Assembly (NCBI GenBank): GCA_021827365.1
Contig: JAKAWK010000013.1
Location: 1-32,612, forward strand
From: Nitrospirota bacterium
Lineage (GTDB): Bacteria > Nitrospirota > Leptospirillia > Leptospirillales > Leptospirillaceae
Reading direction: 5' to 3'
DNA: 32,612 nucleotides
Part shown: in pieces, positions 1 through 32,612 of the stretch
Numbering within the stretch: position 1 is the stretch's first letter
How the letters are laid out: each line of letters begins with the position of its first letter
The notes under the pieces: generated by a model
What the model saw: the letters and a program-made list of their open reading frames with translations, nothing else
Databases searched by the model: none
Told to the model about the DNA's origin: nothing
Translations under genes and position numbers: made by a program

Positions 1-1243
1 ATGTGGTGTTCATCAGGAAGGGGAAGCCTCCGACCAGTTCATTCTTGACCGACTCAACCTTTTCCGGGGAGGGCGGGGTCTTTGTCGCCTTGTCAAGAAC
101 GGAATCCATTGCCTTGATAACTTTTGCGGTATTGGGGGCATGGGTCTGGAAATTGACCAGAAATGGCCCAGGATAGCGTTCGGCGTCGAGGCCGGTATGA
201 ATGTAGTAGACAAGTCCCATCTTTTGCCGGATGACCCGGTTTAAAGTGGAGGTATTGGTGGCCCCGAGAATCATGTTGAAGACGAGGGCATTGTAGAAGG
301 AGGGATTCTCCCGGGCAATTCCCTCGGTTCCGTAGAAGACGGTCGATTGCCGGAGTTCAGGTTTGTCGATCAGATAGACTCCCCCCTGGGGTGAAAGAGA
401 GGAGGGACGGTTCGGGGGGACCCCAATCTTGGATATCGGGCTCCATTTTCCGAAGTAGCGTTTGGCCAGGTCAAATCCCTCCGACGGGGTCAGGTCGCCG
501 GCCAGAACCAGGACCGAGCGATCAGGCCGATAGTGGACGGAGATGAAATCGACCAGGTCCTGGCGGGTGATTCCCTTGACGGAGGCGGCTGTCCCCGTGG
601 CTGGGTGGCCATAGGGTCCATGGCCAAAGAGAAGACGGTAAAAAAGATTGGTCCCCCGCGGACCGGGATGGCTTTCCGCATCGATCAGGGAGGCGACATA
701 GTTGGCTTTTTTCTGGTCGAACTCAGCCTGGGGGAAGGTCGGATCGGCGATCATCTCCGAGGCGAGGGAGAGAAGAACCGGTGTCTCCGTGGAGAGGCTG
801 TCGCCGGAGACAGTGGTCATGTCCCTGCCGGCTGAGGCCTCAAGGGACCCGCCGGAACTGTCGATCGTCCGGAAAATCGAGAGGGCATCATGGGATTTCG
901 TCCCACGTTCAAGAAGACTTGCAGCAAGGGATGCCGTTCCTCCTTTTCCAGGAGGATCTTCCGCCGACCCGGCTCTCAATCCGATCCGAAATGAGATCAA
1001 TGGAAGGTCAGGACGGGGAACCACATAGACTTCCAGTCCATTCGGGAGTGTTGTCGAATAAATTTTCGTGTGCATCGCCGGAACGGGATAGCTGGCGATG
1101 GTGGAGGTTTTGGCCGTTTCGGGGTGTTCCCCGGCACTGGTCCCGGATGAGGGAGCATGGGCGCAGGAAGCCAGAAAAAGCAGGGCGGACAGAAAAATAC
1201 GCGGAGAATGTCGGAGGTTCGTCGGGAATTGCCAAGGGGCCAT
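1..1243 (-). CDS. M16-family peptidase-like lipoprotein lacking the zinc motif (partial, C-terminus outside window)
   Basis: The frame is open from an ATG at 1243 to the window edge: 414 codons visible, stop not reached. AAGGAG sits six bases before the ATG. The N-terminus is a lipoprotein signal: a hydrophobic stretch ends in LASC at about residues 24-27, so the mature protein probably begins at a lipidated cysteine. The rest has the M16 fold pattern (LPNGLEVYVVPR, then FRIGLRAGSAEDPPGKGG), but where active members have HxxEH this one reads SLAASLLERGT. It should not bind zinc there. Paired M16B genes in which one partner keeps the metal site and the other supplies the opposite half-clamp are well known, and the gene lies 55 bp downstream of an active-type M16 gene on the same strand. 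A role as the regulatory or substrate-holding subunit, tethered to a membrane in the periplasm, is inference. Confidence 0.85.
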   Translation of the reverse strand, partial: MAPWQFPTNLRHSPRIFLSALLFLASCAHAPSSGTSAGEHPETAKTSTIASYPVPAMHTKIYSTTLPNGLEVYVVPRPDLPLISFRIGLRAGSAEDPPGKGGTASLAASLLERGTKSHDALSIFRTIDSSGGSLEASAGRDMTTVSGDSLSTETPVLLSLASEMIADPTFPQAEFDQKKANYVASLIDAESHPGPRGTNLFYRLLFGHGPYGHPATGTAASVKGITRQDLVDFISVHYRPDRSVLVLAGDLTPSEGFDLAKRYFGKWSPISKIGVPPNRPSSLSPQGGVYLIDKPELRQSTVFYGTEGIARENPSFYNALVFNMILGATNTSTLNRVIRQKMGLVYYIHTGLDAERYPGPFLVNFQTHAPNTAKVIKAMDSVLDKATKTPPSPEKVESVKNELVGGFPFLMNTT

Positions 1244-1298
1244 TTGAGTCTCCTTTAATGAAAGGTCTCCCGAAAAATGGGATTCTCCTTTCTGTGTT

Positions 1299-2726
1299 CT
1301 ATCGGACGATCCTGCCCGGGCGTGAAAAGGAAGGACGACTTACGGGGCCTGTCGGAAATAGATAGCCCACAGTTTCATTGCTGGTCCGAAGATATTTTCT
1401 GGCCACACGCCTGACATCCTCGGCCGAAACAGCCTGAATATTCCGGACGTAGTCCGTGAGATAGGACAGGGGAATCCGGTCGGCGGACATCATGCCCAGC
1501 ATCATGCCCATTCCGAAGGCCGACTCCTGGTTCATGACGAATTGGGTCAGGATCTGTTTTTTGGCGGAATTGAGGAGTTCCGGCGAGACCAATGAGGATC
1601 TCACCTGCCGGATCACGGCATCGAGGCGTTTTCTCAGGATGGGAGGAGAGGTTTTCGGCAATCCCTGGGCATAGAAATAAAACAGTCCGGGATCGGCCGT
1701 CATCGGGTCGTAGGACCCTTCGGCATCTACGGCCACCGGGTGGCGATAGATCATGTCCTGGTAGAGGAGGGAGGTCCGCCCTCCTGAGAGGACCTGGGCC
1801 AAGACGACGAGCCTCATGGCGTCAGGGCTCCGGAAGTTGGGCGTATGAAAGGCCATCATGGTGATGGGGAGCATGGCCGGCTTTCTGACGATGGTCATCC
1901 GGAGTCGGTGCTGACGGGGTTCTGGCGGAATCCGGCTTTTGGCAATATGTCCCGGGGAAATGGGACCGAAATATTTTTCGACTTTGGCGATGAGCCTTTG
2001 TTCGTCGATCGGGCCCACGACCACGATGGTTGCGTTATTCGGCATGTAATGGGCCCGGTAATAATTCCGGATATCCCCCCGGGTCGTGTGCTTTATATCC
2101 CTTTCCCAACCTATGACGGGGTTATGGTAGGGATGGACGGCATAGGCCGTCGCATAGACTTTCTCGACAAGCTTCTGGGTCGGATCATCATAATCGTTCC
2201 TGCGTTCTTCAAGGACGATGTTTCGTTCCCGTTCCACCTGGTCGGGGGAGAGAAGAAGGTGGGTCATCCGGTCGGATTCGATGGCCAGGGGCAGATTGAT
2301 CTTGTCAGGGGCAACATTCTCGAAGTAGGCAGTAAAGTCATAGTCCGTAAAGGCGTTCAGCTGTCCCCCCACCCCATTGATCAAGGTATCGAGTTTTCCG
2401 TGGGGAAACTTTTTGGTTCCGGTGAACATCATGTGTTCGTTGAAATGGGAAATCCCGGTTCGGCCCCGGTGTTCGTTCCGGGAGCCCACACGATACCAGA
2501 TCTGGAAGGTCAGGGTCGGGCTATAGGGATCGTTGACCGTGACTAGGGTCAGGCCGTTTTTGAAATGGTGGATATGGGGAGTGATGGCCAGTTTCAGGGG
2601 AGGCTGGGCCACCTTTGCCGGGGTTGAGGCCGCTTGTGAAAACAGAGGAGCGGGAACGAACGTTGTGAAGAGGATAAAAAGGAGGCATTGTCCGAGAAGC
2701 GAGGTTCGGGAAAAACGAAAAACCAT
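1299..2726 (-). CDS. M16-family zinc metallopeptidase, exported
   Basis: A 475-residue protein with a signal peptide (hydrophobic core around residues 9-28, likely cut near LFSQAA) followed by an M16 peptidase fold. The zinc motif HFNEH lies at residues 94-98, and the expected third ligand, a glutamate about 76 residues later, is present in VLEERR near residue 174. The conserved FTGT and GGQLNAFTDYD segments follow. The second, non-catalytic M16 half occupies about residues 220-420. The start at 2726 is preceded by GGGAG on the minus strand. The enzyme should degrade peptides in the periplasm. Its neighbour downstream is an M16 lipoprotein without the zinc motif, so the two probably form a heterodimeric clamp. 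Substrate unknown. Confidence 0.93.
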   Translation of the reverse strand: MVFRFSRTSLLGQCLLFILFTTFVPAPLFSQAASTPAKVAQPPLKLAITPHIHHFKNGLTLVTVNDPYSPTLTFQIWYRVGSRNEHRGRTGISHFNEHMMFTGTKKFPHGKLDTLINGVGGQLNAFTDYDFTAYFENVAPDKINLPLAIESDRMTHLLLSPDQVERERNIVLEERRNDYDDPTQKLVEKVYATAYAVHPYHNPVIGWERDIKHTTRGDIRNYYRAHYMPNNATIVVVGPIDEQRLIAKVEKYFGPISPGHIAKSRIPPEPRQHRLRMTIVRKPAMLPITMMAFHTPNFRSPDAMRLVVLAQVLSGGRTSLLYQDMIYRHPVAVDAEGSYDPMTADPGLFYFYAQGLPKTSPPILRKRLDAVIRQVRSSLVSPELLNSAKKQILTQFVMNQESAFGMGMMLGMMSADRIPLSYLTDYVRNIQAVSAEDVRRVARKYLRTSNETVGYLFPTGPVSRPSFSRPGRIVR

Positions 2727-2820
2727 GGTCGGGCTCCCTTTTGCAAGGTGAAAATCGGTGGATTCGACCGTCCGGAGGCATGGGGAGGGGGAGAGGGACG
2801 ATCAATCCTTCTTCCCCAGA

Positions 2821-3255
2821 TTATTTCAAAACGGGAACCTGGCGCTTTTCTTCGAGGTCGAGGAGCCTGACCCAAGTGGTGATGTCGGTCCGGGAGGGAT
2901 CGAGGCCCTGGAGAACGGAGGTAAACCAGGCCTTTTTCTCCGGTGTGTCCGGAGCGGCTGATTCGTAAACCTTGTTGAAGGCCTCGACCGCGTCAGGAGA
3001 GAGGGCCTTGGAAAATCTTTTCCAGAGCTCGGCATAAACGGTTTCATCGGATGAGTGTGTCTGGACAATCCTGGCAAAATCCTCGGCAGAAATCCCGATG
3101 TGCCCAAGGAAGATCTGGTCGAGGGCACAGTTGTATTTGTATTCCCCCAAGGTCCCGGCGTTGTGGGCCCGGGCTTTGTCGATGATCCTCTTGAGATGGT
3201 CGATTCCATGGAGTCGATCGACGGGACTTCTTGGATAGTGTCTGTTCAGATCCAT
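2821..3255 (-). CDS. DUF5069 family protein
   Basis: A 144-residue soluble protein opening MDLNRHYPRSPVDRLHGIDH, with the pattern GEYKYNCALDQIFLGHIGI and a helical C-terminal half. This matches the DUF5069 family as I know it, in which an N-terminal arginine/proline segment and a Y.CALD..F lysine/aspartate pattern recur. The function of the family is unknown. GAGGAGGT lies just upstream of the ATG at 3255, a strong ribosome site. No signal peptide or membrane segment is visible, so it is probably cytoplasmic. It is the first gene of the minus-strand group that continues, after 94 bp, into the two M16 genes, but no shared role is evident. Confidence 0.8.
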   Translation of the reverse strand: MDLNRHYPRSPVDRLHGIDHLKRIIDKARAHNAGTLGEYKYNCALDQIFLGHIGISAEDFARIVQTHSSDETVYAELWKRFSKALSPDAVEAFNKVYESAAPDTPEKKAWFTSVLQGLDPSRTDITTWVRLLDLEEKRQVPVLK

Positions 3256-3484
3256 GCAATACCTCCTCAGACTGGCCTGTTGATCGGAGACCGTGCCCTG
3301 CTGGTGACAGAAAGGAACTCTTCATTTGTCGAGGATAACACAGGAAGGGGGTTCGGGAAAGGGAGAAAACCCGTGTCAAAAGGGGAAGAGGGGAAGAAAA
3401 ATAAGGAGTGGCCTGCCTACCCTTTTGATCCTCCTTCATTCCCTCTCCCGACATTTCTGTTGGCACTCCGGTTCGCCGGACTTT

Positions 3485-3513
3485 AAGACCGCAGAATCGC
3501 ACCCTGCGGTCTT
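3485..3513. repeat. Perfect 10-bp inverted repeat (hairpin or operator)
   Basis: AAGACCGCAG and its exact complement CTGCGGTCTT are separated by nine bases. No T-run follows on either strand, so it is not a typical Rho-independent terminator. It lies 230 bp upstream of the DUF5069 start in otherwise featureless sequence. It could be an operator for a dimeric regulator or a hairpin in a small RNA. Confidence 0.6.
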
Positions 3514-3972
3514 ACCTGAGCCAACTCACCCCTTCCCTGCGAATGTCTTGGCCATCGCTCCCCTCAATTGGGCTCGGATCCGGAACCCGGTCTTCCTGGG
3601 CAACCTTTTACCCCCTCCCCACAGGTTTTTCATCCTGAAACCCAGGATCTTTCGCGGAGGGTTTGAATTCAAACTCGGCGCTCATTTTGCCAAAGTCTCA
3701 TACAACCTCCCGCTTCACCAGCCCTCTCCACTTCGGATTTTTTTCTCGCGAGAGGAGCCGTTTGTGCGCCTTCCTTCTGACTCATTCACGGAAACTTGCC
3801 CTTCGTGAGAAATCCGGATCAGGCGGCAGGGGAATTCGTTGGATTGCGGGGGTCCGAAAATTGTGGAAGGCCTTCGCCATTCCCCCTCCTTCAGCTCCCA
3901 GTCCTGCAGAAGGATGAGGAGCCTTGTCAATCATTATTTATTATTGAGTAATTATTTATATAATATTATAAG

Positions 3973-4001
3973 TTGATATATATACAATAAAAAAATAAAA
4001 T
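3973..4001 (+). promoter_or_regulatory. Candidate sigma-70 promoter for the DUF4398/OmpA pair
   Basis: TTGATA at 3973-3978, a 17-base spacer, and TAAAAT at 3996-4001: each hexamer differs from consensus at one position. It sits in an AT-rich island and would give a leader of about 170 nt before the DUF4398 start at 4177. AT-rich DNA produces chance matches, so several start sites are possible here. Confidence 0.5.
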
Positions 4002-4176
4002 TTTATTAATGTGATATGATCCATATTATGGGTCGGATCCGTCGGATGCTGGTGAAATCTTTTTCGGAAGACATTCTGTCCCCGTCAGGAAAGAGTTTTG
4101 CGGGAGTAAGGAATCACCGACCCCCACAAATTCTCCATTTTCTTTATGAATTTTGACAATCTTAAGGAGGTGCAAG

Positions 4177-4608
4177 ATGAACCCTGGATTGAAGCGTGCT
4201 CCTGGAACCCTCATGGGCCTTGCCCTAGCAGGCGCGACTATTGTTTTGGGAGGTTGCGCGAGTGGGGGGCCAAACCCTGACAATTCGATTATCCGTGCCA
4301 AGATGATGGTTGAGCAGGCCGATCGGGCAGGAACGCGCAATTATGACGCGTTTGATCTAATCGCAGCCCAGACAAAGCTCAAGGAAGCCCAAGAAAAAAT
4401 GAAACAGGGCGACTACAAGAGCAGTCGCCACCTGGCGAATGAGGCCCGAGTGGATGCGGAGCTGGCATTGGCCAAGACCCAGACTGCCAAGACGAAAGAG
4501 GCCGAGACCCAACTGAACAAAAGTCTCCAGTCTCTTCAGAACGAGATCAACAATAAAGAAAATCCCTCCGGTTCATCCTCCGGAGAGCCGTTTGGCATGC
4601 CCAATTAA
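4177..4608 (+). CDS. DUF4398-type lipoprotein
   Basis: A 143-residue protein with a lipoprotein signal (hydrophobic stretch ending LGGCASGG near residues 23-30). The mature part is helical and charged, with the repeated pattern A..KL.EAQEKM.QGDY..S..LANEARVDAELA typical of DUF4398 domains, which often stand next to OmpA-type genes. The start at 4177 is chosen because AAGGAGG lies six bases upstream. An in-frame TTG at 4153 would add eight residues but has no ribosome site. The next gene begins 33 bp after the stop and has the same helical motif at its N-terminus, so the pair probably acts together in the envelope, perhaps as a coiled-coil partner in outer-membrane anchoring. Confidence 0.87.
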   Translation: MNPGLKRAPGTLMGLALAGATIVLGGCASGGPNPDNSIIRAKMMVEQADRAGTRNYDAFDLIAAQTKLKEAQEKMKQGDYKSSRHLANEARVDAELALAKTQTAKTKEAETQLNKSLQSLQNEINNKENPSGSSSGEPFGMPN

Positions 4609-4641
4609 AAATTTCAACCTTTTGCAGAAGGAGCTACCAAA

Positions 4642-5439
4642 ATGTCCTCAAAAATACGTTTGGGCGGCCTCGCCCTTTCCGTTTTTGCTTTCTCCCTTTT
4701 CTTGGGATGCGCGAGCGCACCACCCCACAATTCCCGGCTGGACAGAGCCAGGCTTGAATATGACGCCGTCCGTCAGGACCCCAGCGTGATGCAATCCGCT
4801 CCTGAACAGATTCAGAAGGCTTCTTCAGAACTGGACAAGGCCGCAACCTTGCAAAAGAATGGTGCCCCGGCATCAGATGTCGATCATTACGCCTACATGG
4901 TCAGGAAACATATCGCCATTGCCAAAGAAAAAGCCGAAACCGACAGAATTCAGGCAGAAATCAAAAAGGCGGGTTCCCGGAGGGACCAGCTCCAGCTAGA
5001 AGCAAACCAGGAAAAGATTGCCCGTCTGAAGGCTCAGTTGGCCAACCTCAAGGCGCGGGAAACTAATCGCGGGCTTGTTCTGACATTAGGAAGCGTCCTT
5101 TTCGGGGTCAACAAGGCCTCAATCAAGCCTGGAGGAATTAAAAATATCGACAAGCTGGCGGATTTCATGAAGGGGGATCCGCACAGGAATGTCATGATCG
5201 AAGGGTATACCGACAACACGGGCTCTCGTGACTACAACAATACCCTATCCGAAAAACGGGCCGAGGCGGTCAGGGATGCCCTGGTCGACAAGGGCATCGA
5301 TTCCCAGCGTATCGTCACCAAGGGATTTGGGGAAGACTATCCAGTCGCTTCAAACAAGACGACTGCCGGAAGACAACAAAACCGGAGAGTGGAGATTGTG
5401 ATCTCCGATGAAAAAGGGAAATTTCCCAAAAGTCGGTAG
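4642..5439 (+). CDS. OmpA-family lipoprotein (DUF4398-like region plus OmpA C-terminal domain)
   Basis: A 265-residue protein in three parts. A lipoprotein signal ends LFLGCASAP. Residues about 30-135 form a helical, DUF4398-like and coiled-coil region. Residues about 145-260 are the OmpA C-terminal domain, with FGVNKASIKPGG, the peptidoglycan-binding loop IEGYTDNTGSRDYN, the helix LSEKRAEAVRDAL and the closing QQNRRVEIVI. The aspartate and arginine that bind diaminopimelate in this family are present (TDN and NRRVE). GGAGCTACCAAA precedes the ATG. Attached to the outer membrane by lipid and to the cell wall by the OmpA domain, it should act like Pal in holding the envelope together. It is followed by a strong terminator. 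Confidence 0.95.
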   Translation: MSSKIRLGGLALSVFAFSLFLGCASAPPHNSRLDRARLEYDAVRQDPSVMQSAPEQIQKASSELDKAATLQKNGAPASDVDHYAYMVRKHIAIAKEKAETDRIQAEIKKAGSRRDQLQLEANQEKIARLKAQLANLKARETNRGLVLTLGSVLFGVNKASIKPGGIKNIDKLADFMKGDPHRNVMIEGYTDNTGSRDYNNTLSEKRAEAVRDALVDKGIDSQRIVTKGFGEDYPVASNKTTAGRQQNRRVEIVISDEKGKFPKSR

Positions 5440-5480
5440 CGACAATCCCCGTTAACGGTAACAAGGCTTGCACGGAAATG

Positions 5481-5515
5481 AAAAAGGGCTGGGACGGTTT
5501 CGTCCAGCCCTTTTT
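5481..5515 (+). terminator. Rho-independent terminator after the OmpA-type gene
   Basis: AAAAAGGGCTGG pairs with CCAGCCCTTTTT around an 11-base loop, giving a 12-bp perfect stem whose right arm ends in the T-run. It starts 41 bp after the OmpA-type stop. The A-run on the left arm makes it usable in both directions. Confidence 0.9.
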
Positions 5516-6032
5516 CAAAGAAGGGAATTTTTCGTTTTCGACCGGATTTTCTATGGGAATGGGCGGGAGATCGTCCTCTCCCTCCAAACCGGGCGGAGAC
5601 CTCTTGCGGCAATGCCACGACCCTCCCAAAGTTCAGCTTCCGAAAAAAGAGCCGGATTAAATCCCGGATTCCCGTCTCCGAATTTGTTTCCTATCGATTT
5701 TCCATTGCCATGAGGCGAGTTATGCTAAATTAAAGACTCCTGTTCTCTTCATGACCCTTTTGAAAATATCTGCCGACCCTGGTGCATGGGGGCCGACTAA
5801 GGAGGCCTGATCTTCAGGTTGTCCGGTTATCCCCGCCACAAGATGGGAAATCAGGAAGGACTGTTCGGAAACCAGTCCCTGGAAGATGGTAATGGGGCCG
5901 ATTAACAAGGCCCAAATTGCCCTTTTGAAAAATTCGGTCTATCCTGTAGGCGGGTTTGGATGCGAAGAGGGAAATGCCACCGGGTTTTCCGGACCACCGG
6001 CCCTGACCACGCTGATCAAAAGGAGTTGTGCC
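5516..6032. other. Stretch without a supported gene
   Basis: Roughly 500 bp. Two small hairpins are visible on the plus strand: CCTGA/TCAGG near 5807-5820 and GGACTG/CAGTCC near 5860-5880. A possible -10 element (TGCTAAAT) lies near 5723-5730, so a transcribed leader for the small membrane protein at 6033 is possible. I could not match it to a known riboswitch class. A 62-codon frame on the minus strand (5720-5908) has no ribosome site and is not called. Confidence 0.5.
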
Positions 6033-6362
6033 TTGACCCTTCTTGTCCTGGTTCTTCTGTCAACCATTGTGATTGCGCTGGGAGGTGTCTCGATCTCCCT
6101 CGGACTTGGAATCCGCCATCCGGTCAGGGGAGCCGTGGCCCTGACCATCGGCGGACTGGTCGTTCTGGCCGGCATGACCCTCATGTACAAGGCCCTTCAG
6201 CACAAAAAGCTAGCCGGCCGGGCAGACAGTGTCATCGTCAATGCGGAGCACTACTTCAACTATCGAAACAGGCATCTAGTGCGGCAGCCGACCAACATCC
6301 GGATAAAGGGTTCCGGGGGGCCAATCAAACCAGGCCAGAAGCCGGTTGTCAAGGGTCCCTAG
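6033..6362 (+). CDS. Small two-helix membrane protein, unknown function
   Basis: About 109 residues from a TTG at 6033, which is preceded by AAAGGAG at a seven-base spacing. The frame is open further upstream to an ATG at 5886, but that start has no ribosome site and the intervening codons look less like coding sequence. Two hydrophobic helices (TLLVLVLLSTIVIALGG and ALTIGGLVVLAGMTLMY) are joined by a short basic loop and followed by a soluble, basic, glycine/proline-rich tail. The two-helix plan recalls small holin-like or inner-membrane accessory proteins, but I do not recognise the family. The last 87 bp overlap, tail to tail, the transglycosylase gene on the other strand. Confidence 0.55.
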   Translation: MTLLVLVLLSTIVIALGGVSISLGLGIRHPVRGAVALTIGGLVVLAGMTLMYKALQHKKLAGRADSVIVNAEHYFNYRNRHLVRQPTNIRIKGSGGPIKPGQKPVVKGP

Positions 6363-6896
6363 GCCTCGTTTCCGCTGACGTTTTTCGAGGGCGACCAATT
6401 CCCGCTCTTCCCGTCGGGACTGAAGGCGGAAATGTCTTGCCCAGCTGATGACGCGGACGACATAGCGTTCTACGGAGTGGGCTCCCTGGCTGTTCACATA
6501 TCCCCCGTGACGCCACCGGGGTCTTCCGGCATTGTAGGCGGCCACGGCATCGGCCCCGTAAGGGTGCTTTTGCAGGAGCCAGGAGAGATATCGCACTCCA
6601 TAGGTCAGATTCACTGAGGGGTCGTAAAGTTTGTTGACCGACCCTCGGAGCCCCATCCAGCGGGCTGTCCGGGTCGTAATCTGCATCAGACCCAGCGAGA
6701 CATCATGAATGCGTTCTTCAAAGCGGCTTTTTCTCGGATCGAAGCTCGATTCCTGAGCGACGATCCCGGCCACGAGAACGGGATTGATGTGATGTTTGCA
6801 GGAAATTTGTGTAATGAGGTGCGAATAGGGAACAGTTGGAGAGAGAAGATGAGCACTCAGGCACCAAGCCACGGATTGATGGATCATCCAGTTCAA
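6276..6896 (-). CDS. Lytic transglycosylase (SLT domain)
   Basis: A 206-residue protein with a compact SLT domain: VAQESSFDP with the catalytic glutamate near residue 49, SLGLMQI near 67-73, and AVAAYNAG further on. These are the three hallmark motifs of soluble-lytic-transglycosylase domains, which cut the MurNAc-GlcNAc bond of peptidoglycan and release 1,6-anhydro products. Start: TTG at 6896, seven bases after AGGAGG; the ATG three codons later is too far from that site. The N-terminus (residues about 7-30) is only weakly hydrophobic, so export is likely from function but not clear from the sequence. Residues after about 150 are basic and lie beyond the core domain. The 3' end overlaps the small membrane-protein gene by 87 bp. 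Confidence 0.92.
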   Translation of the reverse strand: MNWMIHQSVAWCLSAHLLSPTVPYSHLITQISCKHHINPVLVAGIVAQESSFDPRKSRFEERIHDVSLGLMQITTRTARWMGLRGSVNKLYDPSVNLTYGVRYLSWLLQKHPYGADAVAAYNAGRPRWRHGGYVNSQGAHSVERYVVRVISWARHFRLQSRREERELVALEKRQRKRGLGTLDNRLLAWFDWPPGTLYPDVGRLPH

Positions 6897-7240
6897 TGCG
6901 CAACCTCCTGATGAGGGTAGCTGATCCGCTCCCGCGCCGGCTTGACCATCTCCCCCCGAACTTGGGAAGAGAAATCATGCCTGGGCCTCCATCGAGCCGG
7001 TGATCCGACCGGATTCCGGCGCTCCCTGCGGGGTGCATGGCCCCACGGAAGTGTGAATAAATCCTGATTCGATGGCAGGAACGACTGACATGCCTAGTAT
7101 AGCTCCTGACTTGTCTGAGGTCAAGAAAAATGTTATTTGATGCTAATATGTTGATATAGAAAGAAATGTTTTTTTTCGTTTTGTGACCACCATCACAAAA
7201 CGCCGAGGTCGTTGATTTATAAGGATTTTAATCAATTTAA
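6897..7240. other. Divergent promoter region
   Basis: 344 bp between the minus-strand transglycosylase and the plus-strand pseudouridine synthase, with AT content rising from about 7100 on. It holds the CRP-type palindrome at 7177-7202, a T8 run just before it, a possible -10 TTATAA at 7217-7222, and a TTGATT/AATCAA inverted repeat (7212-7217 and 7230-7235) that brackets the weak AAGGAT ribosome site of the plus-strand gene. No gene is visible. Confidence 0.6.
7177..7202. promoter_or_regulatory. Perfect CRP/FNR-family-type operator palindrome
   Basis: CGTTTTGTGA and TCACAAAACG are exact complements separated by six bases, so the site contains the textbook CRP arrangement TGTGA-N6-TCACA with five further matching bases on each side. 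It is not a terminator: the T-run precedes rather than follows the stem on the plus strand. The centre (7189.5) lies about 40 bp before the start expected from the TTATAA at 7217-7222, close to the class II activator position. Which gene it controls, and by which regulator, is inference. Confidence 0.65.
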
Positions 7241-8011
7241 ATGATTCATACTCCGGATCGCTGGTTATCGAAGGCGGGGCTGGCCTCTCGCCGCGAGGTC
7301 CTTGAATGGATCTCTGCCGGCCGTCTCACTCTAAAAGCCCGGCCTGTCGTTTTCGATCGACCCGTTTCCTCCCCCGGCTCTCGGCCGGAATGCATGATTC
7401 TGCCCCCTTTCTTTCTCGACGGCCAACCTCTTGTTCCCCCTCCTCCGCTGCTTCTGGCCCTGAACAAGCCCAGAGGAATTCTGGTCACCCGGACTGATCC
7501 CCGGGGCCGTCCCGTAATCGGGGATCTTATCAGGGCGGGTCCATGGGGAGCTCCGGGTTACGGGTCTATCCGGCCGATCGGGCGTCTTGACCAGGCCTCG
7601 GCGGGATTGATTCTCCTGACAAACTTTCCTGAACTCTTCAGTGATTTTCTCGATCCCTCCTCACGCGTTCTCCGGATCTACAGGGTTCAGATCTCTCCGG
7701 TACTCCGGGGAGAGCATCAGACGCTATTTTTTTCCGGGAGGGCGGGGGAGGCTCCCGGATACGGGAAAATCGAGGTCTTTCCGGAACGGAGATCCCTCCG
7801 CTCGGAATGGATTCACGTCTGCCTTTCTGAGGGACGAAATAGAGAGATACGAAACTTCCTGGCCTGGTATGGATACCAGGTCCTTCATCTGATCCGGCTC
7901 TCTTTCGGGCCATATGCTCTGGGGGAAATTCCGCCTGGCACGATCTCGGATATCTCCGACCGGGCAGGTGAGGCCGGGGTCCGATGGGTGACTTGGAGAA
8001 GGGCCGAATGA
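7241..8011 (+). CDS. RsuA/RluB-family pseudouridine synthase
   Basis: A 256-residue protein with an N-terminal S4 RNA-binding domain (LSKAGLASRREVLEWISAGRL, residues about 8-29) and a pseudouridine synthase core. The family's catalytic motif appears as GRLDQASAGLILLTN, with the catalytic aspartate in GRLD; the usual T in GRLDxxTxGLLLLTN is altered to A/S. The C-terminal signature SEGRNREIRNFLAWYGYQVLHLIRLSFGP matches the EGRNRQVRRM..G..V..L.R...GP pattern. It should isomerise a uridine in ribosomal RNA. Which site cannot be told from sequence alone. The ATG at 7241 has only a weak, distant AAGGAT; a CRP-like palindrome lies 39 bp upstream. Confidence 0.92.
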   Translation: MIHTPDRWLSKAGLASRREVLEWISAGRLTLKARPVVFDRPVSSPGSRPECMILPPFFLDGQPLVPPPPLLLALNKPRGILVTRTDPRGRPVIGDLIRAGPWGAPGYGSIRPIGRLDQASAGLILLTNFPELFSDFLDPSSRVLRIYRVQISPVLRGEHQTLFFSGRAGEAPGYGKIEVFPERRSLRSEWIHVCLSEGRNREIRNFLAWYGYQVLHLIRLSFGPYALGEIPPGTISDISDRAGEAGVRWVTWRRAE

Positions 8012-8025
8012 AACGGGCCTGCGCC

Positions 8026-8053
8026 TTGACAGGCCTAAAAAGGAAGATATATT
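8026..8053 (+). promoter_or_regulatory. Strong sigma-70-type promoter of the Hsp20 gene
   Basis: TTGACA at 8026-8031, a 16-base spacer and TATATT at 8048-8053. The first hexamer is perfect and the second has one mismatch. It starts 14 bp after the pseudouridine synthase stop and gives a leader of about 80 nt. No CIRCE element was seen. A GCCGGG/CCCGGC hairpin (8104-8121) lies eight bases before the AAGGAG ribosome site and could affect translation. Confidence 0.75.
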
Positions 8054-8140
8054 TTGAATTGAAAGGAAACACAGACGATGAAACATCAAGGACAATCACT
8101 GTTGCCGGGTTTCCGCCCGGCCTCGAAAAAGGAGAAAGCC

Positions 8141-8593
8141 ATGGCCAGTCTACTGCGTTGGGATCCGGTCAAGGAGTTCGACGATCTTGCCCGCCGTTTT
8201 ACCCCTTTTATGCTCCGGAGTCCGGAGGCCCGTTTGGAGGAGAGAGAGGCAAGAAAAGCCGTCGAATGGGCTCCGAGTGTTGATATCTCGGAAGAAGAAG
8301 GAGCCTATGTCGTCAAGGCCGAATTGCCTGAAGTTCAAAAAGAAGCGGTCAAGGTTGTGATCGAAAACGGTATTCTGACCATCTCCGGAGAGAGAACGCG
8401 GAATACCGAAAAAACCGGTGTCAGGTATCATCGGGTTGAAAGAGAGTATGGGGCATTTTTGCGGTCATTCACCCTTCCCGAGGATGCCGACCCCAAAAAG
8501 ATCTCCGCCAACATGAAAGACGGGGTTCTGACAGTCCGGATCGAAAAGCTGGCGGAGGCGAAACCCCTTGCCGTCGAAATCAACGTCGAATGA
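8141..8593 (+). CDS. Hsp20 / alpha-crystallin small heat-shock protein
   Basis: A 150-residue protein: a short N-terminal arm (MASLLRWDPVKEFDDLARRF), the alpha-crystallin domain from about residue 42 (WAPSVDISEEEGAYVVKAELPEV) to about 142 (NGILTISGER, then FLRSFTLPEDAD, then MKDGVLTVRIEK), and a short tail with an I-x-V motif (EINVE) of the kind that links dimers. It should bind unfolding proteins without ATP. The start at 8141 is set by AAGGAG with a good spacing; an ATG at 8078 would add 21 residues but has no ribosome site. It is a single-gene unit between its own promoter and terminator. Confidence 0.96.
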   Translation: MASLLRWDPVKEFDDLARRFTPFMLRSPEARLEEREARKAVEWAPSVDISEEEGAYVVKAELPEVQKEAVKVVIENGILTISGERTRNTEKTGVRYHRVEREYGAFLRSFTLPEDADPKKISANMKDGVLTVRIEKLAEAKPLAVEINVE

Positions 8594-8683
8594 CGGGATG
8601 ACGGAGGGGACGAAAAGCTCGATCCGGGCTCGAGCTCGTAAATGATCCCTTTTTGAAGGGACCAGAAATCCTGTAAGGATGAG

Positions 8684-8710
8684 GGGGGACTTAATGTCCC
8701 CCTTTTTTTT
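8684..8710 (+). terminator. Rho-independent terminator after the Hsp20 gene
   Basis: GGGGGAC and GTCCCCC pair around the five-base loop TTAAT and are followed at once by eight T residues. It ends the Hsp20 unit 91 bp after the stop codon. Confidence 0.93.
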
Positions 8711-8737
8711 GGGTCTAAGATGTTTTTGTGCCATAAT
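8709..8737 (+). promoter_or_regulatory. Candidate promoter of the murI operon
   Basis: TTGGGT at 8709-8714, a 17-base spacer and CATAAT at 8732-8737, with TG one base before the -10 (extended -10). The -35 overlaps the T-run of the preceding terminator. It would give a leader of about 70 nt before the murI TTG start. Confidence 0.5.
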
Positions 8738-8811
8738 CTCCCCAATGTGAAGGCTCCGCCGTGTGAGGGGGATGTCCTATCGGCCGATGCCGGATATTTA
8801 AGGGAGGTTTT

Positions 8812-9687
8812 TTGTACAATTTTCCAAAGGATACCGAGACTTTTTCGCCCGGATTTGCCCTCTTCGACTCCGGGATGGGCGGGCTGTCCGTCCTTCGACA
8901 TTTTCTCGACCGATTCCCCCAGGATGATTTTATCTATTTAGGCGACATGGCCCGCTTTCCCTACGGGGCAAAGTCTCGGGAGACCATCCGGAGATTTGCC
9001 TTAGAGGATGCCGCCACCCTGATGACGTTCCGGCCGAAGACCCTTGTGGCCGCATGTTTTACCGTTTCCAGCCAGGCCCTTGATGACCTCGTCGAGTTCT
9101 GTTCTCCCGTGAGGGTTGTCGGCATGGTGGAGGCGGGGGCACGCGCGGCCCTGTCCAGAACGAGAACGGGACGGATCGGGGTTCTAGGGACGGAAGGAAC
9201 AATTCAGAGCGGCGCTTATCCGACCGTGCTGCGACGCCTTTCAGGGGGGAAGCCGGAGGTTCTCGGAGTTGCCTGTCCCCTTTTTGCTCCCATGGTGGAG
9301 GAAGGGTGGATCGACGGGGATATCCCGGAGCGTATTGCCAGGGAATACCTCTCCGTATTTCTGGAGAGCCGGACCTCCGGAGTCGATACCGTCATCCTGG
9401 GGTGCACCCATTATCCTCCCCTCCTTCCTCTCCTGACCCGCCTCTTTCCCGAGATGGCCTTCATCGATCCGGGGCTCGAGCTTGCACAATCGGAAGTCGA
9501 TGCCCTTACCATTACGGAGCGGAAGGGAAGGGGGCATGTCTCCTATCTGGTGACTGATGGTCGTGAGCGATTCCAGCGTGTCGGCCAACATCTTCTGGGA
9601 AGAAATATCGAGAATATCCATGAGGTAACCATCAATTCGGGTGATATTTCCATGATTTACAGTCAGGGAGGTCTGAGTGAGAAGTGA
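8812..9687 (+). CDS. murI: Glutamate racemase with altered first catalytic motif
   Basis: A 291-residue protein that should interconvert L- and D-glutamate for peptidoglycan precursor synthesis in the cytoplasm. Family motifs are present: [11 protein letters not shown] (residues 18-28), [10 protein letters not shown] (43-52), and the second catalytic cysteine in [12 protein letters not shown] (C198). The first cysteine motif, normally ACNTAS, reads ACFTVSS: C82 is kept but the following asparagine is phenylalanine (codon TTT at 9058-9060). The asparagine is nearly invariant in the family as I know it, so the change is notable. Start: TTG at 8812, preceded by AGGGAGG. The gene ends 11 bp inside rph, which points to coupled translation. 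Confidence 0.94.
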
Positions 9688-10396
9688 CGGAAGAAATCAG
9701 GATCAGTTGAGGGCGCTTGTCATCGAGCCCGCACCAAACAGATATGCCGAAGGATCGGCCCTCGTCAAGATGGGATTCACCCATGTCCTCGCCACTGTCA
9801 GCATGGAGGAGAAGGTCCCGCCGTTTCTCAAGGATCAGGGCCGTGGCTGGGTGACGGCCGAGTACGGAATGCTGCCAAGATCCACTCACGAGCGATCCCC
9901 GAGGGAGGCGGCCCGCGGCAAGCAGAGCGGACGAACCCAGGAAATCCAGCGCCTGATCGGGCGGAGTCTTCGGTCGGTGGTGGACTTCGAGGGGATGGGA
10001 GTCCGGACGGCGACAGTGGACTGCGATGTAATCCAGGCCGATGGGGGAACGCGGTGTGCCTCGATTGGAGGAGCCTTTGTGGCCTTGGCTCTGGCCTTCA
10101 CCAATCTGAAAAAGGCGGGAGTCATCGGAGGAATCCCTCTCAAGGACTATCTCGCGGCTGTTTCCGTGGGCATCGTGGAAGGAGAGCCCTGTCTTGATCT
10201 ATGTTATACGGAAGATTCGACAGCCGATGTGGACATGAATGTGGTCATGACCGGACGGGGGGAGCTGGTCGAGGTGCAGGGGACAGCCGAACACCGCTCC
10301 TTTTCCAGGAAAGACATGGACCGCCTCCTGGATCTGGCCTGGAAGGGAATCTCAGAAATTGTCGACCTCCAGAGACGGCTCGTCTCTCTCGGATGA
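9677..10396 (+). CDS. rph: Ribonuclease PH
   Basis: A 239-residue protein, the usual length for RNase PH, which trims the 3' ends of tRNA precursors using phosphate. It opens [11 protein letters not shown], then has [27 protein letters not shown], the [20 protein letters not shown] phosphate/RNA-binding segment, [21 protein letters not shown], and the C-terminal [22 protein letters not shown]. All are hallmark segments. Start: GTG at 9677 with AGGGAGG five bases upstream, overlapping the murI stop by 11 bp. RNase PH and the XTP/dITP pyrophosphatase (here at 14011) are frequent operon partners in bacteria; in this window they are split by four genes. Confidence 0.97.
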
Positions 10397-10898
10397 GGCC
10401 CAGAGAAAGAGGATCCGGGACTTCGAGTCCCTCCTTGGCCGGACCGATGCCAGGATTAACTGTCAGGAGCTGAGAGAAATCCTTTCCGGTAAGAACGGGG
10501 AGGAGATGGCAGGTTCCGGGTGCGTTCTCCTTGACGTCCGGGAGGAGTGGGAATACCGGTTTGTCCGGTTTCCCGGGGCCATCCACATCCCCTTGTCCCG
10601 CCTGCCTACCAATCTCGACAGGATCCCCAAGGATCGACAGGTCATCGTTTACTGTCACACCGGAATACGGTCCCTCCTGGCCTGCTACCTGCTTATTCAG
10701 AACGGGTTCCCGATTGTCCGGAACCTGGAAGGAGGAATCGACGAGTTTGCCCGGATGCTGGGACCGGCCCTTCCCCGGTACAGGCTGGATGAAGGACGCC
10801 GTCCCCCCGCCGTTGTTCTGGCTGAAAATCTCCGGGGAGAAGGAAGGAAGCTCCACAACCCTTGGGGAGAGGGGGTTTCGGAGACGATCACTCTTTGA
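10359..10898 (+). CDS. Single-domain rhodanese-like protein
   Basis: A 179-residue protein whose middle (residues about 33-130) is a rhodanese domain: [26 protein letters not shown], then [22 protein letters not shown] with the active-site cysteine loop CHTGIR, then [12 protein letters not shown]. This CxxGxR loop type is common in single-domain sulfurtransferases that carry a persulfide on the cysteine. Residues about 130-179 are basic and unfamiliar. The best start is a TTG at 10359, inside the end of rph (38-bp overlap), without a clear ribosome site; no better in-frame start was seen downstream, so the N-terminus is uncertain. The sulfur donor and target are unknown. Confidence 0.88.
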
Positions 10899-10912
10899 AC
10901 GGGGCCAAGGAC

Positions 10913-10941
10913 TTGTTCTCAGCCGCAAAGTCCGGTATGAT
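10913..10941 (+). promoter_or_regulatory. Candidate internal promoter before the small ORF and ABC-F gene
   Basis: TTGTTC at 10913-10918, a 17-base spacer and TATGAT at 10936-10941. Transcription would begin about 7 bases after the -10, within one or two bases of the ATG at 10950, which would make the small ORF's mRNA leaderless. The -10 is one mismatch from consensus, the -35 matches only in TTG. Confidence 0.4.
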
Positions 10942-10949
10942 TTGATCTG

Positions 10950-11123
10950 ATGTCTGAAAATTACCTCCGCATGTCCATGCCGCAACCGTTCTATTCCGCG
11001 AAAGGCCCGGCGGATACCCGAAGAGAACCAAAGAGGACCTCTGAAATGCCCCGTCCCAATCTCAGGAAGCCACTGAAGGGGAGGCCGGACAATCCTGTCC
11101 AGGCCGCTCCGGAAAAATCATGA
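10950..11123 (+). CDS. Small basic 57-residue ORF coupled to the ABC-F gene
   Basis: ATG at 10950 to TGA at 11121-11123, 57 residues, basic and proline-rich with no hydrophobic segment. Two more in-frame ATGs lie at codons 8 and 10. Its stop overlaps the ATG of the ABC-F gene in the classic ATGA arrangement, and the ABC-F gene has no good ribosome site of its own, so translation of this ORF may feed ribosomes to it. It fills most of an otherwise 221-bp gap in a compact operon. No Shine-Dalgarno sequence precedes it; a promoter-like sequence ending at 10941 would make it leaderless. It could be a real small protein, a leader peptide or a chance frame. I recognise no family. Confidence 0.45.
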   Translation: MSENYLRMSMPQPFYSAKGPADTRREPKRTSEMPRPNLRKPLKGRPDNPVQAAPEKS

Positions 11124-13015
11124 TCACCCTCTCGGGAATTTCCAAGCACTATCCCACAAAAACGCTATTTTCCGATCTTTCTCTCCGGATTTCACTCCGG
11201 GAACGGATGGCCCTTGTCGGTCCGAACGGCGCAGGAAAGTCTTCCCTGATGAGAATTCTGGCCGGGGTGCTGGAACCCGACGATGGAGTCGTCAGCATGC
11301 CTCCCGGATACCGGGTCGGATATCTTCCCCAGGAAGTCGTCATCGAAGGAGAGATGACCTCCGTCGGGTGCGTCATGAGCGGCGATGCCGAGCTCATGCG
11401 TCTTGAGGAGGAAATGCGGCTGCTCGAGAAGAAACTTGAAGCCGGGGAGACGCGAGTTCTGGATCGCTACGGAGAGGTCCAGGCGCGATTTGCCCTTCTC
11501 GGGGGATTCGAGCAGGAAACGACGGCGAGAAAGGTCCTGGCCGGACTGGGCTTCGATCAGTCCCGGATGAATGCCCGTGTATCCGACCTCTCCGGGGGAT
11601 GGAGGATGCGTGTGGCCCTGGCCAGGACCCTTGTCACGAATCCGGATCTCCTTCTTCTTGACGAACCGACCAATCATCTCGACATTCCGTCGATCGAATG
11701 GCTGGAAGCATTTCTCCTGGATTTTCCCGGAGCAGTTCTCCTGATCTCCCATGACCGCTCCTTCATGAATGGTGTGGTGGGGGGAGTGATTGAGCTGTCG
11801 GGCGGAAAGGCAACCGTTTTCACAGGCAATTATGATGCCTACCTGGCGGAGAAGGAACGGCGGGCTTTGGCTCTCGACGCGGCCATCGCGCGTCAGGAGG
11901 AGGAAATCGCCAAGACCCAGGAATTTATTGACCGATTTCGCTCCAAGGCGACCAAGGCCACCCAGGTTCAAAGCCGGATCAAGGCCCTCGAGAAGATCGA
12001 ACGTCTGGAAAAGGATGCGGCAGAGAAGACTGTCCGCTTTACCTTCCCGGCGCCCGTGCGTTCGGGAGAAATTGTCGCAACCTTTTCGGAAATCGAAAAA
12101 TCCTATGACGGCCGGGTTATCGTTCATCCCTTCGACTGGGTTCTCCGGAGGGGCATGAAGGTCGCCCTGATCGGCCCGAATGGGGCCGGAAAGTCGACAC
12201 TTCTCAAGATCATGGCAGGGACGGTGGTTCCCGATGCGGGGACCTACCGGACCGGGACCGGTGTCACCACAGCCTATTATTCCCAGCACCAGCTTGAGAT
12301 TCTCGATCCCTCCCACACCGTCCTGGCCAGTATGGAATCTGTGGCCCCCGATTCCGAAAGCCAGACCAGGATCCGGGGGCTCCTCGGAGCCTTCCTCTTT
12401 CGGCATGAGGAGGTCTTCAAGAAGGTGGGGGTCCTGTCGGGGGGAGAAAAGAGCCGGTTGGCCCTGGCCAGACTTCTCCTCGCCCCGGCCAATCTTCTTC
12501 TGCTAGACGAGCCGACCAACCATCTTGACCTTCCCTCACGGGAGGCGCTTGTCACCGCCCTGGAGGCGTACAGGGGAACATTGGTGTTCATCACCCACGA
12601 CCGTTATGTCATTGAAAAGATTGCCACCGATATCATTGAAGTCCTCCCCGGTTCCATCCGGCTTTTCATGAACCACCGGTTCGAAACCTATCGAGCCAAA
12701 AGGGACGGCATCCTGAATGCCTCCGTTCCGGTCTCTCAAGGTTCTGGCAAAACCTCTCCCTCGCCCTCCGGAAATCCGGTTGTCGAAGGAGAGGATCCGG
12801 GCGTAATCGAGAGGCGCCTTTCCTGGGTCGAAAAGGAAGTTCTGGAGCTTGAAGAAGAGGTGAAACGGCTGACGGAGGTCTCGTCAGGCTCAGGGGCGGA
12901 TGCGCGACGGGCCTCATCGAAGCTCTCCGTCGCCAGAAGAAAACTGTCGGACAGAACCGCCGAGTGGGAACGTCTCGGCAGTTTGCTTGAACGGTCCGTC
13001 CAGCGGCCTTCCTGA
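11120..13015 (+). CDS. ABC-F family ATPase (ribosome-associated type)
   Basis: A 631-residue protein with two ATP-binding cassettes and no membrane segments. Cassette 1: Walker A GPNGAGKSS (about residue 35), signature LSGGWRMRVALAR, Walker B LLLLDEPTNHLD. Cassette 2: Walker A GPNGAGKST, signature LSGGEKSRLALAR, Walker B LLLLDEPTNHLD. The linker between them (about residues 235-310) is rich in charged residues, with FIDRFRSKATKATQVQSRIKALEK, the P-site-tRNA-interaction type linker of ABC-F proteins. A C-terminal coiled coil (about 560-630) follows a flexible S/P-rich stretch, as in Uup/YheS-like members. These proteins act on ribosomes rather than in transport. The ATG at 11120 overlaps the preceding small ORF by four bases. 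Confidence 0.95.
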   Translation: MITLSGISKHYPTKTLFSDLSLRISLRERMALVGPNGAGKSSLMRILAGVLEPDDGVVSMPPGYRVGYLPQEVVIEGEMTSVGCVMSGDAELMRLEEEMRLLEKKLEAGETRVLDRYGEVQARFALLGGFEQETTARKVLAGLGFDQSRMNARVSDLSGGWRMRVALARTLVTNPDLLLLDEPTNHLDIPSIEWLEAFLLDFPGAVLLISHDRSFMNGVVGGVIELSGGKATVFTGNYDAYLAEKERRALALDAAIARQEEEIAKTQEFIDRFRSKATKATQVQSRIKALEKIERLEKDAAEKTVRFTFPAPVRSGEIVATFSEIEKSYDGRVIVHPFDWVLRRGMKVALIGPNGAGKSTLLKIMAGTVVPDAGTYRTGTGVTTAYYSQHQLEILDPSHTVLASMESVAPDSESQTRIRGLLGAFLFRHEEVFKKVGVLSGGEKSRLALARLLLAPANLLLLDEPTNHLDLPSREALVTALEAYRGTLVFITHDRYVIEKIATDIIEVLPGSIRLFMNHRFETYRAKRDGILNASVPVSQGSGKTSPSPSGNPVVEGEDPGVIERRLSWVEKEVLELEEEVKRLTEVSSGSGADARRASSKLSVARRKLSDRTAEWERLGSLLERSVQRPS

Positions 13016-13061
13016 CCCTTTTCGTTTAGGGGATCGGGAATGGCAGGGAGAATATGAAGAA

Positions 13062-14018
13062 ATGAGTTCTGCCAAAACCGACTCCATCTTGCAAGAATCA
13101 TTATACCCTGTGACTATTTTTTACCACCGGAATTGCTCCGACGGATTCGGGGCGGCCTGGGCCGCCTGGAAACGTTTTTCCGGAAAGGTTCCCCTTTCCT
13201 TCATTCCCTACAATTACGGGGATGCGATGCCGGAGATTCCGTCGGGCCACGATGTTTTCGTCCTTGACCTCTCCTTCGATCCCGATTATATGGCCCGCCT
13301 CAGGGAGAAGGCCCATCATCTCGTTCTTCTTGACCACCACAAAAGTGCCATGGAAAAAATCCAGCCGCTCTATCCCGGGGATCCCGACATCTTTTTCGAC
13401 ATGAACCGGTCGGGGGCCATGATCGCTTGGGAGAGATTCTTTCCGGGGGAACCTGTTCCCAACCTGATCCGTTATGTCGAGGACCGGGACCTATGGCGCT
13501 GGAGTCTCCCACTCTCCCTTGAGGTGACGACGGCCATGGCCTCCTATGCCTTTGACTTCGAGGTATGGGACACGCTTTGCCGGACACTCGGATACGGCCC
13601 TCTCTCCGCAGACAATCCACTCGTGGCCGAAGGAAGGACCATTCTTCGTTACCAGTCGATGCTTATCAAGACAGCCATTCGGGAAACGGGAGTGTGGGGA
13701 CGATTTTCCTCCGGAGAGAGAGCCTTTTTTGTCAACTCTCCCCTCCTGACCTCTGAGATCGGGGGTGCCATGAAATCGGAGATTCCCTTTGTCGTGATCT
13801 GGTCACTCAGGAAGGATGGCCGTTTTTCTTACAGCCTCCGGGCGACCGAAGGGGGGCCCGATCTTTCAAAAATCGCTTCCCGGTACGGCGGGGGTGGCCA
13901 TGCCAAGGCGGCGGGGTTTCTCTCTGAATTTCCTGTCCATGAGGTCGAGGGAGCTGATGGGCGCCTCTACCCGGTCTTGTGCGATAATGCCTCCGCCAGG
14001 GAGAACTGGGATGGGTAA
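13062..14018 (+). CDS. DHH-family phosphoesterase (NrnB-like)
   Basis: A 318-residue protein from an ATG at 13062; the frame continues upstream into the ABC-F gene, but only this ATG follows a purine-rich AGGGAG and gives a family-like N-terminus. Motifs run in the order expected: FYHRNCSDGFGAAWAAW (metal-binding aspartate), VFVLDLSFD, LLDHHKSA (the DHH), YVEDRDLWRW, and the DHHA1 glycine motif RYGGGGHAKAAGF near the C-terminus. Proteins of this group hydrolyse short oligoribonucleotides or cyclic-nucleotide products such as pGpG; which applies here is open. A link to the c-di-GMP-responsive cellulose synthase in the same window is speculation. The stop overlaps the next start by 8 bp. Confidence 0.9.
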   Translation: MSSAKTDSILQESLYPVTIFYHRNCSDGFGAAWAAWKRFSGKVPLSFIPYNYGDAMPEIPSGHDVFVLDLSFDPDYMARLREKAHHLVLLDHHKSAMEKIQPLYPGDPDIFFDMNRSGAMIAWERFFPGEPVPNLIRYVEDRDLWRWSLPLSLEVTTAMASYAFDFEVWDTLCRTLGYGPLSADNPLVAEGRTILRYQSMLIKTAIRETGVWGRFSSGERAFFVNSPLLTSEIGGAMKSEIPFVVIWSLRKDGRFSYSLRATEGGPDLSKIASRYGGGGHAKAAGFLSEFPVHEVEGADGRLYPVLCDNASARENWDG

Positions 14019-14634
14019 AAAAGCCTGTCTCGTTCTCTATCTCGGGACAGGGAATTCCCACAAGGTGCTGGAATTCATGAAGATGGCCCCTCCAAATGTT
14101 TCGGTTCTTCAGGCATTTTCCTCAGAATATCCCTCGCCTAATGTTCTTGAGTCGGGGAAGACTTTTTTTGTCAATGCCTATCTCAAAGCCGAAACCTTTG
14201 CCGGGGCCTTGAGGGAGAAGGTGGAAGGGGTGATCATCTCCGACGATTCGGGACTGGTCGTCCCTGCCCTTTCAGGAGCCCCGGGGATTCTCTCCGCCCG
14301 ATATGCCGGTGAGGGAGCTTCTGATGCCCAGAACAGGGAGCTTCTCCTTAAAAACATGAAAGGCCGGACGGGATCCGACCGACGGGCAAGTTTCGTATGT
14401 GTCCTGGTGGCCATGGATATCAAGACCGGAGATCTCATGGCTTCCTCCGTGGGGTCCGTTTCCGGCCGGATTGCAAACGGCCTCATGGGAGAGGGGGGAT
14501 TCGGCTATGATCCCCTGTTCGTTCCCGACGGGTACCGGGCGAGTTTCGGGATCATGGCTCCCGAAGAAAAAAACAGGATCTCTCATCGCTTCCTGGCATT
14601 CCGGAAGCTGTGTTCAATGTTGGTGGCTCCGTGA
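14011..14634 (+). CDS. rdgB: XTP/dITP pyrophosphatase (Ham1/RdgB family)
   Basis: A 207-residue protein, typical size. The first motif TGNSHKVLEF sits near the N-terminus, then SDDSGLVVPALSGAPGILSARYAG with the catalytic aspartates, RRASFVCVL, GEGGFGYDPLFVPDG, and the closing NRISHRFLAFRKL. It should hydrolyse deaminated purine nucleotides to monophosphates so that they do not enter DNA or RNA. The start ATG at 14011 overlaps the DHH gene by eight bases; longer readings of the frame run inside that gene. The stop overlaps the nagZ GTG start. Confidence 0.95.
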   Translation: MGKKACLVLYLGTGNSHKVLEFMKMAPPNVSVLQAFSSEYPSPNVLESGKTFFVNAYLKAETFAGALREKVEGVIISDDSGLVVPALSGAPGILSARYAGEGASDAQNRELLLKNMKGRTGSDRRASFVCVLVAMDIKTGDLMASSVGSVSGRIANGLMGEGGFGYDPLFVPDGYRASFGIMAPEEKNRISHRFLAFRKLCSMLVAP

Positions 14635-15617
14635 GCCGCCTCCGTCCTGGAGCTCTTCTCTGGGTCAGTCTTCCAGGTCCGGTCCTGACAAGGGAGGACC
14701 GGGACTTTCTCCAGAGGATTGATCCCGCAGGTGTGGTGATCTTTCGGGAAAATATCGTCACCCCGTCCCAGGTTCGGGATCTCAATTTGTCGATCAGGGC
14801 GGCCTGCCCCTCCGGGCAGGTTATGATTGCTGTCGACCAGGAAGGAGGGCGGGTGGCCCGTCTTCGGGAGGGAGTCCCCCAGTTGCCCCCCATGCGGAGA
14901 CTGGGAGAGATGGAAGATCCGGAACGGATCAGGACCGCGGGCCGGGACCTCGGCCGGGCTCTCCGGGAGATGGGATTCGATATCGATTTTGCTCCTGTCC
15001 TTGATGTGGATTCCAATGACGCCAATCCGATCATCGGTGACCGTTCGTTTTCCTCCGATCCTCTCAAGGTGGGTCCCATGGCCATGGCCTTTGCCCAGGG
15101 TCTCCAGGAGGAAGGAATCATTCCCTGCGGAAAGCATTTCCCCGGCCACGGAGCCACGGATCTCGATTCCCATCTCGATCTTCCCTTCGTTCATGCGGAG
15201 AGGGAAACTTTGGAAAATAGGGAACTTTCGCCTTTCCGGTATGCCATCAGCGCGGGGATCCCCCTCCTGATGACAGCGCACGTCGTCTATCCGGCCTGGG
15301 ATGAAAGATATCCCGCGACGCTTTCGCGGAGGATCATTACCGGTCTTCTCAGGGAACGTCTCGGATTTTCCGGACTGGTTCTCTCCGATGACCTGCTCAT
15401 GAAGGCCGTAGCGAAAGAGGGAGTGGTGAATGCGGCCCTTTCGGCACTCGAGGCGGGATGTGATGGCCTGCTCGTGCTCCGGAACGGGAAGGCGGCCATG
15501 GATGTGTTCGAGGCTGTGTCCGAAGGGCTGGCCGCGGGGTCAGAACCTGTTCTCCGGGCCCTCGAAAGGGCCGGAAAATGGTTCTCTGACGCTTCCCCAG
15601 GGGGCCCAGACCGATGA
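14631..15617 (+). CDS. nagZ: Beta-N-acetylhexosaminidase, glycoside hydrolase family 3
   Basis: A 328-residue single-domain family-3 glycosidase of NagZ type, which removes GlcNAc from anhydro-muropeptides during cell-wall recycling in the cytoplasm. Visible motifs: GVVIFRENI, MIAVDQEGGRVARLR, DFAPVLDVD, DRSFSSDP, the loop KHFPGHGATDLDSHLDLP carrying the unusual aspartate/histidine acid-base pair, TAHVVYPA, and the nucleophile aspartate in GLVLSDDLLMKA. The start GTG at 14631 gives a GTGA overlap with the rdgB stop; an upstream in-frame GTG at 14610 would add seven residues. Together with murI at the head of the operon and a transglycosylase nearby, it suggests active peptidoglycan turnover. 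Confidence 0.94.
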   Translation: MSRLRPGALLWVSLPGPVLTREDRDFLQRIDPAGVVIFRENIVTPSQVRDLNLSIRAACPSGQVMIAVDQEGGRVARLREGVPQLPPMRRLGEMEDPERIRTAGRDLGRALREMGFDIDFAPVLDVDSNDANPIIGDRSFSSDPLKVGPMAMAFAQGLQEEGIIPCGKHFPGHGATDLDSHLDLPFVHAERETLENRELSPFRYAISAGIPLLMTAHVVYPAWDERYPATLSRRIITGLLRERLGFSGLVLSDDLLMKAVAKEGVVNAALSALEAGCDGLLVLRNGKAAMDVFEAVSEGLAAGSEPVLRALERAGKWFSDASPGGPDR

Positions 15618-16549
15618 CGCGCCGAAGAACATCTTCCGGTTTCAGGCATGGGTGGATCGTTGACTCCTTCAGAAAACGCGCGCTTCCCGCTCCAAAGCTT
15701 GCCCAGATCGAGGAGTGGATCACCCGGTCTCCCTCCGACGGTGCCCTCCTCGAGAAGGTTTTCGCAGAGCTCAAGACCCGTTCCGTTGAGCTAGCCCTCA
15801 CCTCTTTGGGCCTTGACCCCGAGCGCTTGTCCCGGGATCAGCTCATGGCCATCGTGGTTTCTGTGTCAGGGGCCATTGTTGACCTTCCCGCCGCCCAGAC
15901 GGTCGATATGATAAGGCCGGTCCTTTCCGATCTTCTTTTTGAGGAAGTCGGAAGAGAGACGGATCCGGTGGTCCGTTTGACCCTTTTGACAAGGGATCCC
16001 TGGCGGCTCTATGCGCTGCTCCTTTCGGACCTCCCTCCGGAGAAAATCTTATCCCCCTCCGGACAGGACCGGCAGATCGCCCTTGGGGTTGAGCGGATGA
16101 TGGAGGCTCACGGAGTGAGTCTTCCCCGGAAGGAGCTCCTGAAGGACTTCAAGGAGGCTCGGGCTTTTTTGCGGGAGGAAAAGGCCAGGATCCGACAGGA
16201 AGTCTTGAAGGAAAGACGGAAGGAGAAGCATTTCCACGCCTGGGTCCGCTCTCTCTGGAGCGACAGGGAGGTCCGCCGGGAGTTGGGATTGCGTCCCTCA
16301 GAATTCGAGGAGTGGGTGGCGGGCGGACAGATCCCTGTTGTTCTCCGCATTGAATCGATTCGGAACGGAAGAATCCGCGAACGGAGATTGTTCGACCCTG
16401 AGGCTGTCATGAAAATCTCCCCGGGCACCATCGAAAGGTGGCGAAGGGGGCGAAAGACGACGGTCAAGGAAATCAGAAGGACTCCATCCCGAGGCCGATC
16501 CGGGACAAGGAAGGGTCGAGGATCAGACCGACCTCCCGGATCGGACTGA
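15614..16549 (+). CDS. Hypothetical protein with possible C-terminal helix-turn-helix
   Basis: A 311-residue protein I do not recognise. Its ATG overlaps the nagZ stop as ATGA, so the two are translationally coupled. The first half is helical (KLAQIEEWITRSPSDGALLE, then an alanine/leucine-rich segment). Residues about 175-210 are highly charged and probably a coiled coil. After that comes WSDREVRRELGLRPSEFEEWVAGGQIPVV, a short arginine-rich turn, RLFDPEAVMKISPGTIERWRRG. This resembles the layout of MerR/excisionase-type winged helix-turn-helix domains (helix, turn, EEWVAGG, wing, YxPEAV-like strand). The tail is strongly basic. It could bind nucleic acid. The gene ends base-to-base with the convergent amidotransferase gene. 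Function inferred only from composition. Confidence 0.8.
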   Translation: MTRRRTSSGFRHGWIVDSFRKRALPAPKLAQIEEWITRSPSDGALLEKVFAELKTRSVELALTSLGLDPERLSRDQLMAIVVSVSGAIVDLPAAQTVDMIRPVLSDLLFEEVGRETDPVVRLTLLTRDPWRLYALLLSDLPPEKILSPSGQDRQIALGVERMMEAHGVSLPRKELLKDFKEARAFLREEKARIRQEVLKERRKEKHFHAWVRSLWSDREVRRELGLRPSEFEEWVAGGQIPVVLRIESIRNGRIRERRLFDPEAVMKISPGTIERWRRGRKTTVKEIRRTPSRGRSGTRKGRGSDRPPGSD

Positions 16550-17281
16550 TCAGCGGCGGCTGTTCCGGTAATCTCGGCAAGCCTTTAGGAAGTCATCCCT
16601 GAGGATCCGGCTAAACCGGTCCATGGCGGGCATTCTTTCCGGATGCCATTGGACTCCCGAAAAAAAGGGATGATCCGGATCCCGGAATCCTTCGACCAGT
16701 GAATCCCCGGAGACGGCCTCGACCTCCAGCCCCTCGCCCAGCCGTTTGACTCCCTGGTGATGGAAGCTGTTCACCAGGACCTTGGTATTTCGGATTTCCC
16801 CCGCTTTTACAGCAAGTCCTCCCCAATATTGGCCAAGAGTCACCGGATGCTCAGATTCCTGATGGGCCACTCCTTCGGGCCTCATTGTGGCAAGATCCTG
16901 GATAAGCGTCCCTCCACGAAAGACATTCATGGTCTGGAATCCCCCGCAGATCCCAAAGAGAGGCATTCCTTTCCGTTCGGATAGGCCAAGGAGAGAAAAC
17001 TCGAAATTCACCCGCTCCTCAGCCATCCAGTTTCCCGGAAGCCAAGTTTTCTCTTCGTTATAGAAGTGCGGGGGAATGTCGGGGCCGGATCCTGACAGGA
17101 CAACGCCGTCCAGAAAGTTCCAGTCGTCGGGGAAAAAGGGATGGATCGAGGGTAGGAGGATGACTCGTGCGCCTCCGTCCCGGAAATAGGAGACATAGGA
17201 GCTTTTCAGAAAATACCGGGGGTCACGACCGGGTTCCGCCGGAGCGTAATCGGTCGTGATTCCGATGAGCAGGGACTCCAT
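16550..17281 (-). CDS. Class I glutamine-amidotransferase-like hydrolase (peptidase C26 / PuuD type)
   Basis: A 243-residue protein with the class I amidotransferase triad: the nucleophile elbow GICGGFQTMNV (cysteine near residue 111), and GVQWHPE near residue 215 with the histidine and glutamate. GVVLSGSGPDIPPHFY and VNSFHHQGV are typical of the gamma-glutamyl hydrolase branch that includes gamma-glutamyl-GABA hydrolase PuuD. The natural substrate here is unknown; no polyamine genes are nearby. It begins 14 bp after the helicase stop and is probably in the same transcript. Its stop touches the stop of the convergent gene: 16549 and 16550 adjoin within the palindrome TGATCA. Confidence 0.9.
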   Translation of the reverse strand: MESLLIGITTDYAPAEPGRDPRYFLKSSYVSYFRDGGARVILLPSIHPFFPDDWNFLDGVVLSGSGPDIPPHFYNEEKTWLPGNWMAEERVNFEFSLLGLSERKGMPLFGICGGFQTMNVFRGGTLIQDLATMRPEGVAHQESEHPVTLGQYWGGLAVKAGEIRNTKVLVNSFHHQGVKRLGEGLEVEAVSGDSLVEGFRDPDHPFFSGVQWHPERMPAMDRFSRILRDDFLKACRDYRNSRR

Positions 17282-17295
17282 GGGGAAAGAGGTCC

Positions 17296-18684
17296 CTAGG
17301 CGTCCTGGTTCGATGCTGGTCGTGAGCTTTGGCGGAAGGGCCGGGCTCCGGTGGAAGCGTACGGCCTTCGGGGACCGGAAGAGGGTCGGTCCTTTCTCCA
17401 GTCCGGGCGGCCCTCAGCCTGGGATTCCGAACGGGTTTGCGACCGGACTCCCGGGCGGGAATTCCCTCCCCGGTCATCGGTTCTAAACGGCCGGTCAGAA
17501 CGTTGTCCTGTCCGGGGCCCCGGGCTCCTAAACGGCCGATTTGTCGAAGAGGAGGGAGGTGGAGAGAGAGGAGAGACAGGGACCGAGGAGCCGAGAAGCC
17601 GCTCTATATCCCGAAGTAGCGGTCTGTCTGCGGGATGGCAAAAGGAGACGGCCCGGCCCGATCGGCCTGCCCGGCCGGTTCGTCCTATCCGGTGGACATA
17701 ATCTTCTGGAGATTGGGGAAGGTCATAGTTGACTACGCAGGTGACAGTGTCGATGTCGAGCCCTCTGGCGGCAACATCCGTGGCCACAAGGATCCGCGTC
17801 TGGCCAGCCCGGAAACGGGAGAGGACCCGATTTCTCTGGGACTGGCTTTTGTCCCCATGAAGGGAATCGCTCGGAAAACCCTCCCTGAGCAAGGATTCCG
17901 ACAGTTCTTCAGCCCCCCGCTTAGTCCGGGTGAAGATCAGGGTCTGTCCTTCGGTGGTCTGGGGTTCGGTGAGGATGGTTTTGAGAAGCCCCCATTTCTG
18001 TGACCCGTGGCCGATGGCGACAACCTCCTGGTCGATTGAGACCGGAGGAGCCCCGGATGACTCAAGACGGATGAGGACGGGGTCTTTCTGGTAGGTTTTG
18101 GTCAGGTTCTGGATGCGCGCAGGCAAGGTGGCGGTGAAAAGAAGGGTTTGCCTATCTGCGGGCAGAGCCTTGAGAATGGTTTCGACATCGGGAAGGAAGC
18201 CCATGTCCAGCATGCGATCGGCCTCGTCGAGGACGATGGTGTGGACATGGGAGAGGGTGATCGTGCCCCGTTGCATATGGTCGATCAGACGTCCGGGGGT
18301 CGCAATGGCCAGATCCCAGGGGCGCCTCAGGTTGTCGATCTGGCGGCGCATGTCCGTTCCGCCGACGAGAAGAACAGTCCGGCTCCGGAGGTACTTCCCG
18401 TATTCCCGGGCCGAGCGTTCGATCTGTCCGGCCAGCTCGCGGGTGGGACTCAGGACGAGAATCTGGTGGCGAACCCGGGTCCCCTGGGCGCGCTTGTTTC
18501 TGTGCAGGGACGGAAGAAGAAATCCGCCCGTTTTTCCTGACCCTGTCTGGGCAACTCCCAGAACGTCACGTCCTTCGATGATCGGGGGAATGGTCTGTCG
18601 CTGGATCGGGGTGGGAGAGTTGTGGTTAAGGTCGGAAAGTGCGCGCAGAAGATCCGGGTTGAGACCAAGGGACTCAAAAGACAT
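17296..18684 (-). CDS. DEAD-box RNA helicase (RhlE-like)
   Basis: A 462-residue protein with all helicase motifs in order: Q motif (SPTPIQRQTIP), I (AQTGSGKT), Ia (PTRELA), Ib (TPGR), II (DEAD), III (FTATLP), IV (LIFTRTK), V (ATDVAARGLD) and VI (HRIGRTGRAG). The core ends near residue 370. The last 90 or so residues are a disordered tail rich in R, S, P and G, like the RNA-binding tails of RhlE/DeaD-type helicases. It should unwind short RNA duplexes using ATP during ribosome assembly or RNA decay. AGGAGC precedes the ATG at 18684. A good promoter lies about 300 nt upstream, so the mRNA has a long leader. The tail makes assignment to RhlE rather than another DEAD-box type tentative. Confidence 0.95.
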   Translation of the reverse strand: MSFESLGLNPDLLRALSDLNHNSPTPIQRQTIPPIIEGRDVLGVAQTGSGKTGGFLLPSLHRNKRAQGTRVRHQILVLSPTRELAGQIERSAREYGKYLRSRTVLLVGGTDMRRQIDNLRRPWDLAIATPGRLIDHMQRGTITLSHVHTIVLDEADRMLDMGFLPDVETILKALPADRQTLLFTATLPARIQNLTKTYQKDPVLIRLESSGAPPVSIDQEVVAIGHGSQKWGLLKTILTEPQTTEGQTLIFTRTKRGAEELSESLLREGFPSDSLHGDKSQSQRNRVLSRFRAGQTRILVATDVAARGLDIDTVTCVVNYDLPQSPEDYVHRIGRTGRAGRSGRAVSFCHPADRPLLRDIERLLGSSVPVSPLSPPPSSSTNRPFRSPGPRTGQRSDRPFRTDDRGGNSRPGVRSQTRSESQAEGRPDWRKDRPSSGPRRPYASTGARPFRQSSRPASNQDA

Positions 18685-18992
18685 TGTTGCTCCTAGCTGA
18701 TAGGCCTAACATGATTGGTGGCGGCGGGAATCGACACGGGGAAGTTGAAGGTCTTCAAAAGACCCTGTGGCACCGCGGCGCGTCCGTTCCGCAAAGGAGA
18801 TGCGGGGGTCGGAGATCGGACGCCGAAGAGACCTGTTCTTTTCAACAGAGTGCCGGGAGGGTGGACAGAGACTTGAACAAGCGGTCGGACGAAAGTCCAT
18901 CTGGCAGGGTCAATTCCTTGGGGTCCGGCGAATTCGGCGCATACTTGCGACGCGATACACAATCCATGATGCCCGACGTATATCGAATATTG
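18685..18992 (-). other. Long 5' leader of the helicase mRNA
   Basis: About 300 nt between the promoter at 18993-19021 and the helicase ATG with no convincing gene on either strand. It contains short hairpins, for example GGTCTT/AAGACC at 18750-18764. DEAD-box helicase genes of other bacteria often carry long, structured, temperature-sensing or autoregulatory leaders; whether this one does is inference. Confidence 0.5.
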
Positions 18993-19021
18993 ATTATCAG
19001 CTTCCAGATTCGGAAAGTCAA
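18993..19021 (-). promoter_or_regulatory. Sigma-70-type promoter of the helicase gene
   Basis: On the minus strand TTGACT (19021-19016), a 17-base spacer and GATAAT (18998-18993). Each hexamer differs from consensus by one base. It points toward the helicase and lies well upstream of its start. Confidence 0.65.
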
Positions 19022-19129
19022 GAGGTGGTCAGTGTTTCGAAGGTCTATAGCGAAAAAAACCTTCTCTGGCAAAAGGTTGGTGGAAAATCTCTGGAATAAA
19101 ACGACAGGAAATTGAAGAAACCGCCTGCG

Positions 19130-19171
19130 CACCCTCCTGGCAGGGTGAGGAAAGGGGCCGGAATCGGCCCC
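19130..19171 (-). terminator. Tandem hairpins after the Spy-like gene, probable terminator
   Basis: GGGGCCG/CGGCCCC (19154-19171) around a four-base loop lies 7 bp after the Spy-like stop and is followed on the minus strand by TTTCC. A second perfect hairpin CACCCT/AGGGTG (19130-19147) comes right after it. The T-run is short, so termination may be partial. Confidence 0.6.
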
Positions 19172-19178
19172 CCTTTGG

Positions 19179-19673
19179 CTATTTGAGAGTTGACAGTTTG
19201 GCCAGCTGGGCTTTTGTAAGAACTTTTGCCGCACTCAGATGTCCGGCCAGATGGTCGGCCGTCGCCTGGGCCATGAGCCAGGCGATTGCGTGGAGATCCT
19301 TGTGAATTTTGGAGGCTGAGGGTTGGGCCGTTCCTGCCATCTTCAGATAGGCTGCCCGAAGGGCTTCGATCTTTTTCATCTGGGCGAGGGAGCGGTCGAT
19401 CATCCTTCGGCGGATCATCTTGAGCCGTTTAACCTGTTTGTCCGTCAGATTGAGATCCTTGGCGTGGGAAAACATGAAGGTGACGCCTGGATGATTCTTG
19501 AAGACCTGGGGGAGAAGAAAGTCGGTTCCGGCTTTCTTTCGGAATTCGTCAAATTTTTTGGCCGTCTGGGGCCCGGTCAGGGGAGGGAGGTTGTCGGCCC
19601 GGGAGAGGGCGGGAAGGGAGAGAAAAAGGACAATGGCCATCAGGGAGAGGGCCAGGGAGGTTTTCTTGGTCAT
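19179..19673 (-). CDS. Spy/CpxP-like periplasmic protein
   Basis: A 164-residue protein with a clear signal peptide (SLALSLMAIVLFLSLPALSRA, cut near residue 26). The mature part is almost entirely helical and has two LTxxQ-type motifs: LNLTDKQVKRLKMIRRRMID near residue 75, and VLTKAQLAKLSTLK at the end. This spacing (a helix opening with LTxxQ, a second pair of helices, and a closing LTxxQ) is that of the Spy/CpxP/CnrR group, periplasmic chaperones or metal sensors. No metal-binding cluster stands out beyond a few histidines (KIHKDLHAIAW, DHLAGH). AGGAG precedes the ATG. It follows the cytochrome c gene on the same strand, separated by a terminator. Confidence 0.82.
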   Translation of the reverse strand: MTKKTSLALSLMAIVLFLSLPALSRADNLPPLTGPQTAKKFDEFRKKAGTDFLLPQVFKNHPGVTFMFSHAKDLNLTDKQVKRLKMIRRRMIDRSLAQMKKIEALRAAYLKMAGTAQPSASKIHKDLHAIAWLMAQATADHLAGHLSAAKVLTKAQLAKLSTLK

Positions 19674-19707
19674 TGAGGCTCCTTTTTGAATCGGGTTTCA
19701 ATCTATG

Positions 19708-19739
19708 AAAAAGCCAGAGCCCGAAAGCCCTGGCTTTTT
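19708..19739 (-). terminator. Rho-independent terminator after the cytochrome c gene
   Basis: AAAAAGCCAG and CTGGCTTTTT pair perfectly around a 12-base loop. On the minus strand it lies 31 bp after the cytochrome stop and ends in a T-run. Its symmetry lets it work both ways. The Spy-like gene just beyond must rely on read-through or a promoter within about 35 bp. Confidence 0.85.
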
Positions 19740-19770
19740 GTGAGACGTTCCTTCATTGAAAGCCGGAGTG

Positions 19771-20100
19771 TTACTTTATTGCCAGAACCCAGTCCGCGAC
19801 TTCCTTGGCCTGGTCCATGGACATTCCGGGGTGGGGCGGCATGATGATTCCTCCGGTGATCTTGTCCCAATGGCCATTTCCCCCAGAGATGATCTTCTTG
19901 GCCAGCATTTCTTCGGCCCCTTTCTGTCCACGATAGCGGTCCGCCACCATTTTGAAGGAGGGTCCGACCATTTTCTGGTCCACAGAATGACAGGCAAAAC
20001 AGCCCTGTTCATTGATCAGGGACTTCACGTCCGTAGCCCAGGCGGGAGAGGAAAGTGCGAGAAGAGTAACCACCGCAAGCGAGATCTTGAGGCTTTTCAT
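19771..20100 (-). CDS. Monohaem class I cytochrome c (c551-type), periplasmic
   Basis: A 109-residue precursor: signal peptide (SLKISLAVVTLLALSSPAWA, cut near residue 23) and a mature domain of about 86 residues. The haem-attachment site is CFACH, followed by the family segment MVGPSFKMVADRY, then ISGGNGHWDKITGGIIMPPHPGMS, where the methionine before PP is the likely sixth iron ligand, and a C-terminal helix AKEVADWVLAIK. This is the small c551/c552 plan. It carries electrons in the periplasm; in iron-oxidising acidophiles such proteins link the iron oxidase chain to terminal oxidases, but that partner is not visible here. AGGAG precedes the ATG, and a promoter lies about 80 bp upstream. Confidence 0.95.
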   Translation of the reverse strand: MKSLKISLAVVTLLALSSPAWATDVKSLINEQGCFACHSVDQKMVGPSFKMVADRYRGQKGAEEMLAKKIISGGNGHWDKITGGIIMPPHPGMSMDQAKEVADWVLAIK

Positions 20101-20181
20101 GAAAAACTCCTCTTTTGAAAAGGTTCTGCGATATTTTTTTCAAGAAAGGCAAGAGATCATTCTCCTTCCAATCCTTGTTCA

Positions 20182-20209
20182 ATTATAGCCCTTCGGGATC
20201 AAAAGGCAA
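20182..20209 (-). promoter_or_regulatory. Candidate promoter of the cytochrome c gene
   Basis: On the minus strand TTGCCT (20209-20204), a 16-base spacer and a perfect TATAAT (20187-20182). It gives a leader of about 75 nt before the ATG at 20100. Confidence 0.6.
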
Positions 20210-20263
20210 TTTTGGAAAGCCCGTTTAAATAGAGAGTTGTGACATTGATTTGTGATTTTCAGG

Positions 20264-23200
20264 TCAGGTTCGATGGGCTTCCTGAAGGTCCCGGAGAGCC
20301 TCCTTGGCCTGAACAACCCTCTGATTGGCGGCCTTTCTGAACCAAACGACGGCCTGGCCGTGATCCTTCGGAACGCCCCGTCCATTTCTGTAAAGGACTC
20401 CAAGAATGTACTGGGCCTGGGGATGGCCCGTTTCGGCCGCCATTGTAAGCCAAAGGGCCGCTTCCGTGGGGTCCTGGGGAATGCCCTGACCCTCGAGAGC
20501 CATCATTCCAAGGTTGTACTGGGCCTCGGAGTCATCCTGCTCCGCGGCCTTGCGGAACCAGAGAGCCGCTTCCCGGGGATCAGGTCCTGCTCCCCGTCCG
20601 GTTCGGAGCATTGTTCCCAAACGGCATTGGGCCTCGGCCAGTCCTTGTTCTGCCGACCGCCGGATCCAGGTGGTTCCCTCCGCCTCGTTCCGTGGTGTGC
20701 CTCTCCCTTCCAGGTAAAGCATCCCCAGTCTGAGCTGAGCTTCGGAGGAACCGGAAACTGCAGCCTTCTCTGTCCACAGGAATCCTTCTTCGACCAAAGC
20801 TTCTCCGAAATGCCCGTCCGTCAGAAGGGATCCCAGATGAGTCTGGGCCTCGACAAGACCCTTTTCGGCGGCCATTCGGAAAAGCCCGATGGCTGAAGGG
20901 GGGTCAGGATCGGCAAGTTCTCCTTCCTCAAGGATCAGGCCCAGGCGAAAGGCGGCCCCGGGATGTCCTCCGGAAACCGCCGACCGGAGCCAATGGATCC
21001 CGGATTCGGGATCGGAGGGGCGGATGAGGCCCTCGAGCAGGAGGATGGCCAGACGATACTGGGCCTCGGAGTGACCTTGTTCGGCCGCCCTTCTGAACCA
21101 GACAAGGGCGTCCTCACCCGCCGGGGCGAGGGAAGGGTCGGCCTGGTAGAGGATTCCCAGTCTGAACTGGGCCTCCATGACTGCGTTTTCCGCCGCGCGC
21201 CTCATCCATTCATGGCCCCGGGTAAAGTCGGTGGGAATCCCCTCTCCATCAAGACAGATCTGTCCCAGAAGATACTGGGCCTCCGGGATGTCAGCCTCTG
21301 CGGAATGCGAAAGCCAGACGAGCCCTTGCTCCCGTTCCTCCGGGGTCTCGAGAAGAAGACGGGCCAAGAGAAGCTGGGCTTCGGGATCGCCAGATTCTGA
21401 AGCCATCCTGAGCAAGTCCAATCCTTCCCGCCGCTCGTCCGGATTATCTCTTGCCGAGAGCCTTCGTCCCGCCTCGAACTGGGCCCCGACATGACCATCA
21501 CGGGCGGCCAGGAGAAACCATTGCATGGCCTGATCATCCCATCCTTCAGACCGGTTGGCCCAACGGATCATGGCGGCCCGGTACCGGGCCTCGGTCAGAC
21601 CGCTTTCTGCCGCCTTTTCTATCCAGAAAATCCCCTCCTCCCGGAAGGAAGGGTTGTCCTTGTCTTCGAGAAGGATTTTTCCAAGCTCCATCTGGGCCAG
21701 GGCCTGTCCCGCCCCCGCCGCCAAGCGTAGCCAATCGAGAATCTGATTCCGTTCAGCCTGAACCTCTCCTTTCAGGGCCAGTATCGACAGAGTCTCCAGG
21801 GCCTCGGGGACATTGTCTTCGGCGGATTTTCTTATCCATGAAATGCCGCTCTCACGATCTCCGTCTTCGAGAAGAAGACGTCCCAAGGCAAGTTCGGCCC
21901 GGGGGTCTCCCCTGCGTGCGGCGACTTCGAACCATTCCTTTGCCTCTTCCCGGCGATGGCTTTCGAGGTCCCATGTGGCAAGGAGGTATTGGGCTTCCGG
22001 CAGATCTTTCCTGGCAGCGCGTTCGAGGGAGGTCCGGGCCATGTCCGGGTCGCGCGAAAGACCACCCCGTCCTTCCCGGTGGAAAAAAGCCAGTGCAAGA
22101 TGGGCCTCCGGAAGATCCTTCTGGACGGCCTGGGCCAGCCATCGCAGGGCCTCCTCGTCGTCTGCCGGATGGCCTCCCCGGCCTTCGATGGAATAGAGGG
22201 CCATCTGAAGCATGGCCTGTGGAACGCCCCCTTCGGCTGCCTTCCGGTACCAGTATGAGAGTTCTTCGTCGATACCAGGCGGGTTATCCGGGTTTTTCTC
22301 AAGGAGTCTGGCAAGACGGAACTGGGCCATGGGGAGGTTGGCCAGGGCGGCCTTCCGAAAAAAGATGACGGCCGCCTGGAGGTCGGGATCCAAGGTCTCC
22401 CGGCCTTCCTCGAGGCGAATTCCCCATTCCAGCCAGGCCTCGGGGAGATCCTTTTCCGCGGCGCGCCGAATATAGTCGCAGGCCTCCCCTTCGTTTTTCT
22501 CCACTCCTCCCCGTCCGGTTTCAAGGAAGAGGCCCAAACGCAACATGGCTCCCGGAACACCCTGGCCGGCCGCTATCCGGTAAAATTCGGAAGCCCGGAC
22601 ATCATCTGGAGTTCCCCCTAAGCCCTCTTCTGCGATGAGGCCAAGGTGGAAGGCGGCTTCCGGATGGCCTTGAGCCGCTGAAGCCTGGAACAGACGGGTG
22701 GCCTCTCCAGGATCTGAAGGAATGTCCTTCCCCTGGAGATAGAGGAGTCCAAGGCGGTACTGGGCTTCGGGATCGCCTGCCTCCGCCGCCCTTGAAAACC
22801 ATTTGACGGCTTCGGAAATGTTCCGGGGGACATGGAGTCCCTCCTGGTAGATCTCCCCCAGGGTGGCCAGAGTTTCGGTCAGGCCCTGGTCCCCCGCCCG
22901 TTCGAACCACGGGATGGCCTTCGCGGGCTCGCTTTGGCCGCTCAGAATTCCCTTCTGATAAAAAAGTCCCAGCTGGTATTCTGCTTCAGCCAGCCCCTGA
23001 GAGGCGGCCTTGGTGAACCAGTAGAAGGCGAGGGAACTGCTCTGGGGCAGAATTCTTCCTTCGAGATGGAGAGTCCCCAGAACATATTGGGCCTCGGAGT
23101 CGCCGGAGAGTGCGGCCTTGCGGATCCACTCGATCCCCTGCTCCTCCTGGCGGGGGATTCCCTTCCCCTCCAGGAGAAGGGCCCCCAGGAGTGCCTGGGC

Positions 23201-23980
23201 CCGGGTGTGGTTCTTTTCGGCCGCTCCCTGGAACCAGAGGGCGGCCTGTGCGACATTTTGTTCGACGACCCTCCCTTCGTAATACAGAAGGCCGATATTG
23301 AATTGGGCCTCAGGATCCTCCGACTCTGCCGCTCTCATCAGCCAGTCGCGTCCTTCTTCGGGCTGGGAGAAGGGTTGTCCCTCCTCCATGAGAAGAAGTC
23401 CCAGATAGTATTGGGCCCGGCTGTCCCCCTTTTCCGCCGCCTTGCGGAACCAGAGAACCGCCCTTTCGGAATCCTTGGGAAGGCTCCGTCCATGGAGGCA
23501 GGCCAGCCCCAGATTGAACTGTGCAGCGATATCCCCCGCATGGGCGGCCTCCTCGATCCACTCGACAGGATCGATGTCATCCTCAGGGAGGACCTTGGCT
23601 TCCAGATAGAGGGTCCCATAGAGGCTCTTGGCCTCGGTCATGCCCTGGCGGGCTGCCTGCTTGATGTAGGAGGCCCCCCTCGAAAGGGACTGCGGAATCC
23701 CCCGTCCTTCAAAAAGCATGAGTCCCAGGTTGTATTGGGCGGCTGCAAGCCCCTGTTCGGCCGCCCGTTCGAACCAGATGGCGGCTTGGGCAAGATCCTG
23801 GGGAACCCCTTTCCCCTTGAGATGCAGGAGTCCCAGGTTGTATTGGGCCCGCGCATTCCCCTGATCGGCGGCCTTCCTTATAAGCTGTGCTGCAGGAACC
23901 GGATCGAGCCCCTTCAGAGTGGGAGCCGTTCCGGATTCGTAGGCTTTCAGATTGAAAAGAAGGCCGATTTTTTGCCACAT
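20264..23980 (-). CDS. Giant Sel1-repeat protein (about 34 repeats)
   Basis: A 1238-residue protein made almost entirely of Sel1-like repeats. Each unit is 32-38 residues with the core A..W...AAE.G...AQY.LG..Y..G.G.P.D; I count about 34 from residue 20 to the end, the last cut short. The repeats have diverged: many keep EAQYxLG, while a middle block (about repeats 13-24) is looser. No signal peptide or membrane helix is visible at the N-terminus (MWQKIGLLFNLKAYESG), so as read it is cytoplasmic. Sel1 solenoids hold protein complexes together and occur in exopolysaccharide machines (AlgK) and bacterial signalling. The gene lies 516 bp after bcsQ on the same strand. A scaffold role in cellulose synthesis is plausible but unproven. 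The ATG at 23980 has a weak ribosome site. Confidence 0.93.
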   Translation of the reverse strand: MWQKIGLLFNLKAYESGTAPTLKGLDPVPAAQLIRKAADQGNARAQYNLGLLHLKGKGVPQDLAQAAIWFERAAEQGLAAAQYNLGLMLFEGRGIPQSLSRGASYIKQAARQGMTEAKSLYGTLYLEAKVLPEDDIDPVEWIEEAAHAGDIAAQFNLGLACLHGRSLPKDSERAVLWFRKAAEKGDSRAQYYLGLLLMEEGQPFSQPEEGRDWLMRAAESEDPEAQFNIGLLYYEGRVVEQNVAQAALWFQGAAEKNHTRAQALLGALLLEGKGIPRQEEQGIEWIRKAALSGDSEAQYVLGTLHLEGRILPQSSSLAFYWFTKAASQGLAEAEYQLGLFYQKGILSGQSEPAKAIPWFERAGDQGLTETLATLGEIYQEGLHVPRNISEAVKWFSRAAEAGDPEAQYRLGLLYLQGKDIPSDPGEATRLFQASAAQGHPEAAFHLGLIAEEGLGGTPDDVRASEFYRIAAGQGVPGAMLRLGLFLETGRGGVEKNEGEACDYIRRAAEKDLPEAWLEWGIRLEEGRETLDPDLQAAVIFFRKAALANLPMAQFRLARLLEKNPDNPPGIDEELSYWYRKAAEGGVPQAMLQMALYSIEGRGGHPADDEEALRWLAQAVQKDLPEAHLALAFFHREGRGGLSRDPDMARTSLERAARKDLPEAQYLLATWDLESHRREEAKEWFEVAARRGDPRAELALGRLLLEDGDRESGISWIRKSAEDNVPEALETLSILALKGEVQAERNQILDWLRLAAGAGQALAQMELGKILLEDKDNPSFREEGIFWIEKAAESGLTEARYRAAMIRWANRSEGWDDQAMQWFLLAARDGHVGAQFEAGRRLSARDNPDERREGLDLLRMASESGDPEAQLLLARLLLETPEEREQGLVWLSHSAEADIPEAQYLLGQICLDGEGIPTDFTRGHEWMRRAAENAVMEAQFRLGILYQADPSLAPAGEDALVWFRRAAEQGHSEAQYRLAILLLEGLIRPSDPESGIHWLRSAVSGGHPGAAFRLGLILEEGELADPDPPSAIGLFRMAAEKGLVEAQTHLGSLLTDGHFGEALVEEGFLWTEKAAVSGSSEAQLRLGMLYLEGRGTPRNEAEGTTWIRRSAEQGLAEAQCRLGTMLRTGRGAGPDPREAALWFRKAAEQDDSEAQYNLGMMALEGQGIPQDPTEAALWLTMAAETGHPQAQYILGVLYRNGRGVPKDHGQAVVWFRKAANQRVVQAKEALRDLQEAHRT

Positions 23981-24402
23981 GATGGGGTCACCGTCCAGGG
24001 ATGAGGATGAGAGGCTCCCGCTGCGGCAAGACCGGATTCCCTAGCGATCAGAGGGAATTGGGAAAAGCGCAGCTCTGCTTCCGGATTTTTTCAGAGGATC
24101 GAGCCATTCCTACGCAAGAAATTTGCCACATCCTCACGCCATGCCAGCGGGGATGACGGGTCCGATATTCGGAGGGGGATTTTGTGGAGCCGGATCTTTT
24201 TAAAGTCTGTGACATGGAGTGGCTCTCAAATTAAACAAATGGAATCTCTCCGTTTTTTCATGAAAAAGACAGAATTTGAGCGGGATTTTGTGTTTGGAAG
24301 ATCGAAATGTCCTGATTCTGGAATTTTTAAAGATCGGAAAACCCGGGATCCAAACGAGTCCTGGCTCTGAAGTCGCCGGTCTTCGATTCGGGAGAGTCCT
24401 CT
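23981..24402. other. Intergenic stretch upstream of the Sel1 gene
   Basis: Part of a 516-bp gap between bcsQ and the Sel1 gene. It is richer in AT from about 24180 to 24350. Short frames on both strands lack ribosome sites and family features. A promoter for the Sel1 gene is expected here on the minus strand, but no good hexamer pair was found. Confidence 0.5.
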
Positions 24403-24464
24403 GTCGGATGTCAGGCTTTTTGACAAGGAGACCTCTTCATGTCAAAAAGCCTGACAGGTCCGAC
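24403..24464. repeat. 62-bp near-perfect palindrome after bcsQ
   Basis: Inner arms of 16 bases match perfectly: GTCAGGCTTTTTGACA at 24410-24425 and TGTCAAAAAGCCTGAC at 24440-24455, with a 14-base loop. Outer arms GTCGGA (24403-24408) and TCCGAC (24459-24464) add six pairs after a 1/3-base bulge. The palindrome starts 32 bp after the bcsQ stop. No T-run directly follows it in the bcsQ direction; on the plus strand eight T residues come nine bases after the stem. It could slow or end bcs transcription, protect the mRNA 3' end, or be a palindromic repeat element. Confidence 0.85.
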
Positions 24465-24496
24465 GTACATTCGTTTTTTTTCGCGCGGGACAGGGT

Positions 24497-25603
24497 CTAA
24501 CCAGCGAGTTTCGCCGAGATCCAGCGGGAGACCTCCGCCATCGAGATCGCTGCCGATGTTTCAGAAAAGACATCGAGAAGGCTCTCTCCCCTGGCCTGGG
24601 CCAGCTCCACAGTGGAATCTTCCGGAATGACAAAGGGACAGAGCCTCCTTGAGAGGATCTGCCGGATTATTTCATAGATGTCCTGGTGCAGGGGATGGTC
24701 CGGAATGAAGCGGTTGAGAACGTAGAATCGTTCGCAGTACCGGTTTTCTTCCCGTTCGAGCCGATCGAAGCTCTTTTCCATATCCTTGACGGAGACAAGG
24801 GAGGGGAGATCGGGCCTGACCGGAGAGAGGAACATGGAGGAAATCCGGAGTGTTTCCTTTAGCTCCTGTCGGGTCATAGGGGGCGAATCAATCAGGACGA
24901 AAGGGTCGGGGTGCCCGGAATTTCCGAAAATGCCAGCAGCCTGTGACACAATCTCATCTCGGAGCCTTGAAAGGGCGTCGGATCCCTCGTTCCCCCGGAG
25001 CTCCTCCGGGTCCGGGCGAACGACAACCATCGGGATGCCTGTTGGCTCATAGGTATGAAAGGTCCAGCTTCGGCCCATCCGAACCGATTCTTCATGCCGA
25101 AAATTCATGAACAGATAGGGGTAAAGGCTTGTTTCGTTCAGGTCGATAAGGAGGCAGGGTCTTCCATGGCGGGCATTTTCGATCGCGAGCACAGAGGAGA
25201 GCGTACTTCGCCCGCTTCCTCCTGCCAGACTGCAAAGGACCAGGAGCGGCCATTTTGAGGGAGGAGAAGGAAGGGCCGGAATCAGATCCGAAACGGCCGC
25301 CTTGAGGCCGGGCCATTCTTCCGCTTCCCCGCCGGCAGCCTGCGGAGCCTCGAGGGGTCTGAAGACCTTCCGGCTCCTTTGTGGAGGGGGAAGGAAGACG
25401 GAAGAAGAGCCACTCTTCCCGGAAAGCCCCTGAAGTCCGAAGGCAGGGGAGGGCGAGGATGGGAGAGATCCCTCTCCCTCACGCCCATAGGTCGTTTCCG
25501 GAGAACGGAGGGGGGGCTTTTCAAATTCGCGGTAGGGCAAGGTGTCATCCCGGGTTGCATGGAAAATTTCCAAAACTCGCTTGATATCAGAGGAAAGACT
25601 CAT
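24497..25603 (-). CDS. bcsQ: BcsQ-type MinD/ParA-like ATPase with BcsR/BcsP-like N-terminal extension
   Basis: A 368-residue protein. Residues about 118-368 form a MinD/ParA-like domain: the P-loop reads AGGSGRSTL (residues 127-135), so both signature lysines are replaced, as also happens in enterobacterial BcsQ; CLLIDLNETSLYPYLF and FVLIDSPPMTRQEL follow. The closing part (VLNRFIPDHPLHQDIYEIIRQ, then LLDVFSETSAAISMAEVSRW) runs parallel to E. coli BcsQ. Residues 1-117 are extra: DIKRVLEIF and YREFEKP resemble the short motif of BcsR/BcsP, a proline-rich linker follows, and KWPLL sits just before the ATPase. Start at 25603 because AGGAG lies six bases upstream; the frame extends into bcsC. It should help place or activate the cellulose synthase at the inner membrane. 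Confidence 0.85.
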   Translation of the reverse strand: MSLSSDIKRVLEIFHATRDDTLPYREFEKPPLRSPETTYGREGEGSLPSSPSPAFGLQGLSGKSGSSSVFLPPPQRSRKVFRPLEAPQAAGGEAEEWPGLKAAVSDLIPALPSPPSKWPLLVLCSLAGGSGRSTLSSVLAIENARHGRPCLLIDLNETSLYPYLFMNFRHEESVRMGRSWTFHTYEPTGIPMVVVRPDPEELRGNEGSDALSRLRDEIVSQAAGIFGNSGHPDPFVLIDSPPMTRQELKETLRISSMFLSPVRPDLPSLVSVKDMEKSFDRLEREENRYCERFYVLNRFIPDHPLHQDIYEIIRQILSRRLCPFVIPEDSTVELAQARGESLLDVFSETSAAISMAEVSRWISAKLAG

Positions 25604-25661
25604 CGTGGGCTCCTGCATGGCATTGCGGTGAGGGAGATTCCTGATTTTGTATTCCCGCGTC

Positions 25662-28583
25662 TCAGTAGAGAAAGTACCACGAGACACCTTCATATCCCCC
25701 GATTCCCGGGAAGGCGGAGGAGTTCAGAAGACCGCCGTCGAAAAGAAGGGAGGAGTGCAGGGGGGCCAGCCAAAGTCGCAGGGCGATTCCTCCCTGGAAG
25801 GCATCATAGGTCGAGTTTCCCTGGGTAATGAATTCGGGACCCAGATCCAGGCGGAAGCGTCGGCTCTCTCCCTCCCAGACAGGCGTGAGATAGCGCATCT
25901 GAAAATAGACATAATCGATGTAACCGGTGAAGTTGGCGAAAAAGTCCAGACCTCCCCCGAGGACATTCCAGAGCAGATCGGTCTGGAGAAAGAGACCGGT
26001 GACGGTTCCGGGGGGTGTGAGAGTCTGGAAGTGCTGGGCGACCGCAATGCCTGCGTCTCCTTCCCAGTACCCGAAGAAGGTCGGGAACCGGATTCCTATG
26101 GCAGGGGTAAGCCCTTCGTAGGATTGGGAGAGGAAGGAGGAGGTGGTGGGTGTCGGATGGTATTCAAAGGTGAAGGCATTTCCCATCAGGAAAAGATGGA
26201 GAAGGGGAGAGGCGCTTTGCCCTGATCCGATCGTATATTGGCCGAGCCCCGTTAACGGAAGGATGTCGCCGACCTGGGCATAGTAGTACTGGGTGTACTG
26301 GGTGAAGGCCGTTTCTCCGGCCATCAGTTCGAGGTGGCCCCTTGACCGGCGTTTCTTTTCTTTTTCGATCACCTCGAGTGCCTTTCGGGCCTGGATCCTG
26401 AGAAGGGAAGGGTCCAGGGGCGCGCTGCCCGACTGCGGGAGAAGACGGAGAGACGACAGGGCCGCCTCGATGTCCCGTTTGGACTCCTCAAAATGTCCCA
26501 GGACCCGGTCATTTTCGGCCAGGGCCAGGAGGATCCGGGGATCACGGGGATGACGGGAAAGGGCCTTTTCAAGCGTTTTTCTGGCTCTTTCCGGATGCCC
26601 CTCGGCCTGATCCAGGCGGGCCTTGAGGACTGAAATTCTGACACTCTCCGGCCACCGCGAGGTGGCCTCTTCGATCCAGACCTCCGCCTCAAGGGTATGC
26701 CCCGTCGTCATGGCCACCCCTGCGGCGGCCTCAAAGGAGCTGACGGTCGAACCGGGTCCAAGGCTCCGGACAAGCCGGTAGGCCTGGGCGTTCTTTCCCT
26801 GAGACTCGAGGATGGCGGCCTCCTGTTCCCGGTAGAAGCGGTCGGCAGGATGGCGTGAGGCATGGATCTTCATAAGTGTGAGCGCCCTGTCGGGGAGGTT
26901 TTTTGACAAGAGGTCCTGTTCCTCCCTCAAGGCCCTGAGGTGATGGAGATTTCGAAGTTCTAAGGTTTCATGGGCTGACAGGCCGGAGGTCTGGTCGAGC
27001 CGGTCCAGAAGGAGTCCCAGGGGGCGATGGCTTCCGGATTTCAGCATGGTCCAGGCCCAGGAAAGTTCGGTGTCAGGCGGTCGGGTCGGGGTCAGGACCA
27101 GGGCTTTTTCGAAAGCCGCCCGGGCTTCGGCGGGATGGCCTGTGTGGGCAAAGACCGATCCCTCGGTCACAAGAAAGTCCGGATTCTCTTCGAGGCGTGT
27201 CCGGAGGGAGGAGGAAAGGGAATCGAGCGTGGATTGAGCCTTGGTCTCCTCTCCCAATCTCTCATAGAGGGTCAGGAGCCCCGCCCAGGCCTGTGTCTCT
27301 CCCGGAGAGAGGGAAAGGGCTCTCCTGTAAAGCTCCACGGCCTTGGAGTCATGGTTCATGCGGGCCGCAAGACGACCCCGGGCAACCAGAAGAACCGGCT
27401 GATCAGGGCGGATACGGTCGGCCTGGTCATAGACCTTGTCGGCAGTCTCGAGGTCTCCGTTCACTTCAGCGGCCCTGGCTTTCTCCATCAGGATCCAGAA
27501 TGAGGTCTGGGATGAAAGGTCCCGACCCTCGGCTTCCTGGTCCCGGGAGAGGGGATGGCGGCGGGCTTGATCAAGCGCCATGCGGGCCTTCCCGAATTGT
27601 TTGAGACCCAGGTAGGAGTAGGAAAGTCCGAGCCAGTAGGCGGGATTTTCCGAATCGCGACCGATGAGGGCCCGGAAACGGGAGACCGCCTTTTTGAATT
27701 GTCCCTCTTCAAGGGACTGGTAGGCCAGGCGGGATTCAGGCCCGGCCGAGAGGGCCAGCCTTTCGGCAAGACGGAGCTGGTCTTCGAGGGCCCGGTCGTG
27801 CGGGTGGACTTCAAGGTAGGACCTGATCTCCGGAATGTTTCGGGGAAGGGTTCCTTCCCAGACTATGACCTGTCTCCAGGAGGCCGTGGCCGTGTCCGAA
27901 ACGGGGGAGGGTTCCAGGGCCATGGGCTTCAGGATGTCGAGGGCATCCCAGCGGGATTTGGGGTTGTAGGAAAGGATCTTCCCGAGCGAGAGGCGGTAGT
28001 GGAGGCTGTCGGGATAAGTGGAGACAAGCGATCTGAGCTGGCGGACCGCCTCCCGGTAACCTTCAGGGGTGCGGGAGAGATCGTTGTAGTATTCAACGGC
28101 ATACTGGGGGGGCGGCGGGTAGGGACCGAAGGCCTTCTGGTAATGGGTGAGGGCCCTCGAATAAAGGTGGCGTGCATCATCTTTTTTGGCTTGGGCAACT
28201 TCCCTGTCCCATTCGGGACCCAGCTGGGCCTCCCTGGAGAAGCCCGGTAGAACAGGATCCATAGGATTCATCGTCCGGAGGACATTGATGTACCTGGCTG
28301 CAAGACGTCGATCCCCCCGCCTGAGAGCGTCGGAGGCGAGACCGATCAGGGCCGGCCTGTTGTTCGGATCGAGGAAGAGAAGCTGGCGGTAGGTTTGGGT
28401 TGCAAGGTCGTCCCGGCCGTGGGCTGTCCAGAACTCAGCCTTCTTTTCCAGTGTCAGGGTGACTGATGTCGCCGCCCGGGCCTCCAACGACGGGCTTCCC
28501 ACGATCAGGGTTAATAAAAACCCTGCGGGTATAAGACGCAGAATCCGGGTATTCAGAGGAAGACTCCCGAGGAGGGGGATCAT
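25662..28583 (-). CDS. bcsC: BcsC-like cellulose export protein: TPR solenoid plus C-terminal outer-membrane barrel
   Basis: A 973-residue protein with a signal peptide (RLIPAGFLLTLIVGSPSLEARA), a long periplasmic TPR region (residues about 40-720, with units such as AYWLGLSYSYLGLKQFGKARMAL and AELYRRALSLSPGETQAWAGL-type patterns), and a C-terminal segment of about 230 residues rich in alternating aromatic and small residues, ending GVSWYFLY, an aromatic end typical of outer-membrane barrels. Its order after bcsB fits BcsC, the channel that guides cellulose out. E. coli BcsC is near 1157 residues and its last domain is longer, so this barrel is short and diverged; GYWEGDAG and RLDLGPEFITQGN recall BcsS-like barrels. 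The ATG at 28583 overlaps the bcsB stop as ATGA. Confidence 0.88.
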   Translation of the reverse strand: MIPLLGSLPLNTRILRLIPAGFLLTLIVGSPSLEARAATSVTLTLEKKAEFWTAHGRDDLATQTYRQLLFLDPNNRPALIGLASDALRRGDRRLAARYINVLRTMNPMDPVLPGFSREAQLGPEWDREVAQAKKDDARHLYSRALTHYQKAFGPYPPPPQYAVEYYNDLSRTPEGYREAVRQLRSLVSTYPDSLHYRLSLGKILSYNPKSRWDALDILKPMALEPSPVSDTATASWRQVIVWEGTLPRNIPEIRSYLEVHPHDRALEDQLRLAERLALSAGPESRLAYQSLEEGQFKKAVSRFRALIGRDSENPAYWLGLSYSYLGLKQFGKARMALDQARRHPLSRDQEAEGRDLSSQTSFWILMEKARAAEVNGDLETADKVYDQADRIRPDQPVLLVARGRLAARMNHDSKAVELYRRALSLSPGETQAWAGLLTLYERLGEETKAQSTLDSLSSSLRTRLEENPDFLVTEGSVFAHTGHPAEARAAFEKALVLTPTRPPDTELSWAWTMLKSGSHRPLGLLLDRLDQTSGLSAHETLELRNLHHLRALREEQDLLSKNLPDRALTLMKIHASRHPADRFYREQEAAILESQGKNAQAYRLVRSLGPGSTVSSFEAAAGVAMTTGHTLEAEVWIEEATSRWPESVRISVLKARLDQAEGHPERARKTLEKALSRHPRDPRILLALAENDRVLGHFEESKRDIEAALSSLRLLPQSGSAPLDPSLLRIQARKALEVIEKEKKRRSRGHLELMAGETAFTQYTQYYYAQVGDILPLTGLGQYTIGSGQSASPLLHLFLMGNAFTFEYHPTPTTSSFLSQSYEGLTPAIGIRFPTFFGYWEGDAGIAVAQHFQTLTPPGTVTGLFLQTDLLWNVLGGGLDFFANFTGYIDYVYFQMRYLTPVWEGESRRFRLDLGPEFITQGNSTYDAFQGGIALRLWLAPLHSSLLFDGGLLNSSAFPGIGGYEGVSWYFLY

Positions 28584-30829
28584 GGACCAGTTCTCCGGAC
28601 TGCAAGGGTTGAAAGAATGCGGGAGAGAATCCCGGCCAGCAAAAGGCTGATTGCAAGAAGGACCATGAGGACGCCCAGCGGATGGGAAAAGAACCAGAAA
28701 CGAAGCAAGGTGAGGGGTGGAAGGTGTCCCAAGGAAAACCGGTCTCCGGGAACGAGGAAGGAGTGGATTCGGCGCGGGCCCACCAGGCTTACCTGGCCGA
28801 ATATGTCGGAAAAGTGCTGCGGGTCGAAGAGGACCCGGTCCATGGAGACCAGGGATTGCTCGCTCACTCCTCCAAGGGAAAGGATGACCCGGCGGGGGGC
28901 CAGGGGCGAGACATCCTCCTCCATGACACCCAGGGGATTCCTGTCTTCCTTGAAGTAGGCGGCCAGGGCTTCCGGACCGTAGGAATCGGGAGGGGGGTTG
29001 GACCAGCGGAGAAGATCCTCCATGCGGCTTTTGAGCCGGATCCGGGAACGAGTTTCCTGGGTGTCCTGGGGGAGAGCCTTGCCGTATCGGAGAAGAAGGG
29101 GGTTGGAGTCGTAGGTTCCGATCAGGATCAGGTTCCTGTTCGAGACAGAGGGAACCCCGTCGGGACCTGTGACGGACAGGTCGACTCCCGGGGATCCTGT
29201 TTCCTGGGCCAGAAAGGCCATGAGATGAAGGAAAACCCTGATATCCCCCTCTCCCGGAGTGTCAGGGAGAACGACGGCCGTTTCCCTGAGGTCGGCGTAC
29301 CGTGTAAAAGGGTATCCCCCGTTGGGGACCAGTCGGAGATTGGGCAGACGGACAAAATGAGGGATACGGTGAAGGTCGAGGGAGGAGTCGCCGAGGATCG
29401 TCCCCCGGAGACGGGTGTTATGGCTCGCCCTGCAGGAGAGGATCCCCGGAATCTCGGACCTGAAATTGAAGTTGAGCTTTAAGACGTTCCGGAACGGGGT
29501 CAGGTCACTCAGCTTCAGAGGAATTGTCTGGTAATGGTCGGCCGGTGTTCCGGATTCGGGGGGGAGGGGAATGGAATCCTGGTATTTCTTGTTGAGAAGA
29601 AGGTCGAGCCGCGAGCGCCCTTCTCCCGGAAGTGTGGAATAACGGTAATGGAGCATCAGGGGAAAGGTGGCGGTGTGAAAGAAAAATAGGTCCGAGGGAA
29701 GTGAAAACCTGAGCGGGATCGAGCCGGTGCCGGTGACTTCGAGCTCTCCTGGCGAGGAGGCGAGGGGGGCGAGTCGGACCGGTTTTTGTGTATCGATCCA
29801 GCGAGGGGCCCCGTTTTTTTCTTTTGAAACCGGAATTTCAACATGGGAGAGGGTCGTCGCAGGTCCCTTGGGGGTGAATTGTCCGAGAGCCAGTCCCAGG
29901 GCTGCGGTCCGGACTTCCTCCGGGGTGCGTCCCAGAATCAGAAGGATCTTCCCGTAGGGATCGGCCGGATTGTCGACCAGGGCCAGGGTCGGACCTGCAA
30001 GGGGCGGAAGCAGGCCGGAAAGGGGAGGAAGAGGGGAGGCCGCGAGCAGGACAAGATTTCCGGTGGGAAGAGACCCGAGATCAACGGGAATCCCCACCGA
30101 AACAGGGAATCTCAGGGGGGCGTTCTCGCTTTTTACGCCGAACCAGGAGGCGGCATACCCGGCGGCTTCAAGAAGCTTGATGTCGCGGCTTCCCATAAGA
30201 AAAGGAATGGTTCGGACCCCGGTCATGGCGTGATAGAGAAAGGGAAGGGGGAGATCGGAGAGCCGGCTGGGAAAATGGATCCGGATCCCGGCCAGGGTGA
30301 TTTGGGTTGCCGGATCTATATGGATGAAATGGCCGGCGTAAATCGTTGAGCAGGGATGCTTCGGATCCTTGGCCACCCGGATCCGGAGGGAATTAAGCGG
30401 GGTGACCAGGTAGGGAGGGATCGGGAAGGTGACGGTCTGCACGGGAAGGGGTCCCTTTTGATCTGGCGGTCCGGGGAGTGTGCCAAGGAGGGTTTCGTTG
30501 ACATCCACCTCGAGACGGGGATAGGGGACGAGCTTCTTTTGGGGCAGGTAGGAATACCGGAGGGTCACCGACCCCTTTTCCACCATTTGACTGGGAGGAA
30601 CCCCGAAGAAGGTCGTTCGGTCCATGCTGCTTCCTGAAAAATCGACCCCATGCTCCCACCCGAGTTCCGAGAGGGTGAATGATTTTGTGAACCCGCTGTA
30701 AGGCGTTCCCATGGCTGGAACGAGGGGCTTCGGCTCCGCGTTGGGAGCTTCGGCAAAGGCCGGCCTTACAAGTGCGGAGAGGGCGAGAAAAAGGAGAAGG
30801 GCCGGGAGAAATCCCGGTCGTTTTATCAT
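28580..30829 (-). CDS. bcsB: Cellulose synthase periplasmic subunit BcsB
   Basis: A 749-residue protein, close to the family length. It has a signal peptide (GFLPALLLFLALSALVRPAFA), two carbohydrate-binding/flavodoxin-like halves rich in beta strands, and a single C-terminal membrane helix (LGVLMVLLAISLLLAGILSRIL, about residues 715-737) by which BcsB anchors next to BcsA. The segment PNGGYPFTRYADLRETAVVLP is a recognisable BcsB landmark, as is LKLNFNFRSEIPGILSCRASHNTRLRGTI upstream of it. It guides the growing glucan through the periplasm and is needed for catalysis. It begins 37 bp after the bcsA stop and overlaps bcsC by four bases. Confidence 0.94.
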   Translation of the reverse strand: MIKRPGFLPALLLFLALSALVRPAFAEAPNAEPKPLVPAMGTPYSGFTKSFTLSELGWEHGVDFSGSSMDRTTFFGVPPSQMVEKGSVTLRYSYLPQKKLVPYPRLEVDVNETLLGTLPGPPDQKGPLPVQTVTFPIPPYLVTPLNSLRIRVAKDPKHPCSTIYAGHFIHIDPATQITLAGIRIHFPSRLSDLPLPFLYHAMTGVRTIPFLMGSRDIKLLEAAGYAASWFGVKSENAPLRFPVSVGIPVDLGSLPTGNLVLLAASPLPPLSGLLPPLAGPTLALVDNPADPYGKILLILGRTPEEVRTAALGLALGQFTPKGPATTLSHVEIPVSKEKNGAPRWIDTQKPVRLAPLASSPGELEVTGTGSIPLRFSLPSDLFFFHTATFPLMLHYRYSTLPGEGRSRLDLLLNKKYQDSIPLPPESGTPADHYQTIPLKLSDLTPFRNVLKLNFNFRSEIPGILSCRASHNTRLRGTILGDSSLDLHRIPHFVRLPNLRLVPNGGYPFTRYADLRETAVVLPDTPGEGDIRVFLHLMAFLAQETGSPGVDLSVTGPDGVPSVSNRNLILIGTYDSNPLLLRYGKALPQDTQETRSRIRLKSRMEDLLRWSNPPPDSYGPEALAAYFKEDRNPLGVMEEDVSPLAPRRVILSLGGVSEQSLVSMDRVLFDPQHFSDIFGQVSLVGPRRIHSFLVPGDRFSLGHLPPLTLLRFWFFSHPLGVLMVLLAISLLLAGILSRILSTLAVRRTGP

Positions 30830-30866
30830 TTCTCGGGGGAGTGAAACGGGGGGATGGCGTCAGTTT

Positions 30867-32612
30867 TCACGAGGCAGGACTTTCCCTGAAGAGGGCCCGG
30901 AAAAGCCTGAGCTGGCCGATCATGGCGAATTTGGTCATTCTTCCCAGACTTGAGAGGATCCTGTCCCGGGGGTTCACGGAACGGATCCTGACCCAGGCAT
31001 CGGCTCTCCCGTAAAGAATCAGGACAAGATTGCGTTCCTCCGCTAGTGTCAGGGGAAGGAAGTTGAGCCGGACTGAAAACTCGTCCAGCCCGACCACAAG
31101 GCAGGGAAAGTCGAAGATTTTTCCGAACAGGGGGATCTGGAGAAGCAGCCGCTCCCCGATGGAGAGAGTCTCCCCTTGTCCCAGGCGAAGCCTGACCCCC
31201 AAATCCGAAATGTCCTCTGTTTCTCCGGAGATGACTTTCTGTCCAGGACCCAGGATCCTGGCCGGAAGATTCAGGGAAATCCGGGGACGGTTCCTTCGCT
31301 GGGCCGATTCCCAGCCGACGGCCAGGGCCGCACCCAGAACGATCATGTTGTGGAAAACCCAGATGAGGGTCAGCGCGATGGTGGGGATTTCTCCCAGCCC
31401 CTTGGCCAAACGGTAGACCCCCGCCACAAGCCCCCCGAGGTTCAAAAGCCAGAAGATGACGAATGGACGGGCAATTTTGTGATCGAAGAATTCTTCTCTT
31501 ACGACCCCTTCCTTTGACGTGACGTTGAAAGAGCCCGCCTTGGGGTTGATGAGGGCCAGGAGGGTCGGGAGGAAGATGTAGGGGGCGAGGGTCGTTTCAT
31601 AGACTTCGTTCCAGAAGGAATGGCGATGGTTTCCCTGGAGGGTGGAGTTGGTCAAAAGGGCCAGGGCGAGGACGGGAAAGGCATAGGCGGCGATCGAATA
31701 GGCGTCGGCATCGAAAATCTTGATTCCGAAGTAGAGGTAGGCCAAGGGAGCCAGGAGAAAGATCATCCGTGGAAGTGAAAACAGGAAGTGCATCATCCCG
31801 TTCAGATAACACAGCCTCTGGAAGAGTCCCAAACCCGGGGCAAGGAGTGGATTGTCGATCCGGAAAATCTGGATCATCCCCCGGGCCCATCGGACTCTCT
31901 GGCGGATATGGGCAGAAAGGGTTGTCGTGGCCAGGCCGGCCGCCTGGGGAAGGTTCAGATAGGCCGACTGCCACCCCTTTTTGTGAAGCAGAAGCGAGGT
32001 ATGGGCATCTTCTGTGACCGTATCCACGGCAATGCCGCCGATTCCTTCGAGGGCGGACCTTCTGAGGACGGCACATGATCCGCAGAAGGTCGTTGCATCC
32101 CAGAAATCATTTCCGTCCTGGACGACACCGTAAAACAGGGCGCCTTCATTGGGGATCTCGTGGAAGATGTCCAGATTCCTTTCATAGGGATCGGGAGAAT
32201 AAAAATGGTGAGGGGTCTGGACAAAGGAATACCTGGGATTGTTTTCGAGAATGCCGACCGTCGCCTGAAGGAAGGAGCGCGTGGGAATGTGGTCGCAGTC
32301 GAAGATGGCAATATATTTTCCGGAGGAGCGGGGGAGGGCGTAGTTGAGATTCCCCGCTTTGGCATGCCGATGTTCGGGCCTGGCCAGGTACCGGACTCCG
32401 GCCGCCTCTGCAAACTCCTCGAAGGCCGGACGATTTCCGTCGTCGAGGAGATAGACGGTCAGCTTTTCTGCGGGCCAATCAAGGTTGAGGGCTCCGAGAA
32501 CGGTGGGGCGCACGATGGAAAGGGGTTCGTTGTAGGTGGTGATGAATACGTCCACCTCCGGCCAGAGTGCGGGATCTTCTGTGAGCGGTTCGGCCTTTCT
32601 CCGGAGAGGGGA
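30867..32612 (-). CDS. bcsA: Cellulose synthase catalytic subunit BcsA (partial, N-terminus outside window)
   Basis: The frame is open to the right edge; 581 residues are visible. Glycosyltransferase family 2 motifs come in order: VDVFITTYNEP, LLDDGN (visible residues about 55-60), DCDHIP (105-110), CGSCAVLRR, VTEDAHTS (the TED, about 200) and QRVRWARGM (QxxRW, about 238). Several membrane helices follow, then a PilZ domain: RRNRPR and DISDLGVRLR give the RxxxR and D/NxSxxG pair that binds cyclic di-GMP. So the enzyme should polymerise UDP-glucose to beta-1,4-glucan and push it through the inner membrane under c-di-GMP control. The upstream portion in the window (ALWPEVDVF) matches conserved BcsA sequence, so the apparent GTG start inside is not real. 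First gene of the visible bcs order. Confidence 0.96.
   Translation of the reverse strand, partial: SPLRRKAEPLTEDPALWPEVDVFITTYNEPLSIVRPTVLGALNLDWPAEKLTVYLLDDGNRPAFEEFAEAAGVRYLARPEHRHAKAGNLNYALPRSSGKYIAIFDCDHIPTRSFLQATVGILENNPRYSFVQTPHHFYSPDPYERNLDIFHEIPNEGALFYGVVQDGNDFWDATTFCGSCAVLRRSALEGIGGIAVDTVTEDAHTSLLLHKKGWQSAYLNLPQAAGLATTTLSAHIRQRVRWARGMIQIFRIDNPLLAPGLGLFQRLCYLNGMMHFLFSLPRMIFLLAPLAYLYFGIKIFDADAYSIAAYAFPVLALALLTNSTLQGNHRHSFWNEVYETTLAPYIFLPTLLALINPKAGSFNVTSKEGVVREEFFDHKIARPFVIFWLLNLGGLVAGVYRLAKGLGEIPTIALTLIWVFHNMIVLGAALAVGWESAQRRNRPRISLNLPARILGPGQKVISGETEDISDLGVRLRLGQGETLSIGERLLLQIPLFGKIFDFPCLVVGLDEFSVRLNFLPLTLAEERNLVLILYGRADAWVRIRSVNPRDRILSSLGRMTKFAMIGQLRLFRALFRESPAS

Follow-up and report, generated by a model that had tools for sequence, protein, structure and literature searches.

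The window, a stretch of 32,612 nucleotides that makes up the entire contig C36 of a Nitrospirota genome (155 contigs, 87% complete), was found to carry the genes bcsA, bcsB, bcsC and bcsQ on the minus strand with near or actual overlap between neighbours, followed after 516 bp by a gene of 1238 codons encoding a Sel1-repeat protein. This arrangement had been put forward in an earlier sequence-only reading of the same DNA. The placement of the ORFs on one strand was confirmed, with Pfam and NCBIfam assigning BcsQ, BcsC, BcsB and BcsA, and the gap of 516 bp between bcsQ and the ATG of the Sel1 gene proved exact (24496 minus 23980). The genes of the segment and its flank are:

19771 to 20100, minus strand: small cytochrome c (PF00034), a flanking gene outside the system (L083 and L086 contain a homologue of the gene that relatives carry at this position)
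20264 to 23980, minus strand: giant Sel1-repeat protein of 1238 aa with 34 repeats, lacking a signal peptide and transmembrane segments (Sel1 family match, de novo HMM, conserved length)
24497 to 25693, minus strand: bcsQ, ParA/MinD-type ATPase (PF06564 and CbiA; NCBIfam BcsQ match under its cut-off; a later start codon is possible)
25662 to 28583, minus strand: bcsC, TPR and outer-membrane export subunit (TPR families; NCBIfam BcsC model PRK11447, E=2e-42, under its cut-off)
28580 to 30829, minus strand: bcsB (PF03170, 405.9 bits)
30867 to 32612, minus strand: bcsA, GT2 and PilZ, 5' end truncated by the contig end (TIGR03030, 730.8 against a cut-off of 699.1; PF07238 PilZ)

The PilZ domain of BcsA was matched with 43.4 bits, and the motifs FDCDH, TED and QRVRW are visible in the translation. 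The TPRs of BcsC are clear, with the sub-threshold PRK11447 match spanning residues 36-706. The downstream limit of the bcs-Sel1 segment is set at the cytochrome c gene, because the neighbourhood of this gene also occurs in genomes without bcs and Sel1. The window gave no matches in Rfam or tRNA searches.

The sequence-only reading had reported that bcsZ was missing, which was found to be an artefact, as the contig ends within bcsA. In relatives G003, G009 and G013 BcsZ (GH8) is encoded immediately 5' of bcsA, and contig C14 of the same MAG, which shares the final 1.2 kb of the window with 92.6% identity, runs on into the start of bcsA and into bcsZ (read by translation). C14 probably derives from a strain variant, because the overlap is only 92.6% identical. 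The part of bcsA missing from the window, a paired operator (described below) and bcsZ are visible both on C14 (L106) and in G013 (L055). Pieced together from these contigs, the full cluster order is bcsZ-bcsA-bcsB-bcsC-bcsQ, then Sel1. This resembles known bcs clusters (a bcsA/B/C/Z core with accessory bcsQ) in its BcsA with GT2 and PilZ domains, BcsB, TPR BcsC, GH8 BcsZ (lying off the window) and BcsQ. It differs from them in that bcsZ and bcsA are separated by a sigma54-like promoter with a paired operator, and in that this operator also precedes a giant Sel1 gene. Neither bcsD, the gene of type I clusters, nor bcsE and bcsG, those of type II, were seen among the identified genes of the window, as the earlier reading had also noted.

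Architecture and conservation of the Sel1-repeat protein

The Sel1 family (PF08238, tandem repeats of approximately 36 residues) was matched across the 1238-residue protein with 599 bits (Pfam), and a de novo HMM counted 34 repeats, in agreement with the earlier estimate of about 34. The predicted fold class, an alpha-solenoid, is clear from the repeats. By sequence, the same repeat family is represented by PDB entries 6ok3 and 4bwr (bacterial Sel1 proteins) and 8kes (eukaryotic SEL1L); the matched PDB chains are of approximately 250-800 residues and bear molecule names without a link to cellulose.

The N-terminus of the protein (MWQKIGLLFNLKAYESG) contains no hydrophobic segment, and the best 19-residue Kyte-Doolittle mean was 1.13 over the whole length and 0.36 for segments beginning in the first 40 residues. 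The protein is most likely cytosolic, since neither a signal peptide nor a membrane segment is apparent. Sel1 solenoids that serve as scaffolds in other exopolysaccharide systems had been offered as a model for it. Scaffolds of this kind, AlgK and the TPRs of PgaA and BcsC, likewise place alpha-solenoid repeats in an exopolysaccharide locus, but they are periplasmic or outer-membrane parts, whereas the protein described here lacks a signal peptide and, with its 34 repeats, far exceeds them in length. Its score against the AlgK model was 216.5 (cut-off 700), and it shows neither an export signal nor an outer-membrane lipoprotein anchor.

The length of 1238 codons is shared by genomes G000, G003, G005 and G010, with pairwise omega values of 0.10-0.16. 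Conservation is highest at both ends of the protein, with 76-88% invariant positions in the repeats within residues 24-290 and 78-79% at residues 1151-1218, compared to 34-55% at residues 796-1001; such a pattern would fit partner binding at both ends. For 32 of the 33 repeats tested, the positional orthologue was the top match in G003, so the array is old and fixed rather than recently expanded.

Promoter-like elements and a paired operator

Three candidate regulatory features were identified in the leader of the Sel1 gene:

24114 to 24128, minus strand: sigma54-like -24/-12 promoter, TGGCAAATTTCTTGC (GG-N10-GC), more conserved in five genomes than any other block of the leader
24409 to 24425, no strand: operator palindrome 2, promoter-proximal, TGTCA-N7-TGACA
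24440 to 24456, no strand: operator palindrome 1, TGTCA-N7-TGACA, the distal one of the pair at 31 bp from palindrome 2, with which it is also predicted to form a strong RNA hairpin in this species

Overall, 17.5% of the leader is invariant, with the -24/-12 element and the operator as its best-conserved blocks. The element reads TGGCA[AG]ATTTCTTGCG, i.e. TGGCA-N6-TTGC, in five of five genomes and fits the sigma54 pattern GG-N10-GC. The corresponding element of bcsA is TAGCA-N6-TTGCA in five loci and is one base off the canonical sequence (TAGC instead of TGGC). The palindromes of the Sel1 pair (0-1 mismatch) are spaced 30-31 bp apart and lie 278-282 bp upstream of the -24 element in five genomes, while those of bcsA are spaced 31-33 bp apart and lie 61-63 bp upstream of its sigma54-like element in five loci. 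Enhancer distances are typically approximately 80-150 bp (PMC5552954), and the 280 bp at Sel1 is far for an enhancer.

Seven exact single palindromes occur in the 2.25 Mb genome, against 0.6-1.4 expected, and four of the seven are those of the bcsA and Sel1 pairs. Searching for the paired 48-bp site in 14 congeneric genomes, with a fixed spacer of 14 bp (pairs spaced 30 bp thus falling outside) and up to three mismatches, gave no matches other than the promoters of bcsA and Sel1, all of them with 0-1 mismatches; a reversed-motif control at equal tolerance gave one match per strand in two genomes. No paired operator was found in bcs loci of other genera. Because this search found the paired site solely before bcsA and Sel1, the two appear to head separate transcription units, bcsABCQ and Sel1, within a single small regulon, and the shared operators predict co-expression of Sel1 with bcsA. 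The description of the Sel1 gene as attached to the cellulose locus stands as far as position goes, but within the 516 bp the gene has a promoter-like element of its own as well as a paired operator. That Sel1 is the mere last gene of the bcs operon is disfavoured by this promoter-like element, although read-through is possible.

The exact -24/-12 sequence was found twice genome-wide, at Sel1 and 75 bp before the ATG of galU, the gene making UDP-glucose, the substrate of BcsA. With one mismatch it also precedes a polysaccharide deacetylase-like gene. Both galU and the deacetylase-like gene sit in an exosortase/exopolysaccharide region.

The palindromes could also be read as the terminator hairpin of bcsQ only, with Sel1 a chance neighbour that belongs to the downstream block and is unrelated to cellulose. 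The pair is predicted to form a strong RNA hairpin in G000 (-38.5 kcal/mol) and G007 (-34.2 kcal/mol), where it may help to terminate bcsQ transcription. However, no U-tract lies behind the hairpin and no terminator was called at the Sel1-side palindromes, G003 and G005 keep the TGTCA/TGACA ends but have a weaker stem, and the same pair recurs before bcsA, where its potential to form a stem is different. A plain terminator was rejected on these grounds. Conservation of the downstream block and the survival of Sel1 after loss of bcs, both described below, would favour a chance association, but genomes with the downstream block and without bcs also lack Sel1, and we regard this reading as very unlikely.

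The operator shared with bcsA would likewise suit a Sel1 protein that regulates c-di-GMP enzymes or the shared activator from the cytosol, as a feedback arm with no scaffolding function. The Sel1 protein ExoR controls exopolysaccharide production (NCBIfam NF045484 is such a family), but ExoR is a periplasmic protein, and no catalytic or signalling domain was found in the 1238 residues of the protein described here. In Vibrio vulnificus, c-di-GMP is modulated by RcbA and RcbB, which are TPR proteins encoded together (PMC12282931). Such a regulatory role is considered rather improbable.

Distribution of the locus and natural losses of bcs

Of the 14 genomes assigned to the genus, six, the present one included, carry an orthologue of Sel1, with 73-92% identity and equal length where complete. 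In every genome whose assembly covers the region 5' of Sel1, that region contains bcsQ or a relic of it (five of five; intact in G000, G003 and G007, relic in G005 and G010). In G013 bcs and Sel1 parts are both present, on separate contigs, and in G009 bcs is present with the contig breaking within bcsC. The remaining seven genomes (G001, G002, G004, G006, G008, G011 and G012) possess the conserved downstream block (a helicase and its neighbours) without bcsB or a giant Sel1 gene; all but G011 form one well-supported clade in a helicase tree.

Outside the genus, the sister-genus genomes G014 and G020 carry bcsABCQ without Sel1 (two bcs loci). Among 296 Nitrospirota genomes no giant Sel1 gene was found beside bcs elsewhere, the other long Sel1 matches being only those of G124 and G295. 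These proteins have N-terminal hydrophobic signal-like segments, and their genes lie in other surroundings with no bcs gene evident from the ORF lists. In the genomes compared, the bcs-Sel1 adjacency is genus-specific. The comparison of bcs neighbourhoods that the sequence-only reading had proposed supports a conserved Sel1 gene at all five assembled loci of the genus, but not in the sister genera. Within the genus, neither of the observations which that reading had named as refuting the link (no Sel1 gene at this position in most related bcs loci, or no co-expression with bcs) was encountered.

Two members of the genus have lost bcs and kept Sel1. In G010 an internal deletion joins bcsA at approximately codon 113 to the last approximately 35 codons of bcsQ; a frameshift and a stop disrupt bcsZ as well. 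The operator and promoter of bcsA have drifted in this genome, whereas Sel1 retains both elements. In G005 nothing but a C-terminal portion of bcsQ is left, behind an unrelated beta-propeller gene, and bcsB was not found in this genome (88% complete). The helicase tree places G005 together with G003 and G009 but G010 elsewhere (moderate support). The two losses are probably independent, because G005 and G010 group apart.

Sel1 is intact in both bcs-less genomes, where it also keeps its operator and promoter, and omega is not clearly higher there; by this measure it is under purifying selection in these lineages. Sel1 seems to be useful without cellulose synthase, as in G010 the bcsA promoter has drifted while the operator and promoter of Sel1 were kept. 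The argument from retention would be weaker if the losses were very recent, against which the additional lesions of bcsZ speak.

These losses bear on the proposal of a Sel1 solenoid dedicated to cellulose synthase, for which it would provide a scaffold in the cytosol by docking on BcsQ or on the PilZ domain of BcsA. Such a scaffold would be consistent with the position of Sel1 next to bcsQ in three species and next to a bcsQ relic in two, with the absence of a signal peptide, with the paired operator common to Sel1 and bcsA, and with bcsE not being seen within the window. It is difficult to reconcile with a Sel1 gene that remains intact and constrained in G010 and G005 after loss of bcsABCQ, with sister-genus bcsABCQ that manages without Sel1, and with the promoter-like element of the Sel1 gene itself, and we judge it unlikely. 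An obligate, cellulose-only scaffold is unlikely, because two lineages lost bcsABCQ yet kept a constrained Sel1. The earlier suggestion of a cytoplasmic partner of bcs is thus retained in part, on the adjacency conserved in the genus and the lack of a signal peptide, and is not supported as far as it implies a dedicated part of the synthase. The tie between Sel1 and bcs appears to be real and better supported than by position alone, but it is probably not that of a dedicated synthase scaffold.

A candidate two-promoter biofilm regulon

The reading that fits best is that of a co-regulated cytosolic biofilm hub. We hold with moderate confidence that Sel1 is the second transcription unit, after bcsABCQ, of a small sigma54-dependent biofilm regulon, and that its product is a cytosolic multivalent hub. 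In this regulon a sigma54-dependent enhancer-binding protein (bEBP) would bind the paired TGTCA-N7-TGACA palindromes upstream of bcsA and Sel1 and activate sigma54 RNA polymerase at both putative sigma54 promoters, so that the cellulose machine and the Sel1 protein would be made together. The activator may be c-di-GMP responsive, as is BerB, which acts with RpoN in Burkholderia cenocepacia (PMC5552954).

Approximately 17 strong Sigma54_activat matches were identified in the genome, and a GAFTGA-type motif was present in 13 of 14 extracted bEBP ORFs. The VpsR domain was found in two of the ten bEBPs scanned. No exact palindrome site was found beside any of the 14 extracted ORFs. Candidates listed for the activator are the VpsR-domain and PilZ-like bEBPs. 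BerB, VpsR and FleQ are c-di-GMP-responsive bEBPs that control exopolysaccharide, in the case of BerB with sigma54, and two bEBPs of this genome have a VpsR domain; the predicted targets here differ in being the bcs operon and the Sel1 gene.

The product of Sel1 would be a soluble cytoplasmic alpha-solenoid of 34 repeats, with the role of a multivalent adaptor, or hub, in sessile cells. Where a cellulose machine exists, the protein would serve it, BcsQ and the PilZ domain of BcsA facing the same compartment, and would have at least one partner outside it. Sel1 appears to belong to a biofilm programme and to be more than a part of cellulose synthase. A more specific form of this proposal, in which the solenoid is a dedicated hub under sigma54/c-di-GMP control that organises more than one exopolysaccharide machine at the inner face of the membrane, is speculative and on present indications unlikely; if true, it would explain both the operator shared with bcs and the retention of Sel1 after bcs loss.

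Knowledge of how cellulose synthase is organised and timed on the cytoplasmic side comes largely from enterobacteria, along with a small number of other proteobacteria. Leptospirillum ferriphilum has been reported to be capable of making cellulose (PMC9592645). Few papers were found on Leptospirillum together with Sel1, or together with cellulose and RpoN, and none of them appears from its title and abstract to treat a link between bcs and Sel1. In this genus of Nitrospirota, one small recognisable DNA signal links a giant repeat protein to the bcs operon, and two natural deletions of bcs act as knock-outs that separate the Sel1 protein from the synthase.

The -24/-12 element at galU and in the exopolysaccharide region

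The sigma54-like -24/-12 element of the Sel1 gene was found to have a single further exact copy in genome G000, located 75 bp ahead of galU, the product of which has a role in UDP-glucose supply.

Contig C34, 30201-30215 (L092): second exact copy of the element, upstream of galU

A matching layout was identified in the related genomes G001 and G010, and the arrangement is therefore present in both clades. Contig C34 (L091, L092) carries a large exopolysaccharide region encoding an exosortase and an EpsI-like protein, with an almost identical element at a polysaccharide deacetylase-like gene (C34:10715). The end of this contig also matches a sigma54 activator.

Palindrome pairing and composition of the bcs locus

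The two operator palindromes upstream of the Sel1 gene (window 24409-24456) are exact reverse complements of each other in G000 and G007, and from their sequence could form a 17-bp RNA stem 3' of bcsQ; this match is imperfect in G003 and G005.

Window 14610-15617: glycoside hydrolase family 3 gene (PF00933) of the conserved downstream block, occurring with or without bcs

As the overlap between contig C14 (L106:1-1218) and the window end (31392-32610) is 92.6% identical, sequence from two or more strains is probably mixed in the G000 assembly at the bcs locus. Genome G013 possesses two bcs loci (contigs C303 and C305; L055, L057), with BcsB 95% and 70% identical to that of the window; the latter possibly stems from a contaminating member of a different lineage within the genus.

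Candidate c-di-GMP-sensing activators

Two sigma54 activators with PilZ-like N-terminal parts are encoded on contig C62 of G000, close to sugar-metabolism-like genes.

L140:1548-3092: sigma54 activator
L140:10447-11856: sigma54 activator

One gave a PF07238 match below the family cut-off (E=5e-4). The two proteins could be c-di-GMP-sensing activators.
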